Shown: piece by piece, positions 1 through 64,000 of the stretch
Numbering within the stretch: position 1 is the first letter of the stretch
Layout of the letters: each line of letters starts with the position of its first letter
Assembly: GCF_030818545.1 (NCBI RefSeq)
Contig: NZ_JAUTAH010000001.1
Coordinates: forward strand, 2,857,001-2,921,000
Length of the DNA stretch: 64,000 bases
Source: Brevundimonas sp. SORGH_AS_0993
GTDB lineage: Bacteria > Pseudomonadota > Alphaproteobacteria > Caulobacterales > Caulobacteraceae
Direction: 5' to 3'
Position numbers and translations under genes: made by a program
Notes under the pieces: generated by a model
What the model was told of the DNA's origin: nothing
Database searches by the model: none
The model's input: only the letters and a program-made list of their open reading frames with translations

Positions 1-188
1 TCGGCTCGGGCCTTCACCGCCTCATGCACCTTGGCGATGTATTCCTCGGCCGTCTCCTCGGACCGGGCTGCGCCGATGATCTTCAGCCCGTCGGGCAGCA
101 GGCCGTCGTGTTCGAGAAAATAGAGCGAAGGCAGCAGCATCCGCATCGCCAGATCGCCGCCGCCGCCGAACAGAATGAGAGCCGCCAT
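1..188 (-). CDS. zwf: Glucose-6-phosphate 1-dehydrogenase, N-terminal part (cut by window edge)
   Basis: The minus strand opens with ATG at 188 and encodes about 62 residues before the window ends. The start has the Rossmann-type LILFGGGGDLAMRMLLPSLY signature; G6PDH normally reads GxSGDLAxRxLxPALY, so this copy has Gly where many have Ser or Thr. The enzyme oxidises glucose-6-phosphate with NAD(P)+ at the head of the Entner-Doudoroff and pentose phosphate routes in the cytoplasm. It lies 47 bp downstream of hisIE on the same strand, with nothing notable between. The identification rests on the N-terminus only. Confidence 0.8.
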   Translation of the reverse strand, partial: MAALILFGGGGDLAMRMLLPSLYFLEHDGLLPDGLKIIGAARSEETAEEYIAKVHEAVKARA

Positions 189-235
189 GAATTTCCCTCG
201 ATCATCCCATTGGCTGGGACGTACGCCTTTACGGT

Positions 236-859
236 CTAGCCGCCGCCTTTGCCCGCTTCCGCGCGCGAGGCCAACACGTCCAGCACGTCTTGAAACACCA
301 TGTTACGGGCATGGAGAAGGACGAGCAGGTGATAGATCAAATCCGCGGCCTCGCTGGCGAGTTCCTCGTCAGGGCCGGCGACCCCGGCCAACGCGGTCTC
401 CACCCCTTCTTCGCCCACCTTTTGGGCGATGCGTTTGGGCCCCTGGGCGATCAGCCTGGCGGTCCAGCTTTCGGACGGATCGGCGGCAGCGCGTTCGGCT
501 ATGGTGCGTTCCAGCCGGGCGATCCGGCCAAGACCCGGCGCGTCGGCCTCGCCGAAACAGCTGGTGCGATGCAGATGGCAGGCGTCGCCGACCGGATTGA
601 CCGCCAGAACCAGGGCGTCGGCGTCGCAGTCGGGCGTAATGGAGACGACATGCAGCCGGTCGCCCGAGGTCTCGCCCTTCCTCCACCGCCCGCCGCGCGA
701 GCGCGAGAAGAAGGTGGCCTCGCCCGACTGGATCGTCTCCTCCAGGGCCGCGCGATCCATATAGGCCAAGGTCAGAACCTGAAGCGTGGCTGCGTCCTGG
801 ACCACGACGGGGACCAGGCCGTTCCCTTTCGCGAAATCGATGGTGGCGGGGTCGATCAT
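236..859 (-). CDS. hisIE: Bifunctional phosphoribosyl-AMP cyclohydrolase / phosphoribosyl-ATP pyrophosphatase (HisIE fusion)
   Basis: A 207-residue protein starting MIDPATIDFAKG. The N-terminal cyclohydrolase domain (about 1-115) carries the metal-binding DCDADAL and CHLHRTSCF segments. The C-terminal pyrophosphatase domain (about 118-207) has the helical KVGEEGVET and EAADLIYHLLVLL signatures. It performs histidine steps 2 and 3. The open frame extends 25 codons upstream, but that stretch overlaps a REP-like hairpin and is not family sequence, so ATG at 859 was chosen. It is the last gene of the his operon. Fused HisIE is typical of enterobacteria and xanthomonads; many alphaproteobacteria, Caulobacter as I recall it, keep hisI and hisE apart. 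Confidence 0.93.
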   Translation of the reverse strand: MIDPATIDFAKGNGLVPVVVQDAATLQVLTLAYMDRAALEETIQSGEATFFSRSRGGRWRKGETSGDRLHVVSITPDCDADALVLAVNPVGDACHLHRTSCFGEADAPGLGRIARLERTIAERAAADPSESWTARLIAQGPKRIAQKVGEEGVETALAGVAGPDEELASEAADLIYHLLVLLHARNMVFQDVLDVLASRAEAGKGGG

Positions 860-867
860 TTGTTTCC

Positions 868-990
868 GTTCGTCCCCGCGAAAGCGGAGACCCAGTTCTG
901 TGGTGTGACGGGTCTTGAATAGGGCTCTGTGCACGAAGCGCGACGATTATCGCCCAAAGCGCCGGCTCCCGGCTTTCGGGGGGACGAGCG
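868..990. repeat. Paired REP-like palindromic units between hisF and hisIE
   Basis: Two related units face each other. The left arm at 868-894 reads CGTTCGTCCCCGCGAAAGCG on the plus strand. The right arm at 961-990, read on the minus strand, gives CGCTCGTCCCCCCGAAAGCC. Together they could form a large imperfect hairpin in the 142-bp hisF-hisIE gap. It resembles the common alphaproteobacterial intergenic repeats of the type GTC(C)CCCGCGAAAGCGG. It could stabilise or attenuate the operon mRNA before hisIE. Confidence 0.6.
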
Positions 991-1001
991 GGTGAAAAAC
1001 G

Positions 1002-1769
1002 TCACAGTCTCATCTCCAGGCCCTGATCGGCCAGGTATCGCTTCAGGTCGGGAATGGCGATGGCGCCGGTATGAAAGACGCTGGCGGCCAGGGCCCCCGA
1101 TACGTCGGCCTGGTCGAAGACGTCGCGGAAATGCTCGGGCGCGCCGGCGCCGCCCGAGGCGATGAGGGGGATGGTCAGGCGCGCGCGGGCCGCTGACAGC
1201 TGTTCCAGATCATAGCCGCGCCGCACCCCGTCCTGGTCGATGCAGTTCAGCACGATCTCGCCGGCGCCCAGCCCTTGCGCCTGATCCAGCCAGTCCAGGG
1301 TGCGTTTGCCGGCGCGGCGGCGGGCTTCAGGGTCGCCGGTGTATTTGTGGACGACCCAGTCGCCGTCTTCGAACCGACTGTCGACGCCGACGACGACGCA
1401 CTGGCTGCCCAGCCGTTCGGCCATCTCCGCGATCAGTTCGGGTCGTTCCAGGGCGGGGGAGTTGATCGACACCTTGTCCGCCCCGTGATCCAGGCAGCGC
1501 GCGGCCTGCTCCACGCTGCGGATGCCGCCGGCGACGCAGAAGGGGATGTCCAGCAGGCGGGCGATGTCCCGGATCCAGCCATAGTCCAGGGTCCGGCCCT
1601 CGGGGCTGGCGGCGATGTCGTAGAAGACCAGTTCGTCGGCGCCCGCGTCCCGGTAACGGGCCGCCAGATCGGCGGCGTCGCCCATGTCTGTGTGGCCGAT
1701 GAACTTCACGCCCTTAACCACCCGGCCGTCCTTGACGTCCAGGCAGGGGATTATCCGCCGGGCGGTCAT
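1002..1769 (-). CDS. hisF: Imidazole glycerol phosphate synthase subunit HisF
   Basis: A 255-residue (beta/alpha)8 barrel, close to the usual 250-258. The catalytic aspartate is in the N-terminal PCLDVKDGRVVKG motif and the second lies in the VVGVDSRF strand; the phosphate loops include CVAGGIRS and LIASGGAG. It uses ammonia from HisH to make imidazole glycerol phosphate and AICAR. The segment around 168-185 reads GEIVLNCIDQDGVRRGYD, as in gammaproteobacterial HisF, whereas most alphaproteobacterial HisF have a GEILLTSMDRDG-type sequence. It lies 31 bp after hisA. Confidence 0.95.
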   Translation of the reverse strand: MTARRIIPCLDVKDGRVVKGVKFIGHTDMGDAADLAARYRDAGADELVFYDIAASPEGRTLDYGWIRDIARLLDIPFCVAGGIRSVEQAARCLDHGADKVSINSPALERPELIAEMAERLGSQCVVVGVDSRFEDGDWVVHKYTGDPEARRRAGKRTLDWLDQAQGLGAGEIVLNCIDQDGVRRGYDLEQLSAARARLTIPLIASGGAGAPEHFRDVFDQADVSGALAASVFHTGAIAIPDLKRYLADQGLEMRL

Positions 1770-1800
1770 TGGAACACCCCCCTGTCTGAAGAACGGGCGG

Positions 1801-2532
1801 TCATGCCGCCGCCGCTATGGCTTGCGGCAAGGTGAATTGGTTTTCGTAGAGCGCCCGGCCGACGATGGCGCCATGGCAGCCCAGGGCCTTGATCGCCGCA
1901 AGATCGTCCAGGGACGACACCCCCCCCGAAGCCTGAAGCACCAGATCGGGGCGGCGCTGGCGGATCTCGGCCAGCAGGTCCAGGTTCGGGCCGGTCAGGG
2001 CGCCGTCGCGGCCCACGTCCGTGACCAGCAGGTGTTTGGCTGTCCCCTTGGGATAGCGATCCAGCGCCTCCCACAGTGTAATGCCCGACGACTGGGTCCA
2101 GCCCTTCAGGGCCGGAACGGGGACGCCGTTCTCGATCTTGACGTCCAGGGCCAGGGTGATGCGTTCAGGGCCAAAACCTTTCAGCCAAGCGGAGACATCG
2201 TTCGGCTGGGTCACGGCCAGGGAGCCGATCACGACGCGAGACACGCCCGCCTCCAATAGCTTGGCCACGTCGTTGGCGCTGCGGACGCCGCCGCCGGACT
2301 GAATCTTGACCTCGATGGCCTGCGTCAGTTCGCTGATCAGGGCGTGTTGCATGGCCTCGCCCGCCTCCGCCCCGTCCAGGTCGACAATGTGAATCCACTC
2401 GGCGCCCTCGGCCACGAAGGCGCTGAGGCGGGCGGCCGGCTGGTCGTCGTATCGCGTGACCTGGTCGAAATCGCCGTGCATCAGGCGCACGCAGACGCCG
2501 TCCTTCAGGTCGATGGCGGGGTAAATCAGCAT
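1801..2532 (-). CDS. hisA: Phosphoribosylformimino-5-aminoimidazole carboxamide ribotide isomerase HisA
   Basis: A 243-residue TIM barrel starting MLIYPAIDLKDG, whose Asp is the first catalytic residue; VTDVGRDGALTG carries the second, and the phosphate sites are QSGGGVRS and QASGGVSS. It isomerises ProFAR to PRFAR, histidine step 4. The open frame continues far upstream inside hisH, but ATG at 2532 is the family start. It overlaps the hisH stop by seven bases, implying translational coupling. Confidence 0.95.
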   Translation of the reverse strand: MLIYPAIDLKDGVCVRLMHGDFDQVTRYDDQPAARLSAFVAEGAEWIHIVDLDGAEAGEAMQHALISELTQAIEVKIQSGGGVRSANDVAKLLEAGVSRVVIGSLAVTQPNDVSAWLKGFGPERITLALDVKIENGVPVPALKGWTQSSGITLWEALDRYPKGTAKHLLVTDVGRDGALTGPNLDLLAEIRQRRPDLVLQASGGVSSLDDLAAIKALGCHGAIVGRALYENQFTLPQAIAAAA

Positions 2533-3128
2533 GGCAGGCTCAGAAAGTTCTTGAGGATGGTCGCCCCGGCCTCGGCCGAGCGCTCGGGGTGGAACTGGCA
2601 GCCCCAACGGTTGGCGGACCGGACCACGGCCGGGACGACGCCGCCATAGTCGGCGCGGGCCAGGGTGGCGGGCCCGTCGGGGCAGACATAGCCGTGGACG
2701 AAATAGGCGTAGGCGCCGTCGGCCACGCCCTCCAGAAGCGGATCGTCGCGGTCGCGGGCCAGGCGGCTCCAACCCATGTGCGGCACGGGCAGGGGGTCGG
2801 ACGGCTCCAGCCGGGCTACGGCGCCGGGAATGAAGCCCAGCAGATCGACGCCCTCACCTTCCTGGCTGGTTTCGAACAGCAGTTGCTGGCCCAGGCAGAC
2901 GCCAAGAAGCGGGCGCGGGAAGGCGCGGATCGGCTCGCCCAGCCCCAGTTCGGACAGCCGCGACATGGCGTAGCCGGCGGCGCCGACACCGGGCAGGATG
3001 ACCCGTTCGGCCTCCGCGATCACGGCCGGATCGTCGGTCAGGCGCACGGTCGCGCCCAGACGCTCCAGCGCGAACTGGACCGAGGCGACGTTGCCGGCGC
3101 CGTAGGCGATGACGACGACCTCGGTCAT
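2526..3128 (-). CDS. hisH: Imidazole glycerol phosphate synthase glutaminase subunit HisH
   Basis: A 200-residue class I glutamine amidotransferase. The nucleophile Cys is in LLGVCLGQQLLFE (about residue 79), and the His and Glu of the triad are in CQFHPERS near the C-terminus. It supplies ammonia to HisF. Start ATG at 3128 gives MTEVVVIAYGAGN, the expected beginning; the 180 upstream open codons run through a palindromic repeat and the 3' end of hisB and are not coding. Confidence 0.95.
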   Translation of the reverse strand: MTEVVVIAYGAGNVASVQFALERLGATVRLTDDPAVIAEAERVILPGVGAAGYAMSRLSELGLGEPIRAFPRPLLGVCLGQQLLFETSQEGEGVDLLGFIPGAVARLEPSDPLPVPHMGWSRLARDRDDPLLEGVADGAYAYFVHGYVCPDGPATLARADYGGVVPAVVRSANRWGCQFHPERSAEAGATILKNFLSLPC

Positions 3129-3151
3129 TTGGGGCTGGCGGGGGGTGAGGC

Positions 3152-3226
3152 GTGCTAGCGAGCGAAAAGGTGAGCGAGACCGTGCGTGCGTCGCTGATTC
3201 TGCGCTCACTTCTTGCTCACTCGCAC
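3152..3226. repeat. 75-bp palindromic intergenic repeat, copy A (hisB-hisH gap)
   Basis: The reverse complement of this segment aligns without gaps to 4740-4814; I count 54 of 75 positions identical by hand. Both ends are conserved, including AGTGAGCAAGA at one end and GCTAGCAC / ATTAGCAC at the other. Each copy is itself an imperfect inverted repeat built of GTGAGC/GCTCAC-like heptads. It fills the 137-bp gap between hisB and hisH. Confidence 0.75.
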
Positions 3227-3265
3227 TCTTCACTGAACCGCCTCCGACGGCGAAAGCCACGCCCA

Positions 3266-4690
3266 TCACAGCACCCCCTTCGTCGAAGGCACGGCGTCGC
3301 CCTCGATGCGGATGGCCTGGCGCAGGGCGCGGCCGAAGGCCTTGTAGACGGCCTCGGTCTTGTGGTGGTCGTCCTGGCCGGTAACTTTGATGTGGACGGC
3401 GGCGCCCATGGCCTCGGCCAGCGAACGGAAGACGTGGGCCGTCAGATCCGTGCGGTAGTCGCCGATATAGGGCGTCTCGAACGTCCCATCGAACAGCGGA
3501 TAGGGCCGGCCGGAAAGATCGATGGAGACGGCCGCATTCGCCTCGTCCATCGGCAGGACGAAGCCGTAGCGGGCGATGCCCTTCCGTTCGCCCAGAGCCT
3601 GTTTCAGCGCCTGTCCCAGGGCGATGGCGCTGTCCTCGATGGTGTGGTGCGGGTCGGTGTGCAGGTCGCCTTCGCACTGAAGCCGCAGGGAGAAGCCGCC
3701 ATGGGCCGCGATCTGCTCCAGCATGTGATCGAAGAAGCCGACGCCGGTTTCGATCTTCACCGGGCCGGGCGCGTCCAGATCGACCGCGCAGACGATGCGG
3801 GTCTCTTTCGTATCGCGCACGGCCTGGCCGACGCGGGCCGCGCGTCGCTTGGGAGGCGTCAGGCCGAAGGCGGCCAGCATCCGGTCGTTGACCTCCGGCC
3901 TGATCGAGACGGGCAGCCGCAGCCGATCGCCGGACAGGTCGCCTTCGACGCCATAGGCTTTCAGACCGGCCAGGGCGGCGGCGGGCTCTTCGGGGCGGGC
4001 CATGATGATGGGGCCGACGCCCGGTTCGACCGACATCTGGCGACCCAGTTCGCGGGCGATCCGGTCGCGCTCGCGCCGGACCGAAGCGATTCGCTCGGCC
4101 GTCTCGATCATCCGTGACGGATCGAGCGCCTGCTGCGCCAGCCGCACCAGAGGCTCGGGCAGGGCGTAGGGTTCCAACACCGAGACCAACCGGGCCAGCG
4201 TCTGAGGCTGGGCGATCGCGGCGCCGACCCGTGCGCCGGCGAGGCCATAGGCCAGCGACAGGCTCCGCAGCACGACCAGATTCGGCTGGTCGCCCACGAC
4301 CGTCGCGGCCGAGACGCTGTCGGAAAACTCGATCAGCCCTTCGTCCACGATCAGGAGGGCGGGGGCGACGCGCGCGGCCATTTCCGCGACCGCCTCGGGC
4401 GAGCCGAGCGCGCGGATGACCACGACGGCCGGTTCGCCCTTGGCCGGATAGATGGCGCTCAGGCTGTCATAGGGTTCGGCCTTGGGCGCCTGGACCGAAC
4501 CGCCGTCGCGGGCGGCGAGGCGCCAGGCCAGCTCCAGCCCGTGCGTCAGGCCGCGCACGGGCAGAACCGTCTCGGCCGGAGTGGCGTAGATGGCGGCCAT
4601 GCGGGCGGCCAGCGCCGGGGCGTCACCGGGATAGCGGTCCAAGCCTTCGCCGCCGGAGACCAGCGGGGAATAGGGCGCGGGCAGGGTCAT
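3266..4690 (-). CDS. hisB: Fusion of a degenerate HisC-like aminotransferase domain to imidazoleglycerol-phosphate dehydratase HisB
   Basis: A 474-residue protein. Residues 282-474 are a complete IGP dehydratase with both metal-binding HHxxE repeats (DPHHTIEDSA and DDHHKTEAVYK) and GVGFFDHMLE; this domain performs histidine step 6. Residues 1-278 resemble histidinol-phosphate aminotransferase: IVDEGLIEF matches VDEAYIEF, and LRSLSLAYGLAGARVG matches LRTLSKA(F/Y)xLAGLRxG. The PLP-anchoring Lys is Leu146 (codon 4255-4253) and the NPNNPTG loop is gone, so no aminotransferase activity is expected. Gammaproteobacterial HisB instead has an N-terminal phosphatase domain, absent here. A working HisC and a histidinol-phosphatase must be elsewhere. 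ATG at 4690 was chosen because upstream codons run into a palindromic repeat. Confidence 0.9.
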   Translation of the reverse strand: MTLPAPYSPLVSGGEGLDRYPGDAPALAARMAAIYATPAETVLPVRGLTHGLELAWRLAARDGGSVQAPKAEPYDSLSAIYPAKGEPAVVVIRALGSPEAVAEMAARVAPALLIVDEGLIEFSDSVSAATVVGDQPNLVVLRSLSLAYGLAGARVGAAIAQPQTLARLVSVLEPYALPEPLVRLAQQALDPSRMIETAERIASVRRERDRIARELGRQMSVEPGVGPIIMARPEEPAAALAGLKAYGVEGDLSGDRLRLPVSIRPEVNDRMLAAFGLTPPKRRAARVGQAVRDTKETRIVCAVDLDAPGPVKIETGVGFFDHMLEQIAAHGGFSLRLQCEGDLHTDPHHTIEDSAIALGQALKQALGERKGIARYGFVLPMDEANAAVSIDLSGRPYPLFDGTFETPYIGDYRTDLTAHVFRSLAEAMGAAVHIKVTGQDDHHKTEAVYKAFGRALRQAIRIEGDAVPSTKGVL

Positions 4691-4739
4691 CGGTCGGCTC
4701 CGTCCGGGAGGGCCGGGGTGAGGTTTGTCGGGGTGAGCA

Positions 4740-4814
4740 GCGCCAGTGAGCAAGAGGTGAGCTTTGGGACAGCGAAGGCGGGGCGATCTCGCTCGCTTCT
4801 TCGCTCATTAGCAC
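4740..4814. repeat. 75-bp palindromic intergenic repeat, copy B (hisD-hisC'B gap)
   Basis: Same element as 3152-3226 but in opposite orientation, occupying most of the gap between hisD and the hisC'-hisB fusion gene. The two arms (AGTGAGCAAGAGGTGAGC and the complement of GCTCGCTTCTTCGCTCAT) can pair imperfectly, giving a strong RNA hairpin inside the his transcript. Confidence 0.75.
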
Positions 4815-4841
4815 TTCTCACTACTATCGCCGGTCCCGCCC

Positions 4842-6161
4842 TCATCCCTCGCTCCTCAGATCGGCCGCGCGGGCGTGGGCTTCGAGACCCTCCATCCGCG
4901 CCAGGCGGGCGGCGATGGGCGCCAGCAGGCGGGCGCCGGCCGCATCGACCAACTGGACCGACATGGTGGTCATGAAGCTGGCGGTGGTGACGCCTCCCAG
5001 CGTCCGCGCGCCGCCATCGGTCGGCAGGACGTGGCTGGGGCCGGCGGCATAGTCGCCCAGGGTCTCGGCGGCGAACCGGCCGACGAAGACGGCCCCGGCG
5101 GCCTGGATCGAATCGACCAGCGGTTCTGGATCGTCGATCTGGATCGCCAGGTGTTCGGGGCCATAGAGGTTGGCGACCTCTATGGCGGCGTCGAGGTCGC
5201 GCACCAGGATGGCGCGGGCTTCGTTCAGGGAGGCGCGGGCGATGGCTTCGCGCGGCAGGGTCGCGACCTGAACCTCAACCTCGCTCAGGATATAGTCGAT
5301 GGTGGCCCGGCTGGTGGAGACCAGCAGAACCTGCGCATCCGCATCGTGCTCAGCCTGGCTGAGCAGGTCGGCTGCGGCGATCTCGGGCGCGGCGTCGCGG
5401 TCCACGATAACCATCAGCTCGGACGGGCCGGCGGGCATGTCGACGGCGGGACCGCCGGGCAGGGCGGCCGCCTGCTTCTTGGCCTCGGCCACATAGGCGT
5501 TTCCGGGGCCGAACAGCTTGTCGCAGGCGGGGATGATCCCGTCCTCCAATTCGACGCCGAAGGTCAGGGCGGCGATGGCCTGAGCCCCGCCCATCAACCA
5601 GATGGCGTCCAACTCCGCCTCTGCGGCGGCCAGGATCATGGCGGGGTGGATCCCGCCATCCTTGTTCGGCGGCGTCACGGCGACGCGCTGGCCCACGCCC
5701 GCGACGCCGGCGGGTATGGCCAGCATCAGCAGCGACGAAAACAGCGGCGCGGTGCCGCCCGGAATATAAAGGCCGGCCGAGGCGATGGGACGCCAGGCCA
5801 GTTTGGAGCGCACGCCAGGCGTGGTCTCGACAAAGGGGGTGTCCTCGGGCCGGGTCGCCTGATGGAAGACGCGCACATTGTCGGCCGCCATCCGCAGGGC
5901 GCGAACGTCGGCAGGGGGCAGGGCCGCGCGCGCCTCGGCCACCGTTTCCGGCGTAATGGCGATGCGCCGCGGCGGGGCCTTGTCCAGCTTGACGCACCAG
6001 TCCGTAACGGCCGCGCCGCCACGCGCGCGCACGTCGTCCAGAATGGTGCGAACCACGTCTGTCACGTCGCCGGCGGTGCGCTGGGCCGGACGAGCAAGCG
6101 CGGCCTTCTTTCCGGCAGCGTCGAGGGAGGACCAGTCGATGCGTTTGAACAGGTCGCCCAT
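4842..6161 (-). CDS. hisD: Histidinol dehydrogenase
   Basis: A 439-residue zinc enzyme that oxidises L-histidinol to histidine in two NAD+-dependent steps, the last of the pathway. Diagnostic segments are the DMPAGPSELMVIVD nucleotide region, the LLSQAEHDADAQ helix with catalytic Glu and His, YGPEHLAI, and AGPSHVLPT. Length matches the family (about 430). ATG at 6161 shares one base with the hisG stop codon (TGATG), so translation is coupled; a longer in-frame extension overlapping hisG was rejected. Confidence 0.96.
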   Translation of the reverse strand: MGDLFKRIDWSSLDAAGKKAALARPAQRTAGDVTDVVRTILDDVRARGGAAVTDWCVKLDKAPPRRIAITPETVAEARAALPPADVRALRMAADNVRVFHQATRPEDTPFVETTPGVRSKLAWRPIASAGLYIPGGTAPLFSSLLMLAIPAGVAGVGQRVAVTPPNKDGGIHPAMILAAAEAELDAIWLMGGAQAIAALTFGVELEDGIIPACDKLFGPGNAYVAEAKKQAAALPGGPAVDMPAGPSELMVIVDRDAAPEIAAADLLSQAEHDADAQVLLVSTSRATIDYILSEVEVQVATLPREAIARASLNEARAILVRDLDAAIEVANLYGPEHLAIQIDDPEPLVDSIQAAGAVFVGRFAAETLGDYAAGPSHVLPTDGGARTLGGVTTASFMTTMSVQLVDAAGARLLAPIAARLARMEGLEAHARAADLRSEG

Positions 6162-7042
6162 CACATCATCTTCTCGATGGGCAGGACCAGGATGGCCGAG
6201 GCGCCGGCTGCCTTCAGCTTCTCCAGCGTCTCCCAAAAGACGGCTTCCTGGCAGACGGCGTGGACGGCGACCGCGTCATCGCGGCCCATCAGCGGCATGA
6301 CGGTTGGCGAACCGGCGCCGGGCAGGATGGCGGTGATTTCGTCGAGGGCCGAACGCGGGGCGTTCAGCATGACGTATTTGGCGCCCTGCGAGGACACCAC
6401 GCCCGACATCCGTTCGATGATGCTGTCCAGCAGGTGTTGCAGGCCGGGCTCGGGCGCGACGGGCGACTGGATCAGGACGGCCTGGCTTTCCAGCACCGTG
6501 TCCTTGGCGCCCAGGCCATTGGCCTCCAGCGTCGCGCCGGTCGAGACCAGATCACAGATGGCGGCGGCCAGCTTCAACCGGGGCGCGACCTCGACGGCGC
6601 CGCGCATGACGACGATGTCGGCCTTGACCCCGCGCTCGTCCAGGAAGCGGCGCAGGATTTTCGGATAAGACGTGGCGATCCGCAGGCCCTCCAGCGACGC
6701 CGGTCCGTCATAGGCCAGGGTCGGCGGCGTGGCGATCTTCAGCGTGCAGCGGCCGAAGCCCAGCGGCATGACGATGGAGGCGTTCGGTCCGCCGTTGCGG
6801 CCCTCTTCCAGCACGTTCTCGCCGACGATGCCCAGATCGCAGACGCCGTCCGCCACGAAGGTGGGGATGTCGTCGTCGCGGACGCGCAACAGGTCGATCG
6901 GATAGTTCTCGACCCGGTACAGCAGGTCGTTGTGACCCTTGACCCATTTCAGGCCCGCGTCCCGGATCAGGTCGAGGCTTCGGTCGGCCAGACGGCCGGA
7001 TTTCTGGACGGCGATGCGAAGCCGGCCCTGGACGGTGCTCAT
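6161..7042 (-). CDS. hisG: ATP phosphoribosyltransferase, long form HisG
   Basis: A 293-residue long-form HisG, the committed step of histidine synthesis and the usual site of feedback inhibition by histidine. Visible are RLRIAVQKSGRL, the CDLGIVGENV strand, the PRPP-binding DLVSTGATLEANGL loop, and a C-terminal regulatory ACT-like domain from about residue 215 ending LVLPIEKMM. Long HisG works without HisZ. Caulobacter-type alphaproteobacteria generally use short HisG plus HisZ as I recall, so this form is out of character. It lies 10 bp after the TrpR-like gene. Confidence 0.95.
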   Translation of the reverse strand: MSTVQGRLRIAVQKSGRLADRSLDLIRDAGLKWVKGHNDLLYRVENYPIDLLRVRDDDIPTFVADGVCDLGIVGENVLEEGRNGGPNASIVMPLGFGRCTLKIATPPTLAYDGPASLEGLRIATSYPKILRRFLDERGVKADIVVMRGAVEVAPRLKLAAAICDLVSTGATLEANGLGAKDTVLESQAVLIQSPVAPEPGLQHLLDSIIERMSGVVSSQGAKYVMLNAPRSALDEITAILPGAGSPTVMPLMGRDDAVAVHAVCQEAVFWETLEKLKAAGASAILVLPIEKMM

Positions 7043-7052
7043 GTTCGGATAC

Positions 7053-7343
7053 TCAGTTCTTTTTCTTCAGGCGATCCAGGGCGAGGCGATAGCCCTGGTG
7101 CGGCATGTCTTTCAGATAACGGGCGACGCGGACGACGGTGGTGGGGCTGGCATGGGCCTCGGCCGCGATCTCGCGATAGGATTTGCCGCCGGCGTCGAGC
7201 AGGCGCGCCACCTGCCAGCGCTCGGCGAAGGCGCGCAGTTCCGCCGGGGTGCAGAGGTCAGCCAAAAAGGCGTCGATCTCCGCGCGCGTCTGCATGGACA
7301 GCAGGGCGTCGTGGAGGGCGTCGCGGGCGGGCGGGATCGTCAT
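7053..7343 (-). CDS. YerC/YecD family TrpR-like regulator, first gene of the his operon
   Basis: A 96-residue protein with the TrpR-superfamily helix-turn-helix: CTPAELRAFAERWQVARLL followed by KSYREIAAEAHASPTTVVRVARYL. This family often precedes his genes in xanthomonads and some other lineages, where it is predicted to be a histidine-responsive repressor. Here it is the promoter-proximal gene of the operon, so autoregulation is likely. ATG at 7343 was chosen; the open frame upstream runs through a heptad palindrome and is not conserved-looking. No biochemical role can be read from the sequence beyond DNA binding. Confidence 0.85.
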   Translation of the reverse strand: MTIPPARDALHDALLSMQTRAEIDAFLADLCTPAELRAFAERWQVARLLDAGGKSYREIAAEAHASPTTVVRVARYLKDMPHQGYRLALDRLKKKN

Positions 7344-7346
7344 GCG

Positions 7347-7379
7347 CGTTCCACTATGCTGTAACGTTGGAACGGTCAA
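7347..7379 (-). promoter_or_regulatory. Putative his-operon promoter with overlapping operator
   Basis: On the minus strand a TTGACC -35-like hexamer (7379-7374) is followed after 17 bases by a weak -10-like TAGTGG (7356-7351). A perfect 7-bp inverted repeat, CGTTCCA / TGGAACG (7347-7353 and 7368-7374, 14-base spacer), covers the spacer and -10, where a TrpR-like repressor would act. Transcription would begin close to the ATG at 7343, so the mRNA might be nearly leaderless. The promoter is a visual prediction. Confidence 0.4.
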
Positions 7380-7390
7380 GGGGTGTCTAG

Positions 7391-7472
7391 TGGTGAGTGG
7401 CGAGTGGCGAGTGGCGAGAAAATCTGGGCATCCGTCGCTTGCTCGCCACTCGCCACTCGCCACTCGCCACTC
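7391..7472. repeat. Heptad palindrome (GAGTGGC units) between divergent genes
   Basis: The left arm repeats GAGTGGC / GAGTGGCGA in tandem (7395-7418) and the right arm repeats its complement CTCGCCACTCGCCACTC (7442-7472), separated by about 23 bases. It can form a near-perfect stem of more than 20 bp. It sits between the divergent his operon and the flavoprotein gene. Its heptad architecture resembles the two 75-bp repeats inside the operon, though the sequence differs. Confidence 0.75.
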
Positions 7473-7484
7473 TAAATGCGTCCC

Positions 7485-8690
7485 ATGATCAAGGTTCTCA
7501 TCATCGGCGCTGGACATGCCGGCGGCTCCGTCGCGGCCTTTCTTCGACAGTACGGCCATGAAGGCCCCATCGTGTTGGCGGGCGAGGAGGATGCGCCGCC
7601 ATATCAGCGGCCGCCCCTGTCCAAGGCCTGGCTGAAGGGCGAGGCGGATCTCGAGGCGCTTCTGCTGCGGCCGCTAAGCTTCTACGCCGAGCAGACCATC
7701 GACTTCCGGCCCTCGACGGTCGCCGTGGCGGTGGACCCCGCCGCGAAGACGGTCGCCTTTCATGACGGATCGTCCGAGACCTATGACGTTCTGGTGCTGG
7801 CGACGGGATCGACGGCGCGGAAACTGCCGGTTCCGGGCGGGGATCATCCCGATCTGCTGGAGTTGCGCACGCTGAAGGACGCCGAACGGCTGAAGGCGGT
7901 GCTGGGGCCGGGCAAGCGGCTGGCGGTGGTCGGCGGCGGCTATGTCGGATTGGAGGCGGCGGCCTCGGCCCGGGCCCTGGGCGCCGAGGCGGTGGTGATC
8001 GAACGGGCGCCCCGCGTGCTGGCGCGGGTGGCGTCGGAAACGCTGTCGACCTTTTTCACGTCTCAGCACCGGGCGCACGGGGTCGAAATCCTGACCGGGG
8101 CCGAGGTGGTCGCCGTGGCCCCCGACGGCGTGACCCTGACGGACGGAACGGAGGTTCAGGCTGATGCGGTGCTGGTCGGCGTGGGCGCCCTGGCCTGCGA
8201 CGGCCTGGCGCGGTCGGCGGGTCTGCGCTGCGACGACGGGGTGGTGGTGGACGATCAGGCGCGGACCAGCGATCCGGCGATCTTCGCCATCGGCGACATG
8301 ACGCGCCGCCCGATCCCAGTTCACGGCGGGGTGCATCACCGGCTGGAGAGCGTGCCCAATGCGCTGGAGCAGGCGAAGCAGGCGGCGGCCGCCATCGTCG
8401 GGCGGGCCGGGCCGACGCCGGAAGTGCCCTGGTTCTGGTCGGACCAGTATGACGTCAAGCTTCAGATCGCGGGCCTGCCGTTCGACGCCGACCGGCAGGT
8501 GGTGCGGGGCGATCCGACGGCGTCAGGCTTTGCGGTGTTCCATCTGAACGGCGACCGCATCGTCTGCGTCGAGGCCGTCAACGCCCCGCCCGAGTTCATG
8601 GCCGGCAAACAGCTGATCGCCAAGGCGACGCCGGTGGACGTGGACAAGCTGGCCGATACGGCGATGTCGATGAAGGCGGTGGCGGCCTGA
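7485..8690 (+). CDS. FAD-dependent NAD(P)H:ferredoxin/rubredoxin reductase-like oxidoreductase
   Basis: About 401 residues with two dinucleotide-binding motifs: VLIIGAGHAGGSVAAFL for FAD at the N-terminus and LAVVGGGYVGLEAAASA for NAD(P)H near residue 148. YQRPPLSKAWL and the FAIGDM FAD motif, followed by a C-terminal reductase domain, are typical of putidaredoxin/rhodocoxin reductases. It would pass electrons from NAD(P)H to a small iron-sulfur protein. No ferredoxin or P450 gene is adjacent, so the partner is unknown. An in-frame ATG nine bases upstream (7476) is an alternative start. Confidence 0.85.
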   Translation: MIKVLIIGAGHAGGSVAAFLRQYGHEGPIVLAGEEDAPPYQRPPLSKAWLKGEADLEALLLRPLSFYAEQTIDFRPSTVAVAVDPAAKTVAFHDGSSETYDVLVLATGSTARKLPVPGGDHPDLLELRTLKDAERLKAVLGPGKRLAVVGGGYVGLEAAASARALGAEAVVIERAPRVLARVASETLSTFFTSQHRAHGVEILTGAEVVAVAPDGVTLTDGTEVQADAVLVGVGALACDGLARSAGLRCDDGVVVDDQARTSDPAIFAIGDMTRRPIPVHGGVHHRLESVPNALEQAKQAAAAIVGRAGPTPEVPWFWSDQYDVKLQIAGLPFDADRQVVRGDPTASGFAVFHLNGDRIVCVEAVNAPPEFMAGKQLIAKATPVDVDKLADTAMSMKAVAA

Positions 8691-8819
8691 GGCAGGTCGT
8701 CTCCCTCGCCCTTCCGACGAAGGAGAGGGGCGCGCGCCCATCGTCGCCGCAGTGCAATAAAACTGTTGCGCTTTCCGTTCCGAGGCCCTCACTCTGTGGT
8801 TTCTTCTCGGCGGGGGCGA

Positions 8820-10241
8820 ATGACGATAGCGTTCGACGAAATGACCGGCGGCGGATCGGAGGCGATCCGCGACAGCTACAAGACCCTGGCGGCTTGGCTG
8901 GAAAACGCGCCGGCCGACCTTCTGCAGGCGCGCTCGCGCCAAGCGGAGCTGTTTTTCCGCCGCATGGGCGTCACCTTCGCCGTCTATGGCGACGAGGAAT
9001 CAAACGAACGGCTGATACCCTTCGACGTCGTGCCCCGCATCATCGGGGCGGACGAATGGAGCGGGCTGGAAAAGGGGCTGAAGCAGCGCGTCACCGCCAT
9101 CAACGCCTTCCTGAAGGACATCTACGGTCCGCAGGAATGCATCAAGGCGGGCATCGTCCCCGCCGACCTGATCCTGACCAACCCTCACTATCGACCCGAG
9201 ATGCAAGGCCGCCGGCCGCCGGGCGATGTCTGGTGCCACATCTCGGGCGTCGATCTGGTCCGCACGGGCGAGGACGGCTTCTATGTGCTGGAGGACAACG
9301 TCCGCACGCCCTCTGGCGTCTCCTACATGCTGGAGAACCGCGAGATGATGATGCGGCTGTTCCCCGATCTGTTCGCGGAACACGCCGTGCGGCCGGTCGA
9401 GATTTACACCGACATGCTGCTGCGTTCGCTTCAGTCCTCGGCGCCGGCCGGGGCAGGGGCGGACCCGACGATCGTGGTCCTGACGCCAGGGCCGTTCAAC
9501 TCGGCCTATTACGAGCACAGCTTTCTGGCCGACAAGCTGGGGGTCGAACTGGTCGAGGGGGGGGACCTCTTCGTCAATGACGACACCGTCTATATGCGCA
9601 CGACAGAGGGGCCAAAGCAGGTCGATGTCATCTATCGCCGCATCGACGACGACTTCATCGACCCCCTGACCTTCATGCCTGACTCGGCGGTCGGGGTTCC
9701 GGGGCTGATGTCGGCCTATTTCGCGGGCCGCGTGACCCTGGCCAATGCGGTTGGAACGGGGGTGGCCGACGACAAAGCCGTCTATACCTACATGCCCGAG
9801 ATCATCCGCTTCTTCACCGGAGAAGATGCGATCCTTCGGAACGTGCCGACCTGGCGCTGTCGGGAGCCCGACGCCCTGAAGGAGGTTCTGGACAGGCTGC
9901 CGGAACTGGTGGTCAAGGAGGTGGGCGGATCGGGCGGCTACGGCATGCTGGTGGGGCCGACCTCGACCAAGGCCGAGATTGAGGCTTTCCGCGCCAAGCT
10001 GGTCGCTGACCCCGACGACTTCATCGCCCAGCCGACGTTGAGCCTGTCGACCGCGCCGACCCTGGCGGGCGCAAGCCTGTCGCCGCGCCACGTCGATCTG
10101 CGGCCCTTCGTCCTGTCCAGTCCGGCGGGGGTGCGGGTCGCGCCCGGCGGTCTGACGCGGGTGGCGCTGAAGGAGGGGTCTCTGGTCGTCAACTCCAGCC
10201 AGGGCGGCGGAACCAAGGACACTTGGGTGCTGGACAACTGA
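8820..10241 (+). CDS. Circularly permuted ATP-grasp type 2 protein (DUF404/DUF407 family)
   Basis: A 473-residue protein. Recognisable segments are RPPGDVWCHISGVDLVR, YVLEDNVRTPSGVSYMLENR, and KEVGGSGGYGMLVGP near the C-terminus, typical of circularly permuted ATP-grasp ligases linked to alpha-E and transglutaminase genes. The family is predicted to make peptide-like bonds with ATP; the substrate is unknown. ATG at 8820 follows a G-rich ribosome-binding stretch. The stop overlaps the next start (TGATG), so it heads a coupled operon ending with the Anbu protease. Confidence 0.9.
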   Translation: MTIAFDEMTGGGSEAIRDSYKTLAAWLENAPADLLQARSRQAELFFRRMGVTFAVYGDEESNERLIPFDVVPRIIGADEWSGLEKGLKQRVTAINAFLKDIYGPQECIKAGIVPADLILTNPHYRPEMQGRRPPGDVWCHISGVDLVRTGEDGFYVLEDNVRTPSGVSYMLENREMMMRLFPDLFAEHAVRPVEIYTDMLLRSLQSSAPAGAGADPTIVVLTPGPFNSAYYEHSFLADKLGVELVEGGDLFVNDDTVYMRTTEGPKQVDVIYRRIDDDFIDPLTFMPDSAVGVPGLMSAYFAGRVTLANAVGTGVADDKAVYTYMPEIIRFFTGEDAILRNVPTWRCREPDALKEVLDRLPELVVKEVGGSGGYGMLVGPTSTKAEIEAFRAKLVADPDDFIAQPTLSLSTAPTLAGASLSPRHVDLRPFVLSSPAGVRVAPGGLTRVALKEGSLVVNSSQGGGTKDTWVLDN

Positions 10242-11180
10242 TGCTCTCTCGCACTGCAGACAGCCTTTACTGGACCGGCCGCTATATGGAGCGGGCGGAC
10301 TTTCTTGCTCGCATTCTGGAGGCGGCGATCCGTCTTGCCGCCTTGCCGGCAAAGGATCAGGCCGCCGTCACGGCCTGGGCCGGCGCCATCGCTTCTTCCG
10401 GCGTGAAGACGGCCTTCGATGCTTCGGGTCGAACGATCTCTGAGAAGTCGGTACGGGAGTATCTGGCTTTCGGGGCCGACAATTCGACCTCCATTAAGGC
10501 CTGTATCACTAAGGCGCGCACCAATGCGCGTTCGGTCCGCACCGCCCTGACCATCGAGCTGTGGGAGGCGATCAACGGCGCCTGGAACGGCCTGAACGAG
10601 TTGGGCGAACCCACGCGCCGGGACGACTTCACCGGCTTTCTGGATTTCGTGAAGTCCACCTCCCTGGCGGTGGAGGGCGCCTCGTCGAGAACGATGCTCA
10701 GGAACGACGCCTACTGGTTCTTGCGCCTGGGCATGGCGATCGAGCGGGCCGACAACACCGCCCGCCTGCTGGACGTGAAATACCATCTGTTGCTGCCGCC
10801 CGGCGAACGGGTGGGCGGGCAGTTGGACTATTTCCAGTGGACCACCCTGTTGCGCGAGGTCTCGGCCCTGACCGCCTATCGCTGGGTCTATCGGGAATCG
10901 GTGCGGCCCTGGTTGGTCGCCGACCTTCTGGTCCTGAACCGGCAGATGCCGCGCTCTCTGGCGTCCTGTCAGGGGATGATCGTCAGCTATCTTGAGAAGC
11001 TGGCCGCCGACTATGGGGCGGCGCGGCCCGGCCCAGCGTCTGGCCTCCAACCGCCTGAGCCAGTTCAACGAGGCCAAGATCGAGGACATCTTCCAGTCCG
11101 GCCTGCACGAATACATCCAGGTATTCCTAAGCGAAAACAATACGCTGGCGGGTGCGATCCACGAGCAGTATCTGGTCTGA
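10241..11180 (+). pseudogene. Alpha-E domain protein, frameshifted by one base
   Basis: The frame from ATG 10241 encodes MLSRTADSLYWTGRYMERAD and further alpha-E helices (NDAYWFLRLGMAIERADNTARLLDVK). At the G4 run 11015-11018 the family sequence jumps frame: removing one G gives DYGRRGPAQRLASNRLSQF and continues to a natural end, HEQYLV, at 11180 (312 residues). As written, the original frame misses that stop and runs into the transglutaminase gene to 12025. Alpha-E proteins are partners of the ATP-grasp ligase next door. This may be a sequencing indel or a real inactivation. Confidence 0.85.
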
Positions 11181-11182
11181 CC

Positions 11183-12025
11183 ATGCGGATAAGGATCGAC
11201 CACTCCACCCGCTACACCTACGCCCGACCGGCGCGGTTCATCATCCAGACCCTGCGTCTGACGCCCAAGTCCAGCGAGAGCCAGCAAGTGCGCGACTGGC
11301 GCATCGAAACGGATGTGGACGCCCGCCTGCGTCGCAGCGAGGACGCCTTCGGCAACATCGTCCACAGCCTCTATACCGAACGACCGACGGACGCCCTGAC
11401 CATTCGGGTGACGGGCGAGGTTTCGACCATGGACGCCGGCGGGGTGGTTCGCGGCGGATCAGAGCGGCTGTCGCCCTTGGTCTTTCTGCGCGAGACACCC
11501 CTGACCAAAGCCGACGCGGACATCGCCCATTTCGCCCGGTCGATCCGCGAAAGCACGTCGCTCAATCGGATGCACGCCTTGATGGGCGCCCTGAAGGCCG
11601 AGGTCGCCTTCGAGGTCGGGGCCACCTCGGCGGCCCACACCGCCGCCGACTCCTTCGCCCAGCGGCGGGGCGTCTGTCAGGATCATGCCCAGATCTTTAT
11701 CGCTTCGGCCCGTCTTCTGGGGGTGCCGGCGCGCTATGTTTCGGGCCATCTCAGCCGCCAGGACGGTCAGCACGACCAGGAGGCTGCCCATGCCTGGGCC
11801 GAAGCCTGGATCGAGGGACTGGGCTGGGTCGGGTTCGATCCCGCCAACGGCATCTGTCCGACCGAACACTATGTCCGCGTCGCCGTGGGCCTGGACGCTC
11901 TGGGCGCCACCCCGATCCGGGGAACCAGCTACGGCGGCGGGCAGGAGAGCCTGACCGTCGCGCTTCATGTGCGGCCCGTGCAACAGACGCAGCAGCAACT
12001 GCAGTCGCGGGGCTGGTCCGCATAG
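11183..12025 (+). CDS. Transglutaminase-like cysteine peptidase/amidase with N-terminal beta domain
   Basis: A 280-residue protein starting MRIRIDHSTRYTYARPARF, the usual start of the bacterial transglutaminase N-terminal region. The catalytic triad is visible: Cys in QRRGVCQDHAQIF, His in AAHAWAEAWIE and Asp in VGFDPANGICP. It probably hydrolyses or transfers peptide amide bonds. It is the third gene of the ATP-grasp/alpha-E/transglutaminase/Anbu cluster, starting two bases after the restored alpha-E stop. Confidence 0.92.
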   Translation: MRIRIDHSTRYTYARPARFIIQTLRLTPKSSESQQVRDWRIETDVDARLRRSEDAFGNIVHSLYTERPTDALTIRVTGEVSTMDAGGVVRGGSERLSPLVFLRETPLTKADADIAHFARSIRESTSLNRMHALMGALKAEVAFEVGATSAAHTAADSFAQRRGVCQDHAQIFIASARLLGVPARYVSGHLSRQDGQHDQEAAHAWAEAWIEGLGWVGFDPANGICPTEHYVRVAVGLDALGATPIRGTSYGGGQESLTVALHVRPVQQTQQQLQSRGWSA

Positions 12026-12086
12026 GCATGACACGCGAATCTGTTAGCGTTGGACGGTTCGTGTCGCGGGGAGCGGATAGAACGAA

Positions 12087-12872
12087 GTGACCTATTGCGT
12101 AGGCATGTTGGTGGACGAGGGGTTGGCGATGATCGCCGACACGCGCACCAATGCGGGCGTGGACAACATCTCGTCCTATCGAAAGCTGCACATCTACAAG
12201 TCGCCGGGCGAACGCATTCTGGCCGTGGCGACGGCGGGCAATCTGTCCGTCACCCAGACCGCCTTGGCGATGACGGCGGCGGGCGTCAAATTGCCGGATT
12301 CGACCACGCCGGAGACCCTGCAGACGGCGCCTACGCTGTTTCGGGCGGCGCAGATTCTGGGCCATGCCATGGCGACGGTGCGGGCCACGATAAACACGCC
12401 GGCCTCCCCCAGCGCCGACGCCCTGAACGTCAACGCCTCCATGCTGCTGGGCGGCCAGATCGCGGGCGGCAAGATGGGGCTGTATCTGATCTATGGTCAG
12501 GGCAACTTCATCGAGTGCGGCCCGGACACGCCCTATCTGCAGATCGGGGAGCTGAAGTACGGCAAACCGATCCTGGACCGCGCCCTGCACAGTTCGACGC
12601 CCCTGTCCGAGGCGGTGAAGTTGGGCCTGATCTCGTTCGATTCCACCATCCGCTCGAACATAGCGGTCGGTCCGCCTCTGGACCTGATCGTCATGCCGCG
12701 AGACCGGATGAGCGGGACGGTGCGGCGGATCGAGGCGGACGACCCCTATTTCCGCGACTTGGGCCGGCGATGGTCCGAGGCCCTGGCGGCGGCGCACCGC
12801 GCCATGCCCGACCCCACCTGGTTGGACGAGGAGGAGAGCCAGCCGAGGCCGCTGACGGTGGTTTCCAGCTAG
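12087..12872 (+). CDS. Anbu-type (bacterial proteasome-like) peptidase
   Basis: A 261-residue Ntn-hydrolase of the proteasome/HslV superfamily beginning (GTG start) MTYCVGMLVDEGLAMIADTR. Removal of the initiator leaves Thr as the N-terminal nucleophile, followed by the canonical Asp of ADTR and a Lys in YRKLHIYK. Anbu proteins assemble into proteasome-like rings or helices. Their recurrent neighbours are exactly the three preceding genes, so a role in processing the product of that ligase system is likely but unproven. The gene starts 61 bp after the transglutaminase stop. Confidence 0.9.
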   Translation: MTYCVGMLVDEGLAMIADTRTNAGVDNISSYRKLHIYKSPGERILAVATAGNLSVTQTALAMTAAGVKLPDSTTPETLQTAPTLFRAAQILGHAMATVRATINTPASPSADALNVNASMLLGGQIAGGKMGLYLIYGQGNFIECGPDTPYLQIGELKYGKPILDRALHSSTPLSEAVKLGLISFDSTIRSNIAVGPPLDLIVMPRDRMSGTVRRIEADDPYFRDLGRRWSEALAAAHRAMPDPTWLDEEESQPRPLTVVSS

Positions 12873-12922
12873 GACTGCGATTTATTATCAATTCTTCTTG
12901 TGCGACATATTGAAGCTGGTTA

Positions 12923-12939
12923 TTGCGAGCGCATCGCAA
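12923..12939. promoter_or_regulatory. Putative Fur box upstream of the TonB receptor
   Basis: A 17-bp palindrome TTGCGA-N5-TCGCAA lies 27 bases before the receptor ATG at 12966. The same 6-5-6 layout recurs at 18166-18182 upstream of the PepSY operon. Both promoters precede iron-uptake genes, so Fur (or a related iron regulator) is the natural candidate. Confidence 0.55.
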
Positions 12940-12965
12940 AATCAGACCAAAAGGTCGCCAAACAA

Positions 12966-15305
12966 ATGTCCGACTCTCGCGCCTCGTCCCTTCGTGCGCT
13001 CCTGTTCGCCTCCAGCGCCGCCGGCATGCTGGTCGCGGCGCCCGCCTTCGCCGCCGACGTGACCGCCGATGACGGCGTGATCGCCACGGCGGATCAGCAA
13101 CAGCCCGCCAACCTCGGCACCATCGACGTCAATGGTCAGGTCAGGAAGCCCGCGCCCCATTCGCCGGAATATGTCGCGCCGCTTGTCGATACGCCGCGAT
13201 CGGTCACGGTGATCCCGCAGGCCATCATCGAGCAGACGGGCGCCGATTCATTGCAGGACATCCTGCGTAACTCGCCTGGAATCACCTTCGGTGCGGGCGA
13301 GGGCGGCCAGCCCTTGGCCGATCGGCCGTTCATCCGGGGCCAGTCGTCGGGCAACAACATCTTCGTGGACGGCATCCGCGACACGGGCGGTCAGCAGCGC
13401 GAGGTCTTCAACCTGGAGCAGGTCGAGGTCATCAAGGGCGCCGACTCGGTCTATTCGGGACGCGGTTCAGGCGGCGGCAGCATCAATCTGGCCTCCAAGT
13501 CGCCCAAGCTGACGCCGTTCACCAGCGTTTCGGCGGGTATCGGAACGGATGATTACCTGCGCGGAACGATCGACGCCAACATGCCTCTGGGCGAGACGGC
13601 GGCGCTCCGCATCAATCTGATGGGAGCCTCTGGCGACGTCGCGGGTCGCAACGCCGTGGACTATGACAAATGGGGCGTCGCCGCCTCTTTCGCCGTCGGC
13701 TTGGGCACTGACAGCACCATCGTGGCCAGCTACTACCACCTCGACAGCAATCAGATGCCCGACTACGGCATACCGCTCTACACCAAGCTGGGCGGCGCCA
13801 CGGCGCCCCGGCCCGATGCGTCTGGCGTGCTGAACGTCAGCCGCGACGCCTTCTACGGTCTGAAGGCGCGTGACTACCTGAACAATACGGTGGATTCCTT
13901 CACCTTCGATTGGACGCATCGGTTCAGCGAGGCCCTGACGGTCCGCAACGTCAGTCGCTTTTCGACGACGCTGAACGACTATATCGTCACCAATCCCGGC
14001 GACGGCGGATCGGCCCAGCAGATCGGCGGGGTCTGGTGGATGAAGCGCGGCACAAAGACCCGTTGGAACCCCGCGCAAACGCTGGCCAACGTCACCGATG
14101 TGTTCGGCAAAATTTCGACCGGAGGGATCAAGCACAGCTACGATCTGGGTCTGGAACTGACGCGCGAAGTCAATCGCAACGCCAGCTATTCGACCTTCTC
14201 GACATCCGGGTCGGCTTGCCCTGCGCCCTTGACGGGATTCGACTGCACGCCGGTCTTCGATCCGAACCCCGCCGACCCCTGGACCGGCGTGATCAACCGC
14301 AGCGCGCCCAGCCGTTCGATCACCGAAACCGTCGGTCTTTACGCCTTCGACAGCATCTCTCTTACCGACCGGTTCCTGCTTAACCTGGGTGTCCGTTGGG
14401 ACAGCTATCAAACGCAGGGCGTGAGCATCAACTCCACCCAGACCAATGGCGTCTGGACCATCAACCCCCTGATCCCCGCCACGCCCACGGGAACGCCGGG
14501 TGTCGTCGCTCTGCCCAAGCGCGAATGGGATTTCGTCAACTATCAGGCCGGTCTGGTTTTCAAGCCCACGGATTATTCGAGCCTGTACGTTTCCTACGCC
14601 ACGGCCTCGACGCCGCCCCTAATCGCGGGCGGCGACCAGAACACCGCCGGTACGGGCCAGGGATCCGGAAACCTGGCGAACGATATCCTGGAGCCTGAGG
14701 ACACCGAGACCTATGAGGTCGGGGCCAAGGCCAACCTGTTCAACGAGCGTCTCTCTGTCGGCCTGTCCGCCTATCGTCTGACCCGCAAGAACGCGCAACT
14801 GCTGGTCGATGCCGGCCCGCCCGCCACCTATGCACAGGTCGGGGAGGTCGAGGTCAAGGGCGTCGAACTCAGCGTTTCGGGCAATATCACGCCTGCATGG
14901 CAGGTGTTCGGCGGCTACACCCACATGGACTCCGAACTGGTGCGCGGCGCCTCGAACAGTGTGAATGTCGGTGAATCGCTCGCCAATACGCCGAAGAACT
15001 CGGCCAGCCTGTTCACAACCTATCGCGTCCTGCCGCGTCTGACCCTGGGCGGGGGCGTCTATTATGTCTCCCGTTCGAACGGGGGCAACCAAGGCGGGGC
15101 CGGCGGCGGGACAAACCGCATCTACGCACCGGAGTACACCCGCGTGGACGCCTATGCCGCCTATGATCTGACCGATACCGCGTCATTGCGCCTCAACGTC
15201 AAGAACGCTGGCGACGAACGCTACATCATGCGGACCAATGGCGTTCACCACGCCGATCCCGCCCCAGGCCGCGCCGCCACCCTGACGCTGAACCTGCGCT
15301 TCTAA
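12966..15305 (+). CDS. TonB-dependent siderophore receptor (Fiu/FhuE-like)
   Basis: A 779-residue outer-membrane receptor. A signal peptide ends near AAPAFAAD (about residue 29). The plug domain follows, with VDTPRSVTVIPQAIIEQTGADSLQDIL, FIRGQSSGNNIFVDGIRD and VIKGADSVYSGRGSGGGSINL. A 22-strand barrel runs to a C-terminal aromatic residue (LTLNLRF). The plug signatures match catecholate/hydroxamate siderophore receptors; the ligand cannot be read. ATG 12966 was chosen because the upstream codons lack a signal peptide. The next gene encodes a PiuC-like hydroxylase, the usual partner of Fiu/PiuA receptors. Confidence 0.92.
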   Translation: MSDSRASSLRALLFASSAAGMLVAAPAFAADVTADDGVIATADQQQPANLGTIDVNGQVRKPAPHSPEYVAPLVDTPRSVTVIPQAIIEQTGADSLQDILRNSPGITFGAGEGGQPLADRPFIRGQSSGNNIFVDGIRDTGGQQREVFNLEQVEVIKGADSVYSGRGSGGGSINLASKSPKLTPFTSVSAGIGTDDYLRGTIDANMPLGETAALRINLMGASGDVAGRNAVDYDKWGVAASFAVGLGTDSTIVASYYHLDSNQMPDYGIPLYTKLGGATAPRPDASGVLNVSRDAFYGLKARDYLNNTVDSFTFDWTHRFSEALTVRNVSRFSTTLNDYIVTNPGDGGSAQQIGGVWWMKRGTKTRWNPAQTLANVTDVFGKISTGGIKHSYDLGLELTREVNRNASYSTFSTSGSACPAPLTGFDCTPVFDPNPADPWTGVINRSAPSRSITETVGLYAFDSISLTDRFLLNLGVRWDSYQTQGVSINSTQTNGVWTINPLIPATPTGTPGVVALPKREWDFVNYQAGLVFKPTDYSSLYVSYATASTPPLIAGGDQNTAGTGQGSGNLANDILEPEDTETYEVGAKANLFNERLSVGLSAYRLTRKNAQLLVDAGPPATYAQVGEVEVKGVELSVSGNITPAWQVFGGYTHMDSELVRGASNSVNVGESLANTPKNSASLFTTYRVLPRLTLGGGVYYVSRSNGGNQGGAGGGTNRIYAPEYTRVDAYAAYDLTDTASLRLNVKNAGDERYIMRTNGVHHADPAPGRAATLTLNLRF

Positions 15306-15330
15306 AGGCCTCTATCCCCGGCCTATAACT

Positions 15331-15369
15331 GGCGGCTCCGTCCTTCCGGGCGGGGTCGCCTTTCTTTTT
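15331..15369 (+). terminator. Intrinsic terminator after the TonB receptor gene
   Basis: A GGCGGCTCCGTCC / GGGCGGGGTCGCC stem (with G-U pairs) and a 4-base loop is followed directly by TTTCTTTTT. It lies 26 bp after the receptor stop and just before the hydroxylase start, so it probably limits read-through rather than fully separating the genes. Confidence 0.8.
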
Positions 15370-15382
15370 CAGCGAGACCGCC

Positions 15383-16069
15383 GTGCTGCTGCAGATTCCG
15401 GAAGTCTTCTCCAAGGCGGAAGTGAGGGCCTTGCGCGAACGGCTGGACGCCGGCCCTTGGGCCGACGGCAACATGACCTCGGGTCATCAGTCCGCGACGG
15501 CCAAACGCAACCGGCAACTGCCCGAGGACAGCGCCGTCGCCCGCGAGGTTTCGGCCCTGATCGTTCAGGCCCTGAACGCCAATCCGATGTTCGTCGCCGC
15601 CGCCCTGCCGCACACGATCTTTCCGCCCCTGTTCAACCGTTACGAAGGCGGGGGCGAGTTCGGCCTGCATGTCGACAACGCTATCCGCCAGTCGCGCGAC
15701 GGGGGCGGCCTGCGCATCCGCAGCGACCTGTCCGCCACCCTGTTCCTCTCAGAGCCCGAAGACTACGACGGCGGCGAACTGATCATCGAGGAGATGTACG
15801 GCGCACAGGCCATCAAGCTGCCGGCCGGAGATATGGTCCTCTATCCGTCCAAGAGCCTGCATCGCGTCACGCCGGTGACGCGCGGCGCGCGCATCTCATC
15901 CTTCATGTGGATGCAGAGCCTGGTGCGAGACGACGCCGACCGCGAGACCCTGTTCCGACTGGACGTGGCCACCCAGCGCGTCGCCACGGAGAAGGGACCG
16001 AAGGATCCAGCCGTGATCGAACTGACCGGCGTCTATCACAACCTGCTGCGCCGCTGGACCGAGGTGTGA
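15383..16069 (+). CDS. PKHD-type Fe(II)/2-oxoglutarate-dependent hydroxylase (PiuC/YbiX family)
   Basis: A 228-residue protein (GTG start) matching the PiuC/YbiX family in length and motifs. The iron ligands are His and Asp in FGLHVDNAI and His in [14 protein letters not shown], whose Arg binds 2-oxoglutarate. Family members sit beside siderophore receptors and are iron-regulated; the physiological substrate is uncertain. It follows the Fiu-like receptor on the same strand, in line with that pairing. Confidence 0.9.
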
Positions 16070-16140
16070 CGAAAGGGACGCGGCGCGGACTTATCGCCCC
16101 GCACCTTGAACCTTCGCCGTGCAGAGGCGCTTGAACCCCG

Positions 16141-18147
16141 ATGCCGCAAGACTTTCCGCCCCCGAACCCGCCCCAGGCCCTGCCCGAGATCGTGGTGACG
16201 GCCGCGCGGCTGCCGCCGACGGCGGCCGACGCCGCCTTTTCCGTGGTGCGACTCGATCCGCAGGTGCTGGAACGCTCCATGCGGCTGGATGAGGCGTTGC
16301 GCACCGTGCCGGCGGTCTCCCTGTTTCGGCGCACCTCCAGCCTGGCGGCCAATCCGACGACGCAAGGGTTGTCGCTCAGGGCCATCGCGCCATCGGGGGC
16401 CGGGCGAGCGCTGATCACTCTGGACGGCGTGCCCTTGAACGATCCGTTCGGCGGCTGGGTGATCTGGTCACAGGCGGCGCCGGAAAGCCTGGCGCGCGTC
16501 GACATCGTGCGCGGGGCGGGGGCGGGCCCCTATGGCGCCGGCGCCCTGACGGGAGCCGTCGCCCTGACCGAGCGGGACCGGGGCGGCGTGCTGGACGGTT
16601 CGGCGGCTCAGGACGGCGGCGCGCGGTTGGCGGGGGCGGCCTCGACCCGGTTGGGATCGGTCGGCGTCACGGTCTCGGCCCTGCACGAGGTCAGCGACGG
16701 CTATATCCCCGTGCGCGGCCCTGCCGCCGGGGCGGCCGATACGCCCCTGGATCTGGACAGCCGGGCCGCCGCGCTGCGCGTCGATGCGCCGCTGGGCAGG
16801 ATGGAAGGCGCGCGCCTGTCTGTGCGGGCCGCCGTCTGGGAGGAGGATCGCGGCGCGGGCCTGGCCGGCGCTCGCGCCAACGCCAGCGGTCATAGTCTCA
16901 GCGCCACGGCCGCCCGCACGCCTCAGGATGACGGTTATGGCTGGCGGCTTCAGGCCTGGCGGATCGACAGCGACCTGGCCAACGGTTCGGTCTCGGTCGC
17001 GGCGGATCGATCGACCACCACACCGGCCAACGATCAGTTCAAGACGCCCGCAACCGGCTCGGGCGTGAATCTGGCGCTGCGCCGCCAGAGCGCCGACTGG
17101 CGCGGCGGGCGTCTGGAATGGGAGGTAGGCGCCGATGCGCGCCTCAATCGCGGCGAGACACGCGAACGCTATTCCTATGTCGGCGGCGCCTTCACCCGCG
17201 AACGCCGCGCGGGCGGAGAGACTTCGGTCGCGGGGGCCTATGTCGACGGGTCGTGGACGGCTGGGGACTGGCTGGTGGCCGGCGGCGCCCGGCTGGATCG
17301 CTGGGCGAATGCAGATGGATTCCGGGTGGAGCGGCTGCTCGCCGGCGGCGCGCCCACCGCCGACGTGACCTTCGAAGACCGGTCGGGCCAGGTGTTCAGC
17401 GGCCGTCTCGCCGCCCGGCGACGGCTAGGCGAGACGATGTCGGCGCGCGCCGCCGCCTATTCGAGCTTCCGTCCCGCGACCCTGAACGAACTGTATCGCC
17501 CTTTCCGCGTCGGCAACGACCAGACCACCGCCAATGCCGATCTGAAGCCCGAGCGCTTGTCCGGCGTCGAGGTCGGCCTGGGGGCCGCGCGGGAGAGGGC
17601 GGCCTGGGGCGCGACCGTCTTCTGGAACCGCATCGACGACGCCATCGTCAATGTGACCCTTAGCGAAGGCGTGTCGGGCGTGATCCGCCAGCGCCAGAAT
17701 GCGGGCGTGATCTCGGCCTTGGGTGTCGAGGTGAACGGCTCGGCGCATCTGACCTCGGCGCTGTCCCTGACCGGCGCTGTGGCCTGGACCGAGGCGGAGA
17801 TCGACGGGGGGAACGCGGCGCCGCAACTGACGGGGCTGCGTCCGGCCCAGGCGCCGCGATGGACCGCGACGGCGGGCTTGGATTGGCGCACGACCGAACG
17901 TCTGACCCTGGCCGTGGCGGCCCGTTATGAGTCCGCCCGGTTCGACGACGATTTGAACAGTCGCGTGCTGGACGCCGCTCTGACGGCCGATGCGCGGGCC
18001 GAATGGACCCTGAACGATCGCGCTGTCCTGTGGGCGGCGGCCGACAACCTGTTCGACGCCGAGGTCCAGGCGGCGCGCACGGCCGACGACGTCGCCGGCT
18101 ATGGGCCGCCGCGCCGGGTCAGCCTGGGTCTGCGTCTGACTTACTAG
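16141..18147 (+). CDS. TonB-dependent receptor without a visible signal peptide
   Basis: A 668-residue protein with a plug domain (LPEIVVTAARLPP, LRTVPAVSLFRR, LRAIAPSGAGRALITLDGVPLNDPFGGW, VDIVRGAGAGPYGAGALTGAV) and a barrel ending RRVSLGLRLTY. The open frame begins MPQDFPPPNPPQALPE, almost at the mature N-terminus; an in-frame stop at 16132 and no hydrophobic segment in any upstream frame mean no signal peptide can be found. It may be an N-terminally damaged gene. It resembles BtuB/vitamin or metal-chelate receptors; the ligand is unknown. Confidence 0.85.
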   Translation: MPQDFPPPNPPQALPEIVVTAARLPPTAADAAFSVVRLDPQVLERSMRLDEALRTVPAVSLFRRTSSLAANPTTQGLSLRAIAPSGAGRALITLDGVPLNDPFGGWVIWSQAAPESLARVDIVRGAGAGPYGAGALTGAVALTERDRGGVLDGSAAQDGGARLAGAASTRLGSVGVTVSALHEVSDGYIPVRGPAAGAADTPLDLDSRAAALRVDAPLGRMEGARLSVRAAVWEEDRGAGLAGARANASGHSLSATAARTPQDDGYGWRLQAWRIDSDLANGSVSVAADRSTTTPANDQFKTPATGSGVNLALRRQSADWRGGRLEWEVGADARLNRGETRERYSYVGGAFTRERRAGGETSVAGAYVDGSWTAGDWLVAGGARLDRWANADGFRVERLLAGGAPTADVTFEDRSGQVFSGRLAARRRLGETMSARAAAYSSFRPATLNELYRPFRVGNDQTTANADLKPERLSGVEVGLGAARERAAWGATVFWNRIDDAIVNVTLSEGVSGVIRQRQNAGVISALGVEVNGSAHLTSALSLTGAVAWTEAEIDGGNAAPQLTGLRPAQAPRWTATAGLDWRTTERLTLAVAARYESARFDDDLNSRVLDAALTADARAEWTLNDRAVLWAAADNLFDAEVQAARTADDVAGYGPPRRVSLGLRLTY

Positions 18148-18165
18148 GGCGCGATATCCACGCTA

Positions 18166-18182
18166 TTGAAAACCGTTCGCAA
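18166..18182. promoter_or_regulatory. Putative Fur box upstream of the PepSY/flavin operon
   Basis: TTGAAA-N5-TCGCAA, extended by outer pairs to CTATTG...CAATAG, has the same 17-bp 6-5-6 layout as 12923-12939. It lies 20 bases before the GTG start at 18202, where a repressor would block transcription. A possible TTG start inside this site is therefore unlikely to be the real start. Confidence 0.55.
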
Positions 18183-18201
18183 TAGTGGCACAGCCACCTC
18201 C

Positions 18202-18906
18202 GTGACCGACCTCGCCGCACAACGACAGCCCGATCCGGCGACGCCTTCCACCGGCGCCGAACTGACGTCGCCCGCCCGCAAGCCCAAGGCGAAGCTGAAC
18301 GGCGCGCGGTCTTTCTGGCTGAAGCAGTTGCACAGCTGGCACTGGATTTCGGCGGCGGTCAGCTTGGTCGGCATGATCCTGTTCGCCGTGACCGGCATCA
18401 CCCTGAACCATGCGGCCTCCATTCCGGGAAAGCCGGTGACGGTCGAACAGACGGCCATCCTGCCGGCGCCGCTGGTCGAGCGGTTGAAGGCGTTTCCGGA
18501 GGAAACCACCCAGCCGGTGCCCGAGGCCGTCGCACGCTGGGGCGCCCAGGCGCTGAAGGTTCAGATGGCCGGAAAGGCGACCGAGACGACGCCTGACGAA
18601 ATCTATGTCGGCCTGCCCACGCCAGGCGGCGACGGCTGGGTGACGATCGACCGCGCCAGCGGGAACGTCGTCCACGAAAAGACCACCCGTGGCTGGATCG
18701 CCTACCTCAACGACCTGCACAAGGGCCGCAACGCCGGCTCGGTCTGGTTCTGGTTCATCGACGTCTTCGCCGTCGCCTGCACCATCTTCGCCCTGACGGG
18801 GCTGGGCCTGATGTTCCTGCATGCCAAGGGTCGCCCCTCGACCTGGCCGCTGGCGGCGCTGGGCCTGCTGATCCCCGTCGTCATCGCCCTGATCTTCATT
18901 CACTGA
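18202..18906 (+). CDS. PepSY-associated transmembrane protein
   Basis: About 234 residues. After a polar N-terminus, LKQLHSWHWISAAVSLVGMILFAVTG forms the first membrane helix; an extracytoplasmic PepSY-like region follows (EIYVGLPTPGGDGWVTIDR), then two C-terminal helices (FIDVFAVACTIFALTGLGLMFL and LAALGLLIPVVIALIFI). Conserved His residues (HSWHW, LNDLHKG) could bind haem, as in PepSY_TM iron reductases. It heads the DUF2271-DUF4198-ApbE-flavoreductase operon and probably passes electrons across the inner membrane. GTG 18202 was chosen over TTG 18166, which lies in the Fur box. Confidence 0.85.
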   Translation: MTDLAAQRQPDPATPSTGAELTSPARKPKAKLNGARSFWLKQLHSWHWISAAVSLVGMILFAVTGITLNHAASIPGKPVTVEQTAILPAPLVERLKAFPEETTQPVPEAVARWGAQALKVQMAGKATETTPDEIYVGLPTPGGDGWVTIDRASGNVVHEKTTRGWIAYLNDLHKGRNAGSVWFWFIDVFAVACTIFALTGLGLMFLHAKGRPSTWPLAALGLLIPVVIALIFIH

Positions 18907-18917
18907 CGAGTTTTCCG

Positions 18918-19430
18918 ATGCGCCTGCTCCCCGTCGTCATCACCACAGTCGGTCTCGCCGCCGCCGCCGCGCCCGCCATGGCCGCAGACCTGACGGTGTC
19001 GGTCGAGATTCCGCGCCTGAACACCGCCTCCTATCACCGCCCCTATGTTGCTGTTTGGATCGAAAAGCCCGATCAGTCTGCCGAGCGGACCTTGGCCGTC
19101 TGGTACCAACAGACCCGCAACAACGAAGGCGACGGCAAGGACTGGCTGAAGGATTTGCGCACCTGGTGGCGCAAGGGCGGCCGGGCCATGAGCCTGCCGG
19201 CCGACGGCGTGTCGGGCGCCACGCGCGCGCCGGGCCGCCAGACCATCACCGTGCCGGGCGCGCGCTTGGCCGGCCTGCAGCCGGGACAGTACAACCTTGT
19301 CGTCGAGGCGGCCCGCGAACTGGGCGGCCGCGAGGTCGTGCGCGTGCCCTTCCGCTGGGGCGCGGCCAACGCCGGCGCCGGCGCCGGCTCCACCGAACTG
19401 GGCGCCGTGCGCGTCTCCGTCACTCGCTAA
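18918..19430 (+). CDS. DUF2271 periplasmic protein with a candidate flavinylation site
   Basis: A 170-residue secreted protein with signal peptide MRLLPVVITTVGLAAAAAPAMA. Residues 96-102 read DGVSGAT, the D-x-x-(S/T)-G-A-(T/S) motif to which ApbE transferases attach FMN through the terminal Thr (Thr102, codon 19221-19223). An ApbE gene is three genes downstream in the same operon. This supports a role as a covalently flavinylated periplasmic electron carrier between the PepSY protein and ferric siderophores; the electron path is inference. It lies 11 bp after the PepSY gene. Confidence 0.85.
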   Translation: MRLLPVVITTVGLAAAAAPAMAADLTVSVEIPRLNTASYHRPYVAVWIEKPDQSAERTLAVWYQQTRNNEGDGKDWLKDLRTWWRKGGRAMSLPADGVSGATRAPGRQTITVPGARLAGLQPGQYNLVVEAARELGGREVVRVPFRWGAANAGAGAGSTELGAVRVSVTR

Positions 19431-19444
19431 GAGGATCACGACCC

Positions 19445-20245
19445 ATGAAGAAGACCATCGCCCTCCTGACCCTGGCGGCGGCCCTGGCTGCGCCCATGGC
19501 GGCGCAGGCCCACCGCGCCTGGCTGGCGCCCACCGCCACCACCCTGTCGGGCAACGACGCCTGGGTCGGGTTCGACGCCGGCATGTCGAACCAGGTCTTC
19601 AACCCGGACCACGCGGCCATGCGGATGACCGGCCTGACCATCACCGCGCCCGACGGCTCGACTGTCCAGCCCGAGCATTTGATGCAGGGTCAGTATCGCA
19701 CGACCTTCGACGCCCATCTGACGCAGAACGGCACCTACAAGATCGCCAATGTCATGAGCGGCGTCATGGCCAGCTACAAGCTGAACGGCGAGCAGAAGCG
19801 CTGGCGCGGCACGGCGGCGGAATACCCCTCGGGTCTGCCGCAGGGCGCGACGGATGTTCAGGCGACCCGCACGGCCAACCGCATCGAGACCTTCGTTACC
19901 CTGAACAACCCGACCGACACGGTGTTCAAGCCGACGGGCGAGGGGCTGGAACTGGTCCCGACCACCCATCCGAACGATCTGGTCGCGGGCGAGGCGGCCA
20001 CGTTCAAGCTGCTGAACAACGGTCAGCCCGCCGCGAACCTGGACGTCACCGTTGCGCGCGGGGGCATCCGCTATCGCGACAACCCCGAGGAAATGACGGT
20101 CAAGACCGACGCCCAGGGCGCCTTCACCGTCACCTGGCCGGCAGCCGGCATGTACTGGCTGAACGCCGCTGTGCGCACCGAAGGACAGGGCGAAACCCTG
20201 GGCTCCAGCGCCAACTATGTGGCGGCGGTCGAGGTCCTGCCCTAA
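19445..20245 (+). CDS. DUF4198 periplasmic protein
   Basis: A 266-residue protein with signal peptide MKKTIALLTLAAALAAPMAAQA, then HRAWLAPTATTLSG, the usual N-terminus of mature DUF4198 proteins, in which the first His may bind metal. The C-terminal half is a predicted beta-sandwich (transthyretin-like, KTDAQGAFTVTWPAAGMYWL). These proteins occur next to TonB receptors and are thought to bind metal or flavin in the periplasm; the function is not established. It lies in the Fur-box-controlled operon, 14 bp after DUF2271. Confidence 0.88.
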   Translation: MKKTIALLTLAAALAAPMAAQAHRAWLAPTATTLSGNDAWVGFDAGMSNQVFNPDHAAMRMTGLTITAPDGSTVQPEHLMQGQYRTTFDAHLTQNGTYKIANVMSGVMASYKLNGEQKRWRGTAAEYPSGLPQGATDVQATRTANRIETFVTLNNPTDTVFKPTGEGLELVPTTHPNDLVAGEAATFKLLNNGQPAANLDVTVARGGIRYRDNPEEMTVKTDAQGAFTVTWPAAGMYWLNAAVRTEGQGETLGSSANYVAAVEVLP

Positions 20246-20254
20246 GCCGGGGAC

Positions 20255-21361
20255 ATGACCGACACGTCTTCCTCGCGCGGTTCGCGCGCCGCTCCGCCCG
20301 TGATCAATCTGGGCGATCGCCTGCCTTTGGCGGATCGCGCCGACAATCGGGTGCTGGTTCCCGCCCTTGAAGGCGCGCCCCCGCGCCCGCCCAGCGACGT
20401 GATCCGGTCGCTGGGCGGGCGGACCATGGGCACGACCTGGAGTGCGCGGGTCATCGCCCCGCTCGGCGTCGGCGAGGACGATATCCGCGCGGCGATCCAG
20501 GCCGAAATGGATGCGGTTGTCGCCCTGTTCAGTCCGTGGGAGCCGACCAGCGAGGTCAGCCGTTTCAATGCGGCGCCCGAAGGCGTCTGGTCGGTGTCGC
20601 AACGCTTCTGGGACTTGCTGGACGCGGCGATGGACCTGGGAGACGAGACCAATGGCGCGGTGGATCCGACCCTGGGCGCCCTGGTCGATCTGTGGGGGTT
20701 CGGGCCGCCCGGCCCGCGTTCGCCTCTGCTGCCCGTGCCCTCCGAGGACGAGATCGCGGCGGCCATGGCCGTGTCCGGCTGGCGAAAGCTGCGCCTGAAC
20801 CGCGAGGCGCGCGCCGCCATGCAGTTGGGCGGGATGAAGCTGGATTTTTCCGGCATCGCCAAGGGCCATGCGGTGGATCGCGTCTCGGATAGGCTGACGG
20901 CTCTGGGCGCGACCTCGCACCTGATCGAGATCGGCGGCGAGTTGAAGGGGCGTGGGGTCAAGCCGGACGCCCAGCCTTGGTGGGTGGAGATCGAGCGGGT
21001 CGAGGGCGCGGCCTTCCCCCGCACGGTGGCGGCCCTGTTCGACCTGGCCGTGGCGACCAGCGGCGATTATCGAAGAAGTTTCGAATATGCCGGGCGCCGT
21101 TACGCCCATACGATCGACGGATCGACTGGACGGCCGGTGGCGAACGCCCTGGCCTCGGTCACGGTGCTGCACGCCTCGGCCATGAAGGCCGACGCCTACG
21201 CCACGGCCCTGATGGTGATGGGCGGGTTCGAAGGCCCGGACTACGCCGAGGCGCTGGGCCTTGCGGCCCATTTCGTCGAGCGCACGGATCGCGGCCCGGT
21301 CGAGCGGATGACTTCGGCCTTCGCCGCCCTGCTGGACGATTCAGAGAGCGCCGCCGGTTGA
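20255..21361 (+). CDS. apbE: FAD:protein FMN transferase ApbE
   Basis: A 368-residue protein. ApbE hallmarks are GRTMGTTWSARV near residue 55, KLDFSGIAKGHAVDRV, HLIEIGGELKGRG, and the metal/FAD site VATSGDYRRSFEYAGRRYAHTID followed by STGRPV. It transfers FMN from FAD to a Thr/Ser of partner proteins, here most plausibly DUF2271. There is no obvious signal peptide, although the family usually acts in the periplasm; the N-terminal 50 residues are Pro/Arg-rich and unassigned. Its stop overlaps the next start (TTGA). Confidence 0.93.
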   Translation: MTDTSSSRGSRAAPPVINLGDRLPLADRADNRVLVPALEGAPPRPPSDVIRSLGGRTMGTTWSARVIAPLGVGEDDIRAAIQAEMDAVVALFSPWEPTSEVSRFNAAPEGVWSVSQRFWDLLDAAMDLGDETNGAVDPTLGALVDLWGFGPPGPRSPLLPVPSEDEIAAAMAVSGWRKLRLNREARAAMQLGGMKLDFSGIAKGHAVDRVSDRLTALGATSHLIEIGGELKGRGVKPDAQPWWVEIERVEGAAFPRTVAALFDLAVATSGDYRRSFEYAGRRYAHTIDGSTGRPVANALASVTVLHASAMKADAYATALMVMGGFEGPDYAEALGLAAHFVERTDRGPVERMTSAFAALLDDSESAAG

Positions 21362-22722
21362 GCACGGATCCTGAACGCTGGCTATGGGCCGTCGTCGCGC
21401 TCGGGCTGTGGCTGGCCCTGATCGCGGCGATCGTCTGGCGCGAACGTCGCGCGCGCTCGGCCGCGAAAGCGCGTTCGGACGCTCTGGCCGGATCGGACGC
21501 GGCGCCCATTCTGGTCGCCTTTGCCAGCCAGACGGGTTTCGCCGAGGAACTGGCCTGGATGACGGCGCGCGCCTTGGGCGAAGGCGGCGTCGGGGCGCGG
21601 GTCCTGTCCTTCGCCGACCTGGACCTGGCGACCCTGAAGGCGGCCGACCGCGCCCTGTTGATCGTGTCCACGACGGGGGAGGGCGACCCGCCCGACGCCG
21701 CCGCCCGCTTCGTGCGTCGAACCCTGGCGCAGTCCGTCGATCTGACCGGCCTGCGCTTCGGCCTTCTGGCCCTGGGCGATCGCAGCTACGAGCATTTCTG
21801 CGGCTTCGGCCATGCGGTCGACGGCTGGCTGAGACGCTCGGGCGCCGATCCCCTGTTCGATCTGGTCGAGGTGGACAATGGCGAGGCCGGCGCCATCCGC
21901 CACTGGCAGCATCAGTTGAACCAGATCACCGGCCAGGCCGCGGCCCCCGACTGGACGCCCCCCGCCTATGAGCCCTGGCGTCTGGCGGAGCGCGCCCTGG
22001 TCAATCCGGGTAGCCCAGGGGGGGCGGCCTATCGTCTGGCGTTCCATCCGGTCGGCGCGGCGCCCGACTGGTCGGCAGGCGACATCGCCGAGATCGGCCT
22101 GCCCGAACGGGACGGTGTGCAGCCGGGCGCGCGCGAATATTCCATCGCCTCCCTGCCGGGGGATGGTCGGGTCGAGTTCCTGATCCGGCTGATGCAGACG
22201 CCGGACGGAACGCCGGGCCTGGCCTCGGGCTGGCTGACCCAGGAGCTGCCGGTCGGGGAGGTGATCGACATGCGGCTGCGCGCGAACCGCAGCTTCCACG
22301 GCCCGGCGGACGAGACGCCGATGATCCTGATCGGCAACGGCACGGGCATCGCGGGCCTGCGCGCCCATCTGAAGGCGCGCACGGCGGCGGGCGGCGGGGC
22401 GTGGCTGCTGTTCGGAGAGCGGACGCGGGCGCACGACGCCTTCTTCGACGTCGAGCTTCAGGGCTGGCTGGCGTCTGGGGTGTTGCGACGGCTGGATCGG
22501 TCCTTCTCGCGCGACGCCGGCGATGGTCGCTATGTGCAGGATCTGATCGCCGCAGCGGCCGATGAGTTGCGTGCGTGGGTCGGGCGAGGCGCGGCGATCT
22601 ATGTCTGCGGCAGTCTCGAAGGCATGTCCCAGGGCGTTCAGGCGGCGCTGGAGCAGGCGCTGGGCGCGGACGTGGTGCTGACGATGCTGGAAGACGGCCG
22701 CTATAGACGGGACGTGTATTAA
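21358..22722 (+). CDS. Membrane-anchored sulfite-reductase-type flavoprotein (FMN/FAD NADPH reductase)
   Basis: A 454-residue protein starting from TTG overlapping the apbE stop. One N-terminal helix (WLWAVVALGLWLALIAAIVW) anchors a flavodoxin domain (PILVAFASQTGFAEELAWM, LLIVSTTGEGDPPD, LALGDRSYEHFCGFG). A ferredoxin-reductase FAD/NADPH module follows (REYSIASLPGDG, MILIGNGTGIAGLRAHL, YVCGSLEGM). It most likely delivers NADPH electrons to the PepSY/DUF2271 chain for ferric-iron reduction. The cysteine-based sulfite reductase partner is absent. Confidence 0.9.
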   Translation: MSTDPERWLWAVVALGLWLALIAAIVWRERRARSAAKARSDALAGSDAAPILVAFASQTGFAEELAWMTARALGEGGVGARVLSFADLDLATLKAADRALLIVSTTGEGDPPDAAARFVRRTLAQSVDLTGLRFGLLALGDRSYEHFCGFGHAVDGWLRRSGADPLFDLVEVDNGEAGAIRHWQHQLNQITGQAAAPDWTPPAYEPWRLAERALVNPGSPGGAAYRLAFHPVGAAPDWSAGDIAEIGLPERDGVQPGAREYSIASLPGDGRVEFLIRLMQTPDGTPGLASGWLTQELPVGEVIDMRLRANRSFHGPADETPMILIGNGTGIAGLRAHLKARTAAGGGAWLLFGERTRAHDAFFDVELQGWLASGVLRRLDRSFSRDAGDGRYVQDLIAAAADELRAWVGRGAAIYVCGSLEGMSQGVQAALEQALGADVVLTMLEDGRYRRDVY

Positions 22723-22728
22723 CCCTTT

Positions 22729-22760
22729 CCGCTCATCCCGGCCTTCGTCGGGATGAGCGG
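22729..22760. terminator. Bidirectional hairpin between convergent genes
   Basis: A near-perfect stem CCGCTCATCCCG / CGGGATGAGCGG with an 8-base loop fills the 38-bp gap between the flavoreductase stop and the mpl stop. It resembles a REP-type unit; there is only a weak T-tract. Confidence 0.6.
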
Positions 22761-24158
22761 TTAGTTCCGTAGCCGCGCCAGAAGTTCGGCTGCGAAGGTC
22801 GACAGGGTGTCGTCACGGGCGCCCATGACGATGATCCGGTCGCCGGGTTTCGCGATCTCCACGATCCGGTCGCCGCAGTCTGCGCGTGTGGGTAGGGCCT
22901 CGGCCTGTCGTCCGGCGGCGCGCACGCCGGAGGCGATATCCTCGGACCCGACGCTGCGGTCCGTTGTGCCGCCGTAATAGACCGGCTCGGGCATCAGCAA
23001 CACGTCGCCCGCGCGCATCAGGCCGATGAAGCCGTCGATGAACTCGGTCTTCATCAGCTTCAGCGGGCCGAACCCGTGGGGCTGGAACAGGATCAGCAAC
23101 CGCCCGTCGAAGGCGTGCAGCGTCTTCAGCGTGGCGGCGATCTTGTCGGGGTTATGGGCGAAGTCGTCGATGACGGTGATGTCGCCCGTGGTTCCGACCA
23201 CCTCCATTCGGCGGCGGATGCCGGCGAAGGTCGACAGGGCCTTGACCGCCTCGGCCGTCGGCACGCCCACGGCCTTCACCGCGCCCAGCGCCGCGAGGGC
23301 GTTGGCGACATTGTGCGCGCCGGGCACGTTCAGAACCACGTCATGCTCGCTCCAGCCCTCGATCAGCCGGAACTTCATCCCCGTGGGCAGGGGCTGAAGA
23401 TCATGGCCGGACAGGTCGGCCTTTTCCTCGCCCAGGCCGAATGTGATGGCCTTGCCGGCCGACAGAGTCTGGGCCAGCGCCGCCGTCTCGGGATTGTCCA
23501 GGTTCAACACGGCCGTCGTCGCTCGCGCGGTGAAGCCGCCGAACAGGTCGCGCAACTCCTCCATCGACTTGTGGTCCAGTGAGATGTTGGACACCACCGC
23601 CACCGTTGGATCATAGCGGGCGATGGAGCCGTCGCTTTCGTCCACTTCAGACACGAAAAGGTCGGGGCCACCGATCACGGCGCTGGCGAACGGATGGTCG
23701 GCGTCGGCGAAATTCTTCATCACCGCCCCGTTCATGACGGTGGGCGCGCGGCCCGTCTGATGCAGGATCCAGGCGATCATGCCGGTGATGGTGGACTTGC
23801 CGCTGGTGCCCGCCACGCCGACCGAGGTGGGGGCGGCGTTGAACAGTTCGCTCAGCAGTTCGGGTCGGGTTTTGATCGTGGCGCCCACGCGACGAGCCGC
23901 GCCGATGTCCGGCACCGTGTCCTCCACGGCGCCGGTCGCCACCACGATCTGATCGGCGCGGGTCACGCCCGATCCGTCCTGGGGGTGCAGGGTCACGCCG
24001 TGGGCGCGCAGCCAGTTGAACTTCTCGGGCGTGCGCCCTTGATCCAGCGCGCGATCCGAGCCCTCGATGGCCGCGCCGCGCGCCTGGACGATCAGGGCCA
24101 GGGGCAGCATGCCCGATCCGCCGATGCCGCAGAAGAAATAGGAGGCGTCTTGGTTCAT
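22761..24158 (-). CDS. mpl: Mur ligase family protein, probably UDP-MurNAc:murein tripeptide ligase (Mpl)
   Basis: A 465-residue Mur ligase: N-terminal YFFCGIGGSGMLPLALI Rossmann domain, ATP P-loop VGVAGTSGKSTITGMI, central SEVDESDGSI and NISLDHKSMEEL, and C-terminal IDDFAHNPDKI. Length fits MurC and Mpl (about 460). Mpl is favoured because the divergent neighbour, 35 bp away, is an LD-carboxypeptidase that generates the tripeptide substrate, and essential MurC normally lies in the division cluster. It reattaches recycled L-Ala-D-Glu-mDAP to UDP-MurNAc in the cytoplasm. MurC identity is not excluded. Confidence 0.75.
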   Translation of the reverse strand: MNQDASYFFCGIGGSGMLPLALIVQARGAAIEGSDRALDQGRTPEKFNWLRAHGVTLHPQDGSGVTRADQIVVATGAVEDTVPDIGAARRVGATIKTRPELLSELFNAAPTSVGVAGTSGKSTITGMIAWILHQTGRAPTVMNGAVMKNFADADHPFASAVIGGPDLFVSEVDESDGSIARYDPTVAVVSNISLDHKSMEELRDLFGGFTARATTAVLNLDNPETAALAQTLSAGKAITFGLGEEKADLSGHDLQPLPTGMKFRLIEGWSEHDVVLNVPGAHNVANALAALGAVKAVGVPTAEAVKALSTFAGIRRRMEVVGTTGDITVIDDFAHNPDKIAATLKTLHAFDGRLLILFQPHGFGPLKLMKTEFIDGFIGLMRAGDVLLMPEPVYYGGTTDRSVGSEDIASGVRAAGRQAEALPTRADCGDRIVEIAKPGDRIIVMGARDDTLSTFAAELLARLRN

Positions 24159-24193
24159 GCCCCCTTAGAACAGGGGATCGGGGCGATCCGCCA

Positions 24194-25063
24194 GTGGGGA
24201 TCGCAAAATCGGCGAAGAAGGCGGTCGTGGACGGCAATAGAGTGAAGATCGGCGTCGTCTGCGCCAGTTCGCGCTTCTCCAGGGAGCGCGCCGACGCCAT
24301 CGAGGCATGGATCGCCCAGCACCACCCCGACCGAGATGTGGCTGTGGTCTTTCACCCCGCCTGCTTTCTGAAGCACGGCCATTTCGCCGGCGACGACCGC
24401 GCCCGCGCCGAAGCCTTCGTTGAGTTCGCCAACGACCCGCGCATCGACGCCGTCTGGTTCGGGCGCGGCGGCTATGGCTCCTGCCGCATCGCCGATGCGG
24501 TCCTGCCCCGGCTGAACGCCGTGGCGCGCAAGAAGCGGTATATGGGCTATTCCGACGCCGGCAGCCTGCTGGCGGGAATGTACAAGGCCGGGTTCGAACA
24601 CCTGGCCCACGGGCCCATGGCCTCGGACGCCGTGCGGGACGACCAGACGGCGAAGGGCGCCCTGTCGTGGCTGTCGACGGGGCGCAGCGACTGGATAGAG
24701 CCCTCGCTGGCCGAAGACCCTCGACCCGCCGTCGCCTTCAACCTGACCATATTGAACGAACTGACAGGCACGGCCCTGGAACCCGATTTGGCCGGTCATG
24801 TCCTGATGCTGGAGGAGGTTTCAGAGGCCGCCTACCGCATCGACCGGATGATGTTTCACTTGACGGGGCAGGCTTCGATTCGGCGCGTGGCTGGAATTCG
24901 CCTGGGACGGGTATCGGACGTGACGCCAAACGATCCCGATTTTGGTCAGACTCCTGAGGAGATCGTTCGATACTGGTGCCTTAGGTCCGGCATAAAATTC
25001 CTTGGTATGGCTGACATCGGGCACGACGCTGCCAACAAGATCGTTCCCTTCGGTCGCCCCTGA
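24194..25063 (+). CDS. ldcA: LD-carboxypeptidase (peptidase S66, LdcA)
   Basis: About 289 residues from GTG 24194. S66 signatures are VWFGRGGYGSCRI, the nucleophile Ser in YMGYSDAGSLL, Glu in LEEVSEAAYRIDR and His in DIGHDAANKIVPFG. It removes D-Ala from murein tetrapeptides during recycling. It is divergent from the Mpl-like gene, forming a recycling pair. Confidence 0.9.
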   Translation: MGIAKSAKKAVVDGNRVKIGVVCASSRFSRERADAIEAWIAQHHPDRDVAVVFHPACFLKHGHFAGDDRARAEAFVEFANDPRIDAVWFGRGGYGSCRIADAVLPRLNAVARKKRYMGYSDAGSLLAGMYKAGFEHLAHGPMASDAVRDDQTAKGALSWLSTGRSDWIEPSLAEDPRPAVAFNLTILNELTGTALEPDLAGHVLMLEEVSEAAYRIDRMMFHLTGQASIRRVAGIRLGRVSDVTPNDPDFGQTPEEIVRYWCLRSGIKFLGMADIGHDAANKIVPFGRP

Positions 25064-25233
25064 CGCGAAGCAGGCGCGGCGCAAAAGACACAGTCTCGCC
25101 TTGTTCTGAAAATCGTCGGTCGGCGCCCTCTCGACAGGATGCGGCGCCTTCCGTCAGATGAAGGTCCGCGAGGCGTTAGGACTTCGTTAGCCAAGGCGTT
25201 GGGGGACGCTGCGGTTTACGCCTTCTGCGATGC

Positions 25234-25292
25234 GGCGGTTCGTTCGGATATCGGGGGATGCCTGGACGAACCGCCTGATCGCCCCCGATATC
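25234..25292 (+). promoter_or_regulatory. Interleaved inverted repeats in the dnaG leader (pseudoknot-like)
   Basis: Four arms alternate A-B-A'-B'. A is GGCGGTTCG (25234-25242) and A' is CGAACCGCC (25267-25275). B is GATATCGGGGG (25247-25257) and B' is CCCCCGATATC (25282-25292). Both pairings are perfect; A/A' can extend to 13 pairs with two G-U. B lies in the loop of hairpin A, so RNA could form an H-type pseudoknot or two exclusive hairpins. It ends 34 bases before the dnaG GTG. The rest of the 263-bp ldcA-dnaG gap shows nothing I recognise. Confidence 0.5.
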
Positions 25293-25326
25293 GACGCCGA
25301 GGCCCGCAGGCCTTAAGGATCGCCGG

Positions 25327-27204
25327 GTGCGTTTCGACGAAAGATTCATCGATGAACTGAAGGCTCGCCTTCGGCCGTCCGACGTGATCGGGCGGACGGT
25401 GAAGCTGAAACGTCAGGGGCGCGAATACGTCGGCCTGTCGCCCTTCTCGAAGGAGAAGTCGCCGTCCTTCTTCGTCAATGACGACAAGGGGTTCTTTCAC
25501 GACTTCTCGTCCGGCAAGCACGGCGACATCATCTCCTTCCTGCAGGAAACCGAGCGGCTCAGCTTCGTCGAGGCGGTGCAGCGCCTAGCCGGCGAGGCGG
25601 GGATGCAGCTTCCCGCCGAAGATCCCAAGGAGGCCGAGCGCGAGCAGAAGCGGGCGGGTCTGTCGGACTGGATGGACCTGGCCCAGAAATGGTTCGCCGC
25701 CAATCTGCGCCGCACGCCGGGCAAGGCGGCGCGCGATTACCTCGAAAAGCGCGGCCTGCCCGAGGATCAGTGGGAGCGGTTCGGGCTGGGCTATGCGCCC
25801 AACGACCGCGAGGGGCTGAAACAGGCCTTGGTCCAGCGCGGCGCCAAGCCCGCCGAACTGGTCGAGGCCGGGCTGCTGATCTCGCCCGAAAGCGGCGGCC
25901 AGCCCTATGATCGGTTCCGCGACCGGTTGATGTTCCCGATCCTGGATGCGCGCGGCCGGATCGTCAGCTTCGGCGGCCGGGCCATGAACCCCGACGACCG
26001 GGCCAAATATCTGAACGGTCCCGAAAGCCCGCTCTTCCACAAGGGCGCAACCCTCTACGGCCTGCCCGAGGCGCGGCGAATTCTTGGCGCGGAATCCAGG
26101 AACGACCAGGCCATCATCGTGGTCGAAGGCTATATGGACGTCATCGCCTGCCAGCGCGCGGGCCTGCCGGCCGTGGCGCCGATGGGTACGGCCCTGACCG
26201 AGGAGCAGATGGCGCTGTTGTGGCGGGTCAGCGCAGAACCCATCCTCTGCTTTGACGGCGATCCTGCAGGCCAGAGAGCCGCATTCCGTGCCGTCGAACG
26301 CGCCTTGCCGCTTTTGAAGCCAGAACGAAGCTTTCGTTTTGTGACCCTGACTGGCGGGCAGGACCCAGACGATATGTTGAGGGAGAAAGGCGCGCCGGCG
26401 CTACGTGAAGCGATGAGCGTGACCACGCCGTTTTCGCGAATGCTGCTCGACCGGGAGATGGCCGAGGTCGGGGCTCTCGATACACCCGAGAAGGAAGCAG
26501 GCCTTCTGGTTCGACTACGTAAAGCCGCCGCGACTATCGCTGATCCGGATTTGGCGAGGACGTACAAAGACTTTCTCGTAGGCGCCTTTTATCAGCGGGT
26601 TCGCCCCTCGCCTGAAGAAAAAAGAGCCGCGAATAGGGTCATTTACAGAGACCGAAAAGCACGGTCGATGGCTCCGATTATGGACGTGACGCCGGAGGCG
26701 CGCGCTGCCGCCATCACCTTGGCGCGTGCGCCGCGTCCGGTCTTGGCTGCTATTGTGGAAGGTCTGATTGCTCATCCTGACACGGTCAATGAACGTGGCG
26801 AGACATTAGCGACCCAAAGCTTCGGCGACGTCGGCCTTGATCGTTTGGTCAGTGATCTCGTGAGGCTTACCTATGAAGCGCAGGCGATGAGCAACGGCCT
26901 GCTGAGGTCGCGATTGCTGGCCATGGGACACGAGGAAACGCTCAGGCGGATAGACCGCACCGCTGCGATAGCCCATGCTCCGTTTTTGGACAGCGCCGCA
27001 TCGCTTGAAGTTGCAGCAGCTGGATTGAGCCGCGCAGTGGATGTCCTGCTTCAGTCCATGGCGCTTAGTCGGGCGATGAATGAAATGAAGTCCGAGGAAA
27101 GCTTCGATAGCCAGGCGTTCATTGGTTTGAAGGGGCAACGTGACGCCTTGGACCGCTTCATATCCAGCGGCGAAATTTGGACAGATACGGCTACCCTGCA
27201 CTGA
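25327..27204 (+). CDS. dnaG: DNA primase DnaG (apparent hybrid gene)
   Basis: A 625-residue primase that makes RNA primers for replication. The N-terminal domain (1-100) has the usual fold (SPFSKEKSPSFFVND, HDFSSGKHGDIISF), but the CHC2 zinc ligands read Ser38, Ser41, Asp59 and Ser62. The catalytic core follows (YLEKRGLPEDQW, FGGRAMNPDDRAKY, VVEGYMDVIA, CFDGDPAGQRAA TOPRIM motif). The helicase-binding C-terminal domain runs from about 450. From roughly 26250 the codon use is clearly less GC-rich than in the first half and in rpoD. A second DnaG-like C-terminus lies at 27894-28220. GTG start gives MRFDERFIDELKARL. Confidence 0.93.
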   Translation: MRFDERFIDELKARLRPSDVIGRTVKLKRQGREYVGLSPFSKEKSPSFFVNDDKGFFHDFSSGKHGDIISFLQETERLSFVEAVQRLAGEAGMQLPAEDPKEAEREQKRAGLSDWMDLAQKWFAANLRRTPGKAARDYLEKRGLPEDQWERFGLGYAPNDREGLKQALVQRGAKPAELVEAGLLISPESGGQPYDRFRDRLMFPILDARGRIVSFGGRAMNPDDRAKYLNGPESPLFHKGATLYGLPEARRILGAESRNDQAIIVVEGYMDVIACQRAGLPAVAPMGTALTEEQMALLWRVSAEPILCFDGDPAGQRAAFRAVERALPLLKPERSFRFVTLTGGQDPDDMLREKGAPALREAMSVTTPFSRMLLDREMAEVGALDTPEKEAGLLVRLRKAAATIADPDLARTYKDFLVGAFYQRVRPSPEEKRAANRVIYRDRKARSMAPIMDVTPEARAAAITLARAPRPVLAAIVEGLIAHPDTVNERGETLATQSFGDVGLDRLVSDLVRLTYEAQAMSNGLLRSRLLAMGHEETLRRIDRTAAIAHAPFLDSAASLEVAAAGLSRAVDVLLQSMALSRAMNEMKSEESFDSQAFIGLKGQRDALDRFISSGEIWTDTATLH

Positions 27205-27247
27205 CAAGTCGTTGGGTGTTGGCGCTGTATAGGTATAGGATCAAACT

Positions 27248-27493
27248 ATGGATGGTTCTCAACCTGTCAGGATCACGCGAGACGGAGACCATCAGGTCGT
27301 CCATCTGCCGAGCGGCGTGTCAGTCCCAACGGACGCGGTGGTTCGCCAGGAAGGCGAGCGTTTGATCATCGAACAGGCCGGGCCTGCCTTGGGATCGGTC
27401 GAGCGGTTGCTCTCCGTGCTGGCGACGATGGAGCCGATCGGCGAGCGTCTCGATCCGATCGATGATCCTCAGCCTGAGCCGGTCGATCTTTGA
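27248..27493 (+). CDS. vapB: VapB-type antitoxin
   Basis: An 81-residue protein with an N-terminal AbrB/SpoVT-like DNA-binding fold (VRITRDGDHQVVHLPSGVSVP) and an acidic C-terminal tail (ERLDPIDDPQPEPVDL) suited to wrapping a toxin. It overlaps the PIN-domain toxin by four bases (TTGA). The 43-bp gap after dnaG contains TATAGGTATAGG, a plausible -10 region for an autoregulated promoter. The pair lies between dnaG and rpoD. Confidence 0.8.
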   Translation: MDGSQPVRITRDGDHQVVHLPSGVSVPTDAVVRQEGERLIIEQAGPALGSVERLLSVLATMEPIGERLDPIDDPQPEPVDL

Positions 27494-27897
27494 GCGGCTA
27501 TATGCTGGACACCAATGCGGTGTCGGACCTGATGTACGATCCGCTAGGTTCAGTCGGGCAGCGTATGGCCATCGTCGGCACCGGCGAAATCTGCGTCAGC
27601 CTGATTGTCGTCGCCGAGTTGAGGTTTGGTGTCGCCAAGTCTGGCTCGGCGCGTTTGGCTGCTCAGTTGGACAGGGTGCTGTCCGGCTTGGCCGTCAAGC
27701 CATGGGATGCGCCGGCCGATCAGGCCTATGGCGACATTCGCGCCGATTTGCATAAACGTGGTCAGCCTATCGGCGCCAACGATCTGCTGATCGCCGCTCA
27801 TGCCTTGGCGCTCGATTGCATCCTCGTCACCGACAATGATCGCGAGTTCTCGCGCGTGGCCGGTTTGCGGGTCGAAAACTGGTTGCGGAGCGATTGA
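27490..27897 (+). CDS. vapC: VapC-type PIN-domain ribonuclease toxin
   Basis: A 135-residue PIN domain. The four acidic metal-binding residues are visible: MLDTNAVSDL, VVAELRFGV, GANDLLIAAHAL and VTDNDREFSRV. VapC toxins cleave tRNA or rRNA when not bound by VapB. The start is TTG overlapping the vapB stop. The toxin-antitoxin pair interrupts the expected dnaG-rpoD neighbourhood. Confidence 0.9.
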   Translation: MSGYMLDTNAVSDLMYDPLGSVGQRMAIVGTGEICVSLIVVAELRFGVAKSGSARLAAQLDRVLSGLAVKPWDAPADQAYGDIRADLHKRGQPIGANDLLIAAHALALDCILVTDNDREFSRVAGLRVENWLRSD

Positions 27898-28220
27898 GCC
27901 TCGCGCCGCTTGACTCCGCCGCCCTGCGACGCCATCTGGCGCAATCGGGTCATTATGCCTTAGTGCGCGAGGTCGAGAAGGCGGCGGCAAAGTCCGGCGC
28001 GCCATTCCTGGCCGCAAATGCGCCCCTCGCCGAGGCAAGGGTCCGATGGTCGCAGGCGTTCGACGCTTCAACTCGCGTAGCGGCGTTGGAGGACGCCTTG
28101 GCCCATGCACGTGATGTGCCTGGGCAGGATGAGGCGTTCCGCCGGCTGAAGGCCGAGCGGGATGCGCTTCGCCGTGCGATCAAAGCCGGGACGATTTGGG
28201 AAGACAGCGCGGGCGCGTAA
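27894..28220 (+). CDS. Displaced DnaG C-terminal fragment (helicase-binding domain remnant)
   Basis: A 108-residue open frame that aligns with the end of Dna[20 protein letters not shown] and [14 protein letters not shown] match dnaG LRSRLLAMGHEETLRRIDR and HAPFLDSAASLEVA, and [20 protein letters not shown] matches LKGQRDALDRFISSGEIWTD. Its GC-rich codons fit the host better than the current dnaG 3' end does. It probably is the original dnaG terminus pushed aside by imported DNA. A TTG overlapping the vapC stop could still let it be translated, giving a free DnaB-interacting peptide. Only 74 bp separate it from rpoD. Confidence 0.75.
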
Positions 28221-28294
28221 CCTTACGCCTCGCCAGGCATTGTATTTTTCGCCGGGGCGGACTGATCACCCCTCCGGCCGGAGACAGACTGACT

Positions 28295-30241
<1,947 letters not shown>

Positions 30242-30249
30242 TATAATCA

Positions 30250-30280
30250 GGGGCGGCGCCGAAAGGGCCGCCCCTTCTTC
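30250..30280 (+). terminator. Intrinsic terminator of rpoD
   Basis: GGGGCGGC / GCCGCCCC stem (30250-30257 and 30267-30274) followed by TTCTTC, nine bases after the rpoD stop. It also separates the convergent DUF2798 gene. Confidence 0.8.
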
Positions 30281-30282
30281 GT

Positions 30283-30546
30283 TCAGCTAGCCGGTTCGAC
30301 CAGGGCGTCGACGATGCGGCGGACCAGCGGCAGGATCAGCAGCAGTACCGGAAAGGCGATGACCCAGGACAATCCCCAAGCCTGCATCCAGGCGCGGGGA
30401 AAGGCGGGGACGAAGCCCAGGGTCCGGGCGGTCGCGATGGCCGAGACCACGAAGGTCATGATCAACGACAGGATCAGCGGCATGACGAGCCCGGCGTAGC
30501 GGGCACGCAGGCGTCGAAATCGGATGACAGCGGGATGAGGGTGCAT
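30283..30546 (-). CDS. DUF2798 family small membrane protein
   Basis: An 87-residue protein with two hydrophobic helices: VMPLILSLIMTFVVSAIATA and WGLSWVIAFPVLLLILPLV. The order matches DUF2798, a two-helix inner-membrane family with no known function. The gene is convergent with rpoD. The 279 bp upstream to 30825 contain no gene I can support. Confidence 0.8.
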   Translation of the reverse strand: MHPHPAVIRFRRLRARYAGLVMPLILSLIMTFVVSAIATARTLGFVPAFPRAWMQAWGLSWVIAFPVLLLILPLVRRIVDALVEPAS

Positions 30547-30825
30547 GTTTTGCGTCTCTCTTGATCAGGTCTTCGGCACAGGCATCCACCGGACGAACCG
30601 GCCCCGGCCGAAGACCGGGATGGATGCGTTGCCTGACGTGAGACGCTTACGGCCGCCGAGACGACGTCGCTTTCTAGAGGGATCGAGATCTCCTCGCAAC
30701 AGCGGTGGCCGTCTGGTCGGTATGGAACACTGTTGACGGCGGAAATATCGGGGACCCGAAGTTGGGCGCGGATTCTCGCTGTCTCGTGATGCGGTCGCGG
30801 CGCGAATTCGATTAGCGTTCGAACG

Positions 30826-31572
30826 ATGCGCGCCTCCGTTCGTCGTCTCTTCGTCGCTGTTGCGACCGTTCTGATCCTCAGCGGCTGCGTGCGGCGTCCA
30901 CCCGAACCCCTGCGGCCCAGTCCTTATCCATCGCGCACCGCGGCGCCCCTGGTCGGGGGCTTGATCGACCGGCTCATCGACAGCGGCACACAAGGCGCCG
31001 TGGTGCGTGAGGGCGGCGACTACGGGCGATGCCTGGCTGAACTGACCGCCGCCCGAGTGCGGTTCAGCCCCGTGCCGGATCGCCAGACCACGCCGGTCTG
31101 CGGCCTGCGTCACGGCGGCGTTTTGGGTGCGGACCTGGGGACCGTGGCGCGGATGGCGCCGGGCGATGTCGAAATGACCTGCCAGACCGCCCTGGCACTG
31201 AGCATCTGGCGGCGTCAGTCGCTGGAGCCGGCCGCGCGGGAAATCCTGGGGTCGGACGTGGTCCAGATCGACCATATGGGCGCCTACGCCTGTCGCAACG
31301 TGAACAATGGCGTCGGCTCCAACCGCATCAGCGCCCACGCCCAGGCGGCGGCGTTCGATTTCTCAGGCGTGCGTCTGCGCGACGGGCGCCGCATCACCGT
31401 CCTGACCGACTGGAACGGTAGCGGGCCGGGCGGGGCGGCAGGCGGGCGGTTCATGCGCCGTATCCGCGATGACGCCTGTCGGATTTTCGGCACCACTCTC
31501 AGTCCCGACTACAACGCCGTCCACCGCGACCACCTGCATCTTGAAGCGACCAACACCCAGTTCTGTCGCTGA
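30826..31572 (+). CDS. Extensin-like family lipoprotein
   Basis: A 248-residue protein with a lipobox (VLILSGC) at residues 18-24, so probably an outer- or inner-membrane lipoprotein. The C-terminal half is an extensin-like domain related to M15-type zinc peptidases: NRISAHAQAAAFDFSGV and VHRDHLHLEATNTQFC contain the His/Asp residues expected to bind zinc. A peptidoglycan-directed role is likely but not shown. Confidence 0.87.
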   Translation: MRASVRRLFVAVATVLILSGCVRRPPEPLRPSPYPSRTAAPLVGGLIDRLIDSGTQGAVVREGGDYGRCLAELTAARVRFSPVPDRQTTPVCGLRHGGVLGADLGTVARMAPGDVEMTCQTALALSIWRRQSLEPAAREILGSDVVQIDHMGAYACRNVNNGVGSNRISAHAQAAAFDFSGVRLRDGRRITVLTDWNGSGPGGAAGGRFMRRIRDDACRIFGTTLSPDYNAVHRDHLHLEATNTQFCR

Positions 31573-31575
31573 GGA

Positions 31576-31923
31576 TCAGCCGTCGATCAGGGTTTCAAAC
31601 CCGCCGAAGATCATCCGCTTGCCGTCGAACGGCATGTCCGCTCCGGCCAGACGCTCGTCCTGCATCATCTTCTCCCACGCGGCGTCGCGGGTCGCCTTGT
31701 CGGGCCAGGTGATCCAGCCGACTGCGACGGTTTCGCCTTCCTTCAGCGCCACGGCGCGGCGGAAGTCAGTCTGTTCGCCCTCCGGCACGTCCTCGCCCCA
31801 GGTCTCGGTGACCTTGAGGGCGCCGTGCTCCTTGAAGACGATGGTGCTGGCGCGCGAATGCTCCAGATAGGCGGCTCTGTTCTCGGTCGGCACGGCGATG
31901 ACGGTGATGTCGAGGAAGCTCAT
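31576..31923 (-). CDS. DUF1428 family protein
   Basis: A 115-residue cytoplasmic protein, full length for DUF1428 (ferredoxin-like/dimeric alpha-beta barrel fold), with family segments TETWGEDVPEG, TVAVGWITWPDK and MPFDGKRMIFGGFE. Function is unknown. It lies 27 bp downstream of a broken VOC-family gene on the same strand, likely one transcription unit. Confidence 0.88.
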   Translation of the reverse strand: MSFLDITVIAVPTENRAAYLEHSRASTIVFKEHGALKVTETWGEDVPEGEQTDFRRAVALKEGETVAVGWITWPDKATRDAAWEKMMQDERLAGADMPFDGKRMIFGGFETLIDG

Positions 31924-31950
31924 GGTCGTTGTCCTGCTCTGGTTGGCTGT

Positions 31951-32391
31951 TCAATGGTCGCTGGTTTCAGAAGCGGAATGGGTTTCAGCGGCGATGCCGG
32001 CGGGGTCCATCCACATCACCTCCCAGATATGTCCGTCCGGGTCGGCGTAGCTGCGACCGTACATGAAGCCGTGGTCCTGGGTCGCGTTCGGGTCAGCGGT
32101 TCCACCTGCCTGTTCGGCCTTCGCGACAATGGCGTCCACGGCCTCGCGGCTGTCGTGGGACAGGCATAGAAGCATCTGGGCCGAAGCTTGGGCGTCGGGG
32201 ATCTGGCGATCGGTGAAGGTCCGCCACTTGTCATGGGTCAGGATCATGACATGGATCACATCCGAAATGACCATGCAGGCGGCAGTGTCGTCGCTGAAGT
32301 TCGGATTCCTGACGGCGCCAACGGCCTAGTAGAAGGCGATTGACCGGTTCAGGTCTGTGACGGGCAGATTGATGAAGAGTAGTTGGGGCAC
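31951..32391 (-). pseudogene. VOC (glyoxalase-like) family protein with an in-frame amber stop
   Basis: From GTG 32391 (preceded by AGGAA) the frame reads PQLLFINLPVTDLNRSIAFY, then TAG at 32328-32326, then AVGAVRNPNFSDDTAACMVI and continues uninterrupted to 31951 (YADPDGHIWEVMWMDPAG). Family members have a Glu or Lys at the interrupted codon, so one substitution explains the stop. A shorter product starting at Met 32274 would lack the first strand and helix. Its role as an enzyme is unknown; VOC proteins bind a metal and small molecules. Confidence 0.82.
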
Positions 32392-32413
32392 GGCGTTCCT
32401 CCCATGGCCATGC

Positions 32414-32436
32414 GCCCTGAGAGACGCTCTCAGGGC
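32414..32436 (-). terminator. Hairpin downstream of the phosphatase gene region
   Basis: A perfect 10-bp stem GCCCTGAGAG / CTCTCAGGGC with a 3-base loop lies between the phosphatase gene (stop at 32496) and the VOC gene start, all on the minus strand. There is no T-tract, so it may be a Rho-type or processing site. Confidence 0.5.
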
Positions 32437-32495
32437 ACGGTCTGCTCAATGAACGCGGAGGGCTGCCTGTAGTTCGCTATGGGAGACGCAGACGA

Positions 32496-33920
32496 TCAGT
32501 CTTTGCCGCGCGCCGTGCAGGGTCGGTTGTCCGGGCCTGCCGCGCCTTCGCAGCGACGGGTCGCCAGAAGGGTCTCCTCGGTTTCTGTCAGGCGGTTCCG
32601 ATTGTCCGTCCCGCGCGTCAGGGTGAAGCCGTCATACAGGGCCCCGGTGGCCGTGAAGGCGCGGAAGGCGATGCGGTCGGCCTCTACGTCCAGCACCTGA
32701 TAAAGCTCGGTGTCTTCGGCGACGCGGACAGGCTGGGCGCCCGCGCGATCGTTCAGGCCGTACATCTTGGAGCCGGTGACGGAGACCAGATAGACCGGCC
32801 CTACCGGCTGGCCTGCGGCGGACGCCGCGCGTGAGGCGGCCGCCCCCGCCTCATTCGATACGCGGGCATAGCAGTGATCATGGCCCTGAAGCACCAGATC
32901 GACGTTGTGGCGTTCAAAGACAGGCTTCCACACCGACTTCAGCGGCTCGGTGTCTTGAGGTCTGGCGCAGGTGTAGATCGGCTGGTGCATCAGGACGATG
33001 TTCCATCGCGCCTTGCTGGCCGCCAGGGTCTGATCCAGCCACGTCGTCTGAGCCTCCAGCGTGCCCATATCCAGGGCCGAGGTGCCGTCCAGAACCACGA
33101 AGCGCGCGCCCTGATAGTCGAAGAAGTATGAGGTCGCCTCGGCGCCTGCCGCGCCGTTGGCGGGCAGGGCGTGGTGGGGCCTCCAGCCTGGACCCAGTTC
33201 GCGGTTTTCGGACCCGTCGGCGGCGATCACGTCTCGATACTCGTGGTTGCCCGCGGCGACGGCCTGCGGAATCATGGCGAAGGCATATCCGCCCGCCTCG
33301 GCCCATTCGCCGTATTCGTCGTCGGCCGCCTTGGTCTCGCGCTGGGCGATCTGGTCCCCGGCGTGGACGGCCAGATCGACAGGGCCGGAGGACAGGAAGC
33401 CCTGGCGGATGACGCGAGAACCGATCTCCAGAATGTCGTTCTGGGTGTCGCCGAAATAGAGGAAGCGGAACGGCGCGGCTTCGGCCTTGGCGGTGGTGAA
33501 GGCCAGCCACTCGCTCCAGCCGTCCGCCGCGCGGACCCGGTACACATAGCGTGCGCCCGGCGTCAGGCCGGTGAAACGGACATGGTGGTGATGCGCCGCG
33601 CCGTTGTCGGTGGTCGAAGCCAGGGTTTCGCCGCTGACCGTGCGGGCGCCCAGGGCGAGGGACGGGCCAGAGATGTCCAACGCGATCTGCGCTTCGCTCG
33701 TGGTCTGGCGGGTGTCGGTGCGCCAGGCGACGGCCATCTCACGCGCGGCGTCGGCGCCGGGGAACAGCACGATGCGATCAGCCCAGCCCTTGGCGGCGTA
33801 TCGGCTGTTCGGCGCTTGCACGGGTGTGGATTGGGCGTCTGCGCGGACCTGAGCCTGAGCCTGAGCCGCATTGGCCGCCAGCAAGGCGCATAAGGCCGTG
33901 GTCAAAAGTAGTTTGCGCAT
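32496..33920 (-). CDS. Purple-acid-phosphatase-like secreted metallophosphoesterase
   Basis: A 474-residue protein with signal peptide MRKLLLTTALCALLAANAAQA, a fibronectin-III-like N-terminal domain (about 50-150; HHHHVRFTGLTPGARYVYRV), then a calcineurin-type phosphoesterase domain. The metal motifs are FGDTQND, VHAGDQIAQ, AAGNHEYRD, LMHQPIY and LQGHDHCYAR. It probably releases phosphate from organic esters in the periplasm. It is a single-gene unit. Confidence 0.9.
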   Translation of the reverse strand: MRKLLLTTALCALLAANAAQAQAQVRADAQSTPVQAPNSRYAAKGWADRIVLFPGADAAREMAVAWRTDTRQTTSEAQIALDISGPSLALGARTVSGETLASTTDNGAAHHHHVRFTGLTPGARYVYRVRAADGWSEWLAFTTAKAEAAPFRFLYFGDTQNDILEIGSRVIRQGFLSSGPVDLAVHAGDQIAQRETKAADDEYGEWAEAGGYAFAMIPQAVAAGNHEYRDVIAADGSENRELGPGWRPHHALPANGAAGAEATSYFFDYQGARFVVLDGTSALDMGTLEAQTTWLDQTLAASKARWNIVLMHQPIYTCARPQDTEPLKSVWKPVFERHNVDLVLQGHDHCYARVSNEAGAAASRAASAAGQPVGPVYLVSVTGSKMYGLNDRAGAQPVRVAEDTELYQVLDVEADRIAFRAFTATGALYDGFTLTRGTDNRNRLTETEETLLATRRCEGAAGPDNRPCTARGKD

Positions 33921-34042
33921 GACGCCCCCGTTTGTCTGATCCAGCGGCTAGGGGATGTTCACATAGGTCAGGCGACGCGACAGTGACAGATCCGCGAAAC
34001 TCGCTCCGTCGGCCTGCGACTGTGCGTCGCGGAGCCTTCGCC

Positions 34043-34252
34043 TCAGGCCAGGACGTCCAGCAGGGTTCCGGTCATGTCGTCTGCGGTCTTGACCACGGCG
34101 GCGTTGGCGGAAAAGGCGGCCTTGGCCTGCATTCCCTCGACGGCTTCTTCAGCCAGTTTATCCAGAGGCGCGGCGGCGGTTCGGCGCGCGCTGTTCTCGA
34201 AACGCGCCTGGGCGTCCATCATTCCGGCGGCGGCGACGGGCAGACTTCGCAT
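34043..34252 (-). CDS. Small orphan protein resembling a flagellar rod/hook C-terminal segment
   Basis: A 69-residue protein whose second half, AVEGMQAKAAFSANAAVVKT and ADDMTGTLLDVLA, matches the C-terminal helix shared by rod, hook and hook-filament proteins (typically MxxAQxAYxANxxVIxTADxMLxTLL). The N-terminal rod domain is absent. No flagellar genes are adjacent. The SD-like GGGAGGAAA before ATG 34252 supports this start. Function unknown. Confidence 0.65.
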   Translation of the reverse strand: MRSLPVAAAGMMDAQARFENSARRTAAAPLDKLAEEAVEGMQAKAAFSANAAVVKTADDMTGTLLDVLA

Positions 34253-34385
34253 GGCGTTTCCTCCCTGCCAGGTTCGGTTCAGTCGCAAAAGTGCGCTTTT
34301 CAGGTCAACATCGCCTGAAGGAACAGGGTGAACGGTGTTTTCCGCCCCGCTTAGGCCTTTATCCGTGTATAGGGCGCTTCTCATT

Positions 34386-34435
34386 CGCCCGGCCTGAGGT
34401 CTGTCCTCGGCCGGGCGCGGTCGTTTCGGCGACCG
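34386..34435 (+). promoter_or_regulatory. Tandem hairpins in the DEAD-box helicase 5' leader
   Basis: Two stems precede the helicase start by 27 bases. CGCCCGGCCTGAGG pairs with CCTCGGCCGGGCG (34386-34399 / 34405-34417, one bulge), and CGGTCG pairs with CGACCG (34418-34423 / 34430-34435). A TGTATAGGG stretch at 34366-34374 could be the promoter -10. Structured leaders controlling cold-inducible RNA helicases are known elsewhere; here the role is inferred. Confidence 0.45.
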
Positions 34436-34461
34436 CCCTTGTCCGTTGTTCCAGGTTTCCT

Positions 34462-36345
34462 ATGCCCTTTCCCGCCGTCCATCCCGCGCTCGACCGCGCC
34501 CTGATCAACAAGGGCTATGCCGAACCCACTCCGGTTCAGGCCGCCGTGCTGGAGGCGGAGCATGCGGATCGCGACCTGCTGGTCTCGGCCCAGACGGGTT
34601 CGGGCAAGACCGTCGCCTTTGGTCTGGCCGCTGCGCCGACCCTGCTGGGCGACAAGCCGATCTTCGGCCCCGGCGACGCCCCTTTGTGCCTGGCCATCGC
34701 CCCGACGCGCGAACTGGCCATGCAGGTCGCGGCCGAGCTGACGTGGCTTTACGCCGACTCGGGCGCCAAGATCGCCACCTGCGTCGGCGGCATGGATGCG
34801 CGCCGTGAAGCTCGCGCTCTCAGCTTCGGCGTTCACATCGTCGTCGGCACGCCCGGCCGGCTGAAGGACCATATCAACCGGGGCAATCTGGACTTGTCGC
34901 AGCTGAAGGTCGCCGTTCTGGACGAGGCCGACGAGATGCTGGACATGGGCTTCCGCGAGGATCTGGAGCACATCCTGGACCAGGCGCCGGAGGGCCGCCG
35001 CACCCTGCTGTTCTCGGCGACAATCGCGCGCGATATCGTCACCCTGGCCAAGCGCTATCAGAAGGACGCGGTCCGCATCGACGCGACCGACAAGACGCGC
35101 CAGCACGCCGACATCGAATACCGCGCCTATCGCATCGCGCCGAACGAGATCGAACACGCGGTGGTCAACACCCTGCGCTGGTTCGAGGCGCCGCGCGCCA
35201 TGGTCTTCTGCTCGACGCGGGACAGCGTGCGTCACCTGCAGTCGTCCTTGCTGGAGCGCGGCTTCTCGTCGGTGTCCCTGTCGGGCGAAATGGGTCAGCG
35301 CGAGCGCACCGACGCGCTCCAGTCGCTGCGTGATGGGCGCGCCCGCGTCTGCGTCGCCACCGACGTCGCCGCGCGCGGTCTAGACCTGCCGGACCTGGGT
35401 CTGGTCATCCACGCCGAACTGCCGATGAACCGCGCGGGCCTGCTGCACCGTTCGGGCCGGACGGGCCGGGCGGGCAAGAAGGGCGTCTCCGTGATGCTGG
35501 TCCCGCACTCGCGCCGTCGCAAGGCCGAGCGTCTGATGGACGAGGCGGGCGTCGACGCCGTCTGGTCGGGCGCGCCGACCTTCGACGAAATCCGCAAGGC
35601 GGACGAGGACCGCCTGCTGTCGCCGTCCCATTTCGAGGCCGATGTCTCGGATGAGGACATGATCGTCGCCAAGCGGATGATCGCCGAGCGCACGCCCGAC
35701 GAGATCGCCGCCGCCCTGGTGCGTCTGCTGCGCAAGGAACAACCGGCGCCGGAAGAACTGTCCGATCCGGGCGCTGATCGCAGCCCCGCCAAGCGCGACC
35801 GTCTGGTCCGCAACGACGATGGCACGACGGCTCAACCCTGGCCGTGCGAGCGTCTGGGCGCCGATGACGTGGTCTGGTTCCGTCTGGACGTGGGCCGCAA
35901 CAAGAACGCCGACCCCAAGTGGCTGATCCCGCTGATCTGCCGCATCGGCGGCATTTCCAAGCCCCAGATCGGCGCGATCCGCACCTTCCCCGAAGAGACG
36001 CGGTTCGAGATCGCCAAGACCCACGAAAAGGCCTTCCGCGAAGCGATCGCCGCCTCCAAGGACGAGGTGAAAATCACCCCGTCCGAGGCCCCGACGCCGG
36101 GTTCGATGAAGGCCAGCCGCTTCGCCGGCAAGCCGCGCGAGGACGGCGACCGGCCGTTCAAGAAGCCGCCGTTCAAGCGCGCCGAGGGCGGGGAGGGCGA
36201 CGCCCGCCCGCCGTTCAAGAAGAAGCCCTGGGCGCCCAAGAACGACGGCGGCAAGCCGACTGGCGACAAGCCTTTCGCCAAAAAGCCGTTCAAGCCCAAG
36301 GCGGGCTTCAAGAAGGCCGGTTTCAAGGGCAAGCCCAAGAGCTGA
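34462..36345 (+). CDS. DEAD-box ATP-dependent RNA helicase with DbpA-like domain and basic tail
   Basis: A 627-residue helicase. Core motifs in order: SAQTGSGKT (I), PTRELA (Ia), GTPGRL (Ib), DEADEMLDMG (II), SAT (III), VFCSTRDSVRHL (IV), ATDVAARGLDLP (V) and HRSGRTGRAGKKG (VI). A DbpA-type RNA-binding domain lies around 470-550. The C-terminal 80 residues are a Lys/Pro/Phe-rich tail with repeated KKPFK/RPFKK motifs. It likely acts in ribosome assembly or RNA decay at low temperature (DeaD-like). ATG 34462 was chosen over upstream in-frame codons that run through the structured leader. Confidence 0.92.
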   Translation: MPFPAVHPALDRALINKGYAEPTPVQAAVLEAEHADRDLLVSAQTGSGKTVAFGLAAAPTLLGDKPIFGPGDAPLCLAIAPTRELAMQVAAELTWLYADSGAKIATCVGGMDARREARALSFGVHIVVGTPGRLKDHINRGNLDLSQLKVAVLDEADEMLDMGFREDLEHILDQAPEGRRTLLFSATIARDIVTLAKRYQKDAVRIDATDKTRQHADIEYRAYRIAPNEIEHAVVNTLRWFEAPRAMVFCSTRDSVRHLQSSLLERGFSSVSLSGEMGQRERTDALQSLRDGRARVCVATDVAARGLDLPDLGLVIHAELPMNRAGLLHRSGRTGRAGKKGVSVMLVPHSRRRKAERLMDEAGVDAVWSGAPTFDEIRKADEDRLLSPSHFEADVSDEDMIVAKRMIAERTPDEIAAALVRLLRKEQPAPEELSDPGADRSPAKRDRLVRNDDGTTAQPWPCERLGADDVVWFRLDVGRNKNADPKWLIPLICRIGGISKPQIGAIRTFPEETRFEIAKTHEKAFREAIAASKDEVKITPSEAPTPGSMKASRFAGKPREDGDRPFKKPPFKRAEGGEGDARPPFKKKPWAPKNDGGKPTGDKPFAKKPFKPKAGFKKAGFKGKPKS

Positions 36346-36369
36346 TAACGCCTTGCGTTTCCTGCCTCG

Positions 36370-36401
36370 CCGTCATCCTCGCCCTGGGGCGAGGATGACG
36401 G
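36370..36401. terminator. Perfect 15-bp stem after the helicase gene (REP-like)
   Basis: CCGTCATCCTCGCCC (36370-36384) pairs perfectly with GGGCGAGGATGACGG (36387-36401) across a 2-base loop. It lies 25 bp past the helicase stop. It has no T-tract and resembles an intergenic REP unit that may also stabilise mRNA ends. Confidence 0.55.
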
Positions 36402-36485
36402 TGTTGGATAGCGGCGCGCGGGGGGACTTGTGGGTTCGCAGCGGCGCCGCTTGCCACCCGCCAAATCCCGGCGCAACCTGCGGCC

Positions 36486-36809
36486 ATGAGCACGCCGTCT
36501 CTACCCCAGGATCGATACGCCTCGTTCCAGGCCTTCTACCCCTACTATATCCACGAGCATTCCAATCGGACCTGCCGGCGCATCCATGTGGTCGGGACGG
36601 GGCTGGTGATCGCGGCCTTCGTTCTCTTTCTGGTCACGCGGAATCCGTGGTGGCTCTTGGCCATGCCCCTGGTCGGCTACGGATTCGCCTGGGTGGGGCA
36701 TTTCTTCTTCGAGAAGAACCGGCCGGCGACTTTCAAGTATCCGCTGTGGAGCCTGATGGGCGATTTTCGACTGTTCTTCGAGACGGTGTCGGGCCGCCGT
36801 CGCTTCTGA
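36486..36809 (+). CDS. Mpo1-like (DUF962/YGL010w family) membrane protein
   Basis: A 107-residue protein: RTCRRIHVVGTGLVIAAFVL and WWLLAMPLVGYGFAWVGHFFFEKNRPATF. The two conserved His residues (RRIHVVGT and VGHFFFEKNRP) are those proposed to bind iron in yeast Mpo1, a 2-hydroxy fatty acid dioxygenase. Two to three membrane helices. A lipid-oxidation role is possible; bacterial members are uncharacterised as far as I know. Confidence 0.85.
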   Translation: MSTPSLPQDRYASFQAFYPYYIHEHSNRTCRRIHVVGTGLVIAAFVLFLVTRNPWWLLAMPLVGYGFAWVGHFFFEKNRPATFKYPLWSLMGDFRLFFETVSGRRRF

Positions 36810-36881
36810 CGCCAACAGCTTCATCTTGCAGTCGAATGGCGTATGGTTCGGGCGCGGCAGGACGCCGCAGGGAGGGAGCCC

Positions 36882-37778
36882 ATGAGATCAATCGCCATCG
36901 TAACGGCTGCGGCGCTGCTGCTGACGCCGAGTGTCAGTTTCGCCCAGAAATCGGCGGTCCGGAACGGGCCGGATTTCACCCTGAACCCCAATTACGGCTC
37001 GACGCACCTGTCCAGCGGCTTCACGCCCGACCCCTTCACCAAGCCGATCCGCGCGGGCGGCAGCACCCAGGCGTCGCAGGTCCGTTCGGATTGCGAGGGT
37101 GCGGTCAGTTCGGCGCCGGATTTCCAGCTGTTCTACGAGGCCGGCTCTCTGGACCTGACCTTCTCGGTCGCGGCGTCGGAGGACACGACCCTGCTGATCA
37201 ACACCCCGGGCGGCCGGTGGCTGTGCGACGACGACAGCGGCGGCGACCTTGACCCCAAGATCACGGTCAATTCGCCCGAGAGCGGCCGCTACGACGTCTG
37301 GGTGGGCGCCTACAATAAAAGAATGGTGCAATCGACCCTGTCGATTAGCGAACTGGGGGACTCCGACGAATCAGGCGGCGGTTCGCCCGACATCGAGTTG
37401 GACCCCAACTACGGCAGTGTGAATCTGCGCGTCGGTTTCACCCCCGATCCCTATATCAAGGACATCCAGGCCGGTGGCTCGGTTTCGGCCTCCGCCGCCA
37501 AGGACGGCTGCGAGGGCAAGGTCAGCGCCGCTCCGGATTTTCAGGTCTTCTATGATGCGGGCGACGCCGATCTGACCTTCCTGGCCGAGGCGGACAGCGA
37601 CACTACCCTGCTGATCAACGCCCCGAACGGTCGCTTCTACTGCGACGACGACAGCGGTGGCGGCATGAACCCCAAGATCAAGATCACCAATCCCCAGAGC
37701 GGCCGCTACGACATCTGGGTCGGAACCTACGGCGAGGACATGGTCCAGTCGAAGCTGAAAGTCACCGAGACCGACTGA
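36882..37778 (+). CDS. Secreted protein with two tandem PPC-like beta-sandwich domains
   Basis: A 298-residue protein with signal peptide MRSIAIVTAAALLLTPSVSFAQ and a strong GGAGGGAG Shine-Dalgarno. Residues about 25-155 and 165-298 are duplicates: NPNYGS/DPNYGS, GFTPDPF/GFTPDPY, AGGSTQAS/AGGSVSAS, TTLLINTPGGRWLCDDDSGG / TTLLINAPNGRFYCDDDSGG, and SGRYDVWVG / SGRYDIWVG. The paired Cys residues of each unit likely form a disulfide, and CDDDSGG may bind calcium. No enzyme domain is present; probable envelope binding or structural protein. Confidence 0.8.
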   Translation: MRSIAIVTAAALLLTPSVSFAQKSAVRNGPDFTLNPNYGSTHLSSGFTPDPFTKPIRAGGSTQASQVRSDCEGAVSSAPDFQLFYEAGSLDLTFSVAASEDTTLLINTPGGRWLCDDDSGGDLDPKITVNSPESGRYDVWVGAYNKRMVQSTLSISELGDSDESGGGSPDIELDPNYGSVNLRVGFTPDPYIKDIQAGGSVSASAAKDGCEGKVSAAPDFQVFYDAGDADLTFLAEADSDTTLLINAPNGRFYCDDDSGGGMNPKIKITNPQSGRYDIWVGTYGEDMVQSKLKVTETD

Positions 37779-37804
37779 AGCGGCGGCCAAGGTCAGGCAT
37801 GAAG

Positions 37805-37833
37805 ACGCCGGCGACGGGCTCCGTCGCCGGCGT
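37805..37833. terminator. Terminator between convergent genes
   Basis: ACGCCGGCGACGG pairs perfectly with CCGTCGCCGGCGT across GCT, followed by TTCTGCATTTC on the plus strand. It sits in the 77-bp gap between the PPC-repeat gene and the convergent 3D-domain gene. Confidence 0.7.
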
Positions 37834-37855
37834 TCTGCATTTCAGGACGTTGGGG

Positions 37856-38428
37856 CTAACGCGAGGCCGTCTGGCGCCAGGCAGGCGGACAGCCGTTGAA
37901 CTCGCCCGCATCCACGATGGTCAGGGTGCGCATGTTCAGGCGACGGGCCTGGTCCATCGAGCCGCGGCCGGCGCCGGTGTAGAGGTCGATCTTCTGGCCT
38001 TTGATTGCGCCGCCGGTGTCCGAGGCGTACCAGTAGCCGTCGTGGATCGTGCCGTCGGACAGACGCATGCCGACCGTTTCGCGGATAAACAGTTTGGTGC
38101 GGCGGGGGATGACGCGCGGATCGACCGCGACGGTGCGCATGGCGATGGGACGACAACCCAGCGAATCGTTGCCCGTCGCGCCGCCGCCGCCCGCGTGGTA
38201 CAGCCGGGCCGAGGCGCGCCAGTCGGGATCGCTGTCCATCAATTCCTGCTGTTCGGTGCTGAGCACCGTCGGCAGGTTGTCGGCATCGGCCGGGGAACTG
38301 ACTGAAGCTGCGGGTGTTTCCACCCTGTCGGCATCCGCCGCGACAGCGACATTGTAAGGGACTGGCCCGCTCGAGATCGAGGACAGGGCGGCCCAGAACA
38401 TGGCGATGGCAGCGGAAGCGCCGATCAT
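37856..38428 (-). CDS. 3D-domain protein (MltA C-terminal-like, double-psi beta-barrel)
   Basis: About 190 residues from ATG 38428. A signal peptide or anchor (MIGASAAIAMFWAALSSISS) is followed by a linker and a 3D domain with MRTVAVDPRVIPRRTKLFI, GYWYASDTGGAIKGQKIDLY and MRTLTIVDAG. The three conserved Asp residues that name the domain are present (VDPRVIP, ASDTGG, KIDLY). Such domains occur in lytic transglycosylases and cell-wall hydrolases; catalytic function here is unproven. Confidence 0.83.
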   Translation of the reverse strand: MIGASAAIAMFWAALSSISSGPVPYNVAVAADADRVETPAASVSSPADADNLPTVLSTEQQELMDSDPDWRASARLYHAGGGGATGNDSLGCRPIAMRTVAVDPRVIPRRTKLFIRETVGMRLSDGTIHDGYWYASDTGGAIKGQKIDLYTGAGRGSMDQARRLNMRTLTIVDAGEFNGCPPAWRQTASR

Positions 38429-38623
38429 GGATTTCGCTCGGGAGGCGCCGGCTCCCAACGCCGCCGGCGCGCGTCTTGTCGCGTTAACTTGTGGCGAAAA
38501 AGCGGCCCAATAGCCGTTTGCGACAATCGTTTCCGATTGTTTCCTGATTAAATCATTGAAAAATAAATAGTTATTATGGCGGCGGTGGTGGCTCGAACTC
38601 CCAGGCTCGAGCCGTCGACCAAG

Positions 38624-39322
38624 TCAGAATCGGAAGTTCAGCCCGGCCTGCACCACGGGCAGGACCTTGTATTTGTCGGCCTCGTCTTGGATTTCGCGCT
38701 CCTCGTTGTCCAGACGGGCGCGGAAGGCGGGGTCGTTCGACAGGGTCCCGCCGCGGGCGTCCAGATCCACCTTGGGCTTGTCGCCGAAGGCGGCGCCAGC
38801 CAGCACGCGGAAGCCCAGCCGGCCGTTCAGGGCGAAGGTGTTGTCATAGCCCAGGCCCAGGAAGGGCGCGGTGCTGGCCAGTTCGATCTTGCCTGTCAGG
38901 GCGCCGACCTGGGCTGGGGTGAAGGTTGCGCCGCCGATATCGACGCTGCTGGTCGGCGTAGCGTCCAGATCGATCTTGCGCGATCCGAAATAGGCGCCCC
39001 CCCAGATCAGGAAGCCGTTGTCAAAGGGATGCAGGTCGACAAAGGCGCCCGGCGACTTGAAATCGACCTTGGCGTCGTAGTCGATGCCCTTGTAAGTCTG
39101 CTCCCGATCCCAGTTCAGGACGTCGTAACCGCCGCGCAGCACGACCTTGGGCGTGACGGCCCATTGAGCCTGAAGGCCCAGACCTGGCGTGCCGACCTGG
39201 GCGCCGACAGCGAAGCGCCCGTTGTCCTGGGCCTGCGTAGCGCAGGGAAGCAGGGCCAGGGCGGCGGCCAAGGAGGTTGCCAGCGCAGCGAGGCGAAGCG
39301 GCAGGGACGAAGGCAGGGGCAT
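38624..39322 (-). CDS. Outer-membrane beta-barrel protein
   Basis: A 232-residue protein with signal peptide ending PCATQAQD and alternating amphipathic strands (RFAVGAQVGTPGLGLQAQWAV, KVVLRGGYDVLNW, FLIWGGAYFGSRKIDL). It ends with the aromatic signature QAGLNFRF of barrel proteins. A coiled segment (RARLDNEEREIQDEADKYK) lies before the last strand. Ligand or role unknown. The 195-bp stretch to the next upstream-strand gene end at 38428 is AT-rich and holds a short GGCTCGA/TCGAGCC stem at 38589-38612. Confidence 0.78.
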   Translation of the reverse strand: MPLPSSLPLRLAALATSLAAALALLPCATQAQDNGRFAVGAQVGTPGLGLQAQWAVTPKVVLRGGYDVLNWDREQTYKGIDYDAKVDFKSPGAFVDLHPFDNGFLIWGGAYFGSRKIDLDATPTSSVDIGGATFTPAQVGALTGKIELASTAPFLGLGYDNTFALNGRLGFRVLAGAAFGDKPKVDLDARGGTLSNDPAFRARLDNEEREIQDEADKYKVLPVVQAGLNFRF

Positions 39323-39386
39323 GGAAAATCCGGGACCGAAAACAGGAACTTGGTCGCACCCTGCGGGCCGGCGTCTGAAGATTGGG

Positions 39387-40403
39387 TTACGCCGCCTGTT
39401 CGCGCCGCGTCTCGGCGTCACGCACGGCGTCGGCGGCCCGGTCCACGACCTCCAGACCGGCGCCCGGCGCCAGAGCCTCGACCGTCAGGATGCGGCGGAA
39501 GGCCCGTGCGCCCGGCCGGCCGTGCATCAGACCCAGCATATGCCGCGTCATGGCGGGCAGGGCGACGCCCTCGGCCAGGCGCGCCGCCATATAGGGACGA
39601 TAGCGCTCCAAGGCGGCGAAGGCGTCGATGTCGGCCGTCGGCTGGCCGAAGATGCGCCGGTCGGCCTGACCCAGCAGGGCCGGCTCATGATAGGCGGCGC
39701 GGCCCAACATGACCCCGTCCAGTCGCACCCCGTCGGCGGCGTTCAGATGGGCCTCGACCTCGTCTAGAGAGGCGATCCCGCCGTTGATCGAGATGTTCAG
39801 ATGCGGTCGCTCGCGCTTCAGCCGACGCACCAGGGCGTAGTCCAACGGCGGCACGTCGCGGTTCTCCTTGGGCGACAGGCCCTTCAGCCAGGCCTTGCGG
39901 GCGTGGACGATGAAGGTGTCGATCCCGATCGCCGCGCTGGCGTCCACCGTGGCGAACAGGCTGACCGCCGGGTTCTGGTCGTCCACGCCGATGCGGCATT
40001 TGACGGTGGCGGGGATGTCGACCGTTTCCCGGATGGCCGCCATGCAGTCGGCGACCAGCTCGGGTTCGCGCATCAGACAGGCCCCGAAACGGCCGGACTG
40101 GACCCGGTCGGATGGGCAGCCGACGTTCAGATTGATCTCGTCATAGCCGTAGGCCGCGCCGATCCGCGCCGCCTGAGCCAACTGGGCCGGGTCCGAGCCG
40201 CCGATCTGCAGCGCTACCGGATGCTCCACCGCGTCGAACCCCAGCAGCCGCTCGGGATCGCCATGGATCACCGCTGGCGCCGTCACCATCTCGGTATAGA
40301 GCAGCGCCTGAGACGTCAGCGCCCGATGGAAGGCCCGGCAATGCCGATCTGTCCAGTCCATCATCGGGGCGACCGACAGTCTGCGGGAGCGGGGGAGGGA
40401 CAT
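39387..40403 (-). CDS. dusA: tRNA-dihydrouridine(20/20a) synthase DusA
   Basis: A 338-residue FMN enzyme that reduces U20/U20a in the tRNA D-loop. Visible are SVAPMMDWTDRHCRAF, LLYTEMVTAPAV, ALQIGGSDPAQLA, INLNVGCPSDRVQSGRFGACLM with the catalytic Cys, TVKCRIGVDD, FIVHARKAWLKGLSPKENR and SINGGI. The RFGACLM sequence and the ARKAWLxGLSPKENR loop distinguish DusA from DusB/DusC. Single-gene unit. Confidence 0.94.
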   Translation of the reverse strand: MSLPRSRRLSVAPMMDWTDRHCRAFHRALTSQALLYTEMVTAPAVIHGDPERLLGFDAVEHPVALQIGGSDPAQLAQAARIGAAYGYDEINLNVGCPSDRVQSGRFGACLMREPELVADCMAAIRETVDIPATVKCRIGVDDQNPAVSLFATVDASAAIGIDTFIVHARKAWLKGLSPKENRDVPPLDYALVRRLKRERPHLNISINGGIASLDEVEAHLNAADGVRLDGVMLGRAAYHEPALLGQADRRIFGQPTADIDAFAALERYRPYMAARLAEGVALPAMTRHMLGLMHGRPGARAFRRILTVEALAPGAGLEVVDRAADAVRDAETRREQAA

Positions 40404-40522
40404 AGGGCGGGGGCTCGAAGAGGGGATCAGGGTGGTTAGCGGGCCTGTTTAGGCCAAATGGGACGGATTTTCGCCCCTCGTTCCGTTCGAACCCAAGCCG
40501 AGCGCGAACCGCGCGCTTGCCG

Positions 40523-41785
40523 CTACTCCCGGGAGGCGGCGTAGTCCTCGGCCTGTCTCAGCAGACGCAGGGCGTTGCCGGACCAGATGGCGGCGATGTC
40601 GTCCTCGGAATAGCCTTCTGCCAGGAGCCGTTCGGTGATCCGCGGCAGGGCCGAGACGTCGTTCATGCCGTTCACGCCGCCGCCGCCGTCCCAGTCGGCG
40701 CCGACGCCGACATGGCGCGGCCCGACCACGGCTAGGGCGTGCAGTAGATGGGCGATGAAGTCTTCGAAATCCGCCTGAGCCGGTGGAATCTGGCGGTTCA
40801 GGGCGCGAAGGCGGGTCTGGTAGGCGGCGTTCTGTTCGGGCGTGCGGGCGGGGGCGGGGCCGAACGCCTGACGCAGGGCGGCCACGGCGGCGGTTCGCTC
40901 CGGCGTCTCGGGGAGGGCCTTCAGATAGGCGCCGAGGGCGTTGATCTGGATGACGCCGCCCGAGGCCGCCAGCCGGCGCAGACGCGCATCGTCGATGTTG
41001 CGCGGATGGTCATAGACGTCGCGCGGACCCGAATGGGACAGGATGATCGGCGTCGCGGAATAGGCGACCAGCTGGTCGAACACCTCGTCGGAGGCATGGG
41101 AGGCGTCCATCACCATGCCCAAACGGTTGGCCTGGGCCACCATGCGCCGCCCGGCGGGGCTGAGCCCATGCCAGCGCGGACCGGCCGGGTCGGTCGCAGA
41201 ATCCGCCAGTTCGTTGTTGGCGAAATGAACCAGGCTGATCATCCGCAGACCCTGGTCGTAGAAGGCCTGGACCTGGTCCGGGCGGCCGGTCAGGGGGTAG
41301 GCGTTCTCCATGGAGATGAAGACCACCCGCCGGCCAGAGGCGGCGATGGGGGCCGCGTCGGCCGCGCGAAGGGCCAGGCCGAACTTGTCCGGGTGGTCGG
41401 TCGTCAGGGCGCGAATGGCGGCGATGCGCGCCTGGGCCACAGCCAGAGAGGCGGCGGTCTCCTCGGGCGTCAGCGGACCCTGGGCGGAATAAACCGCCCA
41501 CCAGCCGCCATCCATCCCGCCTTCGACCATGCGGGGATAGTCGACTTGGGAACCGTCTTCGGTCGCGCTGTGGCGGTCCAGGATGCTCCAGCCCGGCTTG
41601 ACCAGATTGGCGGGGGTGTCGAGGTGGGTGTCCAGGACCAGCAGCCGCTCATGCAGGGCGCGGGCGTCGGATGTGCTGGGCGGCGACTGGGCGTGATCTT
41701 GGGCCAGGGCCGGGGCGGCGACCAGCACGCTGAACAGGGCGCCCAGGGCGGCGGCGGAACGAAGCGGGCGGGCGGACGGGGTCAT
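40523..41785 (-). CDS. Membrane dipeptidase (peptidase M19), secreted
   Basis: A 420-residue protein with signal peptide MTPSARPLRSAAALGALFSV...APALAQ. The dinuclear zinc site of renal-dipeptidase-like enzymes is visible: VLDTHLDTPANL (HxD), ISMENAYPL (bridging Glu), MVMDASHASDEV and PIILSHSGPRDV (His ligands), and VGVGADWDGGGG (Asp). It hydrolyses dipeptides, possibly L-Xaa-D-Xaa or beta-lactam-like bonds, in the periplasm. ATG 41785 was preferred over an upstream start without a signal peptide. Confidence 0.92.
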   Translation of the reverse strand: MTPSARPLRSAAALGALFSVLVAAPALAQDHAQSPPSTSDARALHERLLVLDTHLDTPANLVKPGWSILDRHSATEDGSQVDYPRMVEGGMDGGWWAVYSAQGPLTPEETAASLAVAQARIAAIRALTTDHPDKFGLALRAADAAPIAASGRRVVFISMENAYPLTGRPDQVQAFYDQGLRMISLVHFANNELADSATDPAGPRWHGLSPAGRRMVAQANRLGMVMDASHASDEVFDQLVAYSATPIILSHSGPRDVYDHPRNIDDARLRRLAASGGVIQINALGAYLKALPETPERTAAVAALRQAFGPAPARTPEQNAAYQTRLRALNRQIPPAQADFEDFIAHLLHALAVVGPRHVGVGADWDGGGGVNGMNDVSALPRITERLLAEGYSEDDIAAIWSGNALRLLRQAEDYAASRE

Positions 41786-41883
41786 CGCGTCTGTCCTTGA
41801 TCGGAACGAAAGGAGGGCCGTCAGTAGGTCCGACGGTCCTCCTCGCCACAAGGCGAAATCACTCTGCGGCGGCGACGTCGCCG

Positions 41884-42666
41884 TTACAGGACGCCGATCA
41901 TGGAGGCGACCAGCGGGTGGCGCACGATGTCGCGCTCGGCCAGGCGCACCACGGCGATGTCGTCCACGGCCTCCAGCCGCGCCGAGATGTCGGCCAGGCC
42001 CGAGATGCCGGGCAACAGATCGGACTGCTGCGGATCGCCCGTCACCACCATGGTCGAATGCCAGCCCAGGCGGGTCAGCAGCATCTTCAGCTGGACGTAG
42101 GTGCAGTTCTGCGCCTCGTCCACCACGATGAAGGCGTTGTTCAGGGTGCGGCCGCGCATATAGCCGATGGGTGCGATCTCGATCAGGCCCTCGGCCATCA
42201 GGGCCTTGACGCGCTTCATCGAGAGCCTGTCCGACAGGGCGTCGTAGAGCGGGCGCAGATAGGGGGCCAGCTTGTCCTCCATGTCGCCGGGCAGGAAGCC
42301 GATAGATTCGCCGGCCTCGACCGCGGGGCGGCTCAGGACGATGCGGCCCACCTTGCCCGCCTCCAGCGCCTCGACCGCCTTGGCGACCGCCAGATAGGTC
42401 TTGCCGGTGCCTGCCGGTCCCAGGGCCATGACCAGGTTGTGATGGTCCATGGCGGCCATCAGCTCGGCCTGGCCGTCCGACTTGGGTTTCAGCGTCTTCA
42501 GATAGCCCTGGTCGCGGTCGTCGTTCGACGGATAGGGCGACCAGCCCGCGCGACCGCCGCCGTTCGAGGCGTGCAGCCGGCGAACTTTCGATTCCTCCAT
42601 GAAGTCATGGGAATCCAGGATCCCGTGTTCACGTGTTTGACGCTTGGTTGCAGCACGCTTGGTCAT
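41884..42666 (-). CDS. PhoH family ATPase
   Basis: A 260-residue PhoH-like P-loop protein. Walker A is ALGPAGTGKTYLAVA, Walker B is AFIVVDEAQNCTYVQLK, and the sensor-like motif is MVVTGDPQQSDLLPG; RPAVEAGESIGFLPGDMEDK is diagnostic for PhoH. It lacks the PIN domain of PhoH2 and the KH-type extension. A role in RNA metabolism is suspected for the family. ATG 42666 has a good GGAGG seven bases upstream; a strong terminator lies just before that site. Confidence 0.92.
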   Translation of the reverse strand: MTKRAATKRQTREHGILDSHDFMEESKVRRLHASNGGGRAGWSPYPSNDDRDQGYLKTLKPKSDGQAELMAAMDHHNLVMALGPAGTGKTYLAVAKAVEALEAGKVGRIVLSRPAVEAGESIGFLPGDMEDKLAPYLRPLYDALSDRLSMKRVKALMAEGLIEIAPIGYMRGRTLNNAFIVVDEAQNCTYVQLKMLLTRLGWHSTMVVTGDPQQSDLLPGISGLADISARLEAVDDIAVVRLAERDIVRHPLVASMIGVL

Positions 42667-42684
42667 GGACGCCTCCAGGGCATG

Positions 42685-42715
42685 AAAAAAGGCGGACCCG
42701 AACGGGTTCCGCCTT
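42685..42715 (-). terminator. Attenuator-like intrinsic terminator directly upstream of phoH
   Basis: Read on the minus strand, AAGGCGGA-ACCCG pairs with CGGGT-CCGCCTT (one bulge) and is followed by six U residues (42690-42685). The phoH Shine-Dalgarno follows within ten bases. The divergent neighbour starts at 42988 on the other strand, so the only minus-strand transcript it can end is one begun in the phoH leader. That makes it an attenuator or the end of a small RNA. Confidence 0.65.
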
Positions 42716-42987
42716 GTGTGGGCTTGGGGAGGAAAAGGTCGCGGCCTGCGCAACGGCCGCCTGGATCGACGACAGGGCTGTCCGCAACGGGATGGTCCCG
42801 CCGCCGAACAACCGAACCAGGATCCCAACGCCCCAAGCGACAGCCCCGACAATTGACCGGATCGCGCTTGATCCGGTTTCGGATTCGGGGCCGAAATGGC
42901 GACCTTCGAATCGCATCAACAGAATGATGCTAACGTGGTTAGCGTTCCGTTAAAGCCATTATTTTCCAAAGATTAGGCGGTGTCCGG
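42716..42987 (-). other. Structured non-coding leader/possible small RNA upstream of phoH
   Basis: This 272-bp gene-free stretch holds several perfect stems: GCGGCC / GGCCGC (42741-42746, 42755-42760), CCGGATC / GATCCGG (42857-42863, 42870-42876) and GCTAAC / GTTAGC (42929-42934, 42938-42943). TTAG-N7-TTAA at 42939-42953 differs by one base from the CtrA box TTAA-N7-TTAA. A 96-codon minus-strand open frame (42629-42919) crosses the terminator and looks like chance. A transcript from about 42950 to 42685 would be about 265 nt. Confidence 0.4.
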
Positions 42988-43515
42988 ATGACCCTTTACG
43001 CCTTGAAAGACAGCAAACCGCAGCATCCGCCGGAGGGCGAATACTGGGTGGCGCCGAATGCGTCGGTGATAGGGAATGTGATTCTGCACGCGAACGCCAG
43101 CGTCTGGTTCGGCGCCGTGCTGCGCGGCGACAACGATCCGATTGTGGTGGGGCCGGACAGCAACATCCAGGACGGCAGCGTCCTGCACACCGATCCCGGA
43201 TCGCCCCTGACGATCGGGCGCGGCGTGACGGTGGGCCACCACGTCATGCTGCACGGCTGCAAGATCGGGGACTACAGCCTGATCGGCATCGGCTCGGTGA
43301 TCCTGAACGGGGTCAAGATCGGCCGGAACTGCCTGATCGGCGCCAACACCCTGATCCCCGAGGGCAAGGTCATCCCCGACAACAGCCTGGTCATGGGCCA
43401 GCCGGGGCGGGTGGTCCGCGAACGCGATCCGTCACAGATCGCCGTGCTGCAGATGTCAGCCGACCACTATGTCCAGAACTGGAAGCGGTTCGCGGCGGGC
43501 CTTCGGCCCCTATAG
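42988..43515 (+). CDS. Gamma-carbonic-anhydrase-like hexapeptide-repeat protein
   Basis: A 175-residue left-handed beta-helix protein with hexapeptide repeats ([29 protein letters not shown]). The three zinc-binding His residues are in [17 protein letters not shown] and their spacing matches gamma-carbonic anhydrases (CaiE/YrdA family). Many such proteins lack measurable carbonic anhydrase activity. The 3' end overlaps the convergent ribF by six bases. Confidence 0.9.
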
Positions 43516-44442
43516 GCGGGCAAGGAGGGCGCGGGCGGCGCGGGCATCGGCGTCGATCTGAGGCTTCAGGGCGTCCAGGCCGTCGAACCGTTCCTCGCCC
43601 CGCAGCCAGCCGATCAGCTGCGTGTCCAGCGTCTGGCCGTACAGAACTTCGTCGAAGTCGAACAACCAGACCTCCAGCAGCGGGGTTTCCAGCGCATACA
43701 TGGGCCGGACGCCCAAGCTGGCGACGCCGTCGATCACCCGGCCGTCGGGCAGGCGGCTGCGGGTCGCATAGACGCCGTAGGCCGGGCGCATATAGTCGCC
43801 CAGCGGCACATTCGCGGTCGGCACGCCGATGGTGCGGCCGCGCTTGTCGCCATGGATCACCTCGCCTCGAATTGCGAAAGGACGGCCCAGAATGGCGGCG
43901 GCGCGGTCCATGTCTCCGGCCTTCAGCGCCTCGCGCACCGCGCTGGACGACAGTTTCAGCCCGTGGGCGTCGTCCAGACGTTCGGCGACCGAGACGGTGA
44001 AACCCAGGCGCGAGCCATAGGCCCGCAGGGCCTCGGGCGAGCCGGAGCGCCCCTTGCCGAAGGTGAAGTCGAAACCCACGGCCGCGTGGCGAATGTCCAG
44101 GCCGCTGGTCAGCACCCGCTCGGCGAAGGCAGCGTCGGTCATGCCCGCCATCTCGGCGTCGAACGGCAGCAGGTACAGGATGTCCACGCCCAACGGGGCC
44201 AGGGCCTCGGCCATCTGGTCCGGCCGCATCAGGCGAAAGGGCGCGGCCTCGGGCTGGAACCAGCGGCGCGGATGCGGGTCGAAGCTGACCACCCCCAGCG
44301 GAGCGCCCAGCCGTTCGGCGGCGTCGCGCGCGCCGGCGATGACGGCCTGGTGGCCCCGGTGCACGCCGTCGAAGGCGCCGACCGCGACCGCCGCCCCCTT
44401 CAGCGCGTCCGGCAGATCGCGCCAGTCGCGGACGACCTGCAT
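43510..44442 (-). CDS. ribF: Bifunctional riboflavin kinase / FAD synthetase
   Basis: A 310-residue enzyme making FMN and then FAD. The N-terminal adenylyltransferase domain has [30 protein letters not shown] and the [10 protein letters not shown] loop (FTFGKGRSG). The C-terminal flavokinase domain has [20 protein letters not shown] and [16 protein letters not shown]. It supplies the cofactors for the flavoproteins elsewhere in the window. It lies one base from the MaoC gene, in one operon with it and the HAD gene. Confidence 0.95.
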
Positions 44443-44443
44443 G

Positions 44444-44926
44444 TCAGCGGGCCGAGGGCTTGCGTCGACGCGGCACGCGGACCACCGCCACGCCGTCCAT
44501 GATCAGGGTTTCGCCGACGAAGCCTTCGCAGCTCAGCTTCACCCGCGCGCTCTCCGGCTCGATCTCGATCACGGTGATCCGGATGCGGACCACGTCGTCG
44601 ATCCGCACCGGCTGGTGGAAGGCCAGGGTCTGGGAGACGTAGATGGACCCCGCGCCCGGCAGGATGGTGCCGACAACCGCCGAGCCGAAAGAGGCGCTGA
44701 GCAGGCCGTGCGCGATCCGGCCGCGATAGGCGGTCTTGGCGGCGAAAGCCTCGTCCAGATGCACGGGATTGAAGTCGTCCGACGCCTCGGCGAACAGGCG
44801 GATTCGATCCTCCGTCGCCACGACGATCTTTTCGGCCGCCATGCCGACGTGAAGTTCGTCCAGGATGTAACCACCGGACGGATGCTGCTGAACCAAATCG
44901 ACCATGTCCGAGGCTTTAGCCGCCAT
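44444..44926 (-). CDS. MaoC family (R)-specific enoyl-CoA hydratase-like protein
   Basis: A 160-residue hot-dog fold protein. The catalytic Asp and His are in LFAEASDDFNPVHLDEAFAAK, followed by GRIAHGLLSASFGSAVVG. It hydrates trans-enoyl-CoA, possibly feeding hydroxyalkanoate or fatty acid metabolism. A downstream Met (44905, MVDLVQQHPSG) is an alternative start. It lies between ribF and a frameshifted HAD hydrolase on the same strand. Confidence 0.88.
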   Translation of the reverse strand: MAAKASDMVDLVQQHPSGGYILDELHVGMAAEKIVVATEDRIRLFAEASDDFNPVHLDEAFAAKTAYRGRIAHGLLSASFGSAVVGTILPGAGSIYVSQTLAFHQPVRIDDVVRIRITVIEIEPESARVKLSCEGFVGETLIMDGVAVVRVPRRRKPSAR

Positions 44927-44944
44927 GCGACAAAATGGCGAGCC

Positions 44945-45815
44945 TTACCAGTTCAGTTCCAGCGCCGCGTAGCGGGCGTAGGTGGTTTCGGCCTTCAGCA
45001 GATCGGAGGCGCGGGGCGGGATCGAGCGTCCCGTCCGTCCCCTTGGCCTGGTCGCCATGGATGCCCTGCGCGATGAACAGACAGTCCAGCCCCTGCGCGT
45101 TTGCGCCCATCACGTCGGTGACGACGCCGTCGCCGATGCACAGCACGCGCGAGCGGTCGACCGGGCGACCCAGCAGCTTTTCCGCCTCCTTCAGGGCCAG
45201 GTCGTAGATCGGTGCGAAGGGCTTGCCCGCCATGACGACCCGGCCGCCCAGCGATTCATAGAGATCGGCCAGGGAGCCCCCGCAGTAGATCAACTGGTCG
45301 CCCCGCTGCACGACGCGGTCGGGGTTGGCGCAGATCAGCTCCAGTTCTCGCCGGGCGCCCACTTCGAAGCGGGCGCGATAGTCCTCTGGCGTCTCGGTCG
45401 TATCCTCGACCGGGCCGGTGACGGAGATGAAGGCGGCCTCCTCGGCGCTGGCGGCCCGCTCCAGTCCAAGGCCGGCGTAAAGGGGCGCGTCGCGTTCGGG
45501 GCCGACGATCCAGGCCGGGCCTGGCGCGCGCTTGGCCAGTTCGGCGCGGGTGGCGTCGCCGGATGTGACGAAGGCCTTCCACGCTTCGCGCGGCACGCCC
45601 AGCCCGTCCAGTTGAGCGATCACGTCCGATGCGGGCCGCGGCGAGTTCGAGATCAGGACGACATGGCCGCCCTGGTCGTTGAACCGGGTCAGCGCCTCGC
45701 ACGGGCCTGGCCAGCTTTCGCGGCCATTGTGGATCACGCCCCAGACGTCGCAGAGCAGGATGTCGTAATCGCCGGCGATGGCGCCGAGATGAGGCAGGGC
45801 ATGGGGGAAGGTCAT
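44945..45815 (-). pseudogene. TIGR01459-type HAD-IIA hydrolase, frameshifted near the C-terminus
   Basis: ATG 45815 starts a HAD-IIA protein: DILLCDVWGVIHNG (nucleophile motif), VVLISNSPRP (motif II), VMAGKPFAPIYDLAL (Lys motif) and VLCIGDGVVTDVMGANAQGLD (acidic motif). After TLDPA the written frame becomes unrelated and runs to 44916. Dropping one base of the G4 run 45013-45016 gives RASDLLKAETTYARYAALEL and a stop at 44945, the natural family end (289 residues). The substrate is unknown; NagD-like phosphatases are relatives. A sequencing indel is likely. Confidence 0.83.
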
Positions 45816-45918
45816 GGGGCCGTCCTTAGCCCGTCTGGAAAGATGGGAGAAGGCGGATCGACCCTGTCCTTCGTCATTCCGGGGCCGATTCTAGCGAGAA
45901 ACCTCGGAAGCACCGAGA

Positions 45919-47193
45919 CTAGCTGAACCGTCGACGCTGCTCCGCGCTGCGCAGGGTGGAGCGCAGGAAGTCGGCAGGCGGGTCTGTTTCGGCCAGGACC
46001 TGTTCCTTGATGGCGCGGGGTTCGCCGAACAGGTGGCCCTGGCCCATCGCAACATCCAGCTCCAGGATGTCGACCACCTGGCGTTCGTTCTCGACCTTTT
46101 CGGCGATCACTTCGACCCCGTAGCGGCGGGTAAGGGCGGCGAAGTCGGCGGCCTGGATGTCGGGCATGGAACGCAGGGGGGCGCCGCCGTCCAAGTCCAG
46201 CAGTTGTTCGATCATCAGGTCGGCGGCGACCTTGATGAACTTGACGTCGGACCTCTGCAGGTCGGCGAAGTCCAGGTCCAGCGTCTGCACCTTGTCCAGG
46301 GAGAAGCGGAAGCCCAGGTCCGCCAGCTTGGCCATGTTGCGGGCCTCGACAGCGCCGCGCGCATCGAACGTCGCCTGGCCCAGTTCGAAGATCAGGGCCT
46401 GGTTCAGGTCACGGTTTTCGCTGAGGAAATCCAGGAATTTGGGGAAGAAGGTCTCGTCGCCCAGAGAAGTCAGCGCCACGTTGCAGAAGACCCCGACCTT
46501 GCGGTCCTGACGCGCTAGACGCCGCACAATCTGGGCGCAGCGGAACAGCAACAGATTGTCGATGGCCGGCACCAACCCCTCGCCCTCGGCCAGGGACAGA
46601 TATTCCGCCGGCATCATGACCCGATCGGTGGAGTCCCGCAGGCGCGTGAAGCTCTCGTAGAACAGGGTCCGGCGCTGGGGCAGGGAGACGACGGGCTGCA
46701 GATACAGATCGACGCGCCCTTCGCTGAGGGCCTCGTGAATGGTGCGCAGCAGCAGGGTGGACTGGGCCTGGCGCCGACCCTCGAAGGTTTCGACCCCCGC
46801 AGGCGCGGCGGCGGCAAGGCGGGCGTCGATGCTGTCGCTCATCTGTTGGACAAGGCTCTCGAGCATCCGGACCTCGCCGGTCAGGGCGTCGGTGTCGGAC
46901 AGGACGCCGCTTTCGATGGCGTGGGCCAGTTCGGTCAGGGCGCCCTGGGTCGATTCCATCGCATCGGCCAAAAGGCGGTGCGCCTCGCGCACATGGCCGA
47001 TTTCCTTCTTGAGGGCGCGCCGTTCGGCGACGCCCGTGACGATGGCGTGGAAGGCGCCCAGCAGGCCCAGCGCGCCCAGGGCTCCCGCGACGCCGGCGCC
47101 GATCCCCAGACCCGCGCGCCACAGGAAGGCGCCCACGGTCAGGCCGAGGAACAGATAGGCGAAGTAGAGGAAGCCCGTTGTGAGGTTGCGCAT
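45919..47193 (-). CDS. tipF: TipF-like membrane protein with degenerate EAL domain
   Basis: A 424-residue protein: two N-terminal membrane helices (TTGFLYFAYLFLGLTVGAFLW and GAGVAGALGALGLLGAFHAIV), a helical/coiled region (about 60-140), then an EAL domain. EAL motifs are altered: YESFTRL replaces EALxR, FSLDKV replaces the DDFG metal site, and AEKVEN replaces AEGVE. Catalysis is therefore unlikely, while c-di-GMP binding remains possible. This layout matches Caulobacter TipF, a c-di-GMP receptor that positions the flagellum. ATG 47193 was preferred; GTG 47211 is in frame. Confidence 0.75.
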   Translation of the reverse strand: MRNLTTGFLYFAYLFLGLTVGAFLWRAGLGIGAGVAGALGALGLLGAFHAIVTGVAERRALKKEIGHVREAHRLLADAMESTQGALTELAHAIESGVLSDTDALTGEVRMLESLVQQMSDSIDARLAAAAPAGVETFEGRRQAQSTLLLRTIHEALSEGRVDLYLQPVVSLPQRRTLFYESFTRLRDSTDRVMMPAEYLSLAEGEGLVPAIDNLLLFRCAQIVRRLARQDRKVGVFCNVALTSLGDETFFPKFLDFLSENRDLNQALIFELGQATFDARGAVEARNMAKLADLGFRFSLDKVQTLDLDFADLQRSDVKFIKVAADLMIEQLLDLDGGAPLRSMPDIQAADFAALTRRYGVEVIAEKVENERQVVDILELDVAMGQGHLFGEPRAIKEQVLAETDPPADFLRSTLRSAEQRRRFS

Positions 47194-47303
47194 CGGCTGG
47201 CGGTCGGCCACTCCCGGATGGAATCGCCTGAGTATCAGGCTATCAATGTCGTTCGGCTAGAGCGGGGAGAAGAAATATCCCCGACAAATCCAAGGGAAAC
47301 GCC

Positions 47304-48074
47304 ATGCAACTGTTCGATCTGACCGGCAAGGTCGCCATCATCACCGGCTCGTCGCGCGGAATCGGCAAGGCCATCGCCGAACGGCTGGCCGAGCATGGCG
47401 CCAGGGTGGTCATATCCTCGCGCAAGGCCGGGCCGTGCGAAGAGGTCGCCGCCGAGATCAACGGCAAATATGGAGAGGGCCGCGCCATCGCGGTTCCTGC
47501 CAACATCGCCTCCAAGGACGACTTGCAGCGGTTGGTGGACGACACCAACGCCGCTTTCGGTCAGATCGACATCCTGGTCTGCAACGCCGCGACCAACCCC
47601 TACGCCGGGCCGATGGCGGGCATCGCCGACGACCAGTTCGAGAAGATTCTCCAGAACAACGTGATCTCCAACCACTGGCTGATCCAGATGGTCGCTCCCC
47701 AGATGCTTGAGCGCAAGGACGGGGCGATCCTGGTGATCTCGTCCATCGGGGGTCTGCGGGGCAACGCCCTGATCGGCGCCTACAACATCTCCAAGGCCGC
47801 GGACATGCAACTGGTGCGCAATCTGGCGGTGGAGTGGGGACCGTCGAACGTGCGCGTCAACTGCATCGCCCCGGGCCTGGTCCAGACCGATTTCGCTAAA
47901 TATCTGTGGGAGAATCCCGAGTTGCTGAAACAGGTCACGGAGCCGGCGCCGTTGAAAAGGATCGGCCAGCCCGATGAAATCGCGGGCACGGCGGTCTATC
48001 TGTGCAGCCCAGCCTCGGCCTATGTGACCGGGCAAACCCTGGTCGTGGACGGCGGATTGACGATTGCCTGGTGA
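47304..48074 (+). CDS. SDR family oxidoreductase (fatty-acid/acyl reductase-like)
   Basis: A 256-residue classical short-chain dehydrogenase: [19 protein letters not shown] nucleotide motif, [10 protein letters not shown], catalytic Ser in [11 protein letters not shown], and an active-site Tyr in [11 protein letters not shown] (YxxxK as YNISK). DGGLTIAW ends the protein. It resembles 3-ketoacyl-ACP reductase/dehydrogenase SDRs. The substrate is not evident. It precedes a lipid acyltransferase across a tandem repeat. Confidence 0.88.
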
Positions 48075-48078
48075 AGAC

Positions 48079-48226
48079 ACGCGCACAAACGGCCCGACGG
48101 GCGATAGCGCATCCACGCGCTCAAGCAGCCCGAAGGGCGGTAGCGCCCATGACACGCGCTCAAGCAGCCCGAAGGGCGGTAGCGCCCATGACACGCGCTC
48201 AAGCAGCCCGAAGGGCGGTAGCGCAA
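48079..48226. repeat. Tandem 39-bp repeat (three exact, one degenerate unit)
   Basis: Units begin ACGCGC at 48079 (degenerate, 36 bp), 48115, 48154 and 48193. Each contains the stem CGCT-caagca-GCCC-gaa-GGGC-ggt-AGCG. The period is 13 codons and stays open in all plus frames. It fills the gap between the SDR gene and the acyltransferase. An upstream TTG (48064) could in principle add a 56-residue Ser/Gly-rich extension to the acyltransferase, but ATG 48232 is the family start. Confidence 0.85.
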
Positions 48227-48231
48227 CAAAA

Positions 48232-49122
48232 ATGACCCAGGACCTGGTCTGGCGCCTGGAGGCCGTCGGCTTCCAGGCGCTGTTCGGTTTCCTGCGCCTG
48301 CTGGGGGTCGAGCGCGCCTCGGCCCTAGGCGGGTGGCTGCTGAGGACCCTGGGGCCGCTGACCGGCACGCAGAAGACGGTGATGCGCAATCTGCGGATCG
48401 CCTTTCCCGAAATGACGCCCGAGCGTCGCGCGGCCCTGGCCCGCGAACAGTGGGACCGGACGGGACGCACCTTCGCCGAACTGGCGGTGATGGATCAACT
48501 GACGCCGGCCGGCGGGCGGGTCGAGGTGGTCGGGATGGAGCGGCTGCACGCCTTGCGCGACGGCGGTAAGCCGGCGGTGCTGATCTCGGGCCATCTGGCC
48601 AATTTCGAGGTGATGGCGGCGGTCATCATGGCTGCCGGCGTGCCGTGCCAAGTGACCTATCGCGCGGCCAACAACCCCTATGTCGACGCCCTGATCCGCA
48701 AGAGCCGGGAACGCTACGGCATCCGCCTGTTCGCGCCCAAGGGCGACGGCACGCGCGACCTGATGGCCGGAATGAAACGCGGCGATTCCATCGCCCTGCT
48801 GGTCGATCAGAAATACAATCAGGGGCCGGAGGTCCGGTTCTTCGACCAGCCGGTCAACGCCTCGCCGGGCGCGGCGCGGCTGGCGCAGAAGTTCGACACG
48901 GTGATGCTGCCGCTGTCGGTGGTGCGTCTGCCCGATGCGCGCTTTCGTGTGACGGCGCATGCGCCCATCGCCGTGCCGGACACAGGCGACAAGGCGGCCG
49001 ACATTCTGGCCGGGATTCAAGCGGCCAACACCTTCGTCGAGGATCGCGTACGCGAGGCGCCGGAAGACTGGTTCTGGGTCCACAAACGCTGGCCCGACCG
49101 GGTGTACGCCGCCTTGGATTAG
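48232..49122 (+). CDS. LpxL/HtrB-like lysophospholipid (lipid A) acyltransferase
   Basis: A 296-residue protein starting MTQDLVWRLEAVGFQ. The acyltransferase HxxxxD/E motif is SGHLANFEVM; further motifs are TYRAANNPYVDALIRKSRERYG, KRGDSIALLVDQKYNQG and DWFWVHKRWPDR. It transfers an acyl chain from acyl-ACP to a lipid A precursor at the inner membrane. It may form a unit with the SDR, though 157 bp of repeats separate them. The stop overlaps the convergent response-regulator gene by four bases. Confidence 0.9.
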   Translation: MTQDLVWRLEAVGFQALFGFLRLLGVERASALGGWLLRTLGPLTGTQKTVMRNLRIAFPEMTPERRAALAREQWDRTGRTFAELAVMDQLTPAGGRVEVVGMERLHALRDGGKPAVLISGHLANFEVMAAVIMAAGVPCQVTYRAANNPYVDALIRKSRERYGIRLFAPKGDGTRDLMAGMKRGDSIALLVDQKYNQGPEVRFFDQPVNASPGAARLAQKFDTVMLPLSVVRLPDARFRVTAHAPIAVPDTGDKAADILAGIQAANTFVEDRVREAPEDWFWVHKRWPDRVYAALD

Positions 49123-49613
49123 CGTTTCGCGTCGGAGGCGCGCCGGAAAGGCCCGCTATAGCTTTCGATGTCGCGGCGGCGGCGCGAAGGTCCGAAATAG
49201 GCGTCGGTGCGGACGAAGGGGCGTGGCTTGAAGATGGCGGCGTTGATGCGGTCCAGCACCGCCTTGGCCGTGATAGGTTTGGCCACGAACTCGGTCACGC
49301 CGGCGTCACGCGCCTCGAACACCCGGCTGGCGGCCGAATGGCTGGTCATCATGATGATCGGCAGATAGGCGTTCGGGCTGTCGGGCGCGGTGCGGACCCG
49401 CTGGGTAAAGGCCACCCCGTCCATCGGAAGCATGTTGAAGTCGATGATCGCCAGGTCGATCGGATGGCGTTTCAGAAGCGCATAGGCGGCCCCGCCGTCG
49501 GCGGCCTCGCGGATCGTGCGCACCCCGGCCGAATGCAGCAGGGCGCCGATCAGGGCGCGCATCGGCTGGCTGTCGTCCGCCAGCAGGATGTTCAGCGACA
49601 CTAGGGACGACAT
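49119..49613 (-). CDS. Single-domain response regulator (receiver) with basic tail
   Basis: A 164-residue protein: receiver domain with acidic pair in ILLADDSQPM, phospho-acceptor Asp in LAIIDFNMLPMDG, Thr/Ser in MMTSHSA and Lys in FVAKPIT. A C-terminal tail of about 40 residues (PFVRTDAYFGPSRRRRD) has no output domain. It probably signals through protein contacts. No histidine kinase is adjacent. Confidence 0.9.
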   Translation of the reverse strand: MSSLVSLNILLADDSQPMRALIGALLHSAGVRTIREAADGGAAYALLKRHPIDLAIIDFNMLPMDGVAFTQRVRTAPDSPNAYLPIIMMTSHSAASRVFEARDAGVTEFVAKPITAKAVLDRINAAIFKPRPFVRTDAYFGPSRRRRDIESYSGPFRRASDAKR

Positions 49614-49684
49614 TCAGGATTCTGCGCGGACGACCGTTGATCGGCGAGGGATGCTACGTCTCGCGTCAAAGCACAACCGCCGTT

Positions 49685-50548
49685 TCAGATCGGGCCGCGC
49701 GGCGCCTGGACGCCGACCATCAGCGACGGGTCCATGTTGCGGTCGCGCCATTTCATCCGCCAGCACAGATGCGGGCCGGTGGCGCGGCCGGTCATGCCGA
49801 CCTGGCCCAGAGCCTGGCCCCGTTGAACGGTCTGACCCAGCAGGACGTCCAGCCGCGACTGATGCAGATAAGCGGTGATCAGACCCTGGCCGTGGTCGAT
49901 CAGGGTCAGGCCGCCCTCGAAATGCATATTGGGTCGGACGAAGGCCACGCGACCGTCGGCGGGCGCGCGAATCGTGGTCCCGGCGGGCGCCGCCAGGTCG
50001 ATGCCGTAGTGCGGGCGTGCCGGCGTGCCGTTCAGCACCCGCTGGGCGCCCCAGGCGCTGGAGACGCGATAGGTCTCCAGCGGCCAGATGAAGCCGTCGC
50101 GGAAATCGTCGGTCTCGGCCCGGCTGGCGAAGCCTTCGGCCTTGAGAGCGGCCTCTTGCCGGATGCGGTCCAGAAGGGCGGGGTCGCTGGGCTCCACCGT
50201 GGCGGGCGGCAGGCCGTCGATGCGGGTGGACGGAAACGCATAGGGAGCGATGTCCAATGCCTGGCGGGCTGAGCCGGCCCCGGTGCGCGCCTCGATCTCC
50301 GCGCGCGGCCCGGCGTCGCGGTCGAAACCCACCACGAACAGGCCCGAAGACGAGGCCACGGTCAGGGCCTCCCCGTCCACCAGGATCATCGCGCCCGGCG
50401 TCGTCCGCCCGAAGGCGTAACCGCCCTGACGCCAGGCGCCGTTCAGCGTCAGAGAGAGGGCGCGGCCTTGAGGAACTGCGCCGGCGGCGGCCGGCAGGGC
50501 CACGCTCGCGCCCAGGCCGCCGATCACCGCGCGACGCGACGGGATCAT
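49685..50548 (-). CDS. M23 family metallopeptidase (LytM/peptidoglycan endopeptidase type)
   Basis: A 287-residue protein with a Tat-like start (MIPSRRAVIGGLGASVALPAAAGA). The LytM domain has the zinc ligands His and Asp in RPHYGIDLAAPAG and the HxH-type segments ITAYLHQSR and GPHLCWRMKW, where the second motif reads HLCW instead of HxH. It likely cleaves or regulates murein cross-links in the periplasm. The start overlaps the DUF2093 stop by four bases. Confidence 0.88.
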   Translation of the reverse strand: MIPSRRAVIGGLGASVALPAAAGAVPQGRALSLTLNGAWRQGGYAFGRTTPGAMILVDGEALTVASSSGLFVVGFDRDAGPRAEIEARTGAGSARQALDIAPYAFPSTRIDGLPPATVEPSDPALLDRIRQEAALKAEGFASRAETDDFRDGFIWPLETYRVSSAWGAQRVLNGTPARPHYGIDLAAPAGTTIRAPADGRVAFVRPNMHFEGGLTLIDHGQGLITAYLHQSRLDVLLGQTVQRGQALGQVGMTGRATGPHLCWRMKWRDRNMDPSLMVGVQAPRGPI

Positions 50549-50754
50549 CCGGCGGACTTCAGTCGCTGGGCGAACTCGGCCGGGCTGGTGTAGGCCTCCT
50601 GCCGGCTGACGCTCCAGTACCGCAGGGTCTCCAGCGGGATCGGCCGCTCCGTCACCGCGCAGCGGACGAAACGGCCCGGTTTCAGGACGGCGAACTCGCC
50701 GTCTCCGTAATCCAAGGTCGCGGCGGTGTCGGCGTCCAAAGTCATGCCCGCCAT
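50545..50754 (-). CDS. DUF2093 family small protein
   Basis: About 69 residues: LDYGDGEFAVLKPGRFVRCAVTERPIPLETLRYWSVSRQEAY, a close match to DUF2093, found widely in alphaproteobacteria upstream of an M23 peptidase or as a stand-alone. Function unknown. Two nearby Met codons (50754, 50745) are possible starts. Confidence 0.85.
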   Translation of the reverse strand: MAGMTLDADTAATLDYGDGEFAVLKPGRFVRCAVTERPIPLETLRYWSVSRQEAYTSPAEFAQRLKSAG

Positions 50755-50815
50755 CCTAATCCCCCGCGTCGGGCAGGCCAAGGCCGCAGCATGCGGCGGC
50801 GAGGGTGGCGCGGCG

Positions 50816-52057
50816 TCAGTGCCTCACGACTTCGGCCGCCTGTTCCCTGGCCTCGGCGCGGGCGATGCGGGCCGGATCGGGCGCGGCGCCCATCCGGTCG
50901 ATCAGCTTGAACACGAACGGATGCAGGGTGATCGAGATCAGGGCCGCAGCCAGGATCAGGTCGTGGGTCTCCTGGCTCATAGCGCCCAGGGTCATGCCCA
51001 GGGCGGCCAGGATGAAACTGAACTCCCCGATCTGGGCCAGGCTGGCGGCGACGGTCAGGCTGGCCTTGCGATCCAGCTTGAACGTCGTGGTGATGGCCAG
51101 GGCCGCCAGGGTCTTGCCGACCACCACGATGGCGATGACGCCTGCGACCGCCAAGGGCGCCTTCACCAGGATCGACGGGTCGAACAGCATCCCCACCGAG
51201 ACGAAGAACAGAACGGCGAAGGCGTCGCGCAGCGGCAGGGACCGCTCGGCCGCATTGTGGCCCAAGGGCGTGCCGTTCAGCACCAGCCCTGCCAGGAAGG
51301 CGCCCAGGGCGAAGGAGTGGAACAGGTAGTAGGCGATCCAGGCGATGCCCAGGGCGATGGCCAGCACGCCCAGGGTGAACAGTTCGCGCGACTTGGTGTG
51401 GGCGATCCGCACCAGCAGCCAGGGCAGGGCCTTGCCGCCGACGTACAGCATGGCCAGGACGAAGACGGCGACCTTCAGCAGGGTCCAGCCGATGTTCAAC
51501 GCCAGGGCGCCGCCATCTATGGCGTGACCCGGCGGCATGATGATCATCGGCAGCATGACCAGGGCGATGACGATCACCAGATCCTCGACGATCAGCCAGC
51601 CCACGGCGATGCGGCCGATCTCGCCCTTGTTCTGCCGTCGCTCTTCCAGCGCACGCATGAGCACGACGGTGGAGGCGACCGACAGGGCGAAGCCCATCAG
51701 CAGGCCCTCAGCATCGCTCATGCCCAGGGCGAAGCGGCCCAGCGCCCAGCCCATGATGGTGGCGGCGCCGATCTGCACCAGGGCGCCGGGAATGGCGACC
51801 TTTCGCACCTGCATCAGATCCTTGGGCGAGAAATGCAGCCCGACCCCGAACATCAACAGGATGACGCCGATCTCGGCCAGCTGCGGCGCCAGTTCGGTGT
51901 CGGCGACGAAGCCGGCGGTGTGCGGCCCGACGATGATGCCGGCGACCAGATAGCCGACAAGCGGCGATAGTTTCAGCCGATTGGCCAACATGCCGAGCAC
52001 GAAGGCGAGGACGAAGCCCCCGACCAGGGTGAGGATCAGGCTGTCGGCATGCGGCAT
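50816..52057 (-). CDS. Kef-type cation/proton antiporter membrane domain protein
   Basis: A 413-residue CPA2 antiporter with about 12 membrane helices: LILTLVGGFVLAFVLGMLA, VGYLVAGIIVGPHTAGFV, IGVILLMFGVGLHFSPKDL, SVASTVVLMRALEE and LPLRDAFAVLFFVSVGMLF are Kef/YbaL signatures. It lacks the C-terminal TrkA-N (RCK) domain of full KefB/YbaL, ending soon after the membrane part. It may exchange K+ or Na+ for H+. A TATACC-type -10 (about 52096) lies in the upstream gap on the minus strand. Confidence 0.88.
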   Translation of the reverse strand: MPHADSLILTLVGGFVLAFVLGMLANRLKLSPLVGYLVAGIIVGPHTAGFVADTELAPQLAEIGVILLMFGVGLHFSPKDLMQVRKVAIPGALVQIGAATIMGWALGRFALGMSDAEGLLMGFALSVASTVVLMRALEERRQNKGEIGRIAVGWLIVEDLVIVIALVMLPMIIMPPGHAIDGGALALNIGWTLLKVAVFVLAMLYVGGKALPWLLVRIAHTKSRELFTLGVLAIALGIAWIAYYLFHSFALGAFLAGLVLNGTPLGHNAAERSLPLRDAFAVLFFVSVGMLFDPSILVKAPLAVAGVIAIVVVGKTLAALAITTTFKLDRKASLTVAASLAQIGEFSFILAALGMTLGAMSQETHDLILAAALISITLHPFVFKLIDRMGAAPDPARIARAEAREQAAEVVRH

Positions 52058-52168
52058 CAGGGCTCCTGTCGCGGGCGAGGACTCATATTACGGTATACTA
52101 TGCAGTTGGTGAGGTCGTTTCGAATTCGCAAGGCGACGCGGTGTCGCAAGGCGGACTAATCCGCGACC

Positions 52169-53005
52169 CTATCCGCCGTTTGCGCGGGCCAGCAGGGCCC
52201 GGGCCTGGTCCAGATGCAGCCGTTCGACCATGGTTCCGCCGACCTGTATCGCGCCCAGACCCTGGGCGTCTTCTGCGGCGAAGGCGGCCACGATGGCCTG
52301 GGCCTGGGCGATGTCTTCGGGCGTCGGCGAAAAGGCTTGGTTCGTCGCGGCGATCTGGGAGGGGTGGATCAGGCTCTTGCCGTCGAAGCCGTACAGCCGC
52401 CCCTGCGCCGCCTCGGCCGCCAGACCCTCGGCGTCGTCGATGCGGTTGAACACTCCGTCCAGCGCCAGCAGGCCGTGCGCGCGGGCGACGAGGACAATCA
52501 TCGCCAGCCAAGGTTTGAACGGCTCGCGCGCCGCCGAAGCCCCGGTCCCCAGGGCCTTGCCCAGGTCGTTGACCCCCAGCATCAGTCCGTCCAGCGCGCC
52601 CCCGGCGTCGGCGATCTCGGTCAGGTTCAAGAGGGCGCGTGGCGTCTCGATCATAGCCCATAGGCGGGCGTTGTGGGGCAGGGCGGCCGACAGGGCGTGA
52701 ACCGCCTCGTGCGTCTCGATCTTGGGTGCGACGATCAGGGTCGCGCCCGCCTCGGCCAGTCCTGCGGCGTCATCCGCGCACCACGGCGTGCCCAGGGCGT
52801 TGATTCGCACGCCCAGTCGCGGCGCGAAGCCGCCCTGGCGCACCGCCTCCACGGCGGCGGCGCGCGCCTCGATCTTGCGATCCGGGGCGACGGCGTCCTC
52901 CAGGTCCAGGATCGCCACGTCGCAGTCCAGGGTGCGGGCCTTCTCGATCGCGCGAGGATTGGAGGCGGGCAGGTAAAGGACGCTGCGGACGCGCTCGGTC
53001 CGCAT
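52169..53005 (-). CDS. CitE/HpcH-aldolase family CoA ester lyase
   Basis: A 278-residue TIM barrel: RSVLYLPASNPRAIEKA, DVAILDLEDAVAPDRK, PRLGVRINALGTPW, IVAPKIETHEAV, MIETPRALLNL and LYGFDGKSLIHPSQI, all CitE-like. It probably cleaves or forms a malyl-, citramalyl- or beta-methylmalyl-CoA type ester. The start ATG 53005 shares one base with the upstream SDR stop, so the two are coupled. Confidence 0.9.
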   Translation of the reverse strand: MRTERVRSVLYLPASNPRAIEKARTLDCDVAILDLEDAVAPDRKIEARAAAVEAVRQGGFAPRLGVRINALGTPWCADDAAGLAEAGATLIVAPKIETHEAVHALSAALPHNARLWAMIETPRALLNLTEIADAGGALDGLMLGVNDLGKALGTGASAAREPFKPWLAMIVLVARAHGLLALDGVFNRIDDAEGLAAEAAQGRLYGFDGKSLIHPSQIAATNQAFSPTPEDIAQAQAIVAAFAAEDAQGLGAIQVGGTMVERLHLDQARALLARANGG

Positions 53006-53682
53006 CAGACCCGGCCCGTCACGGGCACCAGGGCGCCGGTCATCGCCCGGCTTTCCGGAGAGGCCAGGAACAGGATGACCTGGGCCAAGTCGGCCGGCGC
53101 GACCCAGGCCGCCGGATCGGCGTCGGTCATTTCCTTGCGGTTGGCGGGGGTGTCGATGATGGACGGCAGGACGGCGTTGACCGTGACCTTGGTGGACTTC
53201 AACTCCTCGGCCAGGCTCTGGGTCAGGGCGTGCACCCCCGCCTTCGACGCCCCATAGGCGCCCATGCCAGCCCCGGCCTTCAGGGCGGCGGCCGAGCCGA
53301 CGTTCACGATCCTTCCCTCGGGCGAAGCCTTCAGCGCGGGCAGGGCGGCTCGGCAGGCGTTCAGCGCGGTGGTCAGGTTCAGGGCGTACATCCGGTCCCA
53401 GGCGGGCGCCGCGTCGTCCGCCGTCTGCCAGACGAAGCCGCCGGCGATGTTCAACAGGGCGTCCAGCCGGCCGAACCGGGCGATCACGGCGTCCACCACC
53501 TCTCGCGCCTGAGCGGCGTCGGTCAGATCGACGCCCCCCAACTCCAGCACGCCGTCGGGAACTGCGTGGCCCTCGGCGTGATCGATGACGGCGACCTTCA
53601 GCCCGGCCTGCAGCGCGGCGTCCAGCACCGCCTGGCCCAGCGCGCCATGACCGCCCGTGATGGCGACGACTCGTTCCGTCAT
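53005..53682 (-). CDS. SDR family NAD(P)-dependent oxidoreductase
   Basis: A 225-residue short-chain dehydrogenase with VVAITGGHGALGQAVLDAAL, LLNIAGGFVW, the Ser in IVNVGSAAALK and YGASKAGVHALT (YxxxK). It is a short member of the family. The substrate is unknown. Coupled to the CitE-like lyase gene. Confidence 0.88.
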   Translation of the reverse strand: MTERVVAITGGHGALGQAVLDAALQAGLKVAVIDHAEGHAVPDGVLELGGVDLTDAAQAREVVDAVIARFGRLDALLNIAGGFVWQTADDAAPAWDRMYALNLTTALNACRAALPALKASPEGRIVNVGSAAALKAGAGMGAYGASKAGVHALTQSLAEELKSTKVTVNAVLPSIIDTPANRKEMTDADPAAWVAPADLAQVILFLASPESRAMTGALVPVTGRV

Positions 53683-53743
53683 GTCCTTCTCCCTTGCTGG
53701 GGCGACTTAAATCGCGCCAGGCCGCCTGTCTCAACCCTGGGTC

Positions 53744-54241
53744 TCAGCTCTGGGCGAAGACCTTGGCCATCAGTCGCTCCAGCGCGACCTGATCCTCGGT
53801 GTCGAAGGCGGCCTTTTCCGTCGCATCGACGTCGAATACGGCGATCAGCCGGCCCTTGGAGTCCAGCACCGGCACGACGATCTCGCTGGCCGAGCGGCTG
53901 TCGCAGGCGATGTGGCCGGGAAAGGCGTGGACGTCCTGGACGATCTGCGTCTGTCGCGTCGCGGCGGCGGTCCCGCAGACCCCGCGTCCGAAGGCGATGC
54001 GCAAACATCCCAATGTGCCCTGATAGGGGCCGACCACCAGTTCGTCCGCCTTGTCCGGCGCCACGACATAAAAGCCGGTCCAGAAATAAGGATCGAAGGC
54101 GTTCGCCAGCATGGAGGCCACGGTCGCCATCCGCGCCGTCAGGTTCGGCTCGCCCTCCAGCACGGCCAGGATTTCCGCCTCGACCTCGGCGTAGCGGGCG
54201 GCCTTGTCGGCGGGGCGGTCGGTGCGGGCGACATAGGCCAT
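53744..54241 (-). CDS. msrC: Free methionine-(R)-sulfoxide reductase (GAF domain, fRMsr)
   Basis: A 165-residue GAF protein matching YebR/fRMsr in length. The three catalytic Cys are in LGCLRIAFGRGVCGTAAAT and HIACDSRSASEIVVPV; FYWTGFYVV-like PYFWTGFYVVAPDK is also family-typical. It reduces free Met-R-sulfoxide with thioredoxin. ATG 54241 is the family start. Confidence 0.9.
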   Translation of the reverse strand: MAYVARTDRPADKAARYAEVEAEILAVLEGEPNLTARMATVASMLANAFDPYFWTGFYVVAPDKADELVVGPYQGTLGCLRIAFGRGVCGTAAATRQTQIVQDVHAFPGHIACDSRSASEIVVPVLDSKGRLIAVFDVDATEKAAFDTEDQVALERLMAKVFAQS

Positions 54242-54317
54242 GGCGGCTCCTTCATTCAGCGCCGCCCATATAGGTAGCGTTTTCCGCCAAGGGGAGCCCC
54301 CGGCCGCATCCCCTCGA

Positions 54318-54470
54318 TCAGGGAACCACTCCCGTCTGCGGCCCGATTCCGTCGCCCTTGGCGTCGTAATTCGGCAGAACGCCGTCCCGCTCGGCGCGCG
54401 CCTCCAGCTCATCCGCTTCCTCTTGGACGTGCCTGATCTCTTCGGGCGTAGGGATGTGGGGGTCGGTCAT
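54318..54470 (-). CDS. Small hypothetical protein
   Basis: A 50-residue acidic protein (MTDPHIPTPEEIRHVQEEAD and a DGIGPQTGVVP tail). I do not recognise a family. The acidic helix EEIRHVQEEADELEARAERD is well formed and the codon use is host-like, suggesting a real gene. It lies between fRMsr and the tRNA gene. Confidence 0.55.
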   Translation of the reverse strand: MTDPHIPTPEEIRHVQEEADELEARAERDGVLPNYDAKGDGIGPQTGVVP

Positions 54471-54553
54471 CGGGGGGCTCCATCTCGTCCCCGAAAAACC
54501 ACCGACCTGCTGCGCTGTTCCGCCCAGGTCAAAGCTTTTCGTCGAGCGGAGGG

Positions 54554-54629
54554 TGGTAGGCCCGGAGGGACTCGAACCCCCAACCAGACCGTTATGAGCG
54601 GTCGGCTCTAACCATTGAGCTACAGGCCC
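54554..54629 (-). tRNA. tRNA with CAU anticodon (tRNA-Ile2 favoured, Met possible)
   Basis: The minus strand folds into a complete cloverleaf: acceptor GGGCCTG / CGGGCCT, D-arm TAGCTCAATGGTTAGAGC, anticodon stem GACCG-CTCATAA-CGGTC (loop anticodon CAT), T-arm GGGGGTTCGAGTCCCTCC and an encoded CCA end, 76 nt. A CAU anticodon means elongator Met or lysidine-modified Ile. The GAGCCGACCGCTCATAACGGTCTGGTTG body resembles alphaproteobacterial Ile2 as I remember it. No initiator features (three G-C pairs in the stem, C1-A72 mismatch) are present. Confidence 0.9.
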
Positions 54630-54839
54630 CCAGGCGTTCAGCCGGTGGAAGGCACCGCCTAGCAGGGGCGGGGCGGGCTTGCCAAGCGCCACATGGGGGT
54701 CGCACGGCTTTCGGCGAATTCACAAAGATGAACGGAAACCGACATCGGGCGGTGGCGTTCATTCAGGCTCCAAAGGCCAAGGTTGCGGCCATGGATCGGC
54801 GAACGCGCCGTTCAGGACGAACACGGAGATTCCCACACT

Positions 54840-55613
54840 ATGAACCGCTTGATGAAAACCTCTTCGCTGAAAGCCCTGGCGCTGGGCGGGGCCCTGTCCG
54901 CCGCCATGGCCCTGTCCGCCGTCGCCACCCCGTCCGCCGCCCAGACGGCGACACAGCCCGGAGCCGTCCAGATCATGCAGACCGCCCCCGCCCTGAATCT
55001 GTCGGCCTATGGCGAGGTCAAGGTGGCGCCCGACATGGCGACCATCAACTTCGGGGTGCAGACCGAGGCGCCAACCGCCGCGGCCGCCATGCGCGACAAT
55101 GCTGCGCGCATGACCCAGGTGATGCAGGCCCTACGCCGTGCGGGCGTCGCCGAACGCGACATCCAGACCTCGGGCCTGAACCTGCAAGCCCAGTACGACT
55201 ATCAGGAAAACCAGCCGCCCAAGCTGCGCGGCTATCAGGCCACGAACCGGGTTTCGGTGCGGATCAACGACTTGAGCAAGGTCGGCACGACCGCCGATGC
55301 GGTCGTGGCCGCCGGGGTCAATCAGATCGACGGCATCAGCTTCGGCCTGAAGGATCCGTCGGCCGCCGAGAACGAGGCCCGCGAACTGGCGGTGCGCGCC
55401 CTTCAGTCCAAAGCGCAACTGTACGCTCGCGCCCTGGGCGTCCAGTTGGGCGGCGTGCGCAGCCTGAGCGAAGGCGGCGGCTATACGCCCCCGTCGCCGC
55501 CAATGCCGGTGGCCATGTTCGCCCGCGCCCAGGTGGCGGATTCGACCTCCGTGTCGGCCGGAGAGATGTCGGTGCGGATCGACGTGAACGGCGTTTACGA
55601 CATCGTGCGCTGA
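54840..55613 (+). CDS. SIMPL domain (DUF541) periplasmic protein
   Basis: A 257-residue protein with signal peptide MNRLMKTSSLKALALGGALS...SAAQ, then NLSAYGEVKVAPDMATINFGVQTEA, QTSGLNLQAQYDY, GYQATNRVSVRINDL and SKAQLYARALGVQLGGV, the usual SIMPL/DUF541 elements. The family forms ring-like oligomers; related to YggE and BP26, with a suspected oxidative stress role. A terminator follows. Confidence 0.9.
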   Translation: MNRLMKTSSLKALALGGALSAAMALSAVATPSAAQTATQPGAVQIMQTAPALNLSAYGEVKVAPDMATINFGVQTEAPTAAAAMRDNAARMTQVMQALRRAGVAERDIQTSGLNLQAQYDYQENQPPKLRGYQATNRVSVRINDLSKVGTTADAVVAAGVNQIDGISFGLKDPSAAENEARELAVRALQSKAQLYARALGVQLGGVRSLSEGGGYTPPSPPMPVAMFARAQVADSTSVSAGEMSVRIDVNGVYDIVR

Positions 55614-55634
55614 TCGTTCGATCGGACATGAAGG

Positions 55635-55663
55635 AAGGCCCGTCGGAAACGGCGGGCCTTTTC
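55635..55663 (+). terminator. Intrinsic terminator after the SIMPL gene
   Basis: GGCCCGTCG / CGGCGGGCC stem (one G-U) with a GAAA loop, followed by TTTTC. Confidence 0.85.
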
Positions 55664-55749
55664 GTATGCGGACACGCCCTTTGACCGGCTGCGATCCGGC
55701 CCTATGCTGACGCTCGGCCATGTCGGCCTTTGCGAGCGCGCCTCCTCCC

Positions 55750-57531
55750 ATGAAGCAATTCTTTCTGACGGTCCTGGGTGTCTTCACCGGGTTGATCCTG
55801 TTCCTCGTCGTTATTCCGGTAGTTCTGGTGACGGTCGCCGTCGCCGGATCGTCCAAGCCCGCCCTGCCGGCCGCCTCGGTGCTGGAGTTGGATTTGCGCG
55901 AAGGAATCAGCGACCAGCCGTCGACTAACCCCTTCTCGGCCTTCGGCGGCCCTGGCCTGTCGGTGACGGAGGTGGTGGACGGCCTGGCTCAGGCGGGCGC
56001 CGATCCCAGCGTCAAGGCCCTGCTGATCCGCCTGCCGGAAAGCGGCATGACGCCCGCGACGGCCGACGAACTGCGCCAGGCCATCCTGCGCTTCCGCGCC
56101 GCGGACAAGCCGGTGATCGCCCACAGCCAGGGTTTCGCGCCGGTCGGGGCGGTGATTTCGACCTATATGGTGGGCGCCGCGGCCTCTGAGTTGTGGATGC
56201 AGAACACTGCCGGCTTCCAGGCCACGGGCTTCTCGGCCGATAGTCTGTTCCTGGGCCGCGCCTTCCAGAAATACGGCGTCAAGCCCGAGTTCGAGCAGCG
56301 CTACGAATACAAGAACGCCGTCAACGAATATACGCAGAGCGACTATACGGGCCCGCACCGCGAGGCGATGACCGCCTGGATGACGGCCCTGTACGACAAC
56401 GCCCTGGGCTATGTCGCCAAGGACCGCAAGACGACGCCGCAAGCCCTGCGCACGACCATCGAAGCCGGCCCCTACACCGCCGAACAGGCGCTGGCCAACA
56501 AGCTGATCGACAAGGTCGGCCAGGTCGAGGAGGCCGAGGCCGCCGTGAAGGCCCGCGCCGGACAGGGCGCCGAAATCGTCGAGTTCGACAAATACGCCTC
56601 TGAGAAGGGCGCGCGCACCGGATCGGGCCGCAACACCATCGCCATCGTGGGCGGAGAAGGGGCCATCGTCACCGGCCGCGGCGAAGGCGCCGGGGGCTTC
56701 GGCGGCGGCTCCAGCATCCATTCCGACGACACGGCCGAGGCCATTTACGACGCCATCGCCGACAAGTCGGTGAAGGCCATCGTCTTCCGCGTCTCCTCGC
56801 CCGGCGGCTCGCCCGAGGCGTCCGAGCAAATTCTGGCGGCGGTCAAGGCGGCGCGGGCGGCGGGCAAGCCGGTCGTGGTCTCCATGGGCGCCTATGCCGC
56901 TTCGGGCGGTTATTGGATCAGCTCCCAGGCCGACTGGATCGTGGCCCAACCCTCGACCCTGACGGGCTCCATCGGCGTGTTCGGCGGCAAGTTCGTTCTG
57001 GCGGACGCCTTGGGCCGGTTCGGCGTGGACATGCGCGAACTGTCGGTCGGCGGCGAATACGCCGACGCCTTTTCGCCTAGCCAGTCCTTCACCCCGGCGC
57101 AGCGGGCGGCCTTCTCGGGCCAGATGGACCGCGTCTACGACGACTTCGTCACGCGGGTGTCGATCGGCCGTAAACTGCCGGTCGAGCGGGTGCGCGAAAT
57201 CGCTAAGGGCCGCGTCTGGACCGGCTCGCAGGCCCTCCCCCTAGGTCTGGTCGATCAGCTGGGCGGAGTGACCGAGGCGGTGGCCAAGGCCAAGGAACTG
57301 GCGAAGATTCCGGCCAACGAGTCCGTGCGCTTCCGCCATTTCCCCAAGCCCAAGTCGACCTGGGAGGCCATCTCGGAGATGTTCGGCGTCCAGACCGAGG
57401 CGGCCAAGGCCCTGGTCATGCTGGGCGGCGTCATGGCCGATCCGCAGGCCCAGACGATCATGCGCCGCATCGACAGCGACCGGATGCGCAGCCAGGGCGC
57501 CGTCGTTCTGGCCGACCAGCCGACCTTCTGA
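55750..57531 (+). CDS. sppA: Signal peptide peptidase SppA, long (67K) form
   Basis: A 593-residue membrane-bound serine protease. An N-terminal helix (FFLTVLGVFTGLILFLVVIPVVLVTVAVA) is followed by two tandem S49 domains. The catalytic Lys is expected in the N-terminal repeat (QRYEYKNAVNEYTQ) and the Ser in the C-terminal repeat (GAYAASGGYWISSQ). VSSPGGSPEASEQIL and LTGSIGVFGGKFVL are diagnostic. It digests released signal peptides in the inner membrane. ATG 55750 was chosen over an upstream start. Confidence 0.94.
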   Translation: MKQFFLTVLGVFTGLILFLVVIPVVLVTVAVAGSSKPALPAASVLELDLREGISDQPSTNPFSAFGGPGLSVTEVVDGLAQAGADPSVKALLIRLPESGMTPATADELRQAILRFRAADKPVIAHSQGFAPVGAVISTYMVGAAASELWMQNTAGFQATGFSADSLFLGRAFQKYGVKPEFEQRYEYKNAVNEYTQSDYTGPHREAMTAWMTALYDNALGYVAKDRKTTPQALRTTIEAGPYTAEQALANKLIDKVGQVEEAEAAVKARAGQGAEIVEFDKYASEKGARTGSGRNTIAIVGGEGAIVTGRGEGAGGFGGGSSIHSDDTAEAIYDAIADKSVKAIVFRVSSPGGSPEASEQILAAVKAARAAGKPVVVSMGAYAASGGYWISSQADWIVAQPSTLTGSIGVFGGKFVLADALGRFGVDMRELSVGGEYADAFSPSQSFTPAQRAAFSGQMDRVYDDFVTRVSIGRKLPVERVREIAKGRVWTGSQALPLGLVDQLGGVTEAVAKAKELAKIPANESVRFRHFPKPKSTWEAISEMFGVQTEAAKALVMLGGVMADPQAQTIMRRIDSDRMRSQGAVVLADQPTF

Positions 57532-57650
57532 TCCGCCGCCGCGCCGATCCGCCGCACACAGCCGTGACGGGGGGCGCCATTGACCAGGCGGCCCGATGGA
57601 CCGACATTGGACGTTCGGCGTTTCCTGCAAACGCCAGCCAAGGATGATCC

Positions 57651-57974
57651 ATGTTCCAGTCTGAACGTCTCGCCGCCGTCGGTCTTGCCTCGCGTCGCCG
57701 CCCCAACGGCCTGATGGCCTCGGTGACGTGGTTGGGCGGCCTGATCGCCACGGTCGCCGCCATGGCCGTGGGCGCGGTCCTGGCCGTCTTCACCGCCGCC
57801 GCCGTCGCAGTGATCGCCCTGTTCGCCGGGGTGCTGGTCTTCCTGGTCGGCCTGGTGATGCGGGCGCGCCGCAACCTGACGCCGCGCCGACGGGCCGGCG
57901 ATGGCGAGGTGATCGAAGCGCGCAAGGTGGACGGCGCCTGGGTCGCCTACGGCTGGGAACGCGACGGCCGCTGA
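57651..57974 (+). CDS. Small membrane protein of unknown function
   Basis: A 107-residue protein with a long hydrophobic hairpin (LIATVAAMAVGAVLAVFTAA and VIALFAGVLVFLVGLVM), and a basic, then neutral C-terminal tail (RRNLTPRRRAGDGEVIEARK). I do not recognise a family. It lies 8 bp before ampD on the same strand and may be cotranscribed. Confidence 0.7.
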   Translation: MFQSERLAAVGLASRRRPNGLMASVTWLGGLIATVAAMAVGAVLAVFTAAAVAVIALFAGVLVFLVGLVMRARRNLTPRRRAGDGEVIEARKVDGAWVAYGWERDGR

Positions 57975-57982
57975 GGCGCGCC

Positions 57983-58744
57983 ATGGTCGATCCGATCGCG
58001 GCGCCTTCGCCGAACTTCAACGAACGCCGCGCGCCGCCTGACATGCTGGTGTTGCACTACACCGGCATGCAGAGCGGCGAGGCCGCCCTTGCGCGCCTGC
58101 GCGATCCGGAGGCCCAGGTCTCGGCCCACTATCTGGTCGAGGAGGACGGGCGAATTTTCCGGCTGGTGCCCGAAGAACGGCGGGCCTGGCACGCCGGGCG
58201 TGGCGTCTGGCAGGGGCAGGACGACTGCAACGGCGCCGCCATCGGGATCGAAATTGTCAATCCGGGCCACGAATTCGGCTATCGCCCCTTTCCTGACGCC
58301 CAGATCTCGGCCGTGATCGCCCTGATCGAGGACATCCGCAGCCGCTGGACCATCCCCGACCACCGCATCATCGCCCATTCCGACCTGGCGCCCGAGCGCA
58401 AGACCGATCCCGGCGAACTGTTTCCCTGGAAGCGTCTGGCCCAAGCGGGTCACGGCCTGTGGTTCGAACCGGCGCCCGAGCGGATCAAGGCCCTGGGCGG
58501 CCTGTTGCAGAAGGACGATCAGGGCATCGGCGTGGTGGTCCTGCGCGCCGGCCTGCACCGACTGGGCTATGGGCTGAAACCCGGCGGTGACTATGACGTC
58601 GAGACCGAAACCACCGTTCGCGCCTTCCAGCGCCACTGGCGACCGTCGCGCATCGACGGCGTGGCCGACGGCGAGACTCGCGCCCGCTTGGTCGGCCTGC
58701 TGCAGTTGGCCAGCGCCGAGAGCGTCACGGGCGTCCTGATCTAA
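57983..58744 (+). CDS. ampD: N-acetylmuramoyl-L-alanine amidase (AmpD/amidase_2) with peptidoglycan-binding domain
   Basis: A 253-residue protein. The amidase_2 domain (about 10-180) has zinc-binding HYTGMQSG, AHYLVEEDGRI, WHAGRGVWQGQDDCNGAAIGIE and IAHSDLAPERKTDPG. A C-terminal putative peptidoglycan-binding domain follows (LHRLGYGLKPGGDYDVETETTVRAFQRHW). No signal peptide, so a cytoplasmic recycling enzyme (AmpD-like) that works with LdcA and Mpl. It ends overlapping the convergent dgoA by four bases. Confidence 0.9.
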   Translation: MVDPIAAPSPNFNERRAPPDMLVLHYTGMQSGEAALARLRDPEAQVSAHYLVEEDGRIFRLVPEERRAWHAGRGVWQGQDDCNGAAIGIEIVNPGHEFGYRPFPDAQISAVIALIEDIRSRWTIPDHRIIAHSDLAPERKTDPGELFPWKRLAQAGHGLWFEPAPERIKALGGLLQKDDQGIGVVVLRAGLHRLGYGLKPGGDYDVETETTVRAFQRHWRPSRIDGVADGETRARLVGLLQLASAESVTGVLI

Positions 58745-59374
58745 GGGTTCGATGCAGTCCAGGCGGCGACGAAGCGGGCGGCCTGCGCGCCGACGATCTG
58801 GGACGGCTGGCCCGGCTTGAACACCGCCGATCCGATGCCGAAGCCCGAGGCGCCGGCTGCGCGCCAGTCGGCGATGCTGTCGGGTTCGACGCCGCCGACG
58901 GCGTAGAGTCGGGCGGCCGCGGGCAGGACGGCGCGGACCGCTTTCAGGCCCTTGGGTCCGGCGATCTCGGCGGGGAAGAGTTTCAGCGCGTCGGCGCCGG
59001 CGTCCAGGGCGGCAAAAGGCCTCGGACGGGGTGAAGAAGCCGGGCAGGGACAAAAGGCCCAGTGTCTTGGTCTCGCGGATCACCTCGACGTTCGTATTGG
59101 GCGAGATGATCAGTTGGCCGCCGGCGTCCGCGACCTCGCGCGCCGCCGCGACATTCAGCACCGTGCCGGCGCCGATCAGGGCGCGGCCGTCCAGCGCAGA
59201 GCGCAGGCGGCGGATGCTTTCCAACGGCTGGGGCGAGTTCAACGGCACTTCCAGGCAGCGGAAACCGGCCGCGACGATGGCCTCGCCCACCTCCACCGCC
59301 TCGTCGGGCGTCAGCCCGCGCAGAATGGCGATCAGCGGCAGGGCGTCCAGGCTTTCGATGGCGACAGGGATCAT
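58741..59374 (-). pseudogene. dgoA: 2-dehydro-3-deoxy-6-phosphogalactonate aldolase, frameshifted by one base
   Basis: From ATG 59374 the sequence is KDPGal/KDPG aldolase: PLIAILRGLTPDEAVEVGEA, GAGTVLNVAAAREVADAGG, LIISPNTNVEVIRETK and LSLPGFFTPSEAF. At the A4 run 59013-59016 (T4 on the coding strand) the frame is lost. Dropping one base gives AALDAGADALKLFPAEIAGP with the Schiff-base Lys region and continues to a natural stop at 58741 (210 residues). It would split 2-keto-3-deoxy-6-phosphogalactonate into pyruvate and glyceraldehyde-3-phosphate. It overlaps dgoK by four bases. Probably a sequencing indel. Confidence 0.85.
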
Positions 59375-60261
59375 CGGCGTAGGGCCTCGTGAATGCGCCA
59401 CAGGCCCCCCGCCGTGGCGACGGCGCTGTCCGCCGTGCGGACGTCATGGAAACCACCCTGCTTCAGGGCGTCGGCGTATCGGCGACAAAGGGCGGGGGCG
59501 CCGATCAGGATAACGGGACGGTCCTTGGCGTCGATCTGCGCTACGACCTCGGCTCCGATCAGAAGGCCCGACAGATAGTCAGCCGCCCACGCCGGGGAAA
59601 GGCGACCGGCCAGACCTTCAACCCGCACGGAGAACAGGGCGGCGGTGATGGCGGTGTCGTGCAAGGCCCGATCGACCCCGGCGGCGAAGGCGGCGTCGTC
59701 CGCCCCTGGCTCGCCCATGTCGGCGCCCAGGATCGTGCCCTGGCGGATGGCGGCGAACAGTTCTCCGGTCATGAAGGTGCGGAAATCCATGATCCGGCCG
59801 TCGGCGGTGCGAATCCATTTGCTGTGGGTGCCTGGACCGACGACGACCGCGTCCTGGGAGACGTCCAGGCTGACGACCTGGGTTTCCTCGCCGCGCATCA
59901 CGTCCTTGAGGCGGCCATCCTCGAACAGGGCGACGCCCGGCACGATGACGACGTAGGGCGCATCATCCGGACTGGCCACGGCGGTGGCCAGGTCCGGGAC
60001 GCCGGCCGGGCAGGGCAGATAGGCCATCTCGCGCCATTTGCCGCGCGCCCCCGCCATGCCGCTGACCAGAACGGGCAGGCCCTGATTCAGCCAGTCGCCC
60101 GCGACTTGTTCCAACACCGGCCGGAATTGATCGGGCGTCAGGCCGCCCGCGCCGCGCGGGTCGGAGCGGCTGTCCAGCACGGCGCCGCCCGCGGCGATCC
60201 GCATGACGCGCAGATTGCTGGTGCCCCAGTCGACCCCGATCAGGCGGGCTTGGCCGTTCAC
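59371..60261 (-). CDS. dgoK: 2-dehydro-3-deoxygalactonokinase DgoK
   Basis: A 296-residue sugar kinase (GTG start): IGVDWGTSNLRVMRI phosphate-binding strand, LVSGMAGARGKWREM, VVGPGTHSKWI, FMTGELFAAIR and GLLIGAEV. It phosphorylates KDGal for DgoA. Coupled by one-base spacing to the upstream transporter and by a four-base overlap to dgoA. Confidence 0.9.
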   Translation of the reverse strand: MNGQARLIGVDWGTSNLRVMRIAAGGAVLDSRSDPRGAGGLTPDQFRPVLEQVAGDWLNQGLPVLVSGMAGARGKWREMAYLPCPAGVPDLATAVASPDDAPYVVIVPGVALFEDGRLKDVMRGEETQVVSLDVSQDAVVVGPGTHSKWIRTADGRIMDFRTFMTGELFAAIRQGTILGADMGEPGADDAAFAAGVDRALHDTAITAALFSVRVEGLAGRLSPAWAADYLSGLLIGAEVVAQIDAKDRPVILIGAPALCRRYADALKQGGFHDVRTADSAVATAGGLWRIHEALRR

Positions 60262-60262
60262 C

Positions 60263-61837
60263 TCACCACCAGATCGTATAGACGACGATCAGGAAGGCGA
60301 TGACGCCGACCGCCGCCAGGTTGAAGCCCAGAGAGGTCTTGTAGCTGATCTTGTCCAGCTTGATCTTCATGGCGTCGGGCTTGGCCGGGACCAGCAGGGA
60401 CACGATCACCGCCGCGATCAGAGAGACGACGAAGACCACGCCGACCCGGTTCATGAAGGGGAAGATGAACTGGCCCGTCTCCTGCAGCCACCAGAAGATC
60501 GCCGACAGCACGACCGAACCGATGGCGGCGGTCAGGGCGCCCGCTTCCGACGCGCGCTTCCAGAACAGGCCCAGCATGAAGATGACCACGATGCCGGGGG
60601 TGAAGAAGCCAGTGAACTCCTGGATGAACTGGAACGCCTGATCGAAGCCGCCCAGCAGAGGACGGGCGGTCAGGATGCCGATGATCACGGCGGCGACGGC
60701 GGCGATGCGGCCGACCGTGACCAACTGATGCTCTGGCGTGTCCTTTCGGATCTTGGCGTAGAGGTCCAGGGTGAAGATGGTCGAGATCGAATTCACCTTG
60801 GACGCCAGCGAGGCGATGATGGCCGCGATCAGGGCGGCGAAGACCAGGCCCTTCAGACCGACCGGCAGCAGGTTCATCATGGTCGGATAGGCTTGATCCG
60901 GCGCCGACAGATTGGGGGCCAGGATCAGGGCGGCCATTCCCGGCAGCACCACGATCACCGGCATCAGCAGCTTCAGATAGGCGGCGAAGGCGATGCCCTT
61001 CTGCGCTTCCGGCAGCGACTTGGCGGCCAGGGCGCGCTGGATGATGTACTGGTTGAACCCCCAGTAGCTGATGTTCATGACCCACAGGCCGCCCAGCAGC
61101 ACGGCGATGCCCGGAAGTTCCTGATAATGCGGATTGTCCTTGGACAGGATCATGTCGAACTTGTCCGGGAACTCGGTCAGCAGGGTATGGAAGCCCGCGA
61201 CCGCCCCGCCCGCGCCGCCGATGGTCGACAGGGCGATGAAACCGATGATCAAACCACCGCAGACCAGCAGGGCCACCTGGACGATGTCGGTCAGGGCCAC
61301 GGCCTTCAGCCCGCCCCACAGCTGATAGGCCAGGGCGAAGACGCCGATGGCGATAATGGCGTAATCCTGGTTGAAGCCGGTCACGGTGTGGACGGCGATG
61401 GCGCCCAGCCACAGGATCGAGGTCACATTGACGAAGACGTAGAGCAGCAGCCAGAAGACAGCCATCACGTTCCTGATCGTCGGGCCGTACCGCTGCTGCA
61501 GGAACTGCGGCATGGTCACGATCTCGTTGCGCAGGAAGATCGGCAGGAAGAACTTGCCCACGATCAGCAGGGTCAGGGCCGCCATCCATTCGTAGGAGGC
61601 GATGCCCAGGCCGATCACATAGCCCGAGCCGCTCATGCCGATGATCTGTTCGGCCGAGATGTTGGCGGCGATCAGGGACGCGCCGATGGCCCACCAAGGC
61701 AGGCTCCTGGACGCCATGAAATAGTCGGTGGAGGTCTTCTGCTCGCCGGTCTTGCTGCGCGACACCCATTGCGCCAGACCGAAGATGAAGACGGCGTAGA
61801 TGGCCAGGATCGCCAGATCGATGCCTGCGAGCGACAT
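60263..61837 (-). CDS. Sodium:solute symporter (SSS family, SGLT/galactose-type)
   Basis: A 524-residue transporter with about 14 helices: IDLAILAIYAVFIFGLAQWV, YFMASRSLPWWAIGASLIAANISAEQIIGMSGSGY (sodium-sugar site), and GGLKAVALTDIVQVALL. The sequence resembles vSGLT and related galactose/glucose symporters. It opens the symporter-dgoK-dgoA transcription unit, whose promoter carries an IclR-like palindrome. Substrate specificity (galactose or a similar aldose) is inferred from the neighbours. Confidence 0.92.
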   Translation of the reverse strand: MSLAGIDLAILAIYAVFIFGLAQWVSRSKTGEQKTSTDYFMASRSLPWWAIGASLIAANISAEQIIGMSGSGYVIGLGIASYEWMAALTLLIVGKFFLPIFLRNEIVTMPQFLQQRYGPTIRNVMAVFWLLLYVFVNVTSILWLGAIAVHTVTGFNQDYAIIAIGVFALAYQLWGGLKAVALTDIVQVALLVCGGLIIGFIALSTIGGAGGAVAGFHTLLTEFPDKFDMILSKDNPHYQELPGIAVLLGGLWVMNISYWGFNQYIIQRALAAKSLPEAQKGIAFAAYLKLLMPVIVVLPGMAALILAPNLSAPDQAYPTMMNLLPVGLKGLVFAALIAAIIASLASKVNSISTIFTLDLYAKIRKDTPEHQLVTVGRIAAVAAVIIGILTARPLLGGFDQAFQFIQEFTGFFTPGIVVIFMLGLFWKRASEAGALTAAIGSVVLSAIFWWLQETGQFIFPFMNRVGVVFVVSLIAAVIVSLLVPAKPDAMKIKLDKISYKTSLGFNLAAVGVIAFLIVVYTIWW

Positions 61838-61865
61838 GGTTTTCTTCCCCTTGGAGCCTGCACTC

Positions 61866-61880
61866 TGGAACCTGGTTCCA
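61866..61880. promoter_or_regulatory. Putative IclR-type operator of the symporter operon
   Basis: A perfect 15-bp palindrome TGGAACC-T-GGTTCCA lies 29 bp upstream of the symporter start. It matches the pattern TGGAAnnTnnTTCCA seen in E. coli IclR sites. The divergent gene at 62076 encodes an IclR-family regulator. A second small palindrome, GTTTCGAAAC (62057-62066), sits just before that gene. Confidence 0.55.
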
Positions 61881-62075
61881 CCGCATTGGCGGAATCGCCT
61901 AGCGATTCCTCCTCGACGGATCAGGCTCTAGGCGACCCGGACGTCCAGCCGCGGCGCACCCTAGGTCAGCGACGCCGTTGTCGCAATGCGGTTTTTATAT
62001 GTGCGGGAGGCTTTCATCCGCGATAATGTCCCTGACCGGCGGCGCTAGCGGCGACCGTTTCGAAACAGGGTTTTC

Positions 62076-62849
62076 ATGGCCGACACGGATCTCGCCGACG
62101 ACCGCAAATATCGCGCGCCCGCCCTGGAAAAGGGGCTGGACGTTCTGGAGCTTCTGTCCGCCCAGGGCGAGGCGATGACCCCGTCACAGATGTCGGCGAC
62201 CCTGGGGCGGTCGGTCAGCGAACTGTTCCGCATGATCCAGGTGCTTGAGTTTCGGGGCTATATCGAACAGTCGTCGGATGGCTATCGGCTGACCAACCGG
62301 CTTTTCACCCTGGGCATGAGCCAGGCGCCGATCAAGTCGCTGGTGGAGGCGGCCCTGCCGGTGATGCGGGACCTGGCGTCCAGCACGATGCAGTCCTGTC
62401 ACCTCGTCGTGCCCTCCGCTGATCAGATCGTGGTCATCGCCCGGATCGAAAGTCCGGGCGACCTCGGCTATTCGGTGCGGATCGGCTACCGGCGCAGCAT
62501 ATTGCACGCCACCTCGGGATTGATGTTCTACGCCCGCGCCAATGCGCGGACCCGCGCGCATCTGCATGAGGTTCTGGTCGGTCTGTCCGACCGAAAGACG
62601 GTCGACGCCTTCGCCGAGCGGTCCCACGCGATGACCCAGGGCGACCACGTCGAACGCGCCAGCGATTTCGTCAGCGGGGTCACGGACCTGGTCGCGCCGA
62701 TCATGGGGGCGGACGACATCATCGCCACCCTGATCACCCCCTTCATCGAACAGGCCGCCGCATCCTGCACGAAGGACGAGGCGGCGGCCCGGCTGGTGCG
62801 CGCTTCGGCCGTAATCTCCGAGCAAATGGGCGCAGTGTCTCAGGTCTGA
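62076..62849 (+). CDS. IclR family transcriptional regulator of sugar catabolism
   Basis: A 257-residue regulator: N-terminal winged helix-turn-helix (ALEKGLDVLELLSAQG, MTPSQMSATLGRSVSELFRMIQVLEFRGYI), then a GAF-like effector domain (VVIARIESPGDLGYSVRIGYR, LHATSGLMFYA, ATLITPFIEQ). Divergent from the symporter-dgoKA unit and upstream of the dehydrogenase-dehydratase unit, so it likely controls both. The effector is probably a sugar or sugar acid. Confidence 0.92.
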   Translation: MADTDLADDRKYRAPALEKGLDVLELLSAQGEAMTPSQMSATLGRSVSELFRMIQVLEFRGYIEQSSDGYRLTNRLFTLGMSQAPIKSLVEAALPVMRDLASSTMQSCHLVVPSADQIVVIARIESPGDLGYSVRIGYRRSILHATSGLMFYARANARTRAHLHEVLVGLSDRKTVDAFAERSHAMTQGDHVERASDFVSGVTDLVAPIMGADDIIATLITPFIEQAAASCTKDEAAARLVRASAVISEQMGAVSQV

Positions 62850-62860
62850 GGCCGAGTCGT

Positions 62861-62901
62861 TCAACATTTTTGTTGACGGCAACGATTTTCATTTGTGAAA
62901 A
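62861..62901. promoter_or_regulatory. Two AT-rich inverted repeats upstream of the dehydrogenase gene
   Basis: TCAACA-TTTT-TGTTGA (62861-62876) and TTTTCA-TTTG-TGAAAA (62886-62901) lie in the 101-bp gap between the IclR stop and the dehydrogenase ATG. The second resembles KdgR-type TGAAAC/GTTTCA operators loosely. They could be operators or, for the first, part of a transcript end. Confidence 0.4.
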
Positions 62902-62950
62902 GTTTCTGATCGTGGGCGGCCGATCCGCCGTCTAGGGAAGCGCGTTCCGA

Positions 62951-63700
62951 ATGGCCGCCATCTACACCGACCTCAAGGACCGCATCATCATCGTCACCGG
63001 CGGGGCTGGCGGCATCGGCGAGGCCATCGTGCGCGCCTTTCACGCCCAGGGCGCACGGGTTGGATTCCTGGATATCGACGCCGAGCGCGGCGCGCGGCTT
63101 CAGAATGAGTTAGGGAAGGGGGCCTTGTTCGTCGTCTGCGACCTGACCGACATTTCGGCCCTGAAGAGCGCGATCCAGGCGGTGCGCGAAGCGTTCGGCC
63201 CCATAGACATTCTGGTCAACAACGCCGCCCACGACGAGCGGCACGCCACGCTGGACGTGACCGAGGCCTATTGGGACGGCCGCATGGCCGTGAACCTGAA
63301 GCATCAGTTCTTCGCCGCCCAGACGGTGCTGCCGGATATGCAGGCGGCGGGCAAGGGCGCCATCGTCAATCTGGGTTCGACGTCCTGGATCATCGGCCAG
63401 GGCGGGATGCCGGCCTATACGGCCTGCAAGTCTGCGGTAATCGGCCTGACCCGGTCGCTGGCGCGCGATTTCGGTCCGTTCGGGGTGCGGGTGAACGCCG
63501 TTGCGCCCGGCTGGATCATGACCGAGCGCCAACTGGAGTTGTGGGTCACGCCCGAGACGGAAAAAGACATCTACGCCAATCAGTGCCTGAAACGCCGTCT
63601 CGTGCCCGAAGACATCGCCCGCGTCGTGGTCTTCATGTGTTCGGACGAGGCCGGGGCCATCACCAATCAACACTATGTCGTCGACGGCGGCTGGACCTGA
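62951..63700 (+). CDS. Sugar 1-dehydrogenase of the SDR family (galactose/xylose dehydrogenase-like)
   Basis: A 249-residue SDR: IIIVTGGAGGIGEAIVRAF, FLDIDAERGARLQ, DILVNNAAHDERHATLDVTEAYWDGRMAVNLKH, Ser in NLGSTSWIIGQ, Tyr/Lys in AYTACKSAVIG and HYVVDGGWT. The NNAxxDxRH and AYWDxRxxVNL segments are shared with xylose and galactose 1-dehydrogenases. It would oxidise the aldose to the lactone or aldonate. The downstream dehydratase gene starts at the next base after the stop. Confidence 0.85.
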   Translation: MAAIYTDLKDRIIIVTGGAGGIGEAIVRAFHAQGARVGFLDIDAERGARLQNELGKGALFVVCDLTDISALKSAIQAVREAFGPIDILVNNAAHDERHATLDVTEAYWDGRMAVNLKHQFFAAQTVLPDMQAAGKGAIVNLGSTSWIIGQGGMPAYTACKSAVIGLTRSLARDFGPFGVRVNAVAPGWIMTERQLELWVTPETEKDIYANQCLKRRLVPEDIARVVVFMCSDEAGAITNQHYVVDGGWT

Positions 63701-64000
63701 ATGACCGAGACCACAAAGCCCCAGAAGCCTTTGCGCAGCCGCGCCTGGTTCGACAACCCGGACAACCCGGACATGACGGCGCTCTATCTGGAGCGCTATC
63801 TGAACTATGGCCTGACACGCAGGGAGCTGCAGTCCGACAAGCCGATCATCGGCATCGCCCAGACCGGCTCTGACCTGTCGCCGTGCAACCGGCATCATCT
63901 GGTTCTGGCGGATCGGGTGCGGGACGGCATCCGTGAGGCGGGCGGCATTCCGATGGAGTTCCCCGTTCATCCGATCCAGGAAACGGGCAAGCGGCCGACG
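63701..64000 (+). CDS. IlvD/Edd family sugar-acid dehydratase, N-terminal 100 residues (cut by window end)
   Basis: ATG 63701 directly follows the dehydrogenase stop. The start reads [29 protein letters not shown], with [19 protein letters not shown] further on, whose Cys would bind the iron-sulfur cluster, as in arabinonate/galactonate/xylonate dehydratases. It would turn an aldonate into a 2-keto-3-deoxy acid, the substrate for DgoK. The rest is outside the window. Confidence 0.88.

Follow-up and report, generated by a model that had tools for sequence, protein, structure and literature searches.

HisB (IGP dehydratase, IGPD) and HisC (histidinol-phosphate aminotransferase) catalyze consecutive steps of histidine biosynthesis. 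Among the closest described systems is the HisN-HisB protein of E. coli (E. coli HisB), in which a HAD phosphatase is joined to the N terminus of IGPD. Other his fusions likewise join enzymes of the pathway, among them hisIE, hisHF/HIS7, hisIED/HIS4 and hisA/hisF (PMC1963479, in its accessible sections). Those sections (Fani et al., 2007) describe five his fusions, among which there is neither one involving hisC nor a pairing of HisD with HisB; the fused genes are given as hisA, B, D, E, F, H, I and N, with hisC absent. In excerpts of a 2023 operon review, hisC is not among the seven fused genes (PMC10138114), and the excerpt on a multi-domain his fusion of Acanthamoeba names no aminotransferase (PMC6029752). 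We came across neither a HisC-HisB nor a HisD-HisB fusion in the accessible parts of the open literature, and protein databases may well annotate single members. The expression "hisC-hisB" in PMC6432763 and PMC7696456 denotes, in the excerpts at hand, the hisD-hisC-hisB operon of Corynebacterium and no fusion.

We analyzed a window of 64,000 nucleotides from Brevundimonas sp. SORGH_AS_0993 (the whole stretch of DNA considered here), in which an initial annotation had proposed that a HisC-like domain without the PLP lysine (Leu146 in its place) and without the NPNNPTG loop is fused to an intact IGPD. Pfam and alignment agree with that proposal, and a HisC-type domain of this kind fused to HisB was confirmed; the strand, which the annotation had not given, is minus (Table 1). 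Aminotran_1_2 matched at residues 99-217 (48.4 bits against a cut-off of 19.7), within the residues 1-278 that had been assigned to HisC, and IGPD (PF00475) at residues 315-456 (200.3 bits against 27). Among the NCBIfam models, hisC TIGR01141 scored 87.2 bits, far under its equivalog cut-off of 276.55, while HisB model NF002111 was passed (244 against 231), the remaining HisB models shown being below cut-off. The Pfam scan found no HAD phosphatase domain in the window protein, and a match to PRK05446 begins only at profile position 165 and scores under its cut-off. The partner of IGPD is of aminotransferase fold, unlike the phosphatase of gammaproteobacterial HisB, a difference that the initial annotation had pointed out, and the HisN-type phosphatase gene is separate. 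What the two fusions share is a his enzyme on the IGPD N terminus, an R-x-T-x-E-T linker motif and the operon order.

Table 1. Features of the fusion gene and the surrounding his operon (window coordinates).
Feature	Position	Strand	Evidence
Fusion gene, dead HisC domain + HisB (IGP dehydratase), 474 codons + stop; ATG at 4690, stop at 3266-3268	3266..4690	minus	ORF, Pfam, NCBIfam
Pseudo-HisC domain, residues 1-281	3848..4690	minus	Pfam, alignment to E. coli HisC, AlphaFold2 model
Leu146 codon, at position of PLP lysine (E. coli HisC K214)	4253..4255	minus	alignment
IGP dehydratase domain, residues 282-474	3269..3847	minus	Pfam, motifs
hisG	6161..7042	minus	tblastn with E. coli His proteins
hisD	4842..6161 (start inferred; similarity 4854-6140)	minus	tblastn
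hisH	2526..3128 (start inferred; similarity 2535-3125)	minus	tblastn
hisA	1801..2529 (start inferred; similarity 1822-2529)	minus	tblastn
hisF	1002..1769	minus	tblastn
hisIE	236..934 (longest ORF; similarity 257-841)	minus	tblastn

In the alignment to E. coli HisC, K214 corresponds to L146, Y187 to L119 and R322 to D251; N157 and the NPNNPTG loop are deleted, and the N-terminal arm and several inner stretches of HisC are absent. Kept are D184 (D116), S213 (S145), R222 (R154) and R335 (R258). In E. coli HisC, K214 forms the Schiff base with PLP and N157 contacts PLP. The IGPD half carries two His-His motifs, HHTIED (348-353) and HHKTEA (442-447), which we take to have their usual roles in IGP dehydratase. 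Judged from these residues, the HisC domain of the window protein would be catalytically dead, and only the IGPD half should be catalytic today. An AlphaFold2 model of the protein, based on an 18-sequence alignment, had a mean pLDDT of 84.7 and a pTM of 0.57; averaged over blocks of 10 residues, pLDDT was 39-47 up to residue 20 and 80-95 thereafter. Model residues 285-465 superposed on plant IGPD (Z 28.3) and residues 14-275 on 1gew, a structure of E. coli HisC (Z 27.7, 2.2 Å over 261 residues), the aminotransferase fold being possibly imposed in part by the lysine-bearing homologues in the model's alignment. The large domain of a fold type I aminotransferase is present in the model, in agreement with the Pfam match; predicted fold and much of the large-domain core are those of HisC (TIGR01141; E. 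coli 1fg3, 1gew), and the pseudo-HisC domain is probably folded.

The genome of the window consists of one contig of 2,986,043 bases and is 99.89% complete. The window protein is 77% identical to its counterpart in Brevundimonas sp. MYb52 and 74% identical to that of a Brevundimonas MAG; a PHROGs search gave no match. The initial annotation had offered, as one alternative, that an unlinked HisC took over, and a separate HisC over the cut-off is indeed present (G000:C1:1697362-1698408, 290.7 bits). Another HisC-like protein scores lower (195.5 bits), and the genome has a gene for a HisN-type histidinol phosphatase (293 bits against a cut-off of 275.15). HisN has been reported as generally present in Caulobacterales (PMC5516325, in part). 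Transcription on the minus strand runs hisG, hisD, fusion, hisH, hisA, hisF, hisIE, which is the E. coli order, and tblastn with E. coli His proteins places the fusion at the hisC-hisB position of a hisGD[CB]HAF(IE) operon in the window and in loci L073, L131 and L138. Intergenic elements of ~89 nt (3145-3233 and 4733-4821) flank the fusion gene in opposite orientation and are 72% complementary. The stretch 3140-3240 has seven further matches at six genome places, the second flank among them, so the flanking element belongs to a dispersed repeat family; at one genome place both strands match the stretch, which is the behavior expected of an element that forms a hairpin. Upstream of hisG, a perfect inverted repeat of GAGTGGC units (7395-7472; 24 nt arms, 30 nt between) falls in the first part of a minus-strand ORF (7559-7053) that we take, by eye, to be TrpR/YerC-like.

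The same-genus sample comprised 56 genomes of Brevundimonas (genus g1) within 249 Caulobacteraceae genomes. A full-length, open, short fusion was found in 51 of the 56 and a lysine-bearing fusion in one (G092). IGPD was not recovered in four, three of which are also without HisD; HisD is present near a contig end in G131, where the IGPD gap may be technical. The fusion also occurs in 24 of 25 genomes of genus g14 (matches of 1.3e-115 or better). Fusion-bearing genomes were inspected in part, residues being read in 50 of the 51 short g1 fusions, 18 of the 24 from g14, G009 and G092. The reading frame is open throughout in all 50 Brevundimonas fusions. The position of the PLP lysine holds Leu in 48, Met in two and a lysine in none, the Asn157 column is a gap in 50/50, and Y187 is lost in 50/50.

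Beyond the genus, a match of more than 480 bits over the HisC-HisB length was obtained in 44 of 398 Caulobacterales genomes, 21 of which were inspected (G092 and 20 others). K214 is present in 20 of these 21, and exactly these 20 score over the hisC cut-off; Asn157 is present in 19 of the 20, the exception being G276 (Ser157). The remaining genome, G327, is in mid-decay: its domain is 351 residues long, with position 214 occupied by Ser, 157 by Asp and 222 by Pro. Among 385 genomes drawn across the class, long fused matches (438-476 bits) appeared in eight genomes of other alphaproteobacterial families, all of them single ORFs with the lysine in an RT[LM]SK motif; Asn157, read from the motif, is absent in L226, L228 and L230. 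Across the phylum (398 genomes, E of 1e-50 or better), stop-free two-domain matches were confined to Caulobacterales and G925, and G925 was left out of the counts since its HisC end looks frameshifted into the HisB start. G853 was also set aside, its hisC and hisB being adjacent with stops between them. A contig-wide scan listed at least six lysine-bearing HisC-like-HisB single ORFs in MAG contigs labelled as Bacteroidales (L240, L242, L245), Gemmatimonadales (L243), Thermoleophilia (L257) and an actinobacterium (L258); they might reflect independent fusion events, gene transfer or wrongly binned contigs. The lysine-bearing fusions of relatives (e.g. Robiginitomaculum L236, Hellea L237) share domain order, operon place and tree group with the window protein, but differ from it in having a full-length HisC with lysine and loop; they are presumably bifunctional.

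If the fused HisC domain decayed because it had become redundant, then genomes with a dead domain should carry another HisC. We searched hisC in 79 of the genomes with fetched loci, counting as separate HisC any protein of 270 bits or more. Such a protein was found in 58/58 genomes with a decayed domain against 5/21 with a length-intact one (Fisher's p = 9e-13, of which only the direction is to be trusted, the relatives not being independent). It was over the family cut-off in 57 of the 58 and reached 275.6 bits in the other (G323). With G327 reclassed as decayed by its residues, the comparison becomes 59/59 dead or lost against 4/20 lysine-bearing; in the other 16 of these 20 genomes, no separate HisC reached 270 bits. 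The four with both (G092, G259, G276, G426) are in the state expected before decay, and one of them, G276, carries the Ser157 mentioned above. G083, G171 and G207 (g1) and G003 (g3), all without HisB and HisD and perhaps histidine auxotrophs, retain a separate HisC that scores over the family cut-off. The separate HisC therefore probably has an additional job beyond histidine; by inference this is perhaps aromatic transamination. The relic reading of the initial annotation draws good support from the existence of lysine-bearing fusions, from the grouping of the dead domains with these fusions and apart from the separate HisC (see the trees below), and from the separate HisC found wherever the fused domain was dead or lost in the sample, but its unlinked HisC does not hold throughout, as in some relatives the replacing HisC sits at the operon end. 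There a second, more distant HisC gene (23-27% identical to E. coli HisC) lies directly behind hisIE (L213 of G009 and f3 loci such as L153), in the very operon whose fused HisC is dead.

We examined the history of the fusion with trees of either domain. In a HisC-domain tree of 36 rows, fused lysine-bearing and fused pseudo-domains formed one group of 19 rows (support 99/99*), apart from the separate HisC proteins, which formed their own group (100/100*). The pseudo-domains of g1, g14 and f3 were joined on long branches (100/99*), which may reflect attraction of fast rows. The careful IGPD tree held 69 of 109 rows, 40 having been left out for long branches or as near-copies; in the quick tree of all 109, the two outgroup rows took separate places. 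On the IGPD tree, the intact fusion of G092 and the Brevundimonas pseudo-fusions are sister groups (97/85*). The label "HisC dead or gone" requires five changes there (5-5 in bootstrap trees), two of them being forced by starred branches. These changes were counted without direction; we take the lysine-bearing state as ancestral because it is the functional one and because of the deletions. A single loss of the lysine for all was considered: for g1, g14 and f3 it would be compatible with the HisC-domain tree, and the IGPD tree does not favor it. The HisC-domain tree suggests fewer losses than the IGPD tree, and makes the intact domain of G092 harder to place. Losses numbered at least two, perhaps about five.

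The relatives can be arranged as a series. In the lysine-bearing state (a), the HisC part measures up to 371 residues (351-371 in 20 rows including G327). At near full length without the lysine (b) stands G327, with Ser in its place. Shortened, lysine-less domains (c) measure 284-310 residues in Brevundimonas; 307-316 in g14, with Phe (11) or Tyr (7) at the lysine position; 261-306 in f3 (starts inferred; 306 is an upper bound from L158, whose start is doubtful), with Lys in 0/11; 225 and 289 in f5; and 231 in the remnant domain of G009. Remnants of ~192-228 residues without a blastp match to HisC (d) occur in 14 f4 loci, such as that of Woodsholea maritima (G433), the lengths being taken from the nearest plausible starts, with longer starts possible in three; G1008, outside Caulobacterales, has one as well. 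Finally, HisC is gone and HisD is fused directly to HisB (e) in six complete f3 loci (L159-L164) and six f4 loci (L171, L173, L178, L181, L184, L187). All 12 of these ORFs align with E. coli HisD over at least 414 residues, and both of the two submitted to Pfam contained Histidinol_dh (PF00815) and IGPD (PF00475) in one ORF. HisD-HisB requires three changes on the 109-row IGPD tree, two of them forced by starred branches. Taken together, the relatives display graded stages that start with an apparently functional bifunctional protein, pass through decay and end with the domain gone entirely.

We next consider selection on the pseudo-domain, measured as NG86 dN/dS in pairs filtered to dS 0.05-1.5. 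In Brevundimonas (1140 pairs), the HisC part had a median omega of 0.327 and IGPD one of 0.153; in g14 the values were 0.222 and 0.093 (65 pairs). The control was the separate HisC of the same genomes, available for 13 of 14 (77 pairs; that of G107 was not recovered). Omega there was 0.321 for the pseudo-domain, 0.305 for the separate HisC and 0.141 for IGPD, and dN was 0.254, 0.142 and 0.079, with the dN of the pseudo-domain in a median ratio of 1.77 to that of the separate HisC and of 2.98 to that of IGPD. The pseudo-domain evolves faster, yet nowhere near neutrally, and its omega taken alone is no different from that of the working HisC. In 50 Brevundimonas, 61 of 291 columns are invariant, S213, R222 and D184 among them. 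If the domain were retained for a ligand pocket or sensor, then active-site residues should be favored. The 77 near-invariant columns of 20 lysine-bearing fusions comprise 12 active-site and 65 other positions, and Brevundimonas keeps 6/12 of the former against 31/65 of the latter, g14 4/12 and 25/65, and f3 2/12 and 17/65. These counts show no preference for the active site, and a retained pocket was set aside although the conservation of D184, S213 and R222 in Brevundimonas had looked suggestive. The pattern leans toward selection for folding rather than for ligand binding. Free HisB from an internal start was also considered and is unlikely, judging by the linker sequences: 8/50 Brevundimonas linkers have no candidate start codon, and a start preceded by an SD-like sequence occurs in 2/50. 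A GTG codon directly ahead of the linker motif is nevertheless common (at least 22/50).

We consider it likely, from the comparisons above, that the domain is a dead, folded relic of a fused HisC-HisB enzyme, trapped in frame before a HisB that is needed. We infer from these comparisons an ancestral activity, its loss in this protein, a mechanism of retention and, for the separate HisC, the extra job. The ancestor would have been a fused HisC-HisB occupying the place of hisC and hisB in a compact his operon, presumably bifunctional because its two parts catalyze consecutive steps. The host line carries an independent HisC as well, probably with another job, and the fused domain would therefore have become redundant. 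Lysine, PLP loop and several segments would then have been lost. Since the domain precedes a needed enzyme within one reading frame, nonsense and frameshift mutations would be selected against, and the trapped domain would have shrunk solely by in-frame deletions. The open frame in 50 Brevundimonas and the lack of a general internal start with SD sequence make trapping the best description. The N-terminal half would persist as a folded, dead appendage, selected mainly to fold and not to harm HisB assembly. HisB would work on, histidinol-phosphate transamination would have moved to the separate HisC, and HisN would perform the phosphatase step.

Against a pure relic speaks the degree of constraint, since omega of ~0.32 and 61/291 invariant columns are more than it needs. 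The dead domain might instead be kept for a non-catalytic task, as a scaffold of the HisB oligomer, a site where the separate HisC or HisN docks, or a sensor of a phosphorylated intermediate. We think this unlikely, though deserving of attention. Purifying selection, the predicted fold with its high pLDDT and its Z score to E. coli HisC, the steady length in 50 Brevundimonas and the invariance of S213, R222 and D184 would fit such a task, and the first two would be compatible with the structural or regulatory role that the initial annotation had suggested. That role is weakened by the even retention of active-site and other residues and by related lineages that cut the domain to ~190-230 residues or deleted it; moreover, R222 is Pro in 11/11 f3 and R335 is lost in 18/18 g14, and the fold may be imposed by lysine-bearing homologues in the alignment. 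It is improbable that the IGPD N terminus is a standing acceptor for his enzymes (HisN, HisC, HisD) and that the dead HisC is kept in the HisB assembly or in contact with the separate HisC and HisN, as a metabolon-derived pseudoenzyme.

If the domain were still an aminotransferase, using another residue or acting as half of a mixed dimer, then the large conservation of D184, S213, R222, R335 and Y55 in Brevundimonas would be understandable. The absence of K214, the deletion of N157 and the loss of Y187, each in 50/50, together with the presence of a separate HisC over the family cut-off, make this very improbable. An artefact of assembly, frameshift or annotation is the least credible reading, with almost nothing to recommend it: no sign of one was found for the window, the unrelated ORF of G925 being the case that looks like frameshift read-through, the single-contig genome argues against it, and independent genomes, with full-length open fusions in 51/56 of the same genus, refute it. 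The trapped relic is our preferred explanation.

HisC-HisB is a further kind of his gene fusion, and the window protein is its decayed form. Metabolic gene fusions are usually read as gains. Here, one bacterial order preserves an apparent natural experiment in fusion, redundancy, death in place, shrinkage, loss and the new fusion of the next upstream gene. The series suggests why a useless N-terminal domain can last across a genus, namely that stops and frameshifts cannot remove it. It also carries a warning, in that annotation transfer may label such proteins aminotransferases. With defined lysine-bearing and decayed relatives, the retention of pseudoenzymes becomes testable. Finally, the finding of HisN, HisC and HisD all at the same end of HisB suggests that this end tolerates or favors partners.
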